64,000 bases of DNA. Origin: an uncultured Pelagibacteraceae bacterium. Lineage in GTDB: Bacteria > Pseudomonadota > Alphaproteobacteria > Pelagibacterales > Pelagibacteraceae. This document shows, in pieces, positions 1-64,000 of this stretch (position 1 is its first letter; every line of letters begins with the position of its first letter). Under the pieces are notes generated by a model that was not told the origin of the DNA, searched no databases, and worked only from the letters and a program-made list of their open reading frames with translations. The stretch lies in the NCBI GenBank assembly GCA_902630665.1, contig CACOVP010000004.1, forward strand, positions 1 to 64,000, read 5' to 3'. A program made the position numbers and the translations under genes.

Positions 1-1
1 A

Positions 2-469
2 TCCAAAGAATATAAAGATATTTCGCATTTAAAAAATTTAGGACCTGAACCATTATCAAAATATTGGAATTTAAAATATTTCCAAAAATATATTTTGAAT
101 CGTAATAGGAATATCAAGAGTATTTTAATGGATCAAAAGTTCATTTCTGGACTGGGAAACATTTATGTTAATGAAATTCTTTTTTTAAGTAGGATTATGC
201 CTAATAGAAAAATAAAGACACTTGAAAATTTTGAAATAATTAAAATTGTAAAAAATACAAAGAAAGTCCTCAAAAACTCAATAAAAATGGGCGGTTCATC
301 TATTAAAGATTTTTCTAGTGACAATGGCAAAATGGGAGAATTTCAGCAACGTTTCAAAGTTTATGGTCGTAAGGGAGAAAAGTGTTCTAACGTAGATTGC
401 AATGGAAGTATTTTAAAGACTTTTATAACTAATAGAGCCACTTTTTTTTGTAAAAGATGTCAAAAATAA
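2..469 (+). CDS. mutM: Formamidopyrimidine-DNA glycosylase, C-terminal part (5' end outside window)
   Basis: In-frame reading from base 2 gives ...HLKNLGPEPLSKYW...; MDQKFISGLGNIYVNEILF and C-terminal zinc finger CSNVDCNGSILKTFITNRATFFCKRCQK are MutM/Fpg hallmarks. Confidence 0.93.
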   Translation, partial: SKEYKDISHLKNLGPEPLSKYWNLKYFQKYILNRNRNIKSILMDQKFISGLGNIYVNEILFLSRIMPNRKIKTLENFEIIKIVKNTKKVLKNSIKMGGSSIKDFSSDNGKMGEFQQRFKVYGRKGEKCSNVDCNGSILKTFITNRATFFCKRCQK

Positions 470-474
470 TAAAG

Positions 475-503
475 TTGACCACTATAATTCACCAATATAT
501 ATA
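475..503 (+). promoter_or_regulatory. Sigma70-like promoter for rpsT (TTGACC - 17 nt - TATATA)
   Basis: TTGACC at 475-480, 17-nt spacer, TATATA at 498-503, ATG at 514. Confidence 0.6.
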
Positions 504-513
504 GTTTTTTAAA

Positions 514-771
514 ATGCCAAATACAAAATCAGCCATCAGAAGAGTTAGAAGAGTAAGAAAACAAACTCAAATTAATAGGATTAGAAAAAGTAAATATAAA
601 AACGCTATAAAAAGTATGGATACGTTCATCCAATCTAAGGAAAAGGATAAAGCAAAAAAATACTTCCCAAAGTTTCAATCAATTCTAATGCAGGTTGCTA
701 AATCTGGCGTAATTAATAAAAAAACTGCTGCAAGAAAAATTTCTAAAATTTCTAAAAAAGTTCAGTCCTAA
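514..771 (+). CDS. rpsT: 30S ribosomal protein S20
   Basis: MPNTKSAIRRVRRVRKQTQINR..., length and position before dnaA. Confidence 0.96.
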   Translation: MPNTKSAIRRVRRVRKQTQINRIRKSKYKNAIKSMDTFIQSKEKDKAKKYFPKFQSILMQVAKSGVINKKTAARKISKISKKVQS

Positions 772-971
772 CAATTGATAGTTGATTAAATATCATTAAT
801 CCTACATTTAGAATTTTAATTACAAAATGTTGTTTCATTTTAGAGTTGAAATTTTTTTTCCATCTCAACGATAACTCTACAACCGGATTGTTTATTTTTT
901 TTTGATTACAACCTCTACTTAGTTGCAAAAGAAACTTAAAAAGCGTTTAAAGGAATTTCTTAAAAAAATTC

Positions 972-2360
972 ATGGACAAGAATATAAAAAAACATAACGT
1001 TTACATTTCTGAAGAAGAAAAAACATTGAATTGGGAAGAAATACAAACATCATTTAAAAAAACTTTTGGAAACGAGATTTATAATAGCTGGCTACAGAAG
1101 ATTTCTTTAATCAAAGAATTTAATGATTACTTGATATTAGGTGTGCCTACTAGATTTTTCAGAGATTGGATAGTTTCTAGATATTTGGATAAAATATTAG
1201 AACAAGTAAAAAGTTTCAAATTAAGCTTAAACAGAATTGAGTTTAAGATAATAGAAGAGAACAAGCAGAATTCAGAATATATAAAAATTGATCAATTAAA
1301 CAAGGTAACTGAAATTAAGGACTCACTTTTAAATTATAACAGATTAAACACAAATTTAAATTTTGATAATTTTATAGAAGGAAAAAGCAATGATATTGCA
1401 TTGTCTTATTCAAAAAAAGTTTGTGAGCATATTTCACGTTATAATCCCTTATATATATGTGGAGGAGTCGGTCTCGGAAAAACTCACCTTCTAAACGCAA
1501 TAGGGTTAGAGCTTCAAAATGAAAACAACGTTATGTACATTTCAGCAGAACGATTTATGTATCATTTTATCAAGTCTATTAAAAAAAATGATATGGTTAA
1601 TTTTAAGGATTTTTTTCGAAAGTCATCTGTATTTATTATTGATGATATACAATTTATCAGCGGCAAAGAAAGTCTTCAAGAAGAGTTTTTTCATACCTTC
1701 AATAGTTTAATAGATAAAGGTTCTCAAATAATTATTTCAGCAGATAGAGACCCTTTAAAACTTGACAGAGTTCAGGAAAGAATTAAATCCAGGCTGGCTG
1801 GAGGCCTGGTGGTAAGTATCGACACACCAGACGTTGAGTTAAAAAAAAAGATAGTTAAAAAAAAGATAGAAGAGATTCAAAATCAATTTAAAGAAAATAT
1901 TAATTTAAATGATGAAGTGATAAATTTTATTGCTAATGAGAGTAAAACAAATATCAGAGAATTAATTGGGGTTTTAAATAGAGTCGTAGCATTTGGAAGA
2001 GTTCATAATAAAGATTTGACAATAAACGATTGTAAAAATATTTTGAAAGATATTTTTAACCAAATAAGAGTAATTACAGTCGATAAAATTCAAAATGTAG
2101 TATCAAATTATTTCAACATCGGCTTGAGTGAAATGTTATCGCAAAGACGCTCAAGACCTCTCGCAAGACCACGGCAAGTCGCTATGTATCTGGCAAAAAA
2201 ATTGACAACAAGATCATTACCTGAAATTGGTAGGCGTTTTGCAAATCGAGATCACACAACAGTCATACACGCTGTAAAAACTATAACAAGATTATCTGAG
2301 CAGGATGACGAAATGAAAAAAAATATAAATCAAATAAAAAGTATTTTGTTAGAGCAGTGA
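972..2360 (+). CDS. dnaA: Chromosomal replication initiator DnaA
   Basis: Walker A GGVGLGKTHLLNAIG, Walker B FIIDDIQFI, C-terminal RRFANRDHTTVIHAVK. Confidence 0.98.
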   Translation: MDKNIKKHNVYISEEEKTLNWEEIQTSFKKTFGNEIYNSWLQKISLIKEFNDYLILGVPTRFFRDWIVSRYLDKILEQVKSFKLSLNRIEFKIIEENKQNSEYIKIDQLNKVTEIKDSLLNYNRLNTNLNFDNFIEGKSNDIALSYSKKVCEHISRYNPLYICGGVGLGKTHLLNAIGLELQNENNVMYISAERFMYHFIKSIKKNDMVNFKDFFRKSSVFIIDDIQFISGKESLQEEFFHTFNSLIDKGSQIIISADRDPLKLDRVQERIKSRLAGGLVVSIDTPDVELKKKIVKKKIEEIQNQFKENINLNDEVINFIANESKTNIRELIGVLNRVVAFGRVHNKDLTINDCKNILKDIFNQIRVITVDKIQNVVSNYFNIGLSEMLSQRRSRPLARPRQVAMYLAKKLTTRSLPEIGRRFANRDHTTVIHAVKTITRLSEQDDEMKKNINQIKSILLEQ

Positions 2361-2364
2361 TAAA

Positions 2365-3480
2365 ATGCAATTTGTAATCAAAAGAGATATTCTTCTTAAA
2401 TCTTTAAATTTTGTTCAAGGAATAGTAGAAAAAAAAAATACTTTACCGATACTTTCAAATGTTCTTCTTCAATTAAAAGATAAAAAACTTTCAATAGTTG
2501 CTACTGATCTAGATATAATTTTCTACGATGAAATTTCTAATGTAAAAGTTATTAATGAAGGCAGCACGACGACATCTGCAGCTATTTTGTATGATATTTT
2601 AAGAAAAATACCATCTAATTCTGAGCTTAATTTTGATCTAAAATCAGAAAATAAGTTGTCTTTAAAAAGTGAAAATTTTGATTTTAATCTTTTATGTCTT
2701 CCTGTTGATAATTTTCCAACTTTTAATGATGATTTTGACAGCCCAGAGATTAAACTTAAAAATGAAAAATTTCTCAAACTCTTGAATAAAACTAAAATCT
2801 CAATATCAAATGATGATACAAGACATTATTTAAATGGTATTTTTATTCACTTAACAGAGGCTCACGGAAGAAACTTTTTGACTGGAGTTGCTACTGATAG
2901 CCACAGATTATCTTCTAGTAGTTTAGAGATTGAAAAAGTGGATAGCTTCACTTCGATTATATTACCAAGAAAAACTGTTTATCAATTAACCTCGCTTTTA
3001 AGCGAGTCAAATGACCAACTAATCTTTCAATCCAATGAAAACAAAATTAAATTCTCACTGGGTAAAACAAAGCTAATATCTAAGGTAATTGACGGAAAAT
3101 TTCCAGATTATTCCAAAGTTATCCCAAAAAACAATGATAAAATATTAAGTGTATCTTCAAAGGATTTTATTAATTCAATAGAGAGAGTTGCAAGTGTCTC
3201 TATTGATGGAAAAGAAGGTGTCAAATTATTGATCAGTAAAGACAATGTTCAATTGACAGTAAACAGTGCAAACTCAGGAGAGGGAAATGAGAAAATAGTT
3301 GCAGATTTTAATTCAGAAAATATGAATATTAGTTTTAATTCAAAATATTTAATTGATATTGCATCAGAAGTTGAAGATAAAAAATTGAAAATGAATTTAA
3401 AAGACTCAGTTTCCCCTGTGCTTGTGGAAGATTCATCTGATAAAAATAGTTTTTATGTAATTATGCCAATGAAAATCTAG
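2365..3480 (+). CDS. dnaN: DNA polymerase III beta sliding clamp
   Basis: MQFVIKRDILLKSLNFVQGIVEKKNTLPILSNVLL; C-terminal YVIMPMKI. Confidence 0.98.
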   Translation: MQFVIKRDILLKSLNFVQGIVEKKNTLPILSNVLLQLKDKKLSIVATDLDIIFYDEISNVKVINEGSTTTSAAILYDILRKIPSNSELNFDLKSENKLSLKSENFDFNLLCLPVDNFPTFNDDFDSPEIKLKNEKFLKLLNKTKISISNDDTRHYLNGIFIHLTEAHGRNFLTGVATDSHRLSSSSLEIEKVDSFTSIILPRKTVYQLTSLLSESNDQLIFQSNENKIKFSLGKTKLISKVIDGKFPDYSKVIPKNNDKILSVSSKDFINSIERVASVSIDGKEGVKLLISKDNVQLTVNSANSGEGNEKIVADFNSENMNISFNSKYLIDIASEVEDKKLKMNLKDSVSPVLVEDSSDKNSFYVIMPMKI

Positions 3481-3618
3481 AATTGCTTACTTTTAGAATT
3501 TTTTTTAATTTTAGCCTTAGAATCGTTGATATAGAATACTTTTAGAACTATCTCTCTCTCAGCGGTTTTCTATTATCTACAAAGAATGATATATTCAATT
3601 ATTCTTAAAAAAAAATAA

Positions 3619-5676
<2,058 letters not shown>

Positions 5677-5681
5677 TAAAT

Positions 5682-6971
5682 ATGGACTTTTCTACTCTCT
5701 TTAGAACCAAAGAGAATTTAAACTTAGACAAAAATACATTAACAATTTTAAGATATATCGCTATTTTTGGGCAATTTTTAGCAATTGGTACTGTTTATTA
5801 TTATTTGAATTTACCGTTTCCAATTATAGAGAGTTATTTAATTATTTCATTAGGACTGATTACAAACTTATATCTGCAATTCGGTGTTAAAATTAATCAA
5901 CTTAAAGATTTTTATGCTGCACCTTTCCTATTATTCGATTTGATACAGTTAAGCGCTCTGCTTTATTTGACAGGGGGAATTTTCAATCCTTTCTCCTTTC
6001 TATTAGTAATCCCAGCTATAGTTTCCTCAACATTTTTAAGCATGGGAACAACAATTATTTTAGGTCTAATAACATCTATACTTTTATTAACTATATCTTT
6101 TTTTCATTTGCCTTTACCAGGTGAGGATATGAACTTGTTACATTTTCCAAATTTTTATAAAATTGGAATTATAATTTCTGTATTGATTGGTTTGATATTT
6201 TTAAGTTATTTCGGCATTCGGTTTGCTGGAGAAAAAAAAAAAACAGAGGAAGCTTTTAAAAAACTTCAAGAGGTGATTTACAAAGAATATGAATTAGAGT
6301 CTTTAGGAGGTCAAGCGGCAGCGGCAGCTCATTCTCTAGGAACTCCTCTAGCTACAATAAGTGTGGTAGCTAAAGAATTAAAAAAAGAAATCGGAGATAA
6401 TAATGAGTTATCCAAAGATATTGATTTATTAATTAGCCAATCTAAAAGATGTAGTGAAATTCTAAAAAGAATTTCAAAAAAACAGATAGAGGAAGACAAA
6501 TTTTTTAGCTCAACAAAATTAGAAAATTTACTTGAGGAAATTATAAATTCTTTCAAAGAAACTTCTTCGAAGGAAATTGTTTTAGTATCTAATAATGATA
6601 AAAATAAAATCAATATCCAAAGGTCTGCAGAAATGATCTATGGTTTGCGAAATTTTATTGGTAATGCTATAAAATTTTCAAAAAGTAAAGTTAATATTTT
6701 TCTTGTAAGCGACGATAAAGAAATTAAAATCATTGTTAACGATGATGGACCAGGATTTCCTAAAGATATTATTTCTAAATTGGGAGAACCATATATCAAG
6801 TCAAGATCGTTGGAATTAAATTCAAACTCAGGCTTAGGTCTTGGAACTTTCTTAGGTAAAACTTTATTAGAAAGACAAAACGCAAAACTGTTATTTAAAG
6901 ACGATAAAAATCTGGGAGGCGCCTCAGTAGTTATAAGTTGGTCACCAAAAAATATTTTACTTAACGTTTAA
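5682..6971 (+). CDS. regB: RegB/PrrB-type redox sensor histidine kinase
   Basis: Multi-TM N-terminus with GGIFNPF heptapeptide, H-box AAAAAHSLGTPLATI, N and G boxes; cognate regA lies nearby. Confidence 0.88.
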   Translation: MDFSTLFRTKENLNLDKNTLTILRYIAIFGQFLAIGTVYYYLNLPFPIIESYLIISLGLITNLYLQFGVKINQLKDFYAAPFLLFDLIQLSALLYLTGGIFNPFSFLLVIPAIVSSTFLSMGTTIILGLITSILLLTISFFHLPLPGEDMNLLHFPNFYKIGIIISVLIGLIFLSYFGIRFAGEKKKTEEAFKKLQEVIYKEYELESLGGQAAAAAHSLGTPLATISVVAKELKKEIGDNNELSKDIDLLISQSKRCSEILKRISKKQIEEDKFFSSTKLENLLEEIINSFKETSSKEIVLVSNNDKNKINIQRSAEMIYGLRNFIGNAIKFSKSKVNIFLVSDDKEIKIIVNDDGPGFPKDIISKLGEPYIKSRSLELNSNSGLGLGTFLGKTLLERQNAKLLFKDDKNLGGASVVISWSPKNILLNV

Positions 6972-7842
6972 ACTCAAAAGAGTATGAAAGGATCTTATAA
7001 GCTAATTTTGCCACTAAAAAGTTATATGAGTTAAATTTTTTTATCGGCGCAAGTTCATTAATATCTGCTCCAACAATATTTGATATTTGGCAGACCCTCC
7101 TTAATATCGGCAAAATTTCATCCCAAAACAAACCGCCCGGTTCTGGAGTTCCGGTTGCCGGCATAATACTTGAATCAAAACTATCGACATCAAAAGTTAT
7201 ATAAACTTGCTTGTTTTTAAATAAATTATTCAATTTTTTCAGATCCCATTTTTTTTTATCTCTAGCCCAAAAAATTTCTATTCTATTTTTATTTATATTA
7301 TAAAAATCCATTTCAGATTTTGAAAGATTTCTGATTCCAAAAGATACAACTTTTAAATTTTTAAAATCAAGGCATCTTTTAATTGCAGAAGCATGAGAAA
7401 ATTTTTCTCCTTGATAACTTTCTCTTAAATCAGCATGAGCATCAAAATGAAGGATGATTAATTCTTTATATTTTTTAGCAAAAGGTTTTATTGATCCTGG
7501 AGTAATAGAGTGTTCACCGCCTAAGACTAATGGAAATTTTTTTTCAGATAGTATCTTTTCATTAATTCCTGATAATTGATTTAGAGCCTCTTTTAATTTA
7601 CTTTTTATTTTAAAAGGTTTTAAAGTTTGAATGCCGATCTCTTTGTATGGCTCTTTGTTCAACTCTTCATCAAACAACTCAACTTGATGAGAGGCTTTAA
7701 TTATCTCTTTTGGTCCATTCTTAGTTCCGCTACCATAGCTAACAGTTTTTTCTAAACCGAATGGCACTACAACCACTTTTGATTTAAATTTGTGATTTAC
7801 ATCAACTCCCAAAAAACCTTTTTTCTGGTTTAAGTAATTCAT
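6961..7842 (-). CDS. speB: Agmatinase/arginase (ureohydrolase) family
   Basis: LGGEHSITPG, HFDAHADLRE, FDVDSFDSSIMPATGTPEPGG. Confidence 0.88.
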   Translation of the reverse strand: MNYLNQKKGFLGVDVNHKFKSKVVVVPFGLEKTVSYGSGTKNGPKEIIKASHQVELFDEELNKEPYKEIGIQTLKPFKIKSKLKEALNQLSGINEKILSEKKFPLVLGGEHSITPGSIKPFAKKYKELIILHFDAHADLRESYQGEKFSHASAIKRCLDFKNLKVVSFGIRNLSKSEMDFYNINKNRIEIFWARDKKKWDLKKLNNLFKNKQVYITFDVDSFDSSIMPATGTPEPGGLFWDEILPILRRVCQISNIVGADINELAPIKKFNSYNFLVAKLAYKILSYSFEFKR

Positions 7843-8892
7843 TTAAGACCTAAATATTTGTGAAAAATTTCTTTTTGATCTCTTTTTCCAATTAGCTCTA
7901 TGATATGCATCGCTTGCAATTAATGGCAATACACTAGTAGCCTCAGCAAATACCATCTGTTCTTTTGTAATATCAACTTTACCCCATGAGCTAGCTTCTT
8001 TTAATGTAGAGCTACTGCAAGCTCCATCTCTCGTATCAGCAACGGTAATTTGTATTGCATACTTATGCATATCAACCTTTTTGCCTAATAACTCTGCACA
8101 AACTACCGTATCTTGAATGAAATTTTTAGGCACTCCCCCCCCAACCATTAAAAGCCCTGATTGCTTTGATTGAAGTTTAATTTCAGTTAACTCTCTAAAC
8201 TCCCTTATAGAGTCGATTGTAATATGTCTATCAGGATTTTTTTCTTGATGCATTACAAGTCCAAATCCTGCTGAGCTATCAGTGAAAGCCGGGCAAAAAA
8301 TTGGAACATTATTATCGTACGCAGTCTCTATCAAAGAACCTTTTTTTTTAGAATTAGATTTAAGATATTTTCCTAATTCTAGTATGAATTCCCTTGAGGT
8401 ATATGTTTTAGGTTTTAATTTGTTAGCAATATCACAAATAGTTTGGTCACAAGCTTGTAGCTCTTCCTCATCAATATAGGTATCATAAATTCTATCTATA
8501 TAATTATTTCTTAATTCAGTATCATCTTGAAATTGAGATCCTTGATAATGTTTGAAACCCAAGGCTTCAAAAAAATCCATATCGATAATAGAGGCCCCAG
8601 TAGCCACAATAGCGTCGACCATATTATGTTTTACCAAATCAGTGTACAGATCCATACATCCGCCAGCCGAAGTTGAACCTGCTAAAGTTAAAAAAATTGA
8701 ACAATCCTTGTCTGCAAGCATTTCATTATAAATAGCTGCTGCTCTGGCTGTATCTCTAGAAGTGAAAGACATTTTATTCATTCCATCAATAATTTTACGA
8801 GCATCAAAAGATTTGATATCGATATGTTCGACTGGGGAATTAAGTAGAGATTTTTTATTGTGTCCGATGTTTGGACTATTTTTTTTATTCAT
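7843..8892 (-). CDS. Deoxyhypusine synthase-like protein
   Basis: DHS family fold; TLAGSTSAGG, TDSSAGFG and catalytic-Lys region EASSWGKVD. Confidence 0.85.
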   Translation of the reverse strand: MNKKNSPNIGHNKKSLLNSPVEHIDIKSFDARKIIDGMNKMSFTSRDTARAAAIYNEMLADKDCSIFLTLAGSTSAGGCMDLYTDLVKHNMVDAIVATGASIIDMDFFEALGFKHYQGSQFQDDTELRNNYIDRIYDTYIDEEELQACDQTICDIANKLKPKTYTSREFILELGKYLKSNSKKKGSLIETAYDNNVPIFCPAFTDSSAGFGLVMHQEKNPDRHITIDSIREFRELTEIKLQSKQSGLLMVGGGVPKNFIQDTVVCAELLGKKVDMHKYAIQITVADTRDGACSSSTLKEASSWGKVDITKEQMVFAEATSVLPLIASDAYHRANWKKRSKRNFSQIFRS

Positions 8893-10073
8893 TAAGCTAC
8901 TAAAGAACCAACTTTATCATTTGTATTATCGTACATAGACATAATTGGTTTGTCACTTAATTCATGAATTTCATTTGAATAAAAACCGTTGAAGTTTGTT
9001 CTGAAAGTAAGGCTGTAAGCACCTAGTTGACCTAACTCTATATAGTCGCCCTCTTTAATATTATTTGGTAACAAAAAAGGACCCTTCATATAATCTAACC
9101 CATCGCAAGTAGGACCAAAAAAACTAAAAGCAGTAAGTTTTTTAGACTGAACTCTTCCATCGGTAATCATTTTTGACGGCAAAACAAAATTTGGTGCACC
9201 AGCGTCAAATAAAGATCCATATGTTCCATCATTGATATACAAGCTATTTTTTTTTCTTAAAATAACTCTAACAATTGAAGAACCACTCTCTGCTACAAGG
9301 GATCTACCCGGCTCACAAATTACCTCAGGTAATTTATTGAGTTTTAAATTATTTAGCTCTCTTTTAATTTCATCCATATAATTTATTAATGGTTCGGGAT
9401 TAAGGTCTGGGTAGATAGAGGGGAAACCGCCACCTACATTGATGGTGTCTGGAACTATCTTCGTCTTTTTCATAATGTTTCCTATTTCACGTATACCTTT
9501 GGAGTAAGAAATCTTATGCATGCATTGAGAACCGACATGAAAGCTTATTCCAAGTTTTTTGGAATGATCTTTGCACAATCTTACTAAGCCTAATGCTTCG
9601 GATGGTAGAGCACCAAATTTTCTAGATAAATCAATTTCTGCATGTTCATTTGAAATTGCAATCCTTACGAATAGTTCTAAATCTTTTGCTTGGTTGGTTG
9701 CATCCAAAATTTTTCTTAATTCATCTTTACTATCCAGAGAGAAACTTTTAATGCCGTAGTCGAAGTAAGCTGAAGAAATACTTTCTTTACTTTTAATTGT
9801 ATGCATGAAGTGTAACTTTGAGTCTGATTTGATTTTTTTTATAAGTTTAATTTCGTTTAAAGAGGCAACATCAAATTCATTGATGCCGTTATTAATGATT
9901 TGTTTAATAATTTTTTCGTTTGGATTTGTTTTAACAGCGTAGAGTATTCTTCCAGGAAAATTATCTTTAAAAAATTTTACGGATTTCTTAATCTCGTTAA
10001 GCCGTATACAATATACGGGGTAATCTGGTTGTAATGAGTTAACTAATTCGTTAACTGTTTTAAATTTTCCCAT
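8892..10073 (-). CDS. Ornithine decarboxylase-like PLP (fold III) decarboxylase
   Basis: YAVKTNPNEKIIKQI (PLP Lys), SFHVGSQ, GGGFPS, CEPGRSLVAESG, FGPTCDGLD. Confidence 0.87.
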   Translation of the reverse strand: MGKFKTVNELVNSLQPDYPVYCIRLNEIKKSVKFFKDNFPGRILYAVKTNPNEKIIKQIINNGINEFDVASLNEIKLIKKIKSDSKLHFMHTIKSKESISSAYFDYGIKSFSLDSKDELRKILDATNQAKDLELFVRIAISNEHAEIDLSRKFGALPSEALGLVRLCKDHSKKLGISFHVGSQCMHKISYSKGIREIGNIMKKTKIVPDTINVGGGFPSIYPDLNPEPLINYMDEIKRELNNLKLNKLPEVICEPGRSLVAESGSSIVRVILRKKNSLYINDGTYGSLFDAGAPNFVLPSKMITDGRVQSKKLTAFSFFGPTCDGLDYMKGPFLLPNNIKEGDYIELGQLGAYSLTFRTNFNGFYSNEIHELSDKPIMSMYDNTNDKVGSLVA

Positions 10074-10123
10074 TTCATGTGTCCCTCGTTAAATTACACA
10101 AAGATTTTTTAAAAAATTTAATA

Positions 10124-10160
10124 AAAAAAACCTTATTTATTTCGCGTTTAAGGTTTTTTT
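10124..10160. terminator. 12-bp perfect hairpin with A/T tracts, terminator-like on both strands
   Basis: AAAAAAACCTTA (10124-10135) / 13-nt loop / TAAGGTTTTTTT (10149-10160). Confidence 0.6.
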
Positions 10161-10231
10161 GGCACTATGTAAAGAAAAAAAGACATTTTTGTCGTGTTGA
10201 AATTTTGTCAACAGCGCCCATATAGAGTCTC

Positions 10232-10804
10232 ATGAGATCACAAAAAAACATACCTGAGCAGCTAAATTTAGCAGACTTTGCTGATAAATCGCTATTAATC
10301 CTTGATGATGACGATCCCTTAAGGGGCAGGCTTGCAAGAGCCATGGAGAGGAAAGGATTTCAAGTTAAAGAGGCTAAATCAGTAGCTGAGGGTCTTAATA
10401 TTGCTAAAACAGCTCCTACAGCCTTTGCTGTAATTGATCTTAGGCTTGAAGATGGCAATGGATTGGATGTTGTTAAAGAACTCTCAAAAAATAAAAAAGA
10501 TAGCAGAATTGTAATGTTAACGGGATACGGGAATCTACCTACGGCTGTAGCTGCAGTGAAAGAAGGCGCAATCGATTATATAGCTAAACCAGTTGATGCG
10601 GATGATGTTGAGTCGGCTTTATTGGCTTCTCCAGAATCAAAGGCAAAACCGCCAGAAAATCCTATGTCTGCAGACAGAGTAAAGTGGGAACACATCCACA
10701 GAGTATTTGAGTTATGCAATAGAAATGTTTCCGAAACAGCTCGAAGACTTAAGATGCACAGAAGAACACTGCAAAGAATTCTCTCTAAAAGATCTCCAAG
10801 ATAA
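10232..10804 (+). CDS. regA: RegA/PrrA/ActR-type response regulator
   Basis: Receiver LLILDDDDPLRGRLARAMERKGF, AVIDLRLEDGNGL; Fis-type HTH NVSETARRLKMHRRTLQRIL. Confidence 0.92.
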   Translation: MRSQKNIPEQLNLADFADKSLLILDDDDPLRGRLARAMERKGFQVKEAKSVAEGLNIAKTAPTAFAVIDLRLEDGNGLDVVKELSKNKKDSRIVMLTGYGNLPTAVAAVKEGAIDYIAKPVDADDVESALLASPESKAKPPENPMSADRVKWEHIHRVFELCNRNVSETARRLKMHRRTLQRILSKRSPR

Positions 10805-10805
10805 C

Positions 10806-11357
10806 TTAAATAAATTTTCTAAATTTTTTAATTTGATTTATTGCCAAGGTTGCAATTAAAATTTTTAACAACTCCGCTAACAAGAAAGGTTGAGCTCCCA
10901 ATTCGAATATTGGTTTATCCCAACCTATTAAAGTACCTAGCCATAACATCCCTAATACATAAATAAAGCTAGTGGCAAAAACTAATTTAAAAAAATTCTT
11001 AAAATAATTATTATCGTAAACAAATTTTCCTGCTACAAAACCAGCCACCACAAAACCTATCAAATAACCCATTGTTGGTCCTGTGAAGTATACTATTCCC
11101 ATACCTTTTTCTGGAGTTCCTGAAAACACTGGCAAACCAATTATACCTTCGAATAAATATAAAGAAATAGTTGCCACACCAAGTTTCCATCCAAAACATA
11201 TTCCTATTAACAAGACAACTAAAGTTTGCATTGTCATAGGGACTGGGTAAAATGGTATTTTTACTTTTGACGATATTGCTAAAAGAATTGAACCTAATAA
11301 GGCGATAAATATATATTTAATTATTTTTGGTTGTTTTAAACTTTTTACAAATTCCAT
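10806..11357 (-). CDS. bioY: BioY family biotin transporter
   Basis: IPFYPVPMTMQTLVVLLIG and GTPEKGMGIVYFTGPTMGYLIGF. Confidence 0.88.
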   Translation of the reverse strand: MEFVKSLKQPKIIKYIFIALLGSILLAISSKVKIPFYPVPMTMQTLVVLLIGICFGWKLGVATISLYLFEGIIGLPVFSGTPEKGMGIVYFTGPTMGYLIGFVVAGFVAGKFVYDNNYFKNFFKLVFATSFIYVLGMLWLGTLIGWDKPIFELGAQPFLLAELLKILIATLAINQIKKFRKFI

Positions 11358-11388
11358 TTAATTAATTTAACTTTTTTTTTATTAAAAT

Positions 11389-12318
11389 CTAGTGTTTTGT
11401 TAATTTAACAAAAACATCTTCTAAATCACCATCTTCAGTAGAAATATCCTCAATTTTGACGTTATTTTTATTCAAATAATTTATTATTTCTCCAAAATCA
11501 GTTGAATTTTTTTCATAAGTAACCAATATTGAATTTTTAGAGTTAATTTTAAAATTTATATTTTTCATAATTAAATTTTTATTCAATTCAATATTTTTGA
11601 CTTTAAATTTAATTTTTTTAGTTTTTATTCTTTCTAATAATTTTTCAGTGGTGTCTAATGCAACCAAATTTCCCTTGTCAATTATAGCAATTCGATCACA
11701 CATTTCCTGAGCTTCAATAAAGTAGTGAGTAGTTAATATTATTGTTACTCCTTCTTTGTTTAGTGCTTTAACATTTTCCCAAAGTTTATTTCTAAGCTCT
11801 ACATCTACACCAGCTGTGGGTTCATCTAATATTAAAATCGGAGGCTGATGTACCATAGCTTTTGCTATAAGTAATCTTCTTTTCATTCCACCTGATAAGC
11901 TTCTGGAGTATGCATTAGCCTTATCTTCGAGTGAAACCATATTTAATATCAAATCTGTTATTCGGTTTTCTTTAGTAATTCCATAAAGTCCGGCCTGGAG
12001 TTCAAGGAGTTTTTTAGGACTAAAAAAAGCATCTAAGTTTACTTCCTGGGGGACTATCCCCACGGACGCTCTAACTTGACGAGGATTTTGATCTAAATCA
12101 AAACCCCATACATTTACTTTTCCACTAGTTTTAATAACTGTGCCTCCTAGAATACTTAAAAAAGTTGTCTTGCCCGCTCCATTAGGTCCTAATAATCCAA
12201 ATATCTCACCTTGTCTGACTTCAAAACTTAATTCGTTTAAAGCTTTATTATGTTTTTCGGTTTTAGGACTAGAATAAACCTTTGTTAGATTTTCAACAGC
12301 TAGGGCAAATTTATTCAT
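11389..12318 (-). CDS. ABC transporter ATP-binding protein
   Basis: Walker A GPNGAGKTT, signature LSGGMKRRL, Walker B LILDEPTAGVD. Confidence 0.93.
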   Translation of the reverse strand: MNKFALAVENLTKVYSSPKTEKHNKALNELSFEVRQGEIFGLLGPNGAGKTTFLSILGGTVIKTSGKVNVWGFDLDQNPRQVRASVGIVPQEVNLDAFFSPKKLLELQAGLYGITKENRITDLILNMVSLEDKANAYSRSLSGGMKRRLLIAKAMVHQPPILILDEPTAGVDVELRNKLWENVKALNKEGVTIILTTHYFIEAQEMCDRIAIIDKGNLVALDTTEKLLERIKTKKIKFKVKNIELNKNLIMKNINFKINSKNSILVTYEKNSTDFGEIINYLNKNNVKIEDISTEDGDLEDVFVKLTKH

Positions 12319-12360
12319 ACTTTTTTATAATTCGTCAAGATTTCAATGTAATATGTATAT

Positions 12361-15123
12361 ATGAGTTCAATAAAAAAAACAGATCATTTTTATTTGGTAG
12401 ATGGATCTGGATATATTTTTCGCGCTTATTATGCTCTACCTCCTCTTTCAAGAAAAAGTGACGGTCTTCCAACTGGAGCGGTTAGTGGTTTCTGTTCTAT
12501 GCTTTTTAAATTATTAGAAGATGCTAGATCAGACGACTCTAAAAATAAACCAACTCATTTTGCAGTAATATTCGACTCTGCAAGAAAAAATTTTAGAAAT
12601 GAAATTTATAGCGAATATAAAGCTAATCGTGCCGAAGCACCAGATGACTTAGCTCCTCAATTTGAATATATAAGAAAATCAGTCGAAGCTTTTAATCTAC
12701 CGTCTATAGAACTTATTAATTATGAGGCAGATGATTTGATAGCTACCTACGCAAAAAAAATTATTGAGTCTGGAGCAAAAGTTACAGTAATTTCATCTGA
12801 TAAAGACTTAATGCAACTAGTCTCCACTAAGATAAGATTATTCGATCCAATGAAAAGTAAAGTTATTGGAGAAAAAGAAGTTTTTGAAAAATTTGGGGTT
12901 AAACCTAATCAAGTGATAGATGTTCAATCTTTGGCCGGAGACTCTTCTGACAATATTCCAGGAGTGCCAGGAATAGGAGTCAAAACTGCTGCAGAGCTAA
13001 TCAATAAATACAAAAACTTAGAAACCCTTCTTAAAAAAGCTTCCGAAATCAAACAAAATAAAAGAAGAGAAACACTTATCACTAATAAGGATAAAGCATT
13101 TTTGAGCAAACAACTAGTAACTTTAAAAGACGATGTCCCAATCAAAAATAAACCAAACGAGTTTTTAATCAAAAAAATCAATAAAGATAAACTTTATAAC
13201 TTTTTAAGAGAGATGGAATTTAATAGATTATTAAGTCAAGCTATAAGTTTTTATGGCGAACCTGGAGAAAAAAATTTTAGCCAGGACAAAAAATCAGAAC
13301 CGTCAAAAATAAATACAAAACAATATCAAAAAATTATAAAAGAAAACGATTTGGATAAGCTAATAATCGATTTAAATAAAAAAAGCATTATTTCTGTTGA
13401 TACCGAAACTTCTTCTCTTGATCCTCAAGAGGCAGAATTAATTGGTATTTCATTAAGTTATGCTAAAAATATTTCTTTTTACATTCCCGTCGCTCATGAA
13501 GATACAAATAGTTTGTCCAAAAATTTTGTTATAGAAAAACTTAAACCAATTTTGGAAGATCCAAGTATAAAAAAAGTTGGTCAAAACATTAAATATGATT
13601 TCATAATATTTAAAAAATACGGAATAGAATTAAACCCTGTTGAAGATACAATGTTACTCTCTTACACTTTAGATGCAGGAAATAATCGTCACAATATGGA
13701 TACTTTATCGGAAATACATCTCAACCATAAAACAATTTCTTACAAAGATCTGGTTGGTTCTGGAAAAAAACAATTAAAATTTTCAGAAGTAGATATAGAT
13801 AAAGCCACAGAATATGCTGCAGAAGACGCTGACGTAACTTTAAGATTATATGAAATTTTATCACAAAGGGTTTCAGACGAAAAGCTTAATCAAATTTATG
13901 AAGCTTTTGAAAAACCAATGATAAAGATTTTGTCCAAACTAGAGACTTATGGAGTAAAAGTAGATAACAATTATTTAAAAGAACTATCAAAAAAATTTGA
14001 AAAAAGATTAAAAAAAATAGAGAAAGAAATTTATCAAATTTCAGGAAAGGAATTTAATATTGGGTCCCCTAAACAACTTGGAGAAATAATTTATAACGAC
14101 TTAAAAATAGCAAAATTAAAAAAAACTAAAAAGGGCAGTCTAGCTACTAGTGCTAAAATATTAGAGGATCTTGCATTAACTGGTCAAAAATTTCCTAATT
14201 TAATATTAGAATGGAGACAAGTATCTAAACTTAAAAGTACCTATACTGATGCCCTTCAAGACCATATTAATAAAGATACCAAAAGAGTTCATACATCATT
14301 TCTTTTAGCAGCGACTAACACTGGTAGATTAGCCTCAAGTGATCCAAACTTACAAAATATACCAATTAAAACTTCAGACGGAAAAGAAATTAGAAAAGCT
14401 TTTATAGCTGAAAAAAATAATGTTCTTATTTCTGCTGATTACAATCAAATAGAGATGAGGATACTTGCTGATATGGCTGATGTTAAAGAGCTAAAAAAAG
14501 CATTCAAACAAAATCAAGACATTCACAAACTTACTGCAAGCCAAGTTTTTGGTGTGCCTATTAATAAAATTTCCGAAGATCAAAGAAGGAAAGCAAAGGC
14601 AATAAACTTTGGTATCATATACGGTATAACTCAATATGGATTAGCTAAGCAAATATCAGTTTCAAATGAAGAGGCTCAAGAATTTATCAATTCTTATTTT
14701 AAAAAATTTCCTGAAATAAAGGATTATATGAACTCTACAATTAAAAGCTGCAGAAAACTTGGATACGTATCAAACATTTTTGGTAGAAGAATTCATTTGA
14801 GAGGTATAAATGATAAAAATTTTAGTGTAAGAAGTTTTCAAGAAAGAGCAGCAATTAATGCTCCTATCCAAGGGTCCGCCGCTGATATAATTAGATTAGC
14901 AATGATTAAAATTGATAATATTCTGGAAGAAAAAAAAATAGCTAAAATGTTACTTCAAATACACGATGAACTAATATTTGAATGTTTAAAAAAAGATGAA
15001 AATAATGTTAAGAAATTAATTCAAAATGCTATGGTTTCAGTATCAAGCTCTGAATATCATAAATTCTCAATACCCTTAGAGGTAGGAGTAAACTCAGGTA
15101 ATAATTGGGGAGAGGCTCATTAA
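12361..15123 (+). CDS. polA: DNA polymerase I
   Basis: 5'-3' exo domain, DTETSSLD 3'-5' exo motif, ADYNQIEMRILAD, QIHDELIFE. Confidence 0.97.
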   Translation: MSSIKKTDHFYLVDGSGYIFRAYYALPPLSRKSDGLPTGAVSGFCSMLFKLLEDARSDDSKNKPTHFAVIFDSARKNFRNEIYSEYKANRAEAPDDLAPQFEYIRKSVEAFNLPSIELINYEADDLIATYAKKIIESGAKVTVISSDKDLMQLVSTKIRLFDPMKSKVIGEKEVFEKFGVKPNQVIDVQSLAGDSSDNIPGVPGIGVKTAAELINKYKNLETLLKKASEIKQNKRRETLITNKDKAFLSKQLVTLKDDVPIKNKPNEFLIKKINKDKLYNFLREMEFNRLLSQAISFYGEPGEKNFSQDKKSEPSKINTKQYQKIIKENDLDKLIIDLNKKSIISVDTETSSLDPQEAELIGISLSYAKNISFYIPVAHEDTNSLSKNFVIEKLKPILEDPSIKKVGQNIKYDFIIFKKYGIELNPVEDTMLLSYTLDAGNNRHNMDTLSEIHLNHKTISYKDLVGSGKKQLKFSEVDIDKATEYAAEDADVTLRLYEILSQRVSDEKLNQIYEAFEKPMIKILSKLETYGVKVDNNYLKELSKKFEKRLKKIEKEIYQISGKEFNIGSPKQLGEIIYNDLKIAKLKKTKKGSLATSAKILEDLALTGQKFPNLILEWRQVSKLKSTYTDALQDHINKDTKRVHTSFLLAATNTGRLASSDPNLQNIPIKTSDGKEIRKAFIAEKNNVLISADYNQIEMRILADMADVKELKKAFKQNQDIHKLTASQVFGVPINKISEDQRRKAKAINFGIIYGITQYGLAKQISVSNEEAQEFINSYFKKFPEIKDYMNSTIKSCRKLGYVSNIFGRRIHLRGINDKNFSVRSFQERAAINAPIQGSAADIIRLAMIKIDNILEEKKIAKMLLQIHDELIFECLKKDENNVKKLIQNAMVSVSSSEYHKFSIPLEVGVNSGNNWGEAH

Positions 15124-15161
15124 CGCCTAAATTTTGACATTAAGATTATGAATATAAAATT

Positions 15162-15860
15162 ATGGCTCATACAATTGCATTAGTAGATGACGATAGAAAT
15201 ATTCTGACCGGAATAAGTATGGCACTTGAACGAGAAGGCTTCAAAGTACAAACTTACATAGACGGAGAGTCTGCTTTAATTGGTTTGACAAGAAATCCTC
15301 CCGACCTAGCTGTTTTAGATATTAAAATGCCAAGAATGGATGGAGAAGAGCTTTTAAAAAAATTAAAAAAGAAAATGTCTATACCTATAATATTTTTAAC
15401 GTCAAAAGATGAGGAAGTAGACGAATTACTCGGGTTAAAACTTGGAGCAGACGATTTTGTGAAAAAATCTGGAGGATTTTCTACTAAGGTGCTTATTGAA
15501 AGAATTAGAGTACAACTTAGAAAAAAATCTAATGTTGTAGATGATACAAAAAATATTATCAGCCATGGAAAGCTAAAGCTAGATCCAGCTCAGCTAGAAT
15601 GCGAATGGAATGGTAAGCCTTTACCGGATAAACTGACAACAACAGAATTTCTTATTGTTAAGGAATTGGCAAAAAGACCAGGTGTTATTAAAGAACGAGC
15701 TCATTTAATGGATATTGCATATAAGGAAAATACAGAAATAGAAGATAGAACTATTGATAGTCACGTAAAAAGAATAAGGAAAAAATTTAAAAAAGTAGAC
15801 GAAAAATTTTCAGCAATTGAAACTAGATATGGAAGCGGGTATAGATGGAATGTTAGTTAA
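15162..15860 (+). CDS. chvI: ChvI-type response regulator (OmpR family)
   Basis: Receiver and winged-helix DNA-binding domain; overlaps the following histidine kinase. Confidence 0.85.
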   Translation: MAHTIALVDDDRNILTGISMALEREGFKVQTYIDGESALIGLTRNPPDLAVLDIKMPRMDGEELLKKLKKKMSIPIIFLTSKDEEVDELLGLKLGADDFVKKSGGFSTKVLIERIRVQLRKKSNVVDDTKNIISHGKLKLDPAQLECEWNGKPLPDKLTTTEFLIVKELAKRPGVIKERAHLMDIAYKENTEIEDRTIDSHVKRIRKKFKKVDEKFSAIETRYGSGYRWNVS

Positions 15861-17380
15861 TGAATCGAAAAAAAACAGCATCTATATTAAAAAAATTTCT
15901 ATTATTTAATTTAATAGTCTTCTCAGTATTAGGTCTTTTTACAATTATTTATCTAGAGGCAATTCAGCCAAATTTAGTAAAAGAAAGAGCACTCAATCAT
16001 AAAATAATTATTAAAAATACAGTTGATCACATCGAAAGATTAAACATTAATTATACCAAGGAGGGTGTAAGAACTTTTTTGCTATCAACTAGATTTTTAT
16101 TCCAAAGTTTAGACAGAGTAAGGTTTTACGATTTATCGGGTCAGTTAGTAGGTGATACTAATATTTTAGATCTTGAACCTGGTGTTTTTTCCAGATCAGA
16201 TATAATCATTGAGGAGCCAATTTCAGGAGAAACTAATTTAGCTAAATCTAAAAAAAATACTGAGACAAAAAAAACAGATAAAATAAAAGATATTATTATT
16301 AATAGTTATACCGGTGAGGTAATGACAATGTCGGATACTAATAATAATAATTTTTTTGTTAACACTCTTTCAAAAATAAGTGTTCAAAATAATGAAATAG
16401 GATTCATCTTGGTTTCTGAGCAGGCCAACGATATTTTAACAGCAGTCAAAGAAAGAAAGGCCTTTATAATTCGGACTATGCTAGCGGTTGCTCTTGTGAT
16501 TTTAATTTTTTCATTATTTTTAAACAAATATATTCTAAAACCTATAGGACTTCTTGTGAATTTTAGTGACTCAATTAAAAACAAGTCTGATCAAAGTATA
16601 GATATTAAAAAGATATTTATTAGAAATGATGAGATTGGAAAACTGACAAAGTCAATCGATGAGATGACAAAAGAATTACAACAAAGAACTAATAGAGCTG
16701 AAACATTTTCTAATGACTTATCCCATGAAATTAGGAATCCATTAGCCTCACTTAAAAGTGCATCAGAACTTCTTGATAAAACTACTCAAAAAAATGAAAG
16801 TGAAAAGTTACTTAAAATTATAAATCATGATGTTGAAAGAATTGAGAGGTTAATAACAGACTATTCTCAAATGTTAAAAGATGAAGCATCTCTATCAAGA
16901 GAAAAAATGAGTAAAATAAATTTAATAGATATTATAACTAATGTTGTAGAGGACTTTAAGCAAGATCTTGAAAATCAAAATAAAAATATTGAGATAAAGA
17001 TTATTCTAAAAATAATTTCAGAAAATGGTGAATTTATTTTAGGTATTGAAAATCGTTTGGAGCAAGTTATTGCCAATTTGCTAGATAATTCTATTTCTTT
17101 CAGCAAAGAGAATCAAATTATTGAAATCGAAGTCGAGGAAACCTCAAAAAACTTAGTTATAACGATCAAAGATCAAGGGCCAGGATTTTCAGAGACATCA
17201 CCTCAAAAAATATTTAAACGATTTTATAGCAATAGGCCTAAAAGTTTTGGTCAACATTCAGGTTTAGGCTTAAATATTGTTAAAAATATTGTAGAATTAC
17301 ATAAAGGAACAGTGGCAGCTTCAAATCGAATTAATTCTAAGGGAGCTCAAGTAAAGGTATTACTACCTAAATATTCCTAG
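15860..17380 (+). CDS. chvG: ChvG/ExoS-type sensor histidine kinase
   Basis: N-terminal TM, HAMP, H-box LSHEIRNPLASLKSASELL, GLGLNIVKNIVELH. Confidence 0.85.
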   Translation: MNRKKTASILKKFLLFNLIVFSVLGLFTIIYLEAIQPNLVKERALNHKIIIKNTVDHIERLNINYTKEGVRTFLLSTRFLFQSLDRVRFYDLSGQLVGDTNILDLEPGVFSRSDIIIEEPISGETNLAKSKKNTETKKTDKIKDIIINSYTGEVMTMSDTNNNNFFVNTLSKISVQNNEIGFILVSEQANDILTAVKERKAFIIRTMLAVALVILIFSLFLNKYILKPIGLLVNFSDSIKNKSDQSIDIKKIFIRNDEIGKLTKSIDEMTKELQQRTNRAETFSNDLSHEIRNPLASLKSASELLDKTTQKNESEKLLKIINHDVERIERLITDYSQMLKDEASLSREKMSKINLIDIITNVVEDFKQDLENQNKNIEIKIILKIISENGEFILGIENRLEQVIANLLDNSISFSKENQIIEIEVEETSKNLVITIKDQGPGFSETSPQKIFKRFYSNRPKSFGQHSGLGLNIVKNIVELHKGTVAASNRINSKGAQVKVLLPKYS

Positions 17381-17427
17381 CAATGTTTCTTGCCATGAAT
17401 AGTTTATGTTGATATTAAAGTTTCAAA

Positions 17428-18717
17428 ATGTCTCAAGATTATAAAGTAAAAGATTTAAATTTAGCAGATTTCGGGAGAAAAGAAATTTCACTTGCCGAGA
17501 CAGAGATGCCAGGGCTTATGGCTTTAAGAAAAGAATATAAAGACAAAAAACCACTCAAAGGTGCTAGAATTTTAGGTTGTCTCCATATGACTATCCAAAC
17601 AGCTGTATTGATAGAAACTTTAGTAGAGCTAGGTGCAGAAGTAAGATGGTCTTCTTGTAACATATTTTCAACTCAGGACCATGCAGCAGCAGCAATAGCT
17701 AAAGCGGGTATCCCTGTCTTTGCCTGGAAAGGTGAAACAGAGAAAGAGTATTGGTGGTGTGTAAAGCAAACTATTGAAGGAAAAAAGGATTGGAAACCGA
17801 ATATGATATTAGATGATGGTGGAGATCTTACAGGATTAATGCATAAAGAATATAAGAACCTTTTAAAAGATGTAAAAGGTGTATCTGAAGAGACAACTAC
17901 TGGAGTTTTAGCACTTAAAAAAATGGAGGAAAAGAAACAACTTCTTATACCAGCATTTAACGTCAATGATTCAGTGACTAAATCTAAATTTGATAATTTG
18001 TATGGATGCAGAGAAAGTTTAGTAGATGGGATTAAAAGAGCGACTGATGTAATGATGTCAGGAAAAGTTGCAATAGTTGCAGGTTTTGGCGATGTTGGAA
18101 AAGGAAGCGCTGCTTCTTTACGTCAAGCTGGAGCTAGGGTCCTAATTACCGAGACAGATCCAATATGCGCATTACAAGCGGCAATGGAAGGATATGAAGT
18201 TGTATTAATGGACGAAGCAATTAAAGAAGCTGATATTGTTGTTACTGCCACTGGCAACAAAGATATTGTTACTGCAGACCACATGAGAGACATGAAAGAT
18301 AGAGCCATTTTATGTAATATTGGTCACTTTGATAACGAAATTCAAGTTGAAGCTTTAAAAAATTATAAGTGGGATGAGATAAAGCCTCAAGTTCATGAAA
18401 TAGAACTACCTAGTAAAAAAAGAATTATTTTATTGGCTGAGGGAAGACTTGTAAATTTAGGATGTGCCACTGGACATCCTAGTTTTGTAATGAGCGCCTC
18501 ATTTACTAACCAGGTCATTGCTCAAATAGAGCTTTGGAACAATTCAGATAAATATGAGAATAAAGTTTATGTATTACCAAAACATTTAGATGAAAAAGTT
18601 GCAATGTTACATTTAGATAAAGTTGGAGCAAAATTAACAAAAATGTCTAAGGAACAAGCAGATTATATTAGCGTTAAACCATCAGGACCATTTAAACCAG
18701 ATACTTATCGCTACTAA
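17428..18717 (+). CDS. ahcY: S-adenosylhomocysteine hydrolase
   Basis: [35 protein letters not shown]-terminal KPDTYRY. Confidence 0.98.
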
Positions 18718-18728
18718 AATAGTAGCAA

Positions 18729-19169
18729 ATGATTGTTAAATCTCTAGATCATCTCAACTCAATATCACAAAAGGTTGCCGACCAACTTAAAAAGAACGAT
18801 TGTGTTTACTTAGTCGGTGAAATCGGTGTAGGAAAAACTACCTTTACTAGATATCTAATTAATTATTTACAAGAAAAAAAAGGAGAAAAAATTACAGAAG
18901 TACTAAGTCCTACTTTTAACTTATTATATGAATATGATCTTAAAGATCTAAAAATTATGCATTATGATCTTTATAGAATCAGAGAGGAAAAGGAATTGGA
19001 ACATTTAGGAATATTTTCAAATAAACAAGACATTAAAATCATAGAATGGCCAAAATTTATTAAAACTCCATTATCTGATAAATTAGAAATACATATAGAT
19101 TATGTTATTGATGAAAATGAGAGAGACATTAAATTTATAGGCTCAGGTAAATGGCAAAATTTTAAATGA
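18729..19169 (+). CDS. tsaE: tRNA threonylcarbamoyladenosine biosynthesis ATPase TsaE
   Basis: GEIGVGKTTFTRYL, SPTFNLLYEYD, HYDLYRI. Confidence 0.92.
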   Translation: MIVKSLDHLNSISQKVADQLKKNDCVYLVGEIGVGKTTFTRYLINYLQEKKGEKITEVLSPTFNLLYEYDLKDLKIMHYDLYRIREEKELEHLGIFSNKQDIKIIEWPKFIKTPLSDKLEIHIDYVIDENERDIKFIGSGKWQNFK

Positions 19170-20128
19170 ATTACAAGCTTAAAAAGATTTCAGGAGATGC
19201 TTCGTTTAGAGAATTTTATAGATTACAAAAAGGACGTAAAACATCAATTATAGTACTGGCAAAAAAAGAAAAATTCAAAAATCTAATCACTTATATTGTA
19301 GTTAATAGTATTTTAAAAAAAAATAAAATTTACGTTCCAAATTTAATATCTAATCACTTTGATAATAATATCATCGAGATAACTGATTTTGGAGACAAAT
19401 CATTTTTAAACTTAATATTAAAAAAAAAAAATAAATACAACGATTACAAAGATTTGATAAAAATTATTATTAAACTCCAAAATATTAAATTAAGGCGGAA
19501 TTACCGTCTTGGAAAATTTAAAATTAACTTTAAAAAATATTCAATTAAAGATCTTCATAAAGAGTCCGATTTATTTTTTGATTGGTATTTAAAGTTTTGT
19601 TTAAAAAGTTCAAAACTCAAAACAATCAAAAACATAATGAAAAAAGAATTAAATAAAGTATATAAAAAAATTTATTTCAGAAATAATGTTTTTGTGCACA
19701 GAGATTTTCATGCATCAAATATTATGGTAAATAAAAATAGACTTGGATTGATAGATAGCCAGGATGCAACAATCGGAAATCCACTATATGATGTAGCTTC
19801 ATTAATAGATGATGTGAGAATTAAACTACCTTCAACTTTGCAAGACAAATTATTAAAATTTTATTATTCCAAATCCAAATTTAAAAACGAACAATATGAA
19901 AATTTAAAAAATGACTTTGAAATATTATCTGTTCAAAGAAATTTAAAAATTTTAGGTATATTTGTGAGACTTTTTAAAAGAGATAGTAAATCAGATTACC
20001 TTAAATATTTGCCTTACACTTGGAGTTTAATTGAAAGACGACTTAAAAATCCAGTTTTTAAGAACTTTAATTTAATTTTAAAAAAACATTTAAAAATCCA
20101 AAAATTAAGAAAAATAAATAATTTATGA
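19166..20128 (+). CDS. amgK: Aminoglycoside phosphotransferase-like sugar kinase (AmgK-like)
   Basis: FVHRDFHASNIMV and LGLIDSQDATIGNPLYDVASLIDD; TsaE and nucleotidyltransferase neighbours. Confidence 0.8.
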   Translation: MNYKLKKISGDASFREFYRLQKGRKTSIIVLAKKEKFKNLITYIVVNSILKKNKIYVPNLISNHFDNNIIEITDFGDKSFLNLILKKKNKYNDYKDLIKIIIKLQNIKLRRNYRLGKFKINFKKYSIKDLHKESDLFFDWYLKFCLKSSKLKTIKNIMKKELNKVYKKIYFRNNVFVHRDFHASNIMVNKNRLGLIDSQDATIGNPLYDVASLIDDVRIKLPSTLQDKLLKFYYSKSKFKNEQYENLKNDFEILSVQRNLKILGIFVRLFKRDSKSDYLKYLPYTWSLIERRLKNPVFKNFNLILKKHLKIQKLRKINNL

Positions 20129-20823
20129 AAATAAAATATGGGATGATACTAGCCGCAGGTTTAGGGAAAAGAATGCGACCTATCACTAATAAAAAACCAA
20201 AACCATTATTAGAAGTAGGTGGCATCACTCTCCTTGAAAGAGCTATTAATCTCCTAACCAATCATGGTGTAAAAGAGATAAGCGTGAATATTCATCACCT
20301 TGGCGATCAAATTGAAAAATTTATCTCAAATTTAAAATCTGAAATTAAAATCAAAATATCTAATGAAAAAGATTTATTATTAGATACGGGGGGTGGAGTA
20401 AAAAAAGGGACAAAAGATTTCCAGGAAAACCCTTTTTTTGTAATAAACCCAGATACACTCTGGAGTAATAATTATTCTGAAGAAGTTCAATCTTTAGAAA
20501 AAGAGTATTTCACAAATAAAAGACCGTGTTTATTACTGGTGAAAAAAGAATTATCTTTGGATAACTCATTCAAGGGTGACTTTAATTTAAACAATAATTT
20601 AATTTCTAAAGATGAGCAGAACCAATTTATTTTTACTGGCCTACAAATAATAAAAAACGATCATTTTCTCTCTTTTAATAAAGATATTTTTTCAATGAAT
20701 GAAGTTTGGGCAAAATTGATAAGAGAAAAAAAACTTGGTGGATTAGAAAGTAATCAAAAGTTTTATCATTTAAACACCCTAGAAATGTTTGAAAAAATAT
20801 CTTCGTTAAGTTCTATTGATTAA
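20125..20823 (+). CDS. murU: Sugar-1-phosphate nucleotidyltransferase (MurU-like)
   Basis: MILAAGLGKRMRPITNKKPKPLLEVGG, LDTGGGVKKG. Confidence 0.83.
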   Translation: MKIKYGMILAAGLGKRMRPITNKKPKPLLEVGGITLLERAINLLTNHGVKEISVNIHHLGDQIEKFISNLKSEIKIKISNEKDLLLDTGGGVKKGTKDFQENPFFVINPDTLWSNNYSEEVQSLEKEYFTNKRPCLLLVKKELSLDNSFKGDFNLNNNLISKDEQNQFIFTGLQIIKNDHFLSFNKDIFSMNEVWAKLIREKKLGGLESNQKFYHLNTLEMFEKISSLSSID

Positions 20824-21532
20824 AAATAATATTCTTAGATCTTGATTCATCTAAATAATAATATTTTTGAATTTTTAACTGATTATCGAAATCAATTATT
20901 AACGGATTCCCTGTTGGAATTTCAAGTTCATTAATTTTAATATCTGAAATCTTAAATAGATATTTACACAATGCTCTCAATGAATTTCCATGAGCTGATA
21001 TCAAAACATTTTTTCCATTTTCCAAATTTTTTTTTATTTCAAAATTATAAAAAGGAACTACTCGTTCATAAGTATGCCTTAGAGATTCGCTTAAAGGAGT
21101 TTTATTTTTGGGAATTCCACCGTTTAAAGGGCTAAAGTTTTCAAGGTAAATACTATCTTTAGCCATGAGAGGTGGTGCAACGTCCCATGATCTTCTATAT
21201 TTTTTAAATTGCTCTTCACCAATTTTTTTTTTTGTTTCTTCCTTGTTTAAACCAGTTAATGACCCATAATGTCTTTCATTTAATTCCCAAGCAGTATTAA
21301 ACTTCATGGATAAATTTAATGTTTTTAAGATAATTGTGAGTGTCTCAATTGCTCTTTTAAGATAAGAGGTATAACTAATATCTATTTTAATATTCAATTC
21401 ACTGATTAACTCTCCTGATTTTTTAGCTTCATCTTTACCTTTCTCTGAAAGATCAACATCTACCCAGCCTGTAAATCTGTTTTCAGCATTCCAGATACTC
21501 TGACCATGTCTTGTTAAGATTAGTTTACTCAT
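20813..21532 (-). CDS. gpmA: 2,3-bisphosphoglycerate-dependent phosphoglycerate mutase
   Basis: LILTRHGQSIWNAENRFTGWVDVDLSEKG; ISAHGNSLRAL. Confidence 0.95.
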   Translation of the reverse strand: MSKLILTRHGQSIWNAENRFTGWVDVDLSEKGKDEAKKSGELISELNIKIDISYTSYLKRAIETLTIILKTLNLSMKFNTAWELNERHYGSLTGLNKEETKKKIGEEQFKKYRRSWDVAPPLMAKDSIYLENFSPLNGGIPKNKTPLSESLRHTYERVVPFYNFEIKKNLENGKNVLISAHGNSLRALCKYLFKISDIKINELEIPTGNPLIIDFDNQLKIQKYYYLDESRSKNIIFNQ

Positions 21533-21572
21533 ATAAGTTAATTAAGTTATTATGTACTATATAAAAATTTAA

Positions 21573-21965
21573 ATGAAAAACACTATCTTCTCTACTTTAA
21601 AATATTTATTCTATTTTTCATTTATAATTCTACTAATTCTTTATTTGTTCCCAGGAAGTTTAATTGGTTATTTTTTATACGGAAATTTGGGAAAACAACC
21701 TGATTTTATTTCAAATCCAATAGGAACTTCGATTAATCATTTAATCTTTTTTTTCTATTTGAGTATTTTAGGTTTTATATTCCGGAGCAATCAAAAAAAA
21801 TTCATAAATAGCTTTTCTTTTTTATTTTTAATTTCATTAATTTTAGAATTATTACATCATTTTATTCCTAATCGAGCATTTGAACTTAACGATTTGTATG
21901 CAAATAGTTTGGGAGTGATGTTAGCTTTTTTAATATTTAAATTTTTTAAAAAACTTCATAATTGA
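21573..21965 (+). CDS. VanZ-like small membrane protein
   Basis: Four predicted hydrophobic segments, ELNDLYANSLGVMLAFL. Confidence 0.5.
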   Translation: MKNTIFSTLKYLFYFSFIILLILYLFPGSLIGYFLYGNLGKQPDFISNPIGTSINHLIFFFYLSILGFIFRSNQKKFINSFSFLFLISLILELLHHFIPNRAFELNDLYANSLGVMLAFLIFKFFKKLHN

Positions 21966-22463
21966 ATGTTTATTCGTATAATTATAATATTTTTGACTAT
22001 GCTATCTAATTCTATAGCAGAAGAAATATCTGGCATCCCAAAGGTTGTTGATGGAGATACAATTCATATAAATAATTATAAATTTAGATTAGAAGGAATA
22101 GATGCCCCAGAAATGAAACAACAATGTAAAAAAGAGTCCTTTAAAATTTCATTTTTGGTTGGCTTTACATTTTATAAAGATTATAGCTGTGGAAGAGTTT
22201 CAAAAGAAAAATTAATAACTAAAATTAACACTTCTGAAATAAAATGTATTTCTTCATCTAAAGATAGATACAAAAGATATATTGCTACCTGCTTTAAAGG
22301 AAAAACCAACTTAAATCAGTGGATGGTAAGAAACGGTTTTGCAATAGCATATAAAAGATATTCTAAAAAATATGTACCAGATGAAGTATTTGCAAAAGAA
22401 AATAAATTAGGACTATGGCAAGGGAAGTTTATGGAGCCAGAAAAATGGAGAAAGCTTAATTAA
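21966..22463 (+). CDS. Secreted thermonuclease-like (SNase) nuclease
   Basis: Signal peptide; VVDGDTIHINNYKFRLEGIDAPE; GLWQGKFMEPEKWRK. Confidence 0.85.
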   Translation: MFIRIIIIFLTMLSNSIAEEISGIPKVVDGDTIHINNYKFRLEGIDAPEMKQQCKKESFKISFLVGFTFYKDYSCGRVSKEKLITKINTSEIKCISSSKDRYKRYIATCFKGKTNLNQWMVRNGFAIAYKRYSKKYVPDEVFAKENKLGLWQGKFMEPEKWRKLN

Positions 22464-22483
22464 TTTTTAGTATAAATTACTTA

Positions 22484-23083
22484 GTGATTCTTTTTAAAAA
22501 AGTAATAATTATTTTAATTTTTTTAATTTTAAGTGCTTGTTCTTCAATACCAAAAAATACGCAGAATAGTTGTGCTATCTTTGAAGAAAGATATTTATGG
22601 TACAAACATTCAAAGGCTTCTTATGAAAAATGGGGGGCACCTATTCATCTGCAGCTAGCTTTTGTTAAAAAAGAAAGTGACTTTAATTGGCTTGCAAAAC
22701 CTCCAAGAACTAAATTATTCAAAGTAATTCCTTTTAAAAGACCTTCTTCCTCATTTGGATATTCTCAAGCAGTTAAGGGTACTTGGGAACAATATAAAAG
22801 AGAAACAAATAATCCACTAGCTACGAGAGCAAGATTTAAAGACTCAGTAGATTTTATAGGATGGTACATCCATAAAACTAATAAGATATTGAAAATTTCC
22901 AAAAAAGATCCTTACCGACAATATTTAGCTTATTACAAAGGTTGGGGAGATTATAAAAATTATTCAAAAGATAAAAAAGCTATTATATATGCAAAATCTG
23001 TTAAGGACATGGCAAAAAAATATAGAAAGCAATTAACGCTTTGCAAAAAAAATCTAGATAAAAAAAAATATATTATCTTTTAA
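22484..23083 (+). CDS. Lipoprotein with SLT-like (lytic transglycosylase) domain
   Basis: Lipobox LILSACSS; AFVKKESDFNWLAKPPRT, SSFGYSQAVKGTWEQYK; GTG start. Confidence 0.65.
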   Translation: MILFKKVIIILIFLILSACSSIPKNTQNSCAIFEERYLWYKHSKASYEKWGAPIHLQLAFVKKESDFNWLAKPPRTKLFKVIPFKRPSSSFGYSQAVKGTWEQYKRETNNPLATRARFKDSVDFIGWYIHKTNKILKISKKDPYRQYLAYYKGWGDYKNYSKDKKAIIYAKSVKDMAKKYRKQLTLCKKNLDKKKYIIF

Positions 23084-26000
23084 GCTGCTTTTGTAACTCA
23101 AGCTCAACAGCATCTATCCTCTTAGTTCCCTTTCCAACAATTGTGTAAACAGTAGGAATTACGTAAAGAGTAAAAAAAGTAGAGAATAACATTCCACCAA
23201 ATATTGTTATACCAACAGTTAATCGACTTGCAGCACCTGGTCCAGTTCCAAGAATAAGGGGTAAAACTCCAATAATAGTTGAGATACTTGTCATAAGAAT
23301 AGGCCTTAATCTAATAGCCGCTGCCTCAAAAACTGCAACTTCTAAATTTTTTCCTTCCTTCCTTAATTGATTTGCAAATTCCACAATTAAGATTCCATTT
23401 TTAGCTGAGAGACCGATTAGAATAATTAATGCTATTTGACTGTAAACATTTAATGAGGACCCTACTACTAGTAAACCAATTAATCCTCCAAGGATAGCCA
23501 TAGGCACAGTTAACATAATTGTCAGTGGATGCCTCCAACTCTCGAATTGAGCACTCATTGCTAAGTAAGCAGTTATTAATGCTAAAGCAAATATTACATA
23601 AAGTTCTGTGTTAGTTTTTTTATACTCTTCGCTTTCACCTTTATAAGCAATTCTTGCTTGAGGTGTGTTTTGTTCTACAACACCTACTAAAAACTTTAGA
23701 GCCTCATCAAGCGAATACTCTCCAACTAGTCTTGCCGAGATAGTAACTGCTTTTTGCCTATTGTATCTTGCTAAGAATGGAGATTGTCCCTCTTCATCGT
23801 ATGCAACTAAGTTTGATACAGACACAAGTTTTCCATTATTTTTAGATCTTACAAAAACTTTACTTATACTATCTGGCTCTTGTCTATCTTTAATATCACC
23901 TTGCAAAATTATAGAATATTCTTTTCCATCCCTTGTAAAGTTTGTAACTCTTTTAGAGCCAAAAATGGTCTCTATAGTTTTTCCAATATCTTCTGTCGAA
24001 ACCCCAAGATCAGCAGCTTTTTTTTGATCTATCTTTACATTTAATTGAGGTTTGTTTAGATCAAAGTCATCTTGAATAGAAGTAAGACCAGGATTTTTTC
24101 TTGCCTCTTTTTTAATTATCTCTTTCCACTCAATCAATTGTTCATATGTATTTCCCAAAACAACAAATTGCACTGGACTTTCTATTCCGCCAGTCCTTAT
24201 CCCCTGGGGCATTATTGGAAAAGCCAAAACACCCGGCACTCTTGCAATTTTTCCAAAAGACTCCCTCATTATTTCAACTCCGTGACGATCTCTTTTAGCC
24301 CAAGGCTCTAAAAGAACAATTATAAAACCACTATTTACTTGTTTGGCTGATTTTCCAAAACCTGGAACTCTCATGATTAATTTTCTATATTCACCTTTAC
24401 CTACACTTGGAAGCAACAATTCCTCAATTTCTTCTGCTCTATCTTTAGTAAAATTAAAACCAGATCCTTGTGGAGCTTTAACAATTACAAAAAATGCACC
24501 CCTATCTTCAGGAGCAATTAATTCTTTCTTAGCAAAATTAAAAAAAAATATTGTTAATGCAAGAGTACCTAATAAAAAAATAGTTATTGTTTTTCTTTTC
24601 TTTATCCAATTTAAAAGCGAAACTTTATAAAGATAAGTGAGATCTTTTAAAAACTTCTCAAATTTTAAAACAATTTTTGATTTTTGCATATCTTTCTGCA
24701 AAAATTTACTAGCTAACATTGGACTTAATGATAGCGCAACAAAGCTAGAAATAATCACAGCCGATGCAAGAGTAATTGCTGTTTGAGTAAAAAGAACTCC
24801 TGTAATTCCTTTAATAAAAATTAGAGGAATAAATACTGCTACTAACACAACAGTTGTAGCTATTATTGCAAACGATACCTGCTTAGCACCTTTGTAAGCT
24901 GCAATTAAAGGTGTATCGCCTAACTCTATTCTCCTCACTATATTTTCAAGCATCACAATTGCATCATCAACCACAATACCGATAGCTAGCACTAAAGCCA
25001 TTAAAGTAAAAAGATTAATTGAAAAATCAAAAATATAAATTGATAAAAAAGTTGAGATTAACGAAACAGGCAAAGCTATTAAAGGGACAACCAAAGCTCT
25101 TAGATTGCCTAGAAAAAGATAAATAATAATAGTTACCAATATTAATGCAATGATAAGCGTTTTATAAACTTCTTTAATAGCAGATTTTATATAATTACTT
25201 CTATCAAATGAAACTTCAAGGGTAGTACCTGGCGGCAAGCTAGGTTTTAATTCTTTTATCTTTTTTTTGATACCATTAGCAACAGCAATGGTGTTTGCAT
25301 CAGATTGTTGATATATCCCTATACCAACAACTTGCTTTCCATTACCTTTAAAAAGAGTTCTAGTTGACTCAGCTCCTAATTCTATTCTTGAAACATCTGA
25401 CAAGGTTATTATTGAACCATCCTTAGCTCTTTTTAGAGGTAGATTTTTATAATTCTCTACTTCTTTATAAGCTTTATCGAGTTTTATAGTTAGATCGATA
25501 TCCCTCGACTCAATTCGTCCAGCCGGGAACTCTGTATTTTCTCTTCTGAGAACCGTCTCAACTTCTTGAGTAGTAAGATCTCTTGCAGCTAAAGCTATTG
25601 GATCTAACCAAACTCTTAGTGAAAGTTCTCTTTGACCACCCAGGCGTACTCTGCCTACGCCATCAACAGTAGAGAAAGTATCAGTTAAATATCTATCAGC
25701 GTAATCAGTTAATTCTAAATCAGTCATTGTTTCAGAGTTAAAAGACAACCACATAGTAGTTCTCATGCCTGCACTTTGTTTAAAAATTTCAGGTTGTTCC
25801 GCACCTTCAGGTAAATTATCTAGCACTCTAGATACAGAGCTTCTTACATCGTTAGCAACGTCATCTAAGTCTAAACTCGTCTCAAATGTTAGCGTAATTC
25901 TTGAGCTTTCATCCTCACTAAATGAGTCTATTGTTTCTAGCCCAGGCGTTCCTCCTACAAAATCTTCAATTTTTTGAGTTATTTGAGTATCAACAATTTC

Positions 26001-26168
26001 TGCCGATGCACCTCTATACTCAGTTTGAATAGTTACTACAGGAGGCTGCACATCAGGTAGTTCATCAGTTGGAATTTCTTGAAAAGTTACAAGACCAAAT
26101 ATCACTAATACTAAGCTCATTACTGAGGCTACGACAGGTCTTTTTATAGATAAGTCTGTTAAAAACAT
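23073..26168 (-). CDS. RND family efflux transporter permease
   Basis: MFLTDLSIKRPVVASVMSLVLVIFGLV; AIGIVVDDAIVMLENI. Confidence 0.95.
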   Translation of the reverse strand: MFLTDLSIKRPVVASVMSLVLVIFGLVTFQEIPTDELPDVQPPVVTIQTEYRGASAEIVDTQITQKIEDFVGGTPGLETIDSFSEDESSRITLTFETSLDLDDVANDVRSSVSRVLDNLPEGAEQPEIFKQSAGMRTTMWLSFNSETMTDLELTDYADRYLTDTFSTVDGVGRVRLGGQRELSLRVWLDPIALAARDLTTQEVETVLRRENTEFPAGRIESRDIDLTIKLDKAYKEVENYKNLPLKRAKDGSIITLSDVSRIELGAESTRTLFKGNGKQVVGIGIYQQSDANTIAVANGIKKKIKELKPSLPPGTTLEVSFDRSNYIKSAIKEVYKTLIIALILVTIIIYLFLGNLRALVVPLIALPVSLISTFLSIYIFDFSINLFTLMALVLAIGIVVDDAIVMLENIVRRIELGDTPLIAAYKGAKQVSFAIIATTVVLVAVFIPLIFIKGITGVLFTQTAITLASAVIISSFVALSLSPMLASKFLQKDMQKSKIVLKFEKFLKDLTYLYKVSLLNWIKKRKTITIFLLGTLALTIFFFNFAKKELIAPEDRGAFFVIVKAPQGSGFNFTKDRAEEIEELLLPSVGKGEYRKLIMRVPGFGKSAKQVNSGFIIVLLEPWAKRDRHGVEIMRESFGKIARVPGVLAFPIMPQGIRTGGIESPVQFVVLGNTYEQLIEWKEIIKKEARKNPGLTSIQDDFDLNKPQLNVKIDQKKAADLGVSTEDIGKTIETIFGSKRVTNFTRDGKEYSIILQGDIKDRQEPDSISKVFVRSKNNGKLVSVSNLVAYDEEGQSPFLARYNRQKAVTISARLVGEYSLDEALKFLVGVVEQNTPQARIAYKGESEEYKKTNTELYVIFALALITAYLAMSAQFESWRHPLTIMLTVPMAILGGLIGLLVVGSSLNVYSQIALIILIGLSAKNGILIVEFANQLRKEGKNLEVAVFEAAAIRLRPILMTSISTIIGVLPLILGTGPGAASRLTVGITIFGGMLFSTFFTLYVIPTVYTIVGKGTKRIDAVELELQKQLKR

Positions 26169-27041
26169 TTAATTTCTTGGATTTATAATTTTGATTTTAG
26201 CATTATTTCTTACTTTTGAGACGCCCTCTGTAATAACAAGATCACCTTCATTTATACCTGATACAACAGAAACTTTTCCAAAATTTCTTTTACCAATTTC
26301 AATATTTTTTTTTTCAGCAGTTTCGTTACTTACAGTGTAAACAAAAGCTGTACTACCTTGAATCGTTACTGCACTTTCAGGAACACCAATTTGGTTAATT
26401 TCGTCGTAGATAATTTTTACCGTCATTAGTTGCCCTGGAATGATTTCAAAATTTGAATTATCAACTAAAACTCTGGATAAAATTGATCTTGTAGAAGGAT
26501 CTATTCTTGAGCTAATTGTTTGAATTTTTCCTTTAAAAGCTTTTTTAAATGCTGAACTTGTTATTTCTGCTTTTAATCCTGGTTTAAGTATACTTACATA
26601 ATTCTCTGGAACTTTTATATCTATTACTATTTTTTTTAAGTCATCCAAAGTTATTATTAAACTCTCTGAACCCAAAACTCCTTGGGCAATTTCTCTTTTC
26701 CCTAATTTACCCGCAAAATCTGCAATAATTTCTTCTCCGCTTGTAAGCCTAAGGATAATTTCACCTTTTTTTACAAATCTATTATCAATGTTTAATTTTC
26801 CAGCAACTTCATTAGTTTTTATTCTATAAGTTTTTGAATTTTGCGCTAATGCTGTTCCAAAAGTTTCTATACTTTTGTAAAACAGAGATCGTTCAACTTT
26901 TTCAACAATTACTCCTGGCGCAGGCCTTACACTAAATTTTTTTTTAAAGTGTAAACCAATAAAATGTCTTGCAGCAATAATTGCAAAAATAGCAATAAAG
27001 AAAATAATTAAAAATACTTTTAATTTGGATGATGCTCTCAT
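26169..27041 (-). CDS. RND efflux membrane fusion protein
   Basis: N-terminal TM, HlyD/MFP-like domains, adjacent to the RND pump. Confidence 0.88.
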   Translation of the reverse strand: MRASSKLKVFLIIFFIAIFAIIAARHFIGLHFKKKFSVRPAPGVIVEKVERSLFYKSIETFGTALAQNSKTYRIKTNEVAGKLNIDNRFVKKGEIILRLTSGEEIIADFAGKLGKREIAQGVLGSESLIITLDDLKKIVIDIKVPENYVSILKPGLKAEITSSAFKKAFKGKIQTISSRIDPSTRSILSRVLVDNSNFEIIPGQLMTVKIIYDEINQIGVPESAVTIQGSTAFVYTVSNETAEKKNIEIGKRNFGKVSVVSGINEGDLVITEGVSKVRNNAKIKIINPRN

Positions 27042-27044
27042 TTT

Positions 27045-27860
27045 TTATTCTAATCCGTACTCTGACCATGAGCCGTCATAGATAGTAGGTTTTTTACCAC
27101 TTATGATAGAATTAGCCAGCCCTAAAATACATGCTGTTACTCCAGATCCACATGTAAAAGCTATATCTTTATCTTTATCTATTTTATTTTGATCAAAAAT
27201 CTTTATTAATTCCTCTTTTTTTTTAAAGGTTCGATCTTCATTTAAAAGTAATTGAAAAGGTAAATTTTTAGACCCTTCTATGTGACCACTTTTTAATCCT
27301 TTTCTAGGCTCAGGAACCAAACCCAAAAATCTTTCTTTGCTTCTAGCATCTATTAACTGAAATTTTTTATCTAATATGTTTTTTTTAACTTGAGTCTTAT
27401 TAATTACCATAGATAAATTTTCCTTAGCTTCGTAATTAGTTTTTGAGATTTTTATAACTTCTTTTGAAACACCTCTATTTTCCTTTAACCATTTCGTAAA
27501 ATTTCCGTCTAAAACAGAAACTAGATCAGCATTATGTCCAAAGTAAATAAAAGTATACCAAACTCTACATGAACTGAAGACATCTGAGTTATCATAAATA
27601 ATTATATGATCAGAATTATTTATCCCTAAATTTGAAACAATGCTTTCCCACTCTTTATTTGAAGGAAGCATATGGGGTAATGAAGAATTTTGCTTTGAAT
27701 TTTTATCAATATCAAAGAATATTGAGTTCTTTATATGATTTTCTTCAAACTCCTCTTTGGCATTTCTACCTGAGTTAGGCAAACACCAGGTAGCATCTAA
27801 TATTTTAACTTTATTGATATTTTTTTCTAGCCATTCTGTAGTAACAAGCTGTTTCATCAT
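27045..27860 (-). CDS. sseA: Thiosulfate/3-mercaptopyruvate sulfurtransferase
   Basis: Tandem rhodanese domains, AFTCGSGVTACILGLA. Confidence 0.92.
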   Translation of the reverse strand: MMKQLVTTEWLEKNINKVKILDATWCLPNSGRNAKEEFEENHIKNSIFFDIDKNSKQNSSLPHMLPSNKEWESIVSNLGINNSDHIIIYDNSDVFSSCRVWYTFIYFGHNADLVSVLDGNFTKWLKENRGVSKEVIKISKTNYEAKENLSMVINKTQVKKNILDKKFQLIDARSKERFLGLVPEPRKGLKSGHIEGSKNLPFQLLLNEDRTFKKKEELIKIFDQNKIDKDKDIAFTCGSGVTACILGLANSIISGKKPTIYDGSWSEYGLE

Positions 27861-28303
27861 CTATTTTTTTCTAAGTATTTTTGATGATATTCTTCTGCTT
27901 TACAATAATTTTTGAGCCGAGAAATATTAGTTTGAATTTTTCCATTAAGCTCCTTATTAAAAATTTCTAAAATTTCTTTTGCCTCAGCTTTTTGAATGTC
28001 GTCCTCATAAAATATTTCACTTCTATATTGAGTTCCAACATCAGGATATTGCATATCTTTTTGAGTAGGATCGTGCATTTTGAAAAATAAATCTAAAATT
28101 TTTTTAAAGGAAATTAATTTTTCATCAAAAGTGAGTCTTACAACTTCTGCATGACCAGTGTCACCTTTACATACTTCTTCATATGTAACTTTATCGGATA
28201 ATCCACCGGCATAGCCGACTTCTGTTTCAATTATACCCGGCTTATTTTTGAAGTTTTCCTCAGGTTTCCAAAAACAGCCAAGAGCAAGTGTACATTTCTT
28301 CAT
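27857..28303 (-). CDS. msrA: Peptide-methionine (S)-S-oxide reductase
   Basis: TLALGCFWKPEENFKNKPGIIETEVGYAGG, AEEYHQKYLEK. Confidence 0.95.
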   Translation of the reverse strand: MKKCTLALGCFWKPEENFKNKPGIIETEVGYAGGLSDKVTYEEVCKGDTGHAEVVRLTFDEKLISFKKILDLFFKMHDPTQKDMQYPDVGTQYRSEIFYEDDIQKAEAKEILEIFNKELNGKIQTNISRLKNYCKAEEYHQKYLEKNR

Positions 28304-28336
28304 AAAGTAATTATATAGAGTTGTGAGGATATTAAA

Positions 28337-29215
28337 TTGTTAGCACGAAATCAATTAGGCGTATTGTACGGGATAGCATCTGTGGCATGTTTTGCTATGA
28401 TGGATGCTTGTGTAAAATGGTTAGATCAGTTTCCCGTAGGTGAAGTGTTATTTGCAAGATTTTTTTTTGGTTTGATACCAATTTTAATGCTTGTACCTAA
28501 AAATGAATTTAAAACTTTTTATAAAACTACTAGACCTAAATTACATGCTTTCAGAGCTGTAACAGGAACCTTAGCGATAATTGCACTTTTTATTGCTTTA
28601 AGAGAGATACCTTTAGCAGATGTAGTAAGTTTGACTTTTGGAGGGCCAATCTTCGTTACTTTAGGTTCAATATTTTTTTTATCCGAAAAAGTGGGTATCA
28701 GAAGATGGTCTGCAGTTTTCATTGGGTTTATTGGAATGTTAATGATTGTTAAACCAGCTTATGAAGAATTAAATATTTACTACTTATTTCCAATAATTTT
28801 TTGTATTTTCTTTGCATGCGTAGCCCTAAGCATAAGAAGCTTATCATCTACCGAGCCTAATTATAGAATTGCTTTATACTTTTCTTTACTAAGCATGGTA
28901 GTTGGTTTAGCAACACTTCCTTTTGGCTGGATCATGCCATCAAAATTTGAACTATTTCTTCTTATTTTTACAGGAATAATTGGTTCAGTTGCAAATATTT
29001 TACTTACCGTGTCCCTAAGAATTGCTGAAGCATCACTAGTTACACCAACAAAATATTTGAATTTAGTATTTGCAATTTTATTAGGATATTTCATTTGGGG
29101 TGAAATACCAAAAGTGCTAACTCTTTTGGGCGCTGGTTTAATTATTGTAAGTTCTGTAATTATTTTTATGAGAGAGTCTCAACTTAAAAAACAAGTTGTA
29201 AGTCCAAGACCGTGA
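28337..29215 (+). CDS. EamA/DMT family transporter
   Basis: About 10 TM segments, duplicated EamA pattern; TTG start. Confidence 0.85.
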   Translation: MLARNQLGVLYGIASVACFAMMDACVKWLDQFPVGEVLFARFFFGLIPILMLVPKNEFKTFYKTTRPKLHAFRAVTGTLAIIALFIALREIPLADVVSLTFGGPIFVTLGSIFFLSEKVGIRRWSAVFIGFIGMLMIVKPAYEELNIYYLFPIIFCIFFACVALSIRSLSSTEPNYRIALYFSLLSMVVGLATLPFGWIMPSKFELFLLIFTGIIGSVANILLTVSLRIAEASLVTPTKYLNLVFAILLGYFIWGEIPKVLTLLGAGLIIVSSVIIFMRESQLKKQVVSPRP

Positions 29216-29835
29216 GTAAATATCCAAGTTACTGGTCAAATGCAGTTAAAACTTTGTCTAAAAGAGATAAAGTTTTAAAAAAACTTATCATTAAATACAA
29301 TGATAAATTTTTGACTACCAGAAAAGATATTTTTTACTCTTTATGTAAAAGTATAATCGGTCAGCAGATAAGTGTATCAGCTGCTAATTCAGTATTTAAA
29401 AAATTTCAAAATAAAACTAAAAGAATTAATCCATTAAAAGTATCAAAATTATCAATATCTCAACTTAAATCCTGCGGTCTAAGTAGACAAAAAGCTTTGG
29501 GAATAAAAGAATTGTCAATTAAATTTGTAAATAAAGAATTTGATCCAAAATTAATCAAAAACATGAATGACGAGGAAGCTATACAGTACTTATCATCTTT
29601 AAGACAAATAGGTAGATGGAGTGCAGAAATGATTTTACTATTTACCTATAATCGATCTAATATTTGGCCTTTACAAGATATAGGTTTATTAAGAGCAATA
29701 TCTAATAATTATAAAAAAAAATATTTTCCACCAAAAAGTTTTTTAAATAAACTTTATAAAAAATTCACGCCTTATTGTTCAGTTGCTACTTGGTATCTTT
29801 GGCGAAGTATTGACGATGAACCAATCCAATATTAG
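29212..29835 (+). CDS. DNA-3-methyladenine glycosylase II-like (HhH-GPD)
   Basis: SIIGQQISVSAANSVFKKF, LRQIGRWSAEMILLF. Confidence 0.88.
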   Translation: MSKYPSYWSNAVKTLSKRDKVLKKLIIKYNDKFLTTRKDIFYSLCKSIIGQQISVSAANSVFKKFQNKTKRINPLKVSKLSISQLKSCGLSRQKALGIKELSIKFVNKEFDPKLIKNMNDEEAIQYLSSLRQIGRWSAEMILLFTYNRSNIWPLQDIGLLRAISNNYKKKYFPPKSFLNKLYKKFTPYCSVATWYLWRSIDDEPIQY

Positions 29836-30119
29836 GTGCCTTCAATCGTTTGATGTTGACGTTCAGCGTAGCCCTCAAGAATAGAATGTGCATCTTGATA
29901 TTCTTTTGAATTATAAAAGTTATTAGCCTCATCATAGGATGAAAATTCAATTACAACTGTTCTTGGAGATTTATCACCTTCATTTGATGTAGATCTACCA
30001 CCTCTAATTAAAAATTTTCCCTTATATTTTTCAACAGCTGTTCTAGCTTTCACAGCATATTCTTTTAGCTTTTCCTCGTTACTTATATTTTTATAAACAC
30101 AAACTACATATCCTTTCAT
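29832..30119 (-). CDS. DUF1330 family protein
   Basis: KGYVVCVYKN...FLIRGGRS...VVIEFSSYDEANNFYNSKEYQDA. Confidence 0.85.
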   Translation of the reverse strand: MKGYVVCVYKNISNEEKLKEYAVKARTAVEKYKGKFLIRGGRSTSNEGDKSPRTVVIEFSSYDEANNFYNSKEYQDAHSILEGYAERQHQTIEGT

Positions 30120-30152
30120 TTACAACTCCTTAAAAATAATTTAGTTTTCTTC

Positions 30153-30680
30153 ATGGCAAATAAACTTATTATTGATTGGAAAGAGTATAATCTAATCGTA
30201 GAAAAGTTAGCAATACAAATTCATGATAGTGGCTTTAAACCTAACCTACTTATTGGTATTGCAAGAGGCGGTCTTCCAATCACTGATGTCTTAAGTCGTG
30301 TTTTTAAGTTAAAATGTGCTTATCTTGCTGTAGAGTCATACTCTGGAGAAGGCACAGAAGATCAGCAAGGGGATTTAGTTTTTTCAAGAGAAATGAGCTC
30401 CACCGTTCAAGAAATGAAAGGGAACATTCTTTTATGTGATGATTTATCTGATACAGGGGTTACGCTAAATAAAAGTATTGATTGGTTAAAAAAATACCCA
30501 CCTCTTAAAGGAAATATAAAAGAAATTAAAACTGCTGTACTTTGGAAAAAAAAAGACTCAACTTTTGAACCAGATTTTTGCGCACAAAGGTTAGAGAGTA
30601 ATCCATGGATAGTCCAACCATTCGAGCATTACGAGGAACTAAGAGTCGAAGATTTAATAAAGAAACATCAGAAGAATTAA
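30153..30680 (+). CDS. Purine phosphoribosyltransferase family protein
   Basis: PRPP motif NILLCDDLSDTGVTLNKS; ARGGLPITDVLS. Confidence 0.85.
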   Translation: MANKLIIDWKEYNLIVEKLAIQIHDSGFKPNLLIGIARGGLPITDVLSRVFKLKCAYLAVESYSGEGTEDQQGDLVFSREMSSTVQEMKGNILLCDDLSDTGVTLNKSIDWLKKYPPLKGNIKEIKTAVLWKKKDSTFEPDFCAQRLESNPWIVQPFEHYEELRVEDLIKKHQKN

Positions 30681-30701
30681 GGGCCAGAATAAACTGGCCC
30701 T
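30680..30701. terminator. Intrinsic terminator between convergent genes
   Basis: AGGGCCAG-AATAAA-CTGGCCCT followed by AAAATTTTT. Confidence 0.85.
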
Positions 30702-30708
30702 AAAATTT

Positions 30709-32019
30709 TTAGGCTACGTAAAAACTAATTACGCTAAATACTGCGATTACCCATATAGCAGGAGAGGTTTTTCCAAATTTTCCTGTAAATATTTGAATTA
30801 ATGCATATGAAATAAATGCAAGAGCGATACCGTTACTGATACTATATGTTAACGGCATTGTTATCATTGCAACCACTGCTGGGCCTGACTCAGCGATATC
30901 ATCCCACTCAATATCAGTGATATTTCTAACGAATAATATTGCTACGTACAACAATGCTGCACCATCTATTTCTTTTGGCAAACTTGTAGCGAGCGGTGAA
31001 AAGAATAAACAAGCTAGGAATAAAACTCCTATTACAAGTGAAGTCATTCCAGTTCTGCCTCCAGCTTTTACTCCTGCGCCTGACTCAACATAACTAGTTA
31101 CAGTTGTTGTCCCCATCATTGCTCCAGCAACTGTGCCCACACTATCAGATAACATTGCTTTGTTGATGTCTTGCACCTTACCTTTTTTATCAACTTTGCC
31201 TGCTACATTAGCAACAGAAGTTAATGTTCCTGCTGTATCGAAAAAGTCTATGAACAATAAAGTAAAAACTATTGAAGCCATACCTGCAGTAAGCGCTGCT
31301 TTAAGATCAAAATCAAATAAGTATGTCATTGGCGGAATTGAACCAACAACACCATTAAATTTTGCTAAACCAGTAGCCCAAGCTATTATACTAAATAAAA
31401 GGATACCAATTATAATGTTCCCTCTTATCTTCATCTTTTCTAGAACAATCATAAAGACAAAAGTTAAACATCCAAGAAGCACTAAAGGATTTTTAATGTC
31501 ACCTAAAGTAACTAGTGTGACTGGATGGTCCCCTACCACTCCCATAATTTCTAAACCAATAATAGCTAAAAATAATCCTATCCCAGCACCAATTCCTAGT
31601 TTTAAACTTCTTGGAATCGAATTAATCAACCACGCTCTCAAAGGTGTAAGTGATATTGCTAAGAAAATAATTCCAGCTACTAACACAGCACCTAATGCTG
31701 CTTGCGGTGTGTATCCCATTCCTGCAACTACTCCGTATGCAACAAATGCATTTATACCCATACCTGGCGCCAAACCAATAGGCCAAGTTTTTCCGTAAAA
31801 TGCCATGATGAAACACGCAAGTGCTGTAGCTAATATTGTTGCAGTAAATACTGCTCCAAAATCAAAAAAACCCTTTTCTGTTCCGGCAAATTCTCCAGAT
31901 AAGATAAAGGGATTTAAAAACATGATGTATGCCATTGTAAGGAAAGTAGTCACACCAGCTATTACCTCAGTTTTAAAATTTGTTTTATGTTTTCTATATT
32001 CGAAATATTTTTCCATCAT
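30709..32019 (-). CDS. NCS2 family purine permease (AzgA/PbuG-like)
   Basis: YFEYRKHKTNFKTEVIAGVTTFLTMAYIMFLNP; LFIDFFDTAGTLTSVA. Confidence 0.92.
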   Translation of the reverse strand: MMEKYFEYRKHKTNFKTEVIAGVTTFLTMAYIMFLNPFILSGEFAGTEKGFFDFGAVFTATILATALACFIMAFYGKTWPIGLAPGMGINAFVAYGVVAGMGYTPQAALGAVLVAGIIFLAISLTPLRAWLINSIPRSLKLGIGAGIGLFLAIIGLEIMGVVGDHPVTLVTLGDIKNPLVLLGCLTFVFMIVLEKMKIRGNIIIGILLFSIIAWATGLAKFNGVVGSIPPMTYLFDFDLKAALTAGMASIVFTLLFIDFFDTAGTLTSVANVAGKVDKKGKVQDINKAMLSDSVGTVAGAMMGTTTVTSYVESGAGVKAGGRTGMTSLVIGVLFLACLFFSPLATSLPKEIDGAALLYVAILFVRNITDIEWDDIAESGPAVVAMITMPLTYSISNGIALAFISYALIQIFTGKFGKTSPAIWVIAVFSVISFYVA

Positions 32020-32153
32020 AAAATAAAACCTCCGTTGAAGTTTATTACTCTATATAAGTGTTAAAATCTTAACTAAATCTCTAATATCTCCATCGATTCA
32101 ACTAATAGTAAATGTATCTGTTTATAACTTTTCGTTATAAAATAAGGATTAGA

Positions 32154-32459
32154 ATGAAAAATTTTTTTTTTACAATTTTATACACACTATTTTTAATTTT
32201 TTTGACTGGGTGTCAAACCGTCTCAAAAAAAATTGAAGATACGACATCTAAAGAAGAGCAAGAATTAAGCAAATGGTTAAATAAACCAGAAGAAGATCTT
32301 AAAATTTTTTATGGCCAGCCTGATAAAATTGAATTTTTAAAAACAAGAAATAGAAATTACGTCTATATAACTGAAAAATATAAAATTAAGTGTGAGCGTA
32401 AGTTTGAGGTAAATCCAAGGAATATTGTGGTTGGTTTTAGCAGTAAAAACTGTTTTTAA
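32154..32459 (+). CDS. Small putative lipoprotein
   Basis: Start MKNFFFTILYTLFLIFLTGC (lipobox); ORF track begins upstream at 32112. Confidence 0.6.
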   Translation: MKNFFFTILYTLFLIFLTGCQTVSKKIEDTTSKEEQELSKWLNKPEEDLKIFYGQPDKIEFLKTRNRNYVYITEKYKIKCERKFEVNPRNIVVGFSSKNCF

Positions 32460-32464
32460 TTACC

Positions 32465-32484
32465 TGCGGAGTAAATACTCCGCA
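32465..32484. terminator. Hairpin terminator between convergent genes
   Basis: TGCGGAGT-AAAT-ACTCCGCA between the lipoprotein and hsp20. Confidence 0.6.
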
Positions 32485-32496
32485 AGTAAGGTAAAC

Positions 32497-32940
32497 TTAT
32501 TTTATTTCAATAAGTCTTTTTTTCTTTATTTCTGGGATGATTTTTTCACAAGAAATAGTTAGTAAACCATCTTTGAGCTCGGCACCATTCACTTTAACAT
32601 CATCTGCAATTGTGAACGATCTAGCAAAAGATCTTTGCGATATTCCTCTATGAATAACTTCATCACCTTCTTTTTCTTCAGTTCTTTTAACATCTTTTGT
32701 TTTTACGGTTAAAAGATTATCTTCATATTCAACTTCAACATCATTTTTGTTAAAGCCAGCAACTGCTAATTCAATAGCATACTTATCTTTGCCTGCTTTT
32801 CGGATGTTGTATGGCGGGTAATTACTTTGCACAGCAAGACTGCCATTCCCTAACATTGACTCGAATTGGTCAAACATGTCATCGAATCCAATGCTGAAAG
32901 GTCTAAGTGAATTAAAGATCGATAGATCCTTACTTGTCAT
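32497..32940 (-). CDS. Hsp20/IbpA small heat shock protein (start revised to 32940)
   Basis: Alpha-crystallin domain NDVEVEYEDNLLTVKTK; AGGAGG SD just upstream of MTSKDLSIFNSLRPFSIGFDDMFDQFE. Confidence 0.92.
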   Translation of the reverse strand: MTSKDLSIFNSLRPFSIGFDDMFDQFESMLGNGSLAVQSNYPPYNIRKAGKDKYAIELAVAGFNKNDVEVEYEDNLLTVKTKDVKRTEEKEGDEVIHRGISQRSFARSFTIADDVKVNGAELKDGLLTISCEKIIPEIKKKRLIEIK

Positions 32941-32990
32941 ATATCCTCCTTTGTTAGCAAGGTTTATGTCAGCCCCATTTGGCAACCGAC
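32941..32990 (-). promoter_or_regulatory. Candidate ROSE-like RNA thermometer in the hsp20 5'UTR
   Basis: mRNA CCUUGCU-AACAA-AGGAGG pairs over the SD with a bulged G; a second helix GUCGG...CUGAC upstream. Confidence 0.65.
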
Positions 32991-33029
32991 AAAAAAGATA
33001 TGGGTATTATTTTTATTTTTTCAAGATTG

Positions 33030-35114
33030 TTACTTTAAAATTTTTGCAGATTTTAAAATAAAAGAATATTCTTCTGCTAATTCTGTGATTGCATTGTCGC
33101 GTCCTGACATTCCTCCATGACCTGCTGCTTCCATTTTGCATTTTAATAATTGAATATTATTATCAGTTTTTGTCTCTCTTAGTTTTGCAATATATTTAAC
33201 TGGCTCAGAGTAGAGAACTCTGTTGTCAAAAAGAGATGTTGTAATAAGCATAGGCGGGTAATCTTTTTTACTAAGATTGTTATAAGGTGCGTAAGATAAG
33301 ATGTACTCAAAGTACTCCTTACTTTTTATTGGATTTCCCCACATCTCCCATTCGCCTGGTGTTAACGGTAATTTTTCATTTAACATAGTTGTCATTGTAT
33401 CTACGAAAGGAACCAACAAAAGCATTCCAAAAAATAAATCTGGCGACATATTAGCTACAGCTCCACCTGTAAGACCTCCAGCAGATCCGCCATAAAAACA
33501 AATTCCACCTTTGTATGTGTATCTTTGTTCTATAAGATGATTTGCACAGGCTATATAATCTAAAAAAGTATTTTTTTTATATTTTTTTTTACCTTTTTCA
33601 TGATGTTTATCTCCTAAATCTCCCCCACCTCTTACATGCGCTATTGCAAAAGTAATTCCTCTATCAATTAAACAAAATCTTGAGGCACTAAAAGATGGAG
33701 ATATACTATGTTTGTATGCCCCGTAGGCATATAAAAGAATTTTTGATTTTCCATTTTGTTTTGCTGTTTTCAATCTAACCAAACTAATAGGTATCATTTG
33801 ACCGTCATGTGACTCTGCCTTTATTCTTTCAACTACATATTTGCTGGGGTCATGACCGGACGGAACTTCTGTTTGTTTTACTAATTTTTTTTGTTTTGAG
33901 ACGATGTCATACTCATATATTTGTCCTGGAGTTGCCATACTTTCCCAACCAACTCTTATCATTGTAGTATTTGTATCTCTTTGCATCAAAGAAACACCAG
34001 GAACGCCTATAGGCTCATCAGAAATTTTAATTTCCTCTTCTTTGTTAGTTTTAATGCTTCTTACAAAAAGTTTTGGGACAGCATCAGACTTTTCTGATCT
34101 AAGGATATAATCGTCTAAAAATTCAAATCCACCAATAACAGTTTCTTTTTTAGCAGGGATAAAAACTTCTAATTTATCTATCTGATTAGTCTTACATCTG
34201 AGTACTTTATAATCTCTAGCCTCCTCATTAGTGTGAATATAAAAATAACCTTGCCAAGAGTCTATTGAATAACGAATATCATTTTTTCTTTTTTGAAAAA
34301 GAGTGGGTTTAATTTCTTTGGCATCAGTAGGAAAAAAATATTCTTCGGTTGTAATGTGATCAGAAGTTCCAATAATGAAATATTTTTCATCAGAAGTTAT
34401 TCCAATACCACAAGTAAAAGTTTCATCTTTTTCCTCAAATATTAACTGATCTTGATCGGCAGATGTTCCAAGGACATGTTTGAAAATTTGTCTTGGTCTA
34501 TGATATTGGTCTAATTTAGAATAGAAAAAGCTTTTACTATCCAAAGTCCATGTGACGCTTCCACTTGTATTTTCAATTACATCTTTTTCGTTTTTTCCTG
34601 TTCTAAGATCTCTCAAATAAATTGTATAATATTCCGATCCTTTTAAATCTAATGAATAAGCAATAAAATTATCACAATAAGAAGTGCTTACAGTGCCAAC
34701 TCCGAAATACTCTGAACCAGTTTTCTTCTTTTCTAAATCACCATCAAAAAAAACTTCCTCTGATTTAGAACCATCTATGAGTTGCCTCATTCTCTTACCA
34801 TAGTTACCCTTGGCTTCTGTTTTTGACCAGTAATAATATCTTTTATCTTTATATTTTAATCCAGTGTCATCTAATTTAATTTTTCCTTTAATTTCATTAA
34901 ATAAATTCTCCTGTAATCCTTTAACGTCAGTGAAGTAGTCTTTTGTTATTTTGTTGTTAGCTTCTATGTAATCCTTAACGTCATTATTTAACTTCTTTGG
35001 ATCTTTTAGAACTTCAAGGATATTTGGCTGATCTACCCAAGAATAATCATCTTCTAGTGCAATCCCGTGATAATTTTTTGTAGTCTTTATTTTTTTTAGT
35101 TTTGGTATAATCAT
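33030..35114 (-). CDS. ptrB: Oligopeptidase B (S9A prolyl oligopeptidase family)
   Basis: CFYGGSAGGLTGGAVANMSPDLF (GxSxGG), C-terminal AAGHGGMSGR. Confidence 0.92.
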   Translation of the reverse strand: MIIPKLKKIKTTKNYHGIALEDDYSWVDQPNILEVLKDPKKLNNDVKDYIEANNKITKDYFTDVKGLQENLFNEIKGKIKLDDTGLKYKDKRYYYWSKTEAKGNYGKRMRQLIDGSKSEEVFFDGDLEKKKTGSEYFGVGTVSTSYCDNFIAYSLDLKGSEYYTIYLRDLRTGKNEKDVIENTSGSVTWTLDSKSFFYSKLDQYHRPRQIFKHVLGTSADQDQLIFEEKDETFTCGIGITSDEKYFIIGTSDHITTEEYFFPTDAKEIKPTLFQKRKNDIRYSIDSWQGYFYIHTNEEARDYKVLRCKTNQIDKLEVFIPAKKETVIGGFEFLDDYILRSEKSDAVPKLFVRSIKTNKEEEIKISDEPIGVPGVSLMQRDTNTTMIRVGWESMATPGQIYEYDIVSKQKKLVKQTEVPSGHDPSKYVVERIKAESHDGQMIPISLVRLKTAKQNGKSKILLYAYGAYKHSISPSFSASRFCLIDRGITFAIAHVRGGGDLGDKHHEKGKKKYKKNTFLDYIACANHLIEQRYTYKGGICFYGGSAGGLTGGAVANMSPDLFFGMLLLVPFVDTMTTMLNEKLPLTPGEWEMWGNPIKSKEYFEYILSYAPYNNLSKKDYPPMLITTSLFDNRVLYSEPVKYIAKLRETKTDNNIQLLKCKMEAAGHGGMSGRDNAITELAEEYSFILKSAKILK

Positions 35115-35127
35115 AACAGGAAATTAT

Positions 35128-35640
35128 ATGAATTTGTTTTTACTGGGAATTATCATTTTCGTCGTAATCTACCTTTTTCTAAATTGGTTCGCTAGCGCTA
35201 GTTCAAAAAAGATAGCTACAACTATAAAAAAAATTGCAATTTATATATCATTGATTCTAGCCGTACTATTTACAATTGGCGGTAAATTCATCTTCAGTCT
35301 TCCAATGTGGCTGATTCTGCTTTCAGGGCTTAAGATTAAAGGATTTACTGCACTACAAATGTATCAATTATGGAGATTAATTCAATTCATGAAAAATAAT
35401 GCAGGAAGATTTTCTCAAGGTCAGTTTGGTCAAACTCCAGGATCATCAAACCTTACATCGGAAGAGGCTTATAAATTGCTAGGGTTAAAAAAGGGTGCAA
35501 GCAAAGAAGAAGTATTGAAAGCTGCTAACCAATTACAAAAAAAAATTCATCCTGACATGAACCGTAATGTAGATAGTTCTAGATTGAGTCAGTTAGTAAA
35601 TGAAGCTAAAGAAAAAATAATTAAAACTGATTTTAGTTAG
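35128..35640 (+). CDS. Membrane-anchored DnaJ-domain-like protein
   Basis: N-terminal TMs; C-terminal SEEAYKLLGLKKGASKEEVLKAANQLQKKIHPDMN. Confidence 0.8.
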   Translation: MNLFLLGIIIFVVIYLFLNWFASASSKKIATTIKKIAIYISLILAVLFTIGGKFIFSLPMWLILLSGLKIKGFTALQMYQLWRLIQFMKNNAGRFSQGQFGQTPGSSNLTSEEAYKLLGLKKGASKEEVLKAANQLQKKIHPDMNRNVDSSRLSQLVNEAKEKIIKTDFS

Positions 35641-36595
35641 ACAAAAGCTCAATACATTTATTATAAACTTTATCAAAAGAAATTTTATCAGCACCTAGAG
35701 TATCATGGGTAGTTGTTTCTTCGGTCTCTCCTTCTGGAATAATTACATTAATATTTTTTGAGTACTTTCCATAGGCAAGAACTGGACTATCCATAAACAA
35801 CGCCACGGTGTTTAAATTTAGAGCAGCACTAATATGCATAAACCCAGTATCATTTCCACAATACAAATTACAATTAGCTACTATAGGTAACATCTTATTT
35901 ATCTTTAAATTATTTAAAGAAATACAATTTGATCCTACATTTGATTTTAATATTTCATCAATCAATTGTTGATCACTTCCTCCAGCAGCTAAATAAAATT
36001 TAGAGGGGTATTTTTCATTAACTTTTTGGATCAATTTTATAAAATTTTTTATTCCCCAGCGTTTTGTTGGTCCAGATGCGCTCACCCCTAATACAATATT
36101 TTTATGATTCTGCGATATATTTTTTCTAGCTTTTAGAATTTTTTCTTCGCTAATTAAAAGTTTTGGTTGCGTTGATACAATTTTATTAAGTTCATTTTCA
36201 GTAAAAATTTTCGCAGTATTAACTACATGTTGCCCTTTTTTTTTAAATAATGGATATTGAGCAATTTTTTTTATACCCGCAAATTTACAAATTAAAAAAT
36301 ATCTTATCGAACTGTTAAAGATAAATACTTTATCAAATTTTTTTTCTTTTATATCTTTTGCTAATTTAAAAAATCCATTTAGACCGTCATGGGAACCAGT
36401 ATTATCGTTTAAACGATCTAATGTTATAACTTCATTAATATGAGGATCATCTAGGAAAAGATCTTTCGCTCTTGTATTTTCTTTAGCTAATATTGAAACG
36501 GGTTTTCCATATTTTTTTGAGATTTCATGGATATAATTTATATGAATTATACAGTCCCCAAGGCCTACTTTATTTATGAGAATCAGAACTTTCAT
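35633..36595 (-). CDS. Glycosyltransferase family 9 (heptosyltransferase-like)
   Basis: VGLGDCIIHI; GVSASGPTKRWGIKNFIKLIQ; CNLYCGNDTGFMHISAALN. Confidence 0.82.
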   Translation of the reverse strand: MKVLILINKVGLGDCIIHINYIHEISKKYGKPVSILAKENTRAKDLFLDDPHINEVITLDRLNDNTGSHDGLNGFFKLAKDIKEKKFDKVFIFNSSIRYFLICKFAGIKKIAQYPLFKKKGQHVVNTAKIFTENELNKIVSTQPKLLISEEKILKARKNISQNHKNIVLGVSASGPTKRWGIKNFIKLIQKVNEKYPSKFYLAAGGSDQQLIDEILKSNVGSNCISLNNLKINKMLPIVANCNLYCGNDTGFMHISAALNLNTVALFMDSPVLAYGKYSKNINVIIPEGETEETTTHDTLGADKISFDKVYNKCIELLSN

Positions 36596-36642
36596 TTTTG
36601 AAACTTATATTATATTTTATTTCAATAAATTGGGACAATAAG

Positions 36643-37527
36643 ATGATAAAACGAGGGGTATACGCAGCTAGTTTAAGTGTTTTAAATAAAGACTTAACTT
36701 TAAACGTTGAGGCTACCATTTCTCATGGAGAAAATTTAATCAAAAAAGGTTGCACAGGTGTTTTTTACTTCGGATCTACGGGAGCAAGTCAGCTGCTTAC
36801 TTTGTCAGAAAAAAAAGAATTTATTTCAAAAATTGCTAGCCATAAATTGAGAAAGCAATTCTATTTAGGTACTGGATGTAATTCTCTTAATGATAATATT
36901 GATTTAATAAATTATGCAATGGAGTATGAATTTAGAGATTTTTTAATTATGCCTCCCGCATATTATAAAGGAAATACCGATGAGGGAGTTTTTGAATTTT
37001 ATAAGAAAATAATAAGTTCTGCACCTAAGGCAAAAATAATTTTATATAATTTTGAAAAATTAAGTGGCTATAAGTTTTCAGCTGAAGCAGCTACAAAGCT
37101 TTGTAAAGCATTTCCAGAAAACATAATTGGCTGCAAAGACTCTAGTTATAACTTATTTGAAACTTTAAAAATTCCAAACTTTTTGATGTTTCCAGGATCA
37201 GAAGCAAAGCTGCTTAAGGGATTAAAACTTGGATGTTCTGGATGTATTTCTGCAGTAACAAATGTGACTCACTCTATAGCTAGAAAGGTGTTTGATGATT
37301 TTGAAAATCAAAATCCACAGACTAAAAACGATCAATTAATTGCAGTAAGAGAGACATTCGATCAATATAATTTGATATCAGCTTTGCATAGTTTTCATTC
37401 AATAAAAGATGAAAATTATAAGAATATACTACCACCACTAACTTTATTAAGTGAGGAAAAACAGAAAGATCTTATTGAAAAATTAAATAAACTTAAATTT
37501 ACTAGTGAAAAAAATAGAGCGGCTTAA
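36643..37527 (+). CDS. DapA/DHDPS-family aldolase (start revised)
   Basis: GVYAASLSVLNKDLTLN, GSTGASQLLTLSEK, ILYNF, IIGCKDSS. Confidence 0.85.
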   Translation: MIKRGVYAASLSVLNKDLTLNVEATISHGENLIKKGCTGVFYFGSTGASQLLTLSEKKEFISKIASHKLRKQFYLGTGCNSLNDNIDLINYAMEYEFRDFLIMPPAYYKGNTDEGVFEFYKKIISSAPKAKIILYNFEKLSGYKFSAEAATKLCKAFPENIIGCKDSSYNLFETLKIPNFLMFPGSEAKLLKGLKLGCSGCISAVTNVTHSIARKVFDDFENQNPQTKNDQLIAVRETFDQYNLISALHSFHSIKDENYKNILPPLTLLSEEKQKDLIEKLNKLKFTSEKNRAA

Positions 37528-37529
37528 TT

Positions 37530-38735
37530 ATGATGTTAGCTAGAGTCCTGGATAAAATATATAAAGAAGATGGAATTATACTTGTTGATCCAAGGGGTCA
37601 AAAATATATTGTAGGTAATCCAAGATCAGAAAAACCAATCACCTTAAAACTTTTAAAGGAGAGTCTTGGGACTAAATTAATACTTTTTCCTGAGATAGCT
37701 TTTCCAGAAGCTTACATGAACGCAGAACTTTTAATTGAGAATGCTTCTCTTCGGGAATTTATTTTAGGTTTTATTAAAAATCTTGGAAGAACTGAAGTTA
37801 CCTTACCAAGTTTAATTTCAAAAAAAATATATGGTGTTTGGAGAACTTTAACAAACTTTAATCTTCCAGGAAGATCAAAAAAAAATGTTGAGCATCACTA
37901 CGATGTAGGCGGTCCTAAAGGGGAAAAGCTCTATGATTTATTTTTAGATAAAAATTTACGTCAATATTCTATGGGTATGTGGTTTGACGATACCAAAACA
38001 TTAGAAGAGGCCCAACAAAATAAAGTGAATCATATAATAAAAAAATTAGATATTAAACCTGGTATGAGAGTTTTAGATGTTGGATGTGGCTGGGGTGGCC
38101 TTGCTTTTGAAATGGCTAAACAAAAGGGATGTGAAGTCCTAGGAATTACTTTAAGTGAAAATCAATTAGTTTACTGCAAAAAAAAAGCAAAGGAGTTAAA
38201 TTTAGATAATCAAGTTAAGTTCGAGATAATGGATTATAGAAATGTTAGAGGTACATTTGATAGGTGCGTTTCAGTTGGTGCTTTTGAACATTTTGGACGT
38301 AAATTCTATAATATTTTTTTTAAAAAAATGAATGAAGTTTTAAAAGATGATGGAATATTCTTACTTCATACCATTGGTGTAGTAGACAAACCTTCACCGG
38401 CCAATCTTTTCATTCAAAAATATATTTTTCCAGGAGGGGTTTGTCCTTCATTGAGTCAAATTATCAATCCAATAGAAAAAACTGGACTAATTGTGAACGA
38501 TATAGAGACTTTAATTAGGCACTACGATAAAACACTTGAAAGTTGGTTAAAACGTTTCTTGGCTAACAAAAGTAAAGTAAAAGATTTATTCGATGAAAAA
38601 TTTGTAAAATGTTATGAATATTATATGGCATCCTGTGAAGCGGCTTTTAAATATAGAGACCTAGTAGTTTTTCAATTACAAATTGTGAAAAACTTTAATA
38701 ACGCCAAAAGAACAAGAAACTACCTTTATTCCTGA
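37530..38735 (+). CDS. cfa: Cyclopropane-fatty-acyl-phospholipid synthase family methyltransferase
   Basis: VEHHYDVGG, QYSMGMW, MRVLDVGCGWGGLAFEMA. Confidence 0.92.
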   Translation: MMLARVLDKIYKEDGIILVDPRGQKYIVGNPRSEKPITLKLLKESLGTKLILFPEIAFPEAYMNAELLIENASLREFILGFIKNLGRTEVTLPSLISKKIYGVWRTLTNFNLPGRSKKNVEHHYDVGGPKGEKLYDLFLDKNLRQYSMGMWFDDTKTLEEAQQNKVNHIIKKLDIKPGMRVLDVGCGWGGLAFEMAKQKGCEVLGITLSENQLVYCKKKAKELNLDNQVKFEIMDYRNVRGTFDRCVSVGAFEHFGRKFYNIFFKKMNEVLKDDGIFLLHTIGVVDKPSPANLFIQKYIFPGGVCPSLSQIINPIEKTGLIVNDIETLIRHYDKTLESWLKRFLANKSKVKDLFDEKFVKCYEYYMASCEAAFKYRDLVVFQLQIVKNFNNAKRTRNYLYS

Positions 38736-38760
38736 AAACTGTTATTAAATAAGTAACAGT

Positions 38761-39966
38761 ATGAAAAGAAAAAAAAAGAAACTCAAGAAAAATAAGTCAA
38801 TAAAATCGAAAACATTAAAAATAAAAAAAACTGCTAAAAGACAAAAAAAAAACGTTAAAAAGAAATCAAAAACTAAAAAATCAATTAAAAGAAAAAAAAT
38901 TAAGTTTCGAAAAAAGAAAATTAGACCTCAGAGATCAAAAAGAAAAAAAACACAAAAAACAAGAATGGTCGTTTCAAGCATTTTAGGTTTAAGTGATAAA
39001 ATAAAAACAATATTAAGATTTAATTTCAATTTAGACAAATCTCTTCAGAATTTTTTTCAAGGTATTTCAAATAAAGTTTCAAATATTAAAAAAGTTATTC
39101 AAGAAGAAAGAATAAAACAAAAACAAAAAAAAATAAAAGAAATGGAGAGAGAAAAAATAGAGGCAAAGAAACGCTTTATGCAACAAGAAGAAATTACACT
39201 TAAAGCTAAAGCGCTAGAGCTCAAAGAGGAAAAAGAATTAAGTCGTCAATTATCAATTGATTTAAAAAGATTTTTACGAGAGGATCAAGCTGAACTTAGA
39301 AGAGAACGAGCAGAAAAACAAAGAAAATTTTTAGAACAAATTAAACTTGAAAAGAAAATTGAAAGTTTTGTACGCAGAGAGGAAAAAGAAGTTCAGGCTC
39401 TTTCAAAATATGTTTTAAATCAACAAAGAGAATCTTACGAAGAAGTTAAATTGCGTATAGATAAAATTAAAGAGAAATATAAAGCTTTAAGACAACAAAA
39501 AGTTGAGGAAACAATTAGAGAGCGATTAACTCAATTTGGTATTGAAGTAAAAGACAGTGATACTAGAGAAATATTATTAGAGAAAGAGAGAGTTTATAAC
39601 GAGGAGAGAGAGAAAGTAGAGTATGCACTTGAGTCTTTCTATAGAGCCTCCCATTCACTTTGCTTCATGATCTCAAAAAGGTATTTAAGTAAACATCTCC
39701 CAATTATGAGGTGTATTGATAAAAGAATAGAAGAGAGTTCAATATATATCAAATGGGATGACACACCTGAAAATGAATGGCTTATTTGTATTTATTTAAA
39801 AGACGACTCTCCTACTCAAGGTATAGTCATTGAGGATAAGACCAACCCAGAAAAAAATATATCTAAAGAATTTAAGCGAGACCAGATCTTTGATGCCTCA
39901 GACTTTATGGTGGACTCTCTGACGGCTTTACTTGATAGAGAAAGAAATAAAAGAAAAGCTAGTTGA
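38761..39966 (+). CDS. Hypothetical protein with extremely Lys-rich N-terminus and coiled coil
   Basis: Intact 401-aa ORF; roughly 70 N-terminal residues dominated by Lys/Arg, then charged coiled coil and an ordered C-terminal domain. Confidence 0.8.
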   Translation: MKRKKKKLKKNKSIKSKTLKIKKTAKRQKKNVKKKSKTKKSIKRKKIKFRKKKIRPQRSKRKKTQKTRMVVSSILGLSDKIKTILRFNFNLDKSLQNFFQGISNKVSNIKKVIQEERIKQKQKKIKEMEREKIEAKKRFMQQEEITLKAKALELKEEKELSRQLSIDLKRFLREDQAELRRERAEKQRKFLEQIKLEKKIESFVRREEKEVQALSKYVLNQQRESYEEVKLRIDKIKEKYKALRQQKVEETIRERLTQFGIEVKDSDTREILLEKERVYNEEREKVEYALESFYRASHSLCFMISKRYLSKHLPIMRCIDKRIEESSIYIKWDDTPENEWLICIYLKDDSPTQGIVIEDKTNPEKNISKEFKRDQIFDASDFMVDSLTALLDRERNKRKAS

Positions 39967-41038
39967 TAAGATCTGTTAATTTTTTAATCTCACCAATTTT
40001 AAATATAATTGCTTCATCTTTTTTGTAGCCAAACTTTTCAGCATTTTCTTTAAATCTTACAGGAGGTTCCCAGATTGGCTCCAAACTTAATATCGCTGTC
40101 CCCCAATGCATTCCTATAACTTTTTTTACTTTTAAGTCTTTCATTAAAGACAAAAGCTCTTCAGGATTTGCGTGAGCTGTAGATTTATCCTTGACTGGAA
40201 CAATTGGATAAAAATTGTAGGCGCCCAAATTTCCAAAGCCCAAATCAATTGGACCAAATTTTTTACCTAATTCCTTGTAAAATGGTGCTGGTCCAGTATC
40301 ACAAGCAAAAAAGATTTTTTTATCTTTGTATTCAATTAAAAAGCTTCCCCAAAGTGATCTATTTGTATTTCCATCTCCCCAGATCCATCGTTTGGACCAA
40401 TGTTGACTTGGAAGCATTGTGACCGTGATTTCATCATTAATTTTGATTTTATCAAACCAATCCAATTCTCTAACTGTATCTTTTTTATATCCATTTTTTG
40501 TAAAATATTTCCCAAGCTTGAGAGGTACAAGAACTTTAGCGTTTTTATAAGGAAAATTTTTTATCGTACGAATACTCATGTGATCATAATGATTGTGTGT
40601 CAGCAAAAATAAATCTATTTTTGGAAGTTGTTTAAGTGTTAAAGGAGATTCTATGTATTTCTTTGGGCCAAATATCATAGGTCCGTAATTTTTTTCGAAA
40701 ACTGGATCAGTAATAATAGTAGTGTTTCCAAGTTTAATTATAAAGCTCGCATGATCAAGCCACATCACATAAGAGTCAGATTTATGTTTTTCAAGATTTT
40801 TTAAAACTATTTGTTTATCAATTACATGTTCAGGTGGATAATCAATCTTAAGTTTCTTTTTTTCCTCCCTAAAAACTTTCCAATCCCATTTAAAATTAGG
40901 ATCTCTTTTTGGACCTCCCTCAAGGTTTCTAAAAGCATATAATTTTCCGTCTTTATAAATATGATGATAAGGTTTTTCCATAGCATTTAAATTAATACTT
41001 AAAGAAAATAATGTACACAGAATAAGGGGTATTCGCAT
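39959..41038 (-). CDS. Secreted metallo-beta-lactamase fold hydrolase (NAPE-PLD/UlaG-like); start probably 41038
   Basis: LLTHNHYDHMS, FFACDTGPAP, GMHWGT; signal peptide MRIPLILCTLFSLSINLNA. Confidence 0.88.
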   Translation of the reverse strand: MRIPLILCTLFSLSINLNAMEKPYHHIYKDGKLYAFRNLEGGPKRDPNFKWDWKVFREEKKKLKIDYPPEHVIDKQIVLKNLEKHKSDSYVMWLDHASFIIKLGNTTIITDPVFEKNYGPMIFGPKKYIESPLTLKQLPKIDLFLLTHNHYDHMSIRTIKNFPYKNAKVLVPLKLGKYFTKNGYKKDTVRELDWFDKIKINDEITVTMLPSQHWSKRWIWGDGNTNRSLWGSFLIEYKDKKIFFACDTGPAPFYKELGKKFGPIDLGFGNLGAYNFYPIVPVKDKSTAHANPEELLSLMKDLKVKKVIGMHWGTAILSLEPIWEPPVRFKENAEKFGYKKDEAIIFKIGEIKKLTDLIN

Positions 41039-41048
41039 ACCCCTTATT
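41021..41048 (-). promoter_or_regulatory. Perfect 12-bp hairpin enclosing the start codon of the MBL hydrolase
   Basis: Minus strand AATAAGGGGTAT-GCGA-ATACCCCTTATT; ATG at 41038-41036 spans stem and loop. Confidence 0.7.
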
Positions 41049-41076
41049 AGCACAGACAATTAAATTTAAAAGGAAA

Positions 41077-41280
41077 TTAAATATCTGAACAGTTAGATTT
41101 ATTTATTCTTTTATCAAATGATTTAATCGCTTCTTTTGAGATAACCCAAACATAAGAGCTTTCTTTTAAACCATTCTCGTCAGCTGCAGTACATTTTTTA
41201 CCAAGTTTTACTTTGGCTATGTTACCTCCAGCACAATTAGTTAAAATTAATAACAAAATTAAAGTAGGTAATATTTTCAT
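41077..41280 (-). CDS. Small putative lipoprotein
   Basis: MKILPTLILLLILTNCAGG lipobox. Confidence 0.65.
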   Translation of the reverse strand: MKILPTLILLLILTNCAGGNIAKVKLGKKCTAADENGLKESSYVWVISKEAIKSFDKRINKSNCSDI

Positions 41281-41352
41281 AATTAAAATTTAAGCTTAGA
41301 GTCTGTGCTTTGCTTGGCATAATTTGGACCAAAAAAAGAAATTGAAACTTTA

Positions 41353-41781
41353 TTGAATAAGATAAACTTTAGCCTTATGATTGAAATTATGTCTAAAAGC
41401 CACATTTATAAATTAAAAGTTTTTGTTGAGGACGTTGACTTTGGTCGGGTATTTTATTCTAGATATCTTCAGTATATCGAGAGAGCTAGAACGGAGCTAA
41501 TACACGAAAAATTTGGTCTCACTTTAACTCAACTTATGAACGAGCACGATGTAATGTTTGTCGTTAGGAAATGCAACATTAGATATCTAAAATCAGCAGT
41601 TTTTGAGGATAATCTAAGTGTCGAAACAGCCGTGTTAAAAAAAACCAATGTTAGACTAAACTTGCTTCAAGAGGTTAAAAGAGGTGAGGAAGTTCTTGTT
41701 AGTGCAGAAGTGGAACTAGCAGTGGTAGATCGAAGTGGGTCAATAAAAAAACTTTCTAAAGATTTTTTTGCAAAAATTTAA
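41353..41781 (+). CDS. ybgC: YbgC-type acyl-CoA thioesterase
   Basis: VEDVDFGRVFYSRYLQYIERARTELI. Confidence 0.9.
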   Translation: MNKINFSLMIEIMSKSHIYKLKVFVEDVDFGRVFYSRYLQYIERARTELIHEKFGLTLTQLMNEHDVMFVVRKCNIRYLKSAVFEDNLSVETAVLKKTNVRLNLLQEVKRGEEVLVSAEVELAVVDRSGSIKKLSKDFFAKI

Positions 41782-41893
41782 ATTTGGCTAAGAAACGCCT
41801 AATATCTGCCTAAATTTACGTTATAAACTATATTCAACTCAAGTTTGCAAATTCAGCAATACTCATAGAGTTAAAAATAAATTAAAAGGAATT

Positions 41894-42016
41894 ATGAGAA
41901 TTAAACAAGTAAAAAAAAACAAGTTAAAGACTAACGTTGATAAGAAATTCAAAAAAATCTCTCTATTCGAACTTCAAAATAGTCCAAAATTTCTAAATTT
42001 TAGAGTTCGAGCATAA
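41894..42016 (+). CDS. 40-aa basic small protein (not in ORF track)
   Basis: MRIKQVKKNKLKTNVDKKFKKISLFELQNSPKFLNFRVRA; preceded by AAAAGGA and followed by an intrinsic terminator. Confidence 0.5.
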   Translation: MRIKQVKKNKLKTNVDKKFKKISLFELQNSPKFLNFRVRA

Positions 42017-42038
42017 TCTTTCCTCCTAAATAAATCAG

Positions 42039-42069
42039 TGGCTTAATCTAATTAGGCCATTGTTTTTAT
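42039..42069 (+). terminator. Intrinsic terminator
   Basis: TGGCTTAAT-CTA-ATTAGGCCA (one G-T pair) followed by TTGTTTTTAT. Confidence 0.8.
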
Positions 42070-42092
42070 ACCAATAATTGTTAAATTAATCT

Positions 42093-42578
42093 GTGAAGCG
42101 GAATAAACTGAATAACAAAGTAGCAATTATTATGGGATCTCAATCGGATCATTCCATAATGAAAGAATGCGCTAAAATTTTAAAGACTCTCAAAATTAAA
42201 TATCAAATTTCAATAGTAAGTGCGCACAGAACACCAAAAAGAATGTTTGAATTTGCAGAGTCAGCCTCAAAAAATGGTTTTGGTGTTATTGTGGCTGGAG
42301 CAGGAGGTTCAGCACATTTGCCTGGCATGGTGGCATCTTTATCTTCCTTGCCAGTTATTGGAGTTCCGATAGAAACAAAAAAACTTAAGGGTTTAGATAG
42401 TTTGTTATCAATAGTTCAAATGCCGCGAGGTTGTCCCGTAGCCACAATGGCTATAAATGGATCAATGAATGCTGGTTTACTCGCAGCTTCAATTATTGGA
42501 AATTTTGATGAAAAAATTAAATCAAATTTAGAAAAATGGAAACGTTTACAAACTAAATCTATTAAAAAAAAACCTTAA
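42093..42578 (+). CDS. purE: N5-carboxyaminoimidazole ribonucleotide mutase
   Basis: VAIIMGSQSDHSIMKECAKIL, SAHRTPKRM, AGAGGSAHLPGM. Confidence 0.97.
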   Translation: MKRNKLNNKVAIIMGSQSDHSIMKECAKILKTLKIKYQISIVSAHRTPKRMFEFAESASKNGFGVIVAGAGGSAHLPGMVASLSSLPVIGVPIETKKLKGLDSLLSIVQMPRGCPVATMAINGSMNAGLLAASIIGNFDEKIKSNLEKWKRLQTKSIKKKP

Positions 42579-42582
42579 TTCG

Positions 42583-43626
42583 ATGACAATAAGCACCCTA
42601 GGGATCATTGGTTCAGGCCAACTTGGATCATTACTTTGTCAAGCTGCAAAAAAACTTAATATTAAAACTGTAGTAATATCAGACGATGAAAATGGTCCTG
42701 CCCAAAATTATTCGGGTGAATTTATTTACTCAAAATACGACAACAAAGAAAAGATAAAAGAGTTTGTAAGCAAAGTCGATATTATCACTTATGAGTTTGA
42801 AAATATTCCAATAAATATTTTAAATGAGATCGATAAAGAAAAAAAAGTCTTACCTAAACCTGAAATAAATAGAATAATTCAAAATAGAAAATTAGAAAAA
42901 ACTTTCGTTAATGATTTAGGTATTAAAACTACAGACTGGGCTTTTATCGATCAAGCTGCAGACATCGAAAAGAATAAAAACTTATTACCCGGAATTTTAA
43001 AATCAAATACACTTGGTTATGATGGACATGGACAATATGTTTTAAATTCTCTTGATGATGTAAAAAAAAATTGGTGTTTTACTGCTGATTATATTTTAGA
43101 AAAAAAGGTAAATTTAAAAAAAGAGATATCAGTTGTAATAACAAGATATTTAAATGGTGAAACTTATATTTATGAGCCTATAGAAAATATTCATAAAGAC
43201 CAAATCTTAAATCATTCAAAAATCCCTGCAGATATAAATAAAGAAATTTTTGTTAAAGCACAGAGTAATGCAAAACTCATTTCAGAAAAATTAGATTATG
43301 TTGGCACGATGTGTGTTGAATATTTCATCGATCAAGATGATAATTTGTTAGTCAATGAAATTGCTCCAAGAGTCCATAATTCAGGCCACCTAACAATAAA
43401 TGCGTTTTCCATAAGTCAATTTTCTGGACATGTCGCAGCTGTGTGTAATCTCGGTGTAAAAAAAGTTGAAAAAATTTCTAACGCAGAAATGTTTAATGTT
43501 TTAGGAAAAGATATAGAGACTTATAGATCCAAAACATTTAGTAAAAATGAATTTTTTTATGATTACGGGAAAAAATCTATCAAAGATAAAAGAAAAATGG
43601 GACACCTTACGATTTTAAAAAAATAA
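42583..43626 (+). CDS. purK: 5-(carboxyamino)imidazole ribonucleotide synthase
   Basis: GIIGSGQLGSLLCQAAKKL, TYEFENIP, NEIAPRVHNSGHLT. Confidence 0.96.
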   Translation: MTISTLGIIGSGQLGSLLCQAAKKLNIKTVVISDDENGPAQNYSGEFIYSKYDNKEKIKEFVSKVDIITYEFENIPINILNEIDKEKKVLPKPEINRIIQNRKLEKTFVNDLGIKTTDWAFIDQAADIEKNKNLLPGILKSNTLGYDGHGQYVLNSLDDVKKNWCFTADYILEKKVNLKKEISVVITRYLNGETYIYEPIENIHKDQILNHSKIPADINKEIFVKAQSNAKLISEKLDYVGTMCVEYFIDQDDNLLVNEIAPRVHNSGHLTINAFSISQFSGHVAAVCNLGVKKVEKISNAEMFNVLGKDIETYRSKTFSKNEFFYDYGKKSIKDKRKMGHLTILKK

Positions 43627-44436
43627 TTATTTAATTGTTATTCTATGCATTACTCTTCTGCAATTCTTTATTTCACTAGCCATATGCAGAATACTTAAAT
43701 TATCCCAAAGACAGATATCACCTTTTGTCCACTCATATGAAAATATAAAATCTTCTTTGTTGACGTGATCTACTAAATAATTTTTTAAATATTCAGCTTC
43801 GTCTTCTTTTACATTTTTAATCTTCATTAAATGTCCTGGAGATACGTAAAGAGTTTTCTTTCCATCCACTGAAATAACTATTGGATGTTCGGCTTCCATA
43901 CTTTCTGAGGATTTTATTCCCATTTCTTTTTCTCGTTCAAGTCTTGTTATTGCTATCGGACCTGCCGATGAAAAAACTCCAGTAGCGTCTTTAATCTTTT
44001 CTTTAATGTCGTCTGGTAATTTATCGTAAGCATTAAAGCCAGATGAGAATATAGTATTACCTTGGCCAACTGGTATTTCTATTCCCATTAACATTGTATA
44101 TCTGGGTCTATCATTAGCTAAATAACTTGTATCCTGATGAAGCCAGCTAGAGCCGAAACTTAAATTTTTATCATCAGGCTTTCTCTCGATTACATTTATA
44201 AATGGAAATTTTTCATCTAAACCTTTAAGTCTTGGATACACTACAGGTTGACCTATATTCTTTGCAAAATTTTGATAAGTTTCAGGATCAAGATTTTGTT
44301 CTTTTATAAATATAACTCCGTACCTGTTTAAAATCTTTTTTATTTCTGTTGCCTGACCTTGATCTATGGATTTTAAATTAATGTCGTTGATATAAGCTCC
44401 AACATTATTTTTTCCCGGTGAGATAGATAAATTCAT
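43627..44436 (-). CDS. TauD/TfdA family Fe(II)/2-oxoglutarate dioxygenase
   Basis: SSWLHQDTSY (HxD), GDICLWDNLSILHMA, HRITIK. Confidence 0.9.
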   Translation of the reverse strand: MNLSISPGKNNVGAYINDINLKSIDQGQATEIKKILNRYGVIFIKEQNLDPETYQNFAKNIGQPVVYPRLKGLDEKFPFINVIERKPDDKNLSFGSSWLHQDTSYLANDRPRYTMLMGIEIPVGQGNTIFSSGFNAYDKLPDDIKEKIKDATGVFSSAGPIAITRLEREKEMGIKSSESMEAEHPIVISVDGKKTLYVSPGHLMKIKNVKEDEAEYLKNYLVDHVNKEDFIFSYEWTKGDICLWDNLSILHMASEIKNCRRVMHRITIK

Positions 44437-45063
44437 TTAGTTTAAAGGTTTAATTAAAGCAGGGTCATTATTTACTGGGTTATTAACATCTTTTGATATC
44501 TCATGAAACTTTAAATTAGGCGGTTTAACAGAGTTTAATATTTCCATAGCATCTTTTTTAATATTCAAATAATTATTAATCTGGCTTTGATTAATAATCA
44601 TTGGCTCTCTGTGATGGATGGCGCTAATTTTTTCAGTAGCTTCTCTTGTAATTATACAAAACTGGTCATTCTGATATATCCCAGCAAAATACATCAACTC
44701 ATCATCCTCTTTTGAAAAATAATAGGGAGTTTTCGTTTTATCTTCCCTTTTCCATTCATAATACCCATCAGCTGGAATAATACATCTTGATGTCTGGATA
44801 AGATTCTTAAAAGTAACTTTTTCCATAAGAGTTTCTTTTCTAGCATTAATAAGAGGAGAAAACTTATCTAATTTTTTAGACCAACTCGGAACTAATCCCC
44901 ACTCATAAAGCTCAAGAGCCTTACCATTTGAATAGGATTTTATTAAGGGTAACTTTTGAGTTGGGTGTGCATTATAATTATCTGTATCCTCAACCTTAAT
45001 GTTTGTTTTTACCAAATCAGTGGTTTTAGTAACTGGTTTTCGAATACTATATCTTCCGCACAT
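44437..45063 (-). CDS. SRAP/YedK (HMCES-like) DNA-protein crosslink protein
   Basis: MCGRYSI (Cys2), INARKETL, CIIPADGYYEWK, IHHREPMII. Confidence 0.94.
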   Translation of the reverse strand: MCGRYSIRKPVTKTTDLVKTNIKVEDTDNYNAHPTQKLPLIKSYSNGKALELYEWGLVPSWSKKLDKFSPLINARKETLMEKVTFKNLIQTSRCIIPADGYYEWKREDKTKTPYYFSKEDDELMYFAGIYQNDQFCIITREATEKISAIHHREPMIINQSQINNYLNIKKDAMEILNSVKPPNLKFHEISKDVNNPVNNDPALIKPLN

Positions 45064-45173
45064 TATTTATTTTTTCTCTCTCTTTTAAGTTTTCTCTTTT
45101 CTTTTAAAGATAACTTTGCTTTTTTCATAAAGCTTCTATCTTTTTGACTTTTACCCGAATATCTTTTTGACAT
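45063..45173 (-). CDS. 36-aa basic small protein (not in ORF track), TAATG-coupled to SRAP gene
   Basis: MSKRYSGKSQKDRSFMKKAKLSLKEKRKLKRERKNK; stop overlaps start of 44437-45063. Confidence 0.5.
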   Translation of the reverse strand: MSKRYSGKSQKDRSFMKKAKLSLKEKRKLKRERKNK

Positions 45174-45175
45174 AA

Positions 45176-46012
45176 TTATTCGTCTATTATTTCATGAAAT
45201 TGTTCACCTAGTCCATCTACTTTTAGGTGAAGTTTGTCGCCCGCCTTAAGAAATTCAGGTTTCTCCATTTCCATTGCCGTCCCAGCAGGTGTTCCAGTTG
45301 TGATAATTGTCCCTGGATATAAAGTCATAAATTGACTTAAATGAGAAATTAAAAAATTAAAGTTGAAAATCATTCTCTCCGTATTCCCAGTTTGTCTTCT
45401 GTTGCCATTTACATCTAAAGTTAAATTAATATTATTTAAGTTTTTTATTTCATCTCTAGTTACAAGATAGGGCCCCGTTGGTCCTGCTATAGATTTACCT
45501 TTAATCCATTGACCTCCCCTTTCTTTTTGCCAAGTTCTTTCAGATATGTCGTTGACAATACAAAAGCCAAATACATAATCTTGAGCATTTTCCTCATTAA
45601 TATATTTTCCTTCTCGGCCAATAATCATGCCAACTTCAACTTCGTAATCCATTTTGCTAGCAGACTTAGGTTTTATTATTTGATCGTTAGGACCTTGAAT
45701 ACATCCAGAGCTTTTATTAAAAACAATTGGTTCATTCGGTAATTTTGATTTAGTTCCTTCCGCATGCGCTTTATAATTTAAACCGATTGCCAAAAAGTCT
45801 ACAGGATTAGATATACAAGCTCCAATCCTAGTATCTGAGTTTATTTCCTTTAGCTCTGATAATTTAATTTTTTTTAATTTGATTAATGTTTCTTCATTAA
45901 TGGTTTGGGGATTTAAATCTTTAACATGATTTGATAGATCTCTTAAAATATTATTATTATCTAAGGCAGCAACAATTTCTTTGCCAGGTTCTCCAACCCT
46001 TAATAATTTCAT
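45176..46012 (-). CDS. Fumarylacetoacetate hydrolase family protein
   Basis: GLNYKAHAEG, MDYEVEVGMIIGREGKYI, TGTPAGTAM. Confidence 0.93.
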   Translation of the reverse strand: MKLLRVGEPGKEIVAALDNNNILRDLSNHVKDLNPQTINEETLIKLKKIKLSELKEINSDTRIGACISNPVDFLAIGLNYKAHAEGTKSKLPNEPIVFNKSSGCIQGPNDQIIKPKSASKMDYEVEVGMIIGREGKYINEENAQDYVFGFCIVNDISERTWQKERGGQWIKGKSIAGPTGPYLVTRDEIKNLNNINLTLDVNGNRRQTGNTERMIFNFNFLISHLSQFMTLYPGTIITTGTPAGTAMEMEKPEFLKAGDKLHLKVDGLGEQFHEIIDE

Positions 46013-46036
46013 GAGATAATTCTAGCTATGAAACAA

Positions 46037-46483
46037 CTATTTTACAAACCTTTTAATTCTTTCTTCAGTCGTAGTATCCGGACCGCCATAAGGCGTCTCG
46101 TAAGAGTTCGTTCTAGTCAAGACGTCAATTCCTTTAGTGAAGATAAAAATAAAGAAGATTATAAAAAAAACTGCAAATATTTTTGCAGGATTATAATTAC
46201 CTGACTGGAAAACACTGACAGGTTGTTCCTGTTTTTTGTGAAAAAATTTAAATGTTAAGTAAACTGCAATTATTAAACCAATGTGTGCCATTACTACTCC
46301 AGCCCAGCCAAAAATGAAAGATGTTACACTAAAAACGTACAAACTAAAAACAGTTGACCATACGAATGATAGAACTATTAAAATTTGCAATCTTACTGAT
46401 TTAGGTAAGCTTCTTAAATCGTTCTTTGAGTCATCAAACATGATATTAGCAGCTTCTTGCATCCAATTTTTAAAACTTTCCAT
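46037..46483 (-). CDS. Small membrane protein of unknown function
   Basis: Three hydrophobic segments; uninterrupted ORF. Confidence 0.65.
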   Translation of the reverse strand: MESFKNWMQEAANIMFDDSKNDLRSLPKSVRLQILIVLSFVWSTVFSLYVFSVTSFIFGWAGVVMAHIGLIIAVYLTFKFFHKKQEQPVSVFQSGNYNPAKIFAVFFIIFFIFIFTKGIDVLTRTNSYETPYGGPDTTTEERIKRFVK

Positions 46484-46531
46484 AATTGATTATATTAAAT
46501 TATTTAAATGAAAGATTCATTAATTACTTTT

Positions 46532-47140
46532 TCACAGGTTCCTAGCTAATTTTTTTACTCTATTCATGTATTTTTCGAATATTCTTTTATCAAGTTGAGG
46601 CAATACTGAGTAAAATCTGAGGTATTTTGTTTTAAGACCACCAAGTTGGAATACAGACTTTTTAATTCTTCTGTATGGAATATTATCAAAAAATGAAAAA
46701 TTCCAATAACTCACCATAGGTCCACCGTAGCTTATTGCAATGATTCCTAATTTTCCTTTCATAGCACCTGGAACTGGGTAACCATAATTTTTAAAAAACT
46801 TACTACCAGGAATTAGAGATCTATAAGAAAAATACCACTTGGGATGTAAACACCAATCTATGAAATTTTCAGTAATGCTTGATAATCTTAAATTATGGCA
46901 GGGGCTGATTAAAAACATTACATCACAATCCTCTAATCTTTTCCTATAATCCAAAACTAATTGAGGAGGAGGATTAACCTCTTGATTGTAAAAAGGTAAT
47001 TGATCTTTTTCTTCAAATAAATTTATTAAATCGATTTTATGACCATTTTTTTCTGCTTCATTAATAAATGTATCTCTTACAGCGCAGTTAAAAGAAGTTT
47101 TAGAATTAGGGTGTCCATATATGATACAAATTTTTTTCAT
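46532..47140 (-). CDS. NAD(P)H dehydrogenase (quinone)/flavodoxin-like family
   Basis: ICIIYGHPNSKTSFN, MFLISPCHNLRLSSITENFIDW. Confidence 0.85.
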   Translation of the reverse strand: MKKICIIYGHPNSKTSFNCAVRDTFINEAEKNGHKIDLINLFEEKDQLPFYNQEVNPPPQLVLDYRKRLEDCDVMFLISPCHNLRLSSITENFIDWCLHPKWYFSYRSLIPGSKFFKNYGYPVPGAMKGKLGIIAISYGGPMVSYWNFSFFDNIPYRRIKKSVFQLGGLKTKYLRFYSVLPQLDKRIFEKYMNRVKKLARNL

Positions 47141-47286
47141 TAATCTTCTTTCTCATTTTTACGTATCAGAAAGCCTGAACCTATCCCTACCGCAATAGCT
47201 GAAAAAACCCATGAATACTCTTGTTCACTGAAAAGAACTAGGAGGCCAAAACCTATAATGATTACACCTAATAGCTTATTATCCAT
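47140..47286 (-). CDS. 48-aa membrane peptide (not in ORF track), TAATG-coupled to the downstream quinone-reductase gene
   Basis: MDNKLLGVIIIGFGLLVLFSEQEYSWVFSAIAVGIGSGFLIRKNEKED; stop overlaps start of 46532-47140. Confidence 0.55.
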   Translation of the reverse strand: MDNKLLGVIIIGFGLLVLFSEQEYSWVFSAIAVGIGSGFLIRKNEKED

Positions 47287-47320
47287 TGACAAATATATGA
47301 GTTATAATAAAGTTTCATTA

Positions 47321-47385
47321 CCCATATGTCATGGGAAAAAAGACTCGGCATTCGACATGCCGGACCTATAAAGGGTTGCAAAGTC
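47321..47385 (+). promoter_or_regulatory. Candidate structured 5' leader RNA (hairpin plus three-way junction)
   Basis: CCCAT/ATGGG; GACT[CGGCAT-TCGAC-ATGCCG][GACC-TATAAAG-GGTT]GCAA-AGTC upstream of a small ORF. Confidence 0.5.
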
Positions 47386-47407
47386 GGTAGAAATGAAAGG
47401 AGTTGCT

Positions 47408-47599
47408 ATGGATAGATTTAGCAAACTGTATGGAAATTCTGCCGTGAAAAAAGCTGAGCAGAAACTCTCAATGCAGTTAAGTAAAAACCAAAAAGCCCCA
47501 GAAGCCAATGGTAATGGTACAGCAGGTTATATGGTAAAAAGCGGAAAAAATTCTGGCAAAATTTTAAAGCATTTGAAAAGAGATAAAAATCAGCTTTAA
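47408..47599 (+). CDS. Small basic protein of unknown function
   Basis: AAAGGAG SD before ATG at 47408; MDRFSKLYGNSAVKKAEQKLSMQLSK...; own terminator. Confidence 0.6.
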   Translation: MDRFSKLYGNSAVKKAEQKLSMQLSKNQKAPEANGNGTAGYMVKSGKNSGKILKHLKRDKNQL

Positions 47600-47613
47600 A
47601 AAAACTTTATAGG

Positions 47614-47635
47614 GTGGGGACTTTAAAATCCCCAC
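47614..47635 (+). terminator. Terminator-like hairpin
   Basis: GTGGGGA-CTTTAAAA-TCCCCAC; weak T tract after. Confidence 0.6.
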
Positions 47636-47657
47636 TCAAGTCTTTAATATCCTCTCG

Positions 47658-48749
47658 ATGAAAAAACAAAATTTTTATGATCTTAATTTTGATCAACTAA
47701 AAACTTTTTTAATTGAAAAAGGTGAAGTTGAGCCAAAAAAAGCAAAAATGAGGTCTCAGCAACTTTTTAATGCAGTTTATAAAAAAAATATTAAAAGTTT
47801 TGATGAGCTTACGACATTTGGAGTTGAACTTAGAGGCAAGATCAAAGATTTGATTAGTTTAGAAAAACCAAAAATTATAGATGTTCAAAAATCTAAGGAC
47901 GGGACTATAAAATTTCTTTTAGAGCTTAAAGATAAACGTAATGTTGAGACAGTCCTCATCCCTGATAAATCTCAAAGCAGATATACAATTTGTTTATCTG
48001 TATCAGTAGGTTGTTATCTCTCTTGCGAATTTTGTGCAACAGCTCAAATTTCAAAAAAATTAGTAAGGAACTTATCGCCAGGGGAAATAATATCGCAAAT
48101 AATTTTAAGTAAAGATTATATTAATGATTGGTCAACACAGAAAAAAATAACCAATCAAGTATTGATGGGTGAAGGCTCGCCTTTTCTGAATTTAGATAAT
48201 GTTAAAGTTGCTATAGACAATTCAAAAAATAAAGATGGCTTGGAGTACGGAAGAACTAGAATTACAGTAAGTACAGTAGGAGTAGGAACTAAAAAAGATA
48301 ATTTAGATGCTATTGAATGGGCTGCAAATGAGTTAGATGTTTATCTTGCGTGGAGTTTACATAGTTCTATATCAAACCACAGATCAGAATTAATGCCAAT
48401 TAATGATAAATATCCAATTAATTCATTATTACCAAAACTAAAAAAATATTATGAAAAAACAAAATTGCCAATTTTTATCGAATGGATATGTTTAGATGAA
48501 AACCTAACGGATGAACATGCTAGAGAATTAATTAAGATTATGAAAAAAGTTCCCTCAAAATTGAATTTAATTGAGTTTAATCCTCTTTCAAACAAAGATT
48601 TTAAACCAGCAACTCAAGAAAATATAGATAAGTTTTCTAAAATAATTCAAGAAGCTGGATTCCTTTCTTTGTTTAGAAGAAGCAGGGGTAGAGACATAAA
48701 TGCATCTTGTGGATCGCTAGCGAATAGTAAAGCTATGCTCAATGGATAA
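47658..48749 (+). CDS. rlmN: 23S rRNA (adenine(2503)-C2)-methyltransferase-like radical SAM protein
   Basis: VSVGCYLSCEFCATAQ (CxxxCxxC), VLMGEGSP, ASCGSLA. Confidence 0.9.
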   Translation: MKKQNFYDLNFDQLKTFLIEKGEVEPKKAKMRSQQLFNAVYKKNIKSFDELTTFGVELRGKIKDLISLEKPKIIDVQKSKDGTIKFLLELKDKRNVETVLIPDKSQSRYTICLSVSVGCYLSCEFCATAQISKKLVRNLSPGEIISQIILSKDYINDWSTQKKITNQVLMGEGSPFLNLDNVKVAIDNSKNKDGLEYGRTRITVSTVGVGTKKDNLDAIEWAANELDVYLAWSLHSSISNHRSELMPINDKYPINSLLPKLKKYYEKTKLPIFIEWICLDENLTDEHARELIKIMKKVPSKLNLIEFNPLSNKDFKPATQENIDKFSKIIQEAGFLSLFRRSRGRDINASCGSLANSKAMLNG

Positions 48750-49692
48750 TTTACATATTTTTTTAGGCGCAACAGTGGCGGATGCAGCAACTAGACCTTT
48801 ACATTGGGTGTACGATCCAAAAAAGTTAAAGAAATATATTAAGGGAAAAAAAGAAATAGCTTTTTTGAAAAAAAATAAGAGTCCTTTCTATAACATTAAA
48901 ACCGGAAATGTGTCTGGATATAATGACGTTGGACAAGTAATGTTTAGGACTTTGCTTTCTTCAAAGAAAAAAAAAGATGTTCTTAAAAACTTCAAAAAAA
49001 ATGTAATTAAAAACTTTGGTCCAGGCTCAAATTATTGGAAAAATTTAAAACTGAGAAAAAAATATAAAAAAGTGAAATGGAAAAAACCCATGAATGGTCC
49101 ATGGATCCATCAGAATATCTTAGAGACTATACAAAATATCAAATCTAAGAAAATTATCACTGGTGGTACTAAAGTAAACGAGTCCGATGGTTATTGTGCC
49201 GCTCTCCCATATTTTCTTTATGGAAACAAAGAAAAAGAACTTAAAAGGGTTATTAAATCTATAGCTAATTCAAGAATAAATGAAAAATACGCTTTATCTA
49301 AATTAAAGATTATAGAATTAGCTAATAAAAAAGATAAAAATCCTGTTCAATCTTTTGTTAAAAAATACAAAAAAAATAGATATTTCAAAGACGTAATTAG
49401 CAATATTAAAAAAGTTTCAAAACTAAAAAACCAAAATCATATAATGACTGTAAGAAAATTTGGTAAAGCTTGTAGTTATCCTGGCACATTTATGGGATCA
49501 ATTCATGCGATCATAACATCCAACAACTATAAATCTGCTATTACAAAAACGATTAAAGCTGGTGGTTGCAACTGTTCAAGAGCTAATTTTGTTGGTGCCT
49601 ATTTTGCTGCTTTGAAAGGCATAAAGTGCATTCCTAAGAAATGGATAAAAAAAACTATTCCTGCAAATAGAATCTTAAAAGTCATCATCTAA
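48742..49692 (+). CDS. ADP-ribosylglycohydrolase family (J1-crystallin-like)
   Basis: FLGATVADAATRPLHWVYD; GGCNCSRANFVGAYFAALKGIKCIPKKW. Confidence 0.75.
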   Translation: MDNLHIFLGATVADAATRPLHWVYDPKKLKKYIKGKKEIAFLKKNKSPFYNIKTGNVSGYNDVGQVMFRTLLSSKKKKDVLKNFKKNVIKNFGPGSNYWKNLKLRKKYKKVKWKKPMNGPWIHQNILETIQNIKSKKIITGGTKVNESDGYCAALPYFLYGNKEKELKRVIKSIANSRINEKYALSKLKIIELANKKDKNPVQSFVKKYKKNRYFKDVISNIKKVSKLKNQNHIMTVRKFGKACSYPGTFMGSIHAIITSNNYKSAITKTIKAGGCNCSRANFVGAYFAALKGIKCIPKKWIKKTIPANRILKVII

Positions 49693-50007
49693 TTCAAAAT
49701 CTTCGTCTAAAAAATCATCTTCAACACCTAATTTCTCAAGATCTTTCTTTGCTTTTTTTATTTGATAATCTCTAAAAGAAACAATCTTCGAGCAATTTTT
49801 AACAGATACTTTTTTTAAATTTTTATTTTCATGCCATATATTTTCACAATCTCTTAAAAAATCTGTACTCCAGGTATCTTTGATGCCAAAAGTAGCACCA
49901 TTCAGCAGGCTCCAAATAATTCTACAAAGTTCATTAAATTCATTTAATTCAAGTTTATTAGAACAATTTTTTATGACACTATCTAATTCTTCTTTTCCTA
50001 ATTTCAC
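49675..50007 (-). CDS. Hypothetical protein, acidic C-terminus
   Basis: 110-aa ORF overlapping upstream gene; last gene of the HerA/NurA operon. Confidence 0.65.
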   Translation of the reverse strand: MKLGKEELDSVIKNCSNKLELNEFNELCRIIWSLLNGATFGIKDTWSTDFLRDCENIWHENKNLKKVSVKNCSKIVSFRDYQIKKAKKDLEKLGVEDDFLDEDFELDDDF

Positions 50008-50225
50008 GACTTCGTAATTTCCTTCTCAACATTTTTTGAATTTACAACTAAATCTCCTTTATTTTCCTGAAATAATAGATACGGACGATCTTTTACCTTT
50101 ACCATCAAAATTGTTTCGGTCTCATTAGATTTTTCAACTCTGCAATAAATACACCACTTGAAATTTTTAGTTTTATTCTGCTTTTCAATTCTTATTTCAA
50201 TTTTATCTGTATCTAATAATTTCAT
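50004..50225 (-). CDS. Hypothetical protein
   Basis: 73-aa ORF with overlapping start and stop in the same operon. Confidence 0.6.
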   Translation of the reverse strand: MKLLDTDKIEIRIEKQNKTKNFKWCIYCRVEKSNETETILMVKVKDRPYLLFQENKGDLVVNSKNVEKEITKS

Positions 50226-50422
50226 TAATGGAACGTCCTACAGTCTTGTTCTAAATCAAAAAGTACTTGCGGATGAACACGTCCTTTGCCATAGCAAACC
50301 ACGCAACATCGTGTTTTCTTTTTAAAGATGCCAAATTTTCCTAAAGTAATTATTGGAGTAGTAACAATTTCTCTCCCAGCACCAAAACAATAGATACATT
50401 TAATCGTTATCTTTTCTCTCAC
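50225..50422 (-). CDS. DnaJ-type zinc-finger-like small protein
   Basis: CIYCFGAGRE...CCVVCYGKGRV: two CxxCxGxG-like repeats. Confidence 0.65.
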   Translation of the reverse strand: MREKITIKCIYCFGAGREIVTTPIITLGKFGIFKKKTRCCVVCYGKGRVHPQVLFDLEQDCRTFH

Positions 50423-50687
50423 TTCGCTCCTTTAGAAAATTATCAATTATGAAACTTATTATTAAGATATATGAAACAAATAAAATTATTCCGCCGCCTC
50501 TGATTAAATCAAAAATTTCGTGTTTTATGCCAAGAGTCAAAAAAATAATTCCTGAAATATTGAATAGAAAAGCAAATGGTGCACAAAACTTTGGAGTAAT
50601 TCTGAAAGTCCAAATATTCCAAATAGCAATTAAAAGCAAAGTAGTGGCAGCCATTCTCATTGCCAAAAGAGGGATTTCATATGACAC
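50400..50687 (-). CDS. Small membrane protein
   Basis: Three hydrophobic segments; overlaps neighbours. Confidence 0.6.
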   Translation of the reverse strand: MSYEIPLLAMRMAATTLLLIAIWNIWTFRITPKFCAPFAFLFNISGIIFLTLGIKHEIFDLIRGGGIILFVSYILIISFIIDNFLKERSERKDND

Positions 50688-52408
50688 TAATTAGGTCTCC
50701 TTTGATCTGATGACGAAATACTAGAAAAATCTTTAGCGAATTTTTTTCTAAGTTTGACTGTACTACTATCGTCCCAATTTTTTACCATCGATATAAAATT
50801 CTCATTTTGAATATCATCATTCAAAAGTTCTTCATCAAATTTGATTTGAACTGGCAAAGAAAAGTTAACTACTTGACCACAAATTATTGCTTGACCATTT
50901 GCTAAATTAGGTAACTGGGCAGTATCCTCTTTGTCAGCGTATTCTGAAGTATCCCTGCAAAACTTTTGAGCTTTCTGATTTTTCAATCTTAAATAAATAT
51001 GAGAGTTGCATTGGCTTATGATGGTATCATCAAGTCTATCTGGTTGCTGACTTACTAAACAAATCCCCGTACCAAATTTTCTTCCTTCTGTGATTATTCT
51101 TCTTATTGTTTCAACAGACGGTAAATTATCTTTATTTTCAGATCTTGATGGTACAAAATTTTGAGCCTCTTCTATAATAGTAAGGAATGGACAAATCTCC
51201 TCATTAATTTCTTGCCTAATATTAAATAAGGAATCCATTAAAATAGATAATATCGCACTAGCGGGCAGAGACTGATATCCCTTAAGATAAAGTATACTTA
51301 ATTGACCTTTACTTATAATTTTTTCAGGCTCAGTTACCGGATCTGGCAATTCCTCAAATTTTAGATCGCTCATTTTTTTTCTATGCTTATAATTAGTTTG
51401 TTCCATCTTATTGAGTCTTTTCAAAACTTCTCTTAAACTTCTAGTTACAACATAAATACTTGCAGGCTTATGTTGGTTGTAAGTACTTTTTGTTTTATCG
51501 ATAGTTTTTGTGCTACGCATCTTATAGATTTTGTTAGACTCAGTAATTAATCTTTCAATATATTTAGATAAGTCACCTCCTTCATAATTATTTTTACTAA
51601 TAAGCGTATCAAGATAATCGTTTTGAGGATCAGTAAGTTTTTTCCCTAATTTTTCAATTAATGTATACACAATCTCTTTATCGTCTGAATTTACTGATAA
51701 CTTAGGATAAAAAAGTTTTACTTTATTATCTTTAAAATATTTCTTTTGTTTTTGAACAAAACCTAAATAATCTCCATGAATATCTATAACTAATAAAGGG
51801 TAGTTTAATTTCATATATTCAGAAATTATTCTTCTAACAGCTACAGTTTTACCTGCACCTGACATTCCAGTAACGAGCATGTGTCTAGCCGCTAATTTTT
51901 CTGCATCTATTTGAATTTTAACATTCTTTCTAGTAGATAAGTTGCCAAGTAGAATTGGAAATTTTGCACCAAGATCACTGACTAATAACTTTTCCAAATC
52001 TTTTTCTGATGGATAAGTTACCATTGCGGCTGGTTTTACTGGATAATTCAAGGGCTTTAATTTTAGTTTCTCATCTGTATTTTTGGTATAACCTAAAATA
52101 TTTACGTTACAAATTAACTCGTCCCTTGTGGTTGGTAAAATAGTATCTGCAATATTGATATTTTCATTAGTTAGCTCTTGCGCTGCTTCTCTAGGAAAAA
52201 ATTGATTAAAACTATCAATACTAGTAATTTTACCCCAAACTGTAACTTCTATTATCTTATTTTCATCTATATCACTTGGAATTTTTGTCTGAGTGCAAAC
52301 AATATCTCCTTTACTTGCCTTATGACTTTTTAAAGTAAATGAAAATTCATTAATATTTGTTTCACCTAATACTGTTCCAATAACTGGCCATTTATTTGAC
52401 TTACTCAT
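50687..52408 (-). CDS. HerA-type FtsK/HerA superfamily DNA translocase ATPase
   Basis: HAS-barrel-like N-terminus VIGTVLGETNINEFSFTL; Walker A VTGMSGAGKTVAVRRI; LLVIDIHGDYLGF; Walker B FLTIIEEAQNFVP. Confidence 0.92.
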   Translation of the reverse strand: MSKSNKWPVIGTVLGETNINEFSFTLKSHKASKGDIVCTQTKIPSDIDENKIIEVTVWGKITSIDSFNQFFPREAAQELTNENINIADTILPTTRDELICNVNILGYTKNTDEKLKLKPLNYPVKPAAMVTYPSEKDLEKLLVSDLGAKFPILLGNLSTRKNVKIQIDAEKLAARHMLVTGMSGAGKTVAVRRIISEYMKLNYPLLVIDIHGDYLGFVQKQKKYFKDNKVKLFYPKLSVNSDDKEIVYTLIEKLGKKLTDPQNDYLDTLISKNNYEGGDLSKYIERLITESNKIYKMRSTKTIDKTKSTYNQHKPASIYVVTRSLREVLKRLNKMEQTNYKHRKKMSDLKFEELPDPVTEPEKIISKGQLSILYLKGYQSLPASAILSILMDSLFNIRQEINEEICPFLTIIEEAQNFVPSRSENKDNLPSVETIRRIITEGRKFGTGICLVSQQPDRLDDTIISQCNSHIYLRLKNQKAQKFCRDTSEYADKEDTAQLPNLANGQAIICGQVVNFSLPVQIKFDEELLNDDIQNENFISMVKNWDDSSTVKLRKKFAKDFSSISSSDQRRPN

Positions 52409-53700
52409 CTTCTTAAACCCCTAGCTGGTCTATTTGACCATCCTCTATTTTTTTTTGATAAGATTTTAACGGCCAATGAGATTGTATTTTTATCTCTTTT
52501 AGCTATCGCTTTCTTTAACAAGTAAGATGTATGATAATTTCTAGATGCTTTAGATAACCAGTTGGGTATCTTTGCAAATTTATCAACTACGTCCAACCCT
52601 ATTGGAAAAGAATACGATGGAAGTAATTTCGATACAGCAAGGATATAATGATAGTCTTTAATAAAATTTTCTGGATAATTTAAAGTTTCAATTCTTATCG
52701 GACACTGATTGTCAGTTACTTTGATATAGCCCATGAAGATATTTGGGTATTGCTCTACTACATCATCCCAAATAGATTTTTGAATTAGTTTGTACCCATA
52801 AAATTGTTTTTGAATTTCCAAGGGCTTAAGACCTTGATTCTTTTTGAGTATTATTTCAAATAAATTTGTATCTGTAATTCTATACTTGTTTATTATAGAT
52901 ATAGTTTGAGAATAATCCTTTTGTGAGATTATCCCTTTATTTTTATTTATGAAGAGGATATTTTTTATATAAGATGCAGAAACCGCAGTTTCTACTACAC
53001 CCCAAATAGGAAACTTACTTTTTTTTATAAACTTAATACATTCAAGATATATATTAATAAAATGTCGCTGATCCTTATTGAGCTTTCTATTGTTATTGAA
53101 AGGTAAAATATTTTCTACTGCAAATTGACAGAATGGAGGGAAAGAAGCATGTGTAAAAGGAGTCAGTATAGCTTGAATTGGCCCATGTAAAAAACAATAG
53201 TCTAAACTCTGTTTCATTAAGACATGTTTAACTAACGTCGCTGCTTCAAAGATGATTCTAGCTCCATCTTTTTTTCGAGATAAAAGAGCTTCTTCTTCAT
53301 GAGCGTCCTCTAAAAATTCATAAAGTTCATTATTAGGATCGTAAAGATCTCCCAAGAAGATCATATTCTCTTCAAAAAGCTCTTTTTGTTTTGACTTGTT
53401 TACAATGTAGCTTCCTGCTCTAATAGATAATGGTGCTGTAGAAATTATAGAAGCCTTGTCTACACCTCCGTCAACAAACGCTACAGTTTTATTCTTATTC
53501 TTAATCCAAAAGTCATTAGGTATATATTCAAGATCAACTATGTGATTTCCATGTTTCAAAAGTTTATAAATTGTATTAGCAACATTATTAGTTACCTTTA
53601 AAAAATTATCTTGTACTTGTGGACTAGCTGTTATTGCTTTATTCATAAAGTTTATGAATAAATTTGAGTTGTTTTTAATTGTTGAGTAAAAGTCTTTCAT
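52405..53700 (-). CDS. NurA-like domain nuclease partner of HerA
   Basis: VAFVDGGVDKASI near N-terminus, IIFEAATLVKHVL, FLHGPIQAIL, GVVETAVSASYI; ATGA overlap with the HerA gene. Confidence 0.75.
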   Translation of the reverse strand: MKDFYSTIKNNSNLFINFMNKAITASPQVQDNFLKVTNNVANTIYKLLKHGNHIVDLEYIPNDFWIKNKNKTVAFVDGGVDKASIISTAPLSIRAGSYIVNKSKQKELFEENMIFLGDLYDPNNELYEFLEDAHEEEALLSRKKDGARIIFEAATLVKHVLMKQSLDYCFLHGPIQAILTPFTHASFPPFCQFAVENILPFNNNRKLNKDQRHFINIYLECIKFIKKSKFPIWGVVETAVSASYIKNILFINKNKGIISQKDYSQTISIINKYRITDTNLFEIILKKNQGLKPLEIQKQFYGYKLIQKSIWDDVVEQYPNIFMGYIKVTDNQCPIRIETLNYPENFIKDYHYILAVSKLLPSYSFPIGLDVVDKFAKIPNWLSKASRNYHTSYLLKKAIAKRDKNTISLAVKILSKKNRGWSNRPARGLRR

Positions 53701-53945
53701 TAGTTTATTAATCCTCCAGTTGTATATTTGATTTTTCTTAAATTACCATTTCTCACTATTTTTAATTTTCTCTTAAACATTGCTTTATAGAGTCGAGAAA
53801 TGCGTTTGCAGAATTTTGCTGCTAGATATTTGTTCTTAAATGACCTTTGGTGAACTTTAATTTTTCCAGCTCTTGAAGACACGAATTGATAGAAAGGTAC
53901 AGAAAGAAATGAAGAATCGAATCCATGTCTCCTTGAGCTTTGCAT
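53700..53945 (-). CDS. Small basic protein, first gene of the HerA/NurA operon (start revised to 53945)
   Basis: AAAGGAGGATTAATAAAATG start; MQSSRRHGFDSSFLSVPFYQFVSSRAGKIKVHQRSFKNKYLAAKFCKR...; TAATG with the NurA-like gene. Confidence 0.6.
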   Translation of the reverse strand: MQSSRRHGFDSSFLSVPFYQFVSSRAGKIKVHQRSFKNKYLAAKFCKRISRLYKAMFKRKLKIVRNGNLRKIKYTTGGLIN

Positions 53946-54178
53946 TTTATTAATCCTCCTTTGTTTGTTTTTAATAAAGTTCATGAGGGTGTATTTATTT
54001 ACTAATTGCAAAATTTTCAAGTTATGTTGCGTATGAGTTGCATTAAGATGTATCACAAACGCTCAAAAAACCAATAAAATCAACAAAAATATGATATATA
54101 TAAATTATAGCAAAAAATTTTCGCAAAAAAGCAGAATTGACTTGAAAAAATTAAAAGAATTATCTATATAAGCTACAC

Positions 54179-54427
54179 ATGCGTAAACAAAAAATAAAAA
54201 CAGTAAATTTGAAGGTTCCACAAGAATTATGGCAAATGGCATTTGATTTAAGTATGGAAATCAGCCCAGATAAAACCAAACTTATCTCGCCTATAAATAT
54301 TTTCCGAATATCAATTAATCATTTATATGAAACTGCTGTTTATAGGGGCATTAAGTTTGTCTCAAAAGAAGAGTTAGATAAAGAGAAAAAACTACTTAAG
54401 GAGAAGGCTAATAAGCACGTTAACTAG
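54179..54427 (+). CDS. Possible ribbon-helix-helix-like small protein
   Basis: KTVNLKVPQELWQMAFDLSMEIS..ISPINIFRISINHLYETAV resembles beta-strand plus two helices; first gene of the rightward operon. Confidence 0.55.
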   Translation: MRKQKIKTVNLKVPQELWQMAFDLSMEISPDKTKLISPINIFRISINHLYETAVYRGIKFVSKEELDKEKKLLKEKANKHVN

Positions 54428-54428
54428 A

Positions 54429-56411
54429 ATGGCAGAAGATAAAAAAAAGATATCTGCAAGATGGTTCCCAAGGCCACCACAAGACTCTCAAAAAAAAAGA
54501 ATTTTTTTATACGATTTCGAAATATCCACTCGTATCGACTCAAAAAAAAGAGAAAATAATGCAAGATCAGTTGAGTTTGAATATGAAGTAAAAATTTTTT
54601 ATTTTGATAAAAAATTTGCAGGAAGTAATGAGCAACGTGCATTAGCAAGAAAACAAAGAGTTGAACAAATTCAATTCGCAAGAAAAAATGCAACATTCAC
54701 TCATGCTTTAAAATCAAATGAAAGAAGCAGTCTTTTTGTTGAAGTTACAAAAAAGTTAAAAGATAGATTTAAAAATGAAAAATTCATTAGAGAATGGGAT
54801 AATGTAATTAATTCATCATTCATTAATCATTTAAACCATATTGAAACTTTAGGTGTTAATGTTGAACAGCTAGAAAACACTAGTGATGAAAAATTTAATT
54901 CTAAGACTCCAAATCAAATTGTAACTGAAATAATAAGAAAAAAAAATTTATCTCCAAAAGAGATTTCTATTAACACTGGTTTAGATGAAGCTACGATTTA
55001 CAGGCACATTCAAAATACTTTATCGGTTAACAGACAAGCTGCAATTAAATACGCTAATTATTTTGGAATGGATCCAAGCGAAATATTATTTAATGACATT
55101 AAAATTCCTTTACAGGGAAAAGTTGATTTTACTTTTAAAGGCAAAGCTTTCGATGTCGACTATCTCAGTGATTTATTTTTAAAAGAATATAAACAACAAG
55201 ATACTTCATCAGCAATGAAAATTTACGAAAAAATTGAAATGATGAAAAAAATACAATTAGCTGAAGAAGAATATTTTCCTGGAAAAGTTCAGGAACAATA
55301 TTACAGTAAGGAAAAATTAACCGATCCATCAAAAAGTTTAGATTACGTAAGTTGTCCAAGAGATATCTATAGACCAGATATTAATGTGATTAGAGTAAAT
55401 TCTTCTGAAAGCCCATTTAACGAAAAGGACCTTTTTTACTATAAAGAAATTAGAGAAGAAAATTTAAAACGTCTCCAACTTTGTATTTTTGAAATTGATA
55501 TTTTTGAATTAGTAAGGAATATAGGAGGTACGAAAAATTTTTCAGAGGTACAAACACAACGTATACTCGGAAAAGAGATTTTTAAGGAAAATGCTAAATC
55601 GACTTTCAAAGAGGGTTTTCAGAAAGCTGTAGAACAAAATAAAAAAATATTAGAACAACTAACCGAATTTTATTCTAAAGCTGGCAGTGTAGGTACAGTA
55701 TATTTAGTTGGTCTGTATGGTAATGCGCAAAATGGAAATTCAACAATTTATACTATAGAAAACAATCTGCTTAAAAGTATATCAGCAGCTACCCAGTCAA
55801 AAAACCCTTTAAAGATATTTATTCAAATGGCTCAATCATCGTTATTAATACAAGAAATAAGACCAAAGAAGATATATCCAGTTGTAGCGATATTAGATAG
55901 TTATGAAACTAGAAAAGATAACGAGCTGAGATCTCAATTATTTAAACAAGGTAATTTGGTCTCAAAAATTTACACTAATAAAGCTATTCAAAGAAGCGAT
56001 CTTAAGAATTTAGAAATGTCAGTTAAAGAGGCCTTATTAAGACGCGAAAAATCAAATAACGACTTTAAATTTAACGAGCTTATTAAAAATATTGAGAGAA
56101 AACAATTACGCACAACTGAAATGTTAAAAAAATTTCGTCCTGACTATACTGACTCCGACGGAAGAATCGTAGAGCTAAAAAATGTAAGAGCCAACGATAC
56201 AAAAATCGAATTTGATAATTTATTACATAAATTTAAGCAAAATCAATTAGAGTTACAAAGAAAATTGGAAAAGAAATCAGAAGCTCAAAAAAGTATAGTA
56301 ATAGAGACAGCTGAAGCTAATAGAGAATACTTAAAAAATCTTGAGGAAAAAATTGAATTCTTAACAGATAAAATTAAAAATTTGGAAACAAAAGATGGAA
56401 AAAACAAATAA
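54429..56411 (+). CDS. 660-aa protein with internal XRE-like HTH and C-terminal coiled coil, unknown function
   Basis: TEIIRKKNLSPKEISINTGLDEATIYRHIQNTLSVNRQAAIKYANYFGMDPSEILF; C-terminal heptad-rich region. Confidence 0.75.
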   Translation: MAEDKKKISARWFPRPPQDSQKKRIFLYDFEISTRIDSKKRENNARSVEFEYEVKIFYFDKKFAGSNEQRALARKQRVEQIQFARKNATFTHALKSNERSSLFVEVTKKLKDRFKNEKFIREWDNVINSSFINHLNHIETLGVNVEQLENTSDEKFNSKTPNQIVTEIIRKKNLSPKEISINTGLDEATIYRHIQNTLSVNRQAAIKYANYFGMDPSEILFNDIKIPLQGKVDFTFKGKAFDVDYLSDLFLKEYKQQDTSSAMKIYEKIEMMKKIQLAEEEYFPGKVQEQYYSKEKLTDPSKSLDYVSCPRDIYRPDINVIRVNSSESPFNEKDLFYYKEIREENLKRLQLCIFEIDIFELVRNIGGTKNFSEVQTQRILGKEIFKENAKSTFKEGFQKAVEQNKKILEQLTEFYSKAGSVGTVYLVGLYGNAQNGNSTIYTIENNLLKSISAATQSKNPLKIFIQMAQSSLLIQEIRPKKIYPVVAILDSYETRKDNELRSQLFKQGNLVSKIYTNKAIQRSDLKNLEMSVKEALLRREKSNNDFKFNELIKNIERKQLRTTEMLKKFRPDYTDSDGRIVELKNVRANDTKIEFDNLLHKFKQNQLELQRKLEKKSEAQKSIVIETAEANREYLKNLEEKIEFLTDKIKNLETKDGKNK

Positions 56412-56721
56412 AACGCCATTTAAAAATATAGACAAAATTAAAGAAGATACTTTCTACTGCCCATGCCAACTTGCCAATTATGCTATAAGTCCTAGGACCG
56501 CTGCTAATTGGCGAAAAATTGAAAGAAAAATTAATGGCATAAAACCTGTAGAAGAGTACAAGGACAAGTACCAAATGGTTATAGATGAAAAGAAAAAAAT
56601 GAAAGTTTTTATAGGACCAAAATGGAAAAGAAAGGGCTTAAAAAACATAGTTTATCAAGGGAAAGATATAATTGATTTTACATTAACAAAAGAAAAGGAG
56701 AAAGAGGAAAATGGTGAGTAA
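56395..56721 (+). CDS. Hypothetical protein
   Basis: 108-aa ORF overlapping both neighbours. Confidence 0.65.
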   Translation: MEKTNKTPFKNIDKIKEDTFYCPCQLANYAISPRTAANWRKIERKINGIKPVEEYKDKYQMVIDEKKKMKVFIGPKWKRKGLKNIVYQGKDIIDFTLTKEKEKEENGE

Positions 56722-57784
56722 TTTTTTCTTAATAGTGAATATATTAATTTTATTATCATTAATCATAATTGGTGTAATCGGTTTTAAATATTATTTAAGT
56801 TTTAAAAAAGAAAAACTTCTTGAAGAACAGAGAAAAAAAAATGAGGAAGAAAAATTTTCAGAATTTAAGAAAGAAATGACAAGTAAATTTGAAAGTGTAG
56901 CAACATCTTATAATAGCTTTTCTAATAAAATTACTAAAGACATAACTGACTCATTTACTAGGTATGAGGAAAATGTAAAAAATTTTAATGAAAAAGTTCA
57001 AAAAATGGAGCAATCTCAAGAAAATTTGACCAAAATATTTTCCAATGTAAAAAAATTTGGAACTGCAGCTGAGTTTTCGTTAGCATCATTATTAAAAGAT
57101 CTTTTGTCACCAAGTCAATATATTCCTAACGCTAGAATCAAACCAGATACTACAGGAACAGTTGAATTTGCTATTAGACTACCAAAGGATGTTTTGGTAG
57201 CGGTTGACTCATTTTTCCCAGTTTCTCAATTAGAAAAAATAAAAGATGCTGATGAATTAAAAGATAAAAAATTATCTGCAGATGCAAGAAGAAAACTTGC
57301 TTCAGCGATTGATACTAAGGCATCGAGTATAAATGAACTTTATATTGATCCTCCAAAGACTGCACCTTTTGGTGTAGTTTATTTGCCAACTGAAAGTTTA
57401 TTTTTTGAAGCATGTAATTATAGAGATCCTAAAACAAAAGAACCATTAATTCATACACTTTACCGAGAATATAATATTAATATTTTAGGCCCAACAACTC
57501 TTTCTGTTTTTCTTCAAACTCTCCATTGGGGTTACGAGTCTGTTCAGATTTCTCAAAAGAGTAAAAAAATCTACGATGATCTTCAAAATTTAAAATTTAA
57601 TTTTGTTAATCATATGAAACTAATTGAGGAAATCTACAGAAACGCGAATCTCACGATGAAAAAAATAGATGAAGCAGGTAAATCTGGAAGGTCAATCACA
57701 AATGTTTTAGCAAACATTGAGGAACCAGATACTATTGAAATTAATCCAGAAACAAATCCAAAGAATTTGAAAGTATTAAAATAA
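56711..57784 (+). CDS. rmuC: RmuC family membrane-anchored recombination-associated protein
   Basis: N-terminal TM, coiled coil, then FGTAAEFSLASLLKDLL..., VAVDSFFP, FGVVYLPTESLFFEA, NILGPTTLSVFLQTL. Confidence 0.88.
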   Translation: MVSNFFLIVNILILLSLIIIGVIGFKYYLSFKKEKLLEEQRKKNEEEKFSEFKKEMTSKFESVATSYNSFSNKITKDITDSFTRYEENVKNFNEKVQKMEQSQENLTKIFSNVKKFGTAAEFSLASLLKDLLSPSQYIPNARIKPDTTGTVEFAIRLPKDVLVAVDSFFPVSQLEKIKDADELKDKKLSADARRKLASAIDTKASSINELYIDPPKTAPFGVVYLPTESLFFEACNYRDPKTKEPLIHTLYREYNINILGPTTLSVFLQTLHWGYESVQISQKSKKIYDDLQNLKFNFVNHMKLIEEIYRNANLTMKKIDEAGKSGRSITNVLANIEEPDTIEINPETNPKNLKVLK

Positions 57785-59202
57785 TGGCAAACTTTGTATT
57801 TTACGACTTTGAAACAAGCTCATCTAATAAATATTGGGGTCAAATCATTCAGATAGGTGCTGTTTTAACAAATGATAAATTACAAGAGTTAGATCGTTTT
57901 GAAGCAAGATGTAAATTAAATCCTGGAATTATTCCTGAAGCAATGGCTTTGATTGTTAATCAAACCACCCCAAAGATGCTGCAAAGCGCAAACTTATCTC
58001 ATTATCAAATGATTAGACAATTTGTTGAAACTTTAAAGAGGTGGGGTAAAGCAACCTATATTGGTTTTAATAGTATCGACTTTGACGAGGAGTATTTAAG
58101 GAACACCTTATTTCAAACTTTAGAATATCCTTACTTAACGAGCACTAATGGAAACACAAGAGGGGATCTTTTAAGTTTAGCACGAGCTGCTAATTTTTAT
58201 TATCCAGATACTTTAAAAAATTCAACCAATGCTAAAGGAAACGCTGTATATAAATTAGATCAAATGGCACCTATCAATGGCATCAAACATGATGCGCATC
58301 AAGCCTTAGGAGACTGTATTGCTACTTTAGAAATTGGAAAAATTATTTTAAACAAAGCACCTAACGTTTGGAGAGCTAGTTTAATGACTACAGATAAAAC
58401 TAAAGCTCTCGATTTAATTAAAAATGAATTATATTTTTGCACAGACGAGTTTTATTACGGAAAGAGCGTCGCTTTTTGTGAGACTTTTGTTTGTGAACAC
58501 CCAATTTATAAATGGGCTAAGTGTTTTGACCTAAAGCATGACCCAGATATTTATCTAAAAATGAGTGTTCAAGATCTTAAAGAGGCCATGGGTAAAAAAC
58601 CAAAATTTATAAGAACGATCAGACACAATAAACATCCTGTGATCATGAACCCATCATATGCGATGAACCTAGATGAATATAAAATACTTGGACCTGAAAA
58701 ATTAAGAGAAAGAGCCAACAAAATTAAAAATAATAAAGAATTTTCAGAGAAAGTAGCGATTGTTTTAAGAGAAGAGATTGAAGAGAAGGAGCAAACTAAA
58801 TCTCAAGAAGACATACCAGTTGAGGAAAGTATTTATAAAAAATTCACTCCTACAGAAGACAATAAATTAATGAATAATTTTCATGAGATTGAATGGGAAA
58901 AAAAATTTGGTACTCTTGATAAGTTTCAAGACGAAAGACTAAAATACTTTGGTCATAAGTTATTATATAGAGAGAAACCTGAATTGTTACCTAAAGAACT
59001 ATATAATGAAATTCATAAAGATGTTGCATTAAAACTTTTAAGTAAAAATTCAGAAAAATGGAATACGATTCCAAAAACTTATGCAGAAATTGATACATTG
59101 AGAGTAAAATTTGAAAAACAAGGTAACAAAGAAAATCTGACTTTTCTTGATGATATTAACGTATACGTTGAAGATTTAGAAAAAAAATACTCAAGTGTGT
59201 AG
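57784..59202 (+). CDS. sbcB: Exonuclease I (SbcB-like, DEDD 3'-5' exonuclease)
   Basis: FVFYDFETSSSNKYWGQIIQIGAV, GFNSIDFDEEYLR, HDAHQALGDCIATLEI, RHNKHPVIMNPSYA. Confidence 0.9.
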   Translation: MANFVFYDFETSSSNKYWGQIIQIGAVLTNDKLQELDRFEARCKLNPGIIPEAMALIVNQTTPKMLQSANLSHYQMIRQFVETLKRWGKATYIGFNSIDFDEEYLRNTLFQTLEYPYLTSTNGNTRGDLLSLARAANFYYPDTLKNSTNAKGNAVYKLDQMAPINGIKHDAHQALGDCIATLEIGKIILNKAPNVWRASLMTTDKTKALDLIKNELYFCTDEFYYGKSVAFCETFVCEHPIYKWAKCFDLKHDPDIYLKMSVQDLKEAMGKKPKFIRTIRHNKHPVIMNPSYAMNLDEYKILGPEKLRERANKIKNNKEFSEKVAIVLREEIEEKEQTKSQEDIPVEESIYKKFTPTEDNKLMNNFHEIEWEKKFGTLDKFQDERLKYFGHKLLYREKPELLPKELYNEIHKDVALKLLSKNSEKWNTIPKTYAEIDTLRVKFEKQGNKENLTFLDDINVYVEDLEKKYSSV

Positions 59203-59230
59203 TTGACAATAATTCAAAAATATTTATTTA
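59203..59230 (+). promoter_or_regulatory. Promoter for trx (TTGACA - 16 nt - TATTTA)
   Basis: TTGACA 59203-59208; TATTTA 59225-59230; ATG at 59237. Confidence 0.6.
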
Positions 59231-59236
59231 GACTGT

Positions 59237-59554
59237 ATGGCATTCAAAGACTCCACAGACGAAAAATTTAGCGATCAAATAGGCGGTAGCAAACTTTCAC
59301 TAATCCAATTTTCAGCCTCTTGGTGTGGACCCTGTCAGCAACTTAAACCGATAGTAGAGAAAATTTCAAATGATATGTCAGATAAAATAGATTGCTATTA
59401 TCATGATATTGAAAGTCAACCTAATGAGCCAACTAAGTATTCAGTGAGAGGTGTGCCAACAATTCTTTTATTTAAAGAAGGAAAACTTTTAGGGACTAAA
59501 GTTGGTGCTTCAAGTGAAAAAGACATGCTTGAATTTATTAAACCTCATATTTAA
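59237..59554 (+). CDS. trxA: Thioredoxin
   Basis: SASWCGPCQQLKPIVEKI, VRGVPTILLFKEGKLLG. Confidence 0.95.
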   Translation: MAFKDSTDEKFSDQIGGSKLSLIQFSASWCGPCQQLKPIVEKISNDMSDKIDCYYHDIESQPNEPTKYSVRGVPTILLFKEGKLLGTKVGASSEKDMLEFIKPHI

Positions 59555-60807
59555 TTTTTATTTAAAATATTTCCACAGTTATAAAGACTACCAAAACAGA
59601 CAATTAATTTTTTTTCTTTACTACTTATTTTTTTTAATGCTTCTGTAAAATTACTACTTTTTTCAGCTTTGAATTTATTTTTTATTGCAATTTTATAAAG
59701 CTTATTTACTGAGACTGAGTTAATTTCATTTTCAATAGGCATTATAACAATTTTTTTAAAAACTCCTTTAAGCTGCTTAATAAATAAATCTGGTTCTTTA
59801 TTCTTAGTCATAGCCCAAATTCCATATTTAGGAATTTTTATATTTTTTAAATATGCTACTAAATTTTGTGCATCAGCAGTAGCATGTGCGCCATCAATCA
59901 TGATAATTTCATTTTTGTGCAGTCTATTTTTAATTTTTCCTTTATTAAGGTATTGAAATCGACCCTCAAAAGAAAGCAAAGGTAAAGTCTTTTGGATAGT
60001 TTTCTTATCTATTTTGAGATCAAGTGCTACTTTTATAGCAAGGCAAACATTTTCAAACATTCCTTTAGAATAAACATTTTTAGTATTAAGTTTAATTTTG
60101 CATTTTCTATCTTGATAGTAATACTGGTTACCCTTTTTAGTAAGTTTCCAATTGTTTGGATATATAATTTTACTTTTATTATTTTTTAAGTGGGTCTTTA
60201 TTTTTCTTAAAACATTTGGTGACTGTTTACCTACGTAAACATTTGTAAAATTACTTAGGAAGCCAACATCTTCTTTAATAACCTCGTCCAACGTTTTTTT
60301 CTTCAAAAAATTTAAGTGTTGCTTATTTATATTTGTACAAATTTGTATTATTGGAAAGTCGTGTACGTTATTTGAGTCGAGTCTCCATAAGGCTCCAGTT
60401 TCCTGTATATTATAATCAGTACTTAGTTTGGAAGCATTCAAAATAAACACCAGAGTAAGACACTCATACACTGTTAGTGGAATTTTTAATTTTTCAATTT
60501 GATTAATAGTTTTTTTTATTTCTTTATAAGAAAGATAGCTATTTCCCATATAGAATCTTTCCCTAATATCTTTAAGTGATGGAGAAATATGCATTGTGGT
60601 AGTTTGACCATTTGCTTCTATAAATGATTTTAATGAGTATAAAGTTGTAAATTTTCCTGATTCTCCTAAAACCTGAATAATATTATTAAGTTTTCTCTCA
60701 GGATTTCCTAATAATTTAAGAGCTAGCTTTATTCTTTTAAGTCCAAACTTAACAGATTTATTAAATAACTTATGATTAGCTAGCTGATTGTAGATCAACT
60801 TTGACAT
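59551..60807 (-). CDS. folC: Folylpolyglutamate/dihydrofolate synthase (divergent P-loop)
   Basis: Mur-ligase-like, ISPSLKDIRERF, EGRFQYL, IMIDGAHATADAQ; position next to accD-trpA-trpB. Confidence 0.85.
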   Translation of the reverse strand: MSKLIYNQLANHKLFNKSVKFGLKRIKLALKLLGNPERKLNNIIQVLGESGKFTTLYSLKSFIEANGQTTTMHISPSLKDIRERFYMGNSYLSYKEIKKTINQIEKLKIPLTVYECLTLVFILNASKLSTDYNIQETGALWRLDSNNVHDFPIIQICTNINKQHLNFLKKKTLDEVIKEDVGFLSNFTNVYVGKQSPNVLRKIKTHLKNNKSKIIYPNNWKLTKKGNQYYYQDRKCKIKLNTKNVYSKGMFENVCLAIKVALDLKIDKKTIQKTLPLLSFEGRFQYLNKGKIKNRLHKNEIIMIDGAHATADAQNLVAYLKNIKIPKYGIWAMTKNKEPDLFIKQLKGVFKKIVIMPIENEINSVSVNKLYKIAIKNKFKAEKSSNFTEALKKISSKEKKLIVCFGSLYNCGNILNKN

Positions 60808-61729
60808 TAGACGTTGACTCAGCCTTTGCTTCTATTTCGGATTTTTTAAGAAGGACTCTTATTAAGTTTGTTATCTTCTCTCTAATTTCCATTCTTGACT
60901 CGAAAGCACCATCAATCATTCCATGCTCTACTATGCTTGATGCTTGACCAAAATCTTGAGGCAGTTCGTGACCTTTATTAACAGATGCTGAAACTCTCTT
61001 TCCGGCGAACAATAAATTTTCACTTTTTGGGTATTCAGCAAATATAAAGTCATTTCCATAAACATTACAAAAAGTTCCACCAGTAATTTTAGAACCACAA
61101 ATCCCAATAGTTACTATTCCTGCTTTTTTCAACATTTTCATAGCCATCATTTGAACAGGCATATTTTTTAAAGAATTTAAATTTCCAGTAACAGCCATTC
61201 CTCCGCTTTGGTAGAATGATACTACTGCATCAACTTTCTCATCTAACGCTTTTTGGATACCTGCTAATAAATGTTCACCCTCTCTTTGAGTTAACGCTGC
61301 ACCTCCGTGTTGAAAATTATAACCAAATGCAATTATTCTTAATCCATTTACAGTTCCTTTAGCTGCAAGTATAGCACTTTGTTGGCCGGTTTTGTTTTTG
61401 TAAGCATTATATTTGTCAATAAATTTTTTGTCTCCAATTTTAAAATTTAGAGGATCTGGATCTGCCCACTCAGGACATTCAATTAACTCGTATTCACCGT
61501 CATCAAAAAACATTTCTGAAAATCTCGTTTTTGGGTCTAAATCAAAATGGTGAGTACATTTACAAACATTAAAATTCTTTTTTAAATCTTCCTTTAAAAG
61601 CATTTGATTACAACCTGGACAATTGATCCACATGCTATCAGCCTGATCTTCTCTAGATGGCCTTTTTCTTTTAAAAGTTTCTTTTACCCTTTCTACAAAA
61701 CTTTTTTTTAAATTTTTGATCCAGTTCAT
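60776..61729 (-). CDS. accD: Acetyl-CoA carboxylase carboxyltransferase beta subunit
   Basis: Zn finger CPGCNQMLLKEDLKKNFNVCKCTHHF; EGEHLLAGIQ. Confidence 0.95.
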   Translation of the reverse strand: MNWIKNLKKSFVERVKETFKRKRPSREDQADSMWINCPGCNQMLLKEDLKKNFNVCKCTHHFDLDPKTRFSEMFFDDGEYELIECPEWADPDPLNFKIGDKKFIDKYNAYKNKTGQQSAILAAKGTVNGLRIIAFGYNFQHGGAALTQREGEHLLAGIQKALDEKVDAVVSFYQSGGMAVTGNLNSLKNMPVQMMAMKMLKKAGIVTIGICGSKITGGTFCNVYGNDFIFAEYPKSENLLFAGKRVSASVNKGHELPQDFGQASSIVEHGMIDGAFESRMEIREKITNLIRVLLKKSEIEAKAESTSNVKVDLQSAS

Positions 61730-62526
61730 AAAATTTTATTTTTTAGATTGTACACAACTTTATCTAACTTTGTGACAGGATTTTGTCTCATTTTGAGTGA
61801 ATTAGTAATAGTTTTACACAACAAACTGCCTACAACTAGGCCATCTGCAGATTTAAGAGATTTTATAGTCTTTTCAGTGATTCCAAAACCAATAACTAAG
61901 TTTTTCCTAGAGTTTATTCTTTTAATTTTTTTGTAGTTTTCTAAAATTCTTCTTGGAGACACTTTTAGTTTACCCCCAGTAGTTGAAAGCATCGATATAT
62001 AATAAACCATATCATGTGAGTCTCTCACAATTTTCCTCATTCTATCCTTTGTGGTTGTAGGTGCTAAAAGTTGAATAAAATTTATTGATTTATTTTTACA
62101 TTTTTTTGCAAAATCCTTGTTTTCTGGCCATGGCAAATCTACACAAATAATTCCAGAGACACCTGATTTTTTACAATCTTTTAAGAATTTATTTTCACCA
62201 TACTGATAAATCATATTGTAGTAGCCCATTAAAATTACTGGTTTGTTTTTGTAGTTTTTTTTAAATTTGTTAACTATTTGAAATGAGTCCCGCATTTTAA
62301 AACCATTTTTAATTGCTCTATTTGAGCTAGTTTGAATTTGTCCACCATCTCCTACAGGTGTTGAATGTGGAAAACCTAATTCAATAATATCAGCATATTT
62401 TGCAATCGAATTTATAATTTGGAGACTCTTTTTTTTATTAGGATCTGAAGCAACAGTATAAGTTAATAAGGCTGGTCTATTCTCTCTTTTACAATTTTCA
62501 AAAGTTAATTGAATTTCAGATTTCAT
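61726..62526 (-). CDS. trpA: Tryptophan synthase alpha chain
   Basis: ADIIELGFPHSTPVGDGGQIQ, GFGITEKT, DGLVVGS. Confidence 0.96.
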   Translation of the reverse strand: MKSEIQLTFENCKRENRPALLTYTVASDPNKKKSLQIINSIAKYADIIELGFPHSTPVGDGGQIQTSSNRAIKNGFKMRDSFQIVNKFKKNYKNKPVILMGYYNMIYQYGENKFLKDCKKSGVSGIICVDLPWPENKDFAKKCKNKSINFIQLLAPTTTKDRMRKIVRDSHDMVYYISMLSTTGGKLKVSPRRILENYKKIKRINSRKNLVIGFGITEKTIKSLKSADGLVVGSLLCKTITNSLKMRQNPVTKLDKVVYNLKNKIL

Positions 62527-63764
62527 TCCGTATAAAAACCAAGTTTTTCTTTTATAATATCAGAGTCTTTTAAAGAATGTCCGCAGCTATCTATACATAA
62601 AATAGTATCTTTACTGAGTTTAGGAGCAATAGAAATTGCAGTTGCAAAGGCATGGCTTGGTTCAAGAGAAGGAGATATATTCTCCAACTTTGAAACAAGT
62701 TTGTAAGCATTTAATGCCTCCTCATCAGTTGCTGAAGTATATTCAGCTCTACCAGTGTCTTTTAAAAAACAATGTAAAGGACTCACCGATGGATAATCAA
62801 GTCCACTTGACAGACTTTCTGTTTCACCAATCTGACCATCATTGTCTTGAATACAATAAGCTTTAGCTCCATGAAGTATACCAAGTTTGGAATTATTACT
62901 CAAAGGAGCAGCATGAAGTTTAGTTTTTTTTGAACCACCAGCTTCCACCCCGATGAGACTCACGTGCTTTTTATCATAATCTATAAATTCACTCCAGAAC
63001 CCGTAGGCGCTAGAACCTCCACCTACACAATTTAATAATTTAAGTTTATTAGGGATTTTTCCGAATTCTTCTATTAATTGTAATTTTAATTCTCTAGAAA
63101 TTTGAGAGGTGCTGTACCCTGAAATTTTTACAAAGATTGACGGACCAACTGTTGAGCCAATTACCATGTGGACGTCCTGACAATTTGCAACCCAATATCT
63201 CATAGACTCACTTACAGCATCAACTAGTGTTTGACTTCCAGAAGTCACAGGTACAACTTCAGCTCCATATTTTTTCATTACATCTACATTTTTTTTCTGG
63301 CGCACCAAGTCTCGTAAACCCATAAAAATCTTAGCCTTCAAGCCAAATTTTTTTGCCACCATTGCTAAATTCTTACCTTGCATCCCGGCGCCGGTATCTG
63401 TGCAAACGTAACGTTTGCCTGCTCGCTTTGCAATTAAACAGTGAACAATACAAGCATATACCTTATGCGCTGTACCAGGATTTTCAGAAACGACTTTAGC
63501 CCATAGCTGCGCTCCACCTAAATGGTCAGTCAAATTATCCAATTTAATCAAAGGTGTTGGGGTTCCTACATAATTTTCAAAATAGTAATCTCTTTCTTTA
63601 ATAAAACTTTTATCTTTTCTAAGTTTTGAAAATAGATTTTCTAAATCTTGTATAGGTTTTTTAAGTGTTTCTGGAACAAAATTTCCTCCAAATTTACCAC
63701 CCCACATTCCATTTTTATCGTGTTGGTCAATTAGAGGTATACCTTTTTTAATTTTTAAGCTCAT
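62523..63764 (-). CDS. trpB: Tryptophan synthase beta chain
   Basis: GKFGGNFVPETL, NPGTAHKVY, CVGGGSSAYGFW. Confidence 0.96.
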   Translation of the reverse strand: MSLKIKKGIPLIDQHDKNGMWGGKFGGNFVPETLKKPIQDLENLFSKLRKDKSFIKERDYYFENYVGTPTPLIKLDNLTDHLGGAQLWAKVVSENPGTAHKVYACIVHCLIAKRAGKRYVCTDTGAGMQGKNLAMVAKKFGLKAKIFMGLRDLVRQKKNVDVMKKYGAEVVPVTSGSQTLVDAVSESMRYWVANCQDVHMVIGSTVGPSIFVKISGYSTSQISRELKLQLIEEFGKIPNKLKLLNCVGGGSSAYGFWSEFIDYDKKHVSLIGVEAGGSKKTKLHAAPLSNNSKLGILHGAKAYCIQDNDGQIGETESLSSGLDYPSVSPLHCFLKDTGRAEYTSATDEEALNAYKLVSKLENISPSLEPSHAFATAISIAPKLSKDTILCIDSCGHSLKDSDIIKEKLGFYTE

Positions 63765-64000
63765 TTACTTTATCTATAAATCTTTTTATTTTTTGATGGT
63801 CTTTGTATCCTATTTTAGCATCTGTTTCCAAGTTACTCGACAGATCGCAAAAGGTAACACCTAATTTCTTCATATTTTCAATGTTATTTTGAGAAATTGA
63901 ACCTGCTAGAGCAAACCTATCTCCCTTTGGTAGTTTTGAGATTAAGTTTTTAGGAAATTCAATAGATTTTTCCATACCTGGTGTATCAAACAAAATGATG
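63748..64000 (-). CDS. trpF: Phosphoribosylanthranilate isomerase, C-terminal part (runs off window)
   Basis: LFDTPG..., FALAGSISQNNIENMKKLGVTFCDLSSNLE; upstream of trpB. Confidence 0.88.
   Translation of the reverse strand, partial: IILFDTPGMEKSIEFPKNLISKLPKGDRFALAGSISQNNIENMKKLGVTFCDLSSNLETDAKIGYKDHQKIKRFIDKVNELKN

Follow-up and report, generated by a model that had tools for sequence, protein, structure and literature searches.

Pairs of a HerA-type ATPase and a nuclease have been proven to act as anti-phage effectors, as for DUF4297-HerA (PMC11291478), and an antiviral role has been proposed for archaeal HerA-NurA (PMC12977600). Here we analysed a window of 64,000 nucleotides of DNA from an uncultured Pelagibacteraceae bacterium, which carries a HerA-NurA pair within a genomic island. 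SAR11 bacteria are among the most abundant bacteria of the ocean and are heavily infected by pelagiphages, and to our knowledge few defence systems have been described in them so far. We consider it fairly probable that the island is an anti-invader system of SAR11 bacteria, probably directed against phages, in which a constant HerA-NurA effector is combined with an exchangeable sensor or regulator.

The open reading frames of the locus form two divergent, tightly packed runs, 49675-54056 on the minus strand and 54179-59202 on the plus strand, in agreement with the two compact operons of the original prediction. The same gene order was found in two further genomes, G089 and G435, showing that the arrangement is not due to chance. 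The AT-rich intergenic region said to be shared by the operons was likewise recovered; the gap from the ATG of L1 to the ATG of R1 spans 233 bp with 24% GC. Upstream of L1 it holds a 26-nt conserved block (54028..54053, minus strand), a candidate promoter or operator, which is identical or carries one mismatch in G089 and G435 and for which the chance expectation in the window is 0. Promoter-like sites were rarer than in shuffled sequence, and terminator-like sites were few and uninformative. The first rightward ORF, R1 (82 aa; 54179..54427, plus strand), had been proposed as a possible RHH protein, but it gave no Pfam RHH match and has no counterpart in G089 or G435, so that it is perhaps an optional ORF or a spurious one.

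The HerA-type DNA-translocating ATPase (573 aa; 50687..52408, minus strand) was confirmed by PF01935 in Pfam (E 8e-22, 78.8 bits against a cut-off of 23.2), the PADLOC HerA model (5.6e-46) and a HerA-family helicase in the PDB (1.6e-49), and its Walker A (GMSGAGKT at 181) and Walker B (IIEEA at 411) motifs are both intact. Against the archaeal equivalog NF040819 it scored 153.9 bits, below the required 970 bits. The adjacent gene (52405..53700, minus strand) encodes a NurA-family nuclease of 431 aa, which matched PF09376 above the cut-off (E 4.6e-5, 23.5 bits against 21). Since its profile gave just a chance PPR match among PDB sequences, a fold search was used, and the top PDB fold matches of the AlphaFold model, which is of moderate quality (pLDDT 66), were NurA structures (best 2ygk, E 2.6e-7). 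According to this model, the NurA-like protein of the original prediction is a genuine NurA fold. In Sso NurA the catalytic Asp of motif I is D58 (PMC4641729); D77 of the window protein lies within an invariant DGG at the expected domain start and was assigned by order as this residue. At the places expected for further NurA motifs lie the invariant HGP (172) and LDVVDK (369-374), candidates, as judged by position, for the remaining active-site ligands. PF09376 was found in none of 142 alphaproteobacteria, a weak result since the genome-wide mode also missed the NurA of the window.

The remaining leftward genes encode small proteins. L1, basic and 81 aa long from its ATG start (53700..53945, minus strand; the open frame continues up to a GTG at 54056), is found upstream of NurA in all islands that are sequenced far enough, and no family was recognised for it. 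L4 (95 aa; 50400..50687, minus strand) is probably a small membrane protein; its family is conserved, with 13 members in the loci that were examined first. The 65-aa L5 (50225..50422, minus strand) is a zinc-finger-like peptide; the CxxC-type cysteine pairs behind its earlier description as a DnaJ-type zinc finger are visible in the sequence, but PF00684 remained below threshold (E 0.036). The last island gene, L7 (49675..50007, minus strand), encodes an acidic protein of 110 aa with 45-47% identity in G089, G435 and G309, of no recognised family and with no Pfam match over the cut-off.

HerA-NurA was present in 16 of the 397 genomes of the order (4%) and, with the exception of one distant copy, was always inserted beside rmuC, in a fixed SAR11 gene block of RmuC, ExoI and thioredoxin (rmuC-exoI-trx) that is found with or without HerA-NurA. 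In relatives without the island the flanking neighbours are joined. The HerA-NurA island thus sits in a variable slot of some SAR11 genomes. One island-less relative, G342, holds a Druantia-like DruA (1e-121) at the same slot, which identifies it as a defence hotspot. Distant NurA-HerA pairs adjoin C5 methyltransferases, Vsr (4.8e-41) and MzaE/AIPR (1.2e-101).

Even between genomes whose NurA is 95-100% identical (HerA likewise, one broken copy excepted), the cassettes share just about 22-40% identity in most pairs. The window type carries R2-R3 as its cassette; compared with G089 and G435, NurA is 99-100%, HerA 98-99% and RmuC 96-98% identical, against 45-46% for R2 and 61-64% for R3. Most other islands lack R2, and their cassette consists of an AAA_15 ATPase, an unknown protein X (19 members, none with a convincing Pfam match) and a sigma-70-like protein. 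In 24 pairs of genomes, NurA identity was 95% or higher and AAA_15 could be read on both sides; in 20 of these pairs AAA_15 was below 40% identity, and the adjoining X and sigma-like proteins were mostly divergent too. The island is therefore modular, with cassettes exchanged whole between strains around a constant HerA-NurA.

R2 (660 aa; 54429..56411, plus strand), a putative phage-repressor-like regulator or sensor, contains the predicted HTH (PF13443, 2.9e-5 in Pfam), which is of Cro/C1 type and matches HigA, P22 c2 and lambda repressors in fold. No Pfam S24 match was obtained; a lambda-186 hybrid repressor gave a weak fold match (E 0.024, prob 0.92), and the whole-protein model is weak (pTM 0.44). 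R2 is homologous to gp05 of the temperate pelagiphage HTVC028P (27% over residues 156-352, E 4e-12) through the HTH and the following domain. Like R2, gp05 precedes a small overlapping ORF, but R2 is longer, hypervariable and placed within a HerA-NurA island; one relative has an FtsZ C-terminal domain. R3 (108 aa; 56395..56721, plus strand) overlaps the end of R2 and occupies the same position as phage gp06, to which sequence similarity was not found. An alignment-based search detected R2-like genes in 50 viral contigs. Single-sequence scans of viral contigs with R2 and with HerA gave no match, indicating that an alignment is needed to detect R2 relatives. R2 homologues also occur in stretches of HTVC028P-like prophage, one of which has an integrase. 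L6 (73 aa; 50004..50225, minus strand) is related to a small HTVC028P protein (7737-7988; profile-profile probability 92%, E 5e-7), and a prophage copy matched one of the island L6 proteins by BLASTP (E 7.6e-9). R2 may control the divergent promoters or respond to related phages.

Since R2 and L6 resemble phage genes, the island could have originated as a phage satellite-like mobile element or domesticated prophage remnant, in which R2, R3 and L6 would be phage-type regulators and HerA-NurA would serve the element, for example by attacking the DNA of competitors or of a helper phage. The movement of the island between genomes fits this explanation as well. However, we regard such an origin as unlikely. 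Nothing between the borders of the island was recognised as an integrase, capsid or packaging gene, phage and plasmid records yielded no NurA, and R2 is missing from most islands; in addition, the site of insertion does not vary, and exchange has the appearance of homologous recombination via the flanks.

HerA-NurA has been reported to resect DNA ends both in archaea and in Deinococcus (PMC9960219, PMC4641729), and the neighbouring RmuC and ExoI are themselves recombination or stability factors. A housekeeping role in end resection or recombination repair, as for archaeal mre11-rad50-herA-nurA operons, nevertheless appears unlikely, considering the rarity of the pair and the hypervariable cassette; moreover, neither the island proteins scanned nor the conserved neighbours included a recognisable mre11 or rad50, and work from 2026 on an archaeon provides biochemical arguments against resection even there (PMC12977600). 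Of the two roles left open by the original prediction, defence is favoured over housekeeping end-processing by the sporadic presence, the use of the same hotspot by a Druantia gene and the cassette swapping.

The single module of 12 genes including RmuC and ExoI that had been proposed is supported in part. The two operons lie side by side in every island that comes with flanking sequence, and several genomes hold HerA-NurA, the divergent cassette and the window-type RmuC (357 aa; 56711..57784, plus strand; PF02646, 6.8e-39) at a single locus, where they move as a group. This RmuC is an island-borne allele; its tree shows clades of island carriers only (99/99), and it is about 41% identical to island-less genus-mates. 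Exonuclease I (57784..59202, plus strand), although its identity was upheld by NF008746 (4.8e-48, under the equivalog cut-off), is a core gene of the host that borders the island and lies outside it. It is nearly universal (368 of 397 genomes), 98.5% identical to that of island-less G342, and its tree follows the genome, grouping island carriers with island-less genomes. Since rmuC-exoI-trx also occurs without HerA-NurA, the operon halves are independent as far as ExoI is concerned; this does not hold for R2-R3 and the RmuC of the window type. The latter is carried along with its island while ExoI is not, and ExoI was rejected as a member. The PADLOC models RTasSbcB (1.3e-87) and RTasRmuC (7.6e-6) indicate that the pair is also found beside RT defence genes, but no RT was matched among the island proteins scanned (Pfam, PADLOC), and a module of all 12 genes seems very improbable to us. 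HerA-superfamily pumps can work at membranes, L4 is membrane-protein-like and a CedD model matched HerA (2.8e-25), albeit far under its cut-off, but a conjugation- or Ced-like machine for DNA import or export is most improbable, as no relaxase, pilus or channel genes were recognised and the partner of HerA is NurA rather than a transfer partner.

In the defence system that we favour, a HerA hexamer would pump double-stranded DNA, presumably that of an invader, into NurA, which would degrade it, with L1 and L4-L7 as small accessory proteins. The exchangeable cassette would sense infection or regulate this effector, comprising R2, R3 and the co-inherited RmuC in the window; for AAA_15, X and the sigma-like protein of most relatives, the sensor role is assigned by analogy. 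Such a system would be housed in the hotspot adjoining the core genes rmuC-exoI-trx. The absence of a modification enzyme from the island, a matter of self/non-self discrimination, counts against a defence function. More tentatively, the islands could represent a plug-in immunity, in which a constant HerA-NurA DNA shredder at a fixed hotspot is served by at least two unrelated sensor cassettes, one phage-repressor-derived and one of AAA_15, X and sigma-like proteins, swapped whole, the window type detecting related temperate phages through a captured prophage repressor-like protein. The matched islands form a natural series with a constant effector and a changing putative sensor, by which phage specificity could be mapped to the cassette.

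TdpAB is tied to phosphorothioate DNA. Its HerA-like TdpA also has a partner, and the fold of the window NurA weakly matched the TdpAB structure (PDB 8wfd; E 3e-3), but no phosphorothioate genes were identified at the island. HerA/FtsK 'capture' systems, which the island resembles in design, likewise combine a HerA translocase and a nuclease with a fast-evolving DNA-binding or sensory protein, and often an ATPase in addition (PMC12839542, with reference to earlier work); the SAR11 cassette proteins differ, and no DndH, PglZ, DUF6079 or STAND was recognised. As in DUF4297-HerA and SIR2-HerA (PMC11291478), a HerA-type ATPase lies beside a partner enzyme with sporadic occurrence in defence contexts, but no DUF4297 or SIR2 was matched by Pfam or PADLOC among the island proteins; the SAR11 nuclease partner is the RNase H-like NurA, and an exchangeable cassette and small proteins are added. 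With archaeal and Deinococcus HerA-NurA (PMC12977600, PMC9960219) the island shares the two enzyme families, the adjacent genes and the NurA fold, whereas the SAR11 pair is divergent in sequence, accessory rather than core, without mre11-rad50 and accompanied by hypervariable cassettes. If our interpretation is true, it would link an archaeal-type HerA-NurA directly to bacterial immunity and bear on the question of whether HerA-NurA acts as an enzyme of repair or of antiviral defence.

The original prediction had joined two divergent operons, carrying HerA/NurA-like and RmuC/ExoI genes, into one module for DNA-end processing or defence. An ORF listing placed all twelve of its reading frames at or near their predicted positions in the window, a part of contig C4 in a genome of 829 kb (70% complete), and Pfam matches agreed with the identities of HerA and NurA and with the helix-turn-helix of R2, a 660-aa phage-repressor-like protein, as did PF02646 with RmuC and NCBIfam and PADLOC models with ExoI. 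The proposed zinc finger gave a sub-threshold match only, no family was assigned to the other small proteins of both operons, and R1, the first gene of the rightward operon, had neither a family nor a counterpart in relatives. At window positions 60776-61729, an AccD-like protein is ~36% identical to those of genus-mates, compared with 65-90% for neighbouring genes, which suggests a gene replacement.

The locus is an island rather than a pair of operons, and the rmuC-exoI block (usually with trx) also occurs in 20 genomes where no NurA had been found, in which, within the window's genus, the island's border gene typically directly follows rmuC. ExoI is present in 368 of 397 genomes, and in its tree the window and G435 cluster with G342, and G089 with G052, both G342 and G052 lacking the island. 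In the RmuC tree, the clade that holds the window-type RmuC consists entirely of island carriers (support 99/99, to be read with caution given long branches). ExoI is thus host DNA at the island border, and RmuC co-travels with the window-type island; in g4, the other genus, the tree mixes RmuC sequences from carriers with those from non-carriers. In G342, the slot delimited by rmuC and the border gene is filled exactly by other genes, among them those for a DruA/DUF4338 protein of 657 aa (1e-121) and for an ATPase of GHKL type matching MzaB (4.5e-13); the slot is a defence hotspot. This locus (L078, G342:C12), from rmuC to an ADP-ribosylglycohydrolase-like gene, also encodes, beside these two, a sigma-region-2-like protein and what may be a small nuclease. 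Pelagibacter loci of g4 carry a PD-(D/E)XK nuclease-like gene between RmuC and ExoI (e.g., L027, 3256-4011), with or without the island; it is absent in the window's genus.

Two island architectures were recognised. The window, its same-genus relatives G089 and G435, and G419 carry R2 and the 108-aa R3 upstream of RmuC, and 21 loci of the common type carry an AAA_15 ATPase, protein X and a sigma-like protein, followed by L1-NurA-HerA. The AAA_15 protein matched PADLOC models of NsnB, AriA, GajA and PtuA; Sigma70_r4 was matched by 11 of 18 sigma-like proteins (best 2e-10) and Sigma70_r2 by 4, and a Pfam scan of 19 members of X gave no convincing family match. Between loci L031 and L058 the constant genes are nearly identical (trx, NurA and HerA 100%, ExoI 96%), and the cassette is 30% (AAA_15), 27% (X) and 23% (sigma-like) identical, a pattern repeated in L028/L049, L029/L053, L033/L059/L062 and L030/L063. 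AAA_15 was <40% identical in 20 of the 24 genome pairs with NurA at least 95% identical and both AAA_15 genes read. Likewise, R2 of the window is 45-46% identical to those of G089 and G435, at 99-100% for NurA and 98-99% for HerA. These comparisons indicate that one segment is either recombinationally replaced or extremely diversified between constant neighbours, as would be expected of a recognition module, and we infer that the cassette may recognise phage.

Residues 156-352 of R2 resemble gp05 of the integrase-encoding Pelagibacter phage HTVC028P (27%, E 4e-12), L6 is likewise similar to an HTVC028P protein, and R2 relatives occur in 50 viral contigs. HTVC028P-like stretches with an R2-like gene are found in two SAR11 genomes, one with an integrase. 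The modelled R2 helix-turn-helix matched the folds of HigA, P22 c2 and the lambda repressor domain (E >0.02, probability near 1), and full-length R2 is confined to four of the 151 genus genomes, all four being island carriers. The R2 relative of G419 (L037, G419:C7, 823-3102) is a fusion with the C-terminal domain of FtsZ (PF12327, 7e-19), which may serve as a decoy or as a part that acts on a target.

The fold of the NurA-like protein is that of NurA, not the unrelated one that would have spoken against the original prediction. Its AlphaFold model (19 sequences; pLDDT 66, pTM 0.71) had eight PDB matches at E <0.001, exclusively NurA structures, among them the Sulfolobus protein and the HerA-NurA complex of Thermococcus. 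Invariant motifs are DGG, containing D77, and, later in the sequence, HGP (H172) and LDVVDK (D373). Canonical NurA presumably carries Asp at the H172 position and His at the D373 position, and an Asp/His swap between the two is possible. By motif order, D77 corresponds to D58, the catalytic Asp of Sulfolobus NurA (PMC4641729).

Of the order's 397 genomes, 16 have NurA, counting the window's own; among 99 family genomes, searches for R2 and for HerA each gave the genome of the window and G089 and no other. Scanning the genome collection with the NurA alignment gave 28 loci; the titles of 26 name Pelagibacteraceae or Candidatus Pelagibacter, and the remaining two belong to a Proteobacteria MAG. 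L1-NurA-HerA adjoins RmuC and ExoI, beside thioredoxin and folC, in every sufficiently flanked copy (~25 loci, the distant G195 copy set aside). HerA of L028/L052 (AG-911-P04) is split by an apparent frameshift into 221-aa and 256-aa pieces, either a true inactivation or an assembly error. A NurA-profile search of Pseudomonadota (n=399) gave two more NurA-HerA pairs, with neighbours including C5 DNA methyltransferases, a Vsr endonuclease and an MzaE/AIPR protein. The divergent SAR11 pair of G195, at a different locus (L038, G195:C1, 9378-14126), adjoins a PD-(D/E)XK-like protein and, as assigned from sequence motifs, a C5 DNA methyltransferase and an HNH protein. Judged by gene content, the neighbourhoods of these distant pairs are of restriction/defence type.

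Most likely, HerA would translocate invading dsDNA into NurA, which would degrade it, and the cassette would restrain expression or activity of HerA-NurA until infection. The locus is real, its function is putative, and its modularity is of greater interest than the pairing of two operons. A precedent for HerA-nuclease complexes requiring tight control is DUF4297-HerA, whose complexes are active and toxic (PMC11291478). Capture systems that combine HerA/FtsK with fast-evolving sensors have already been proposed (PMC12839542), and the general kind of system is therefore known; on a partial view of the literature, the combination of NurA as partner with swappable cassettes in SAR11 appears to be a new version of it.
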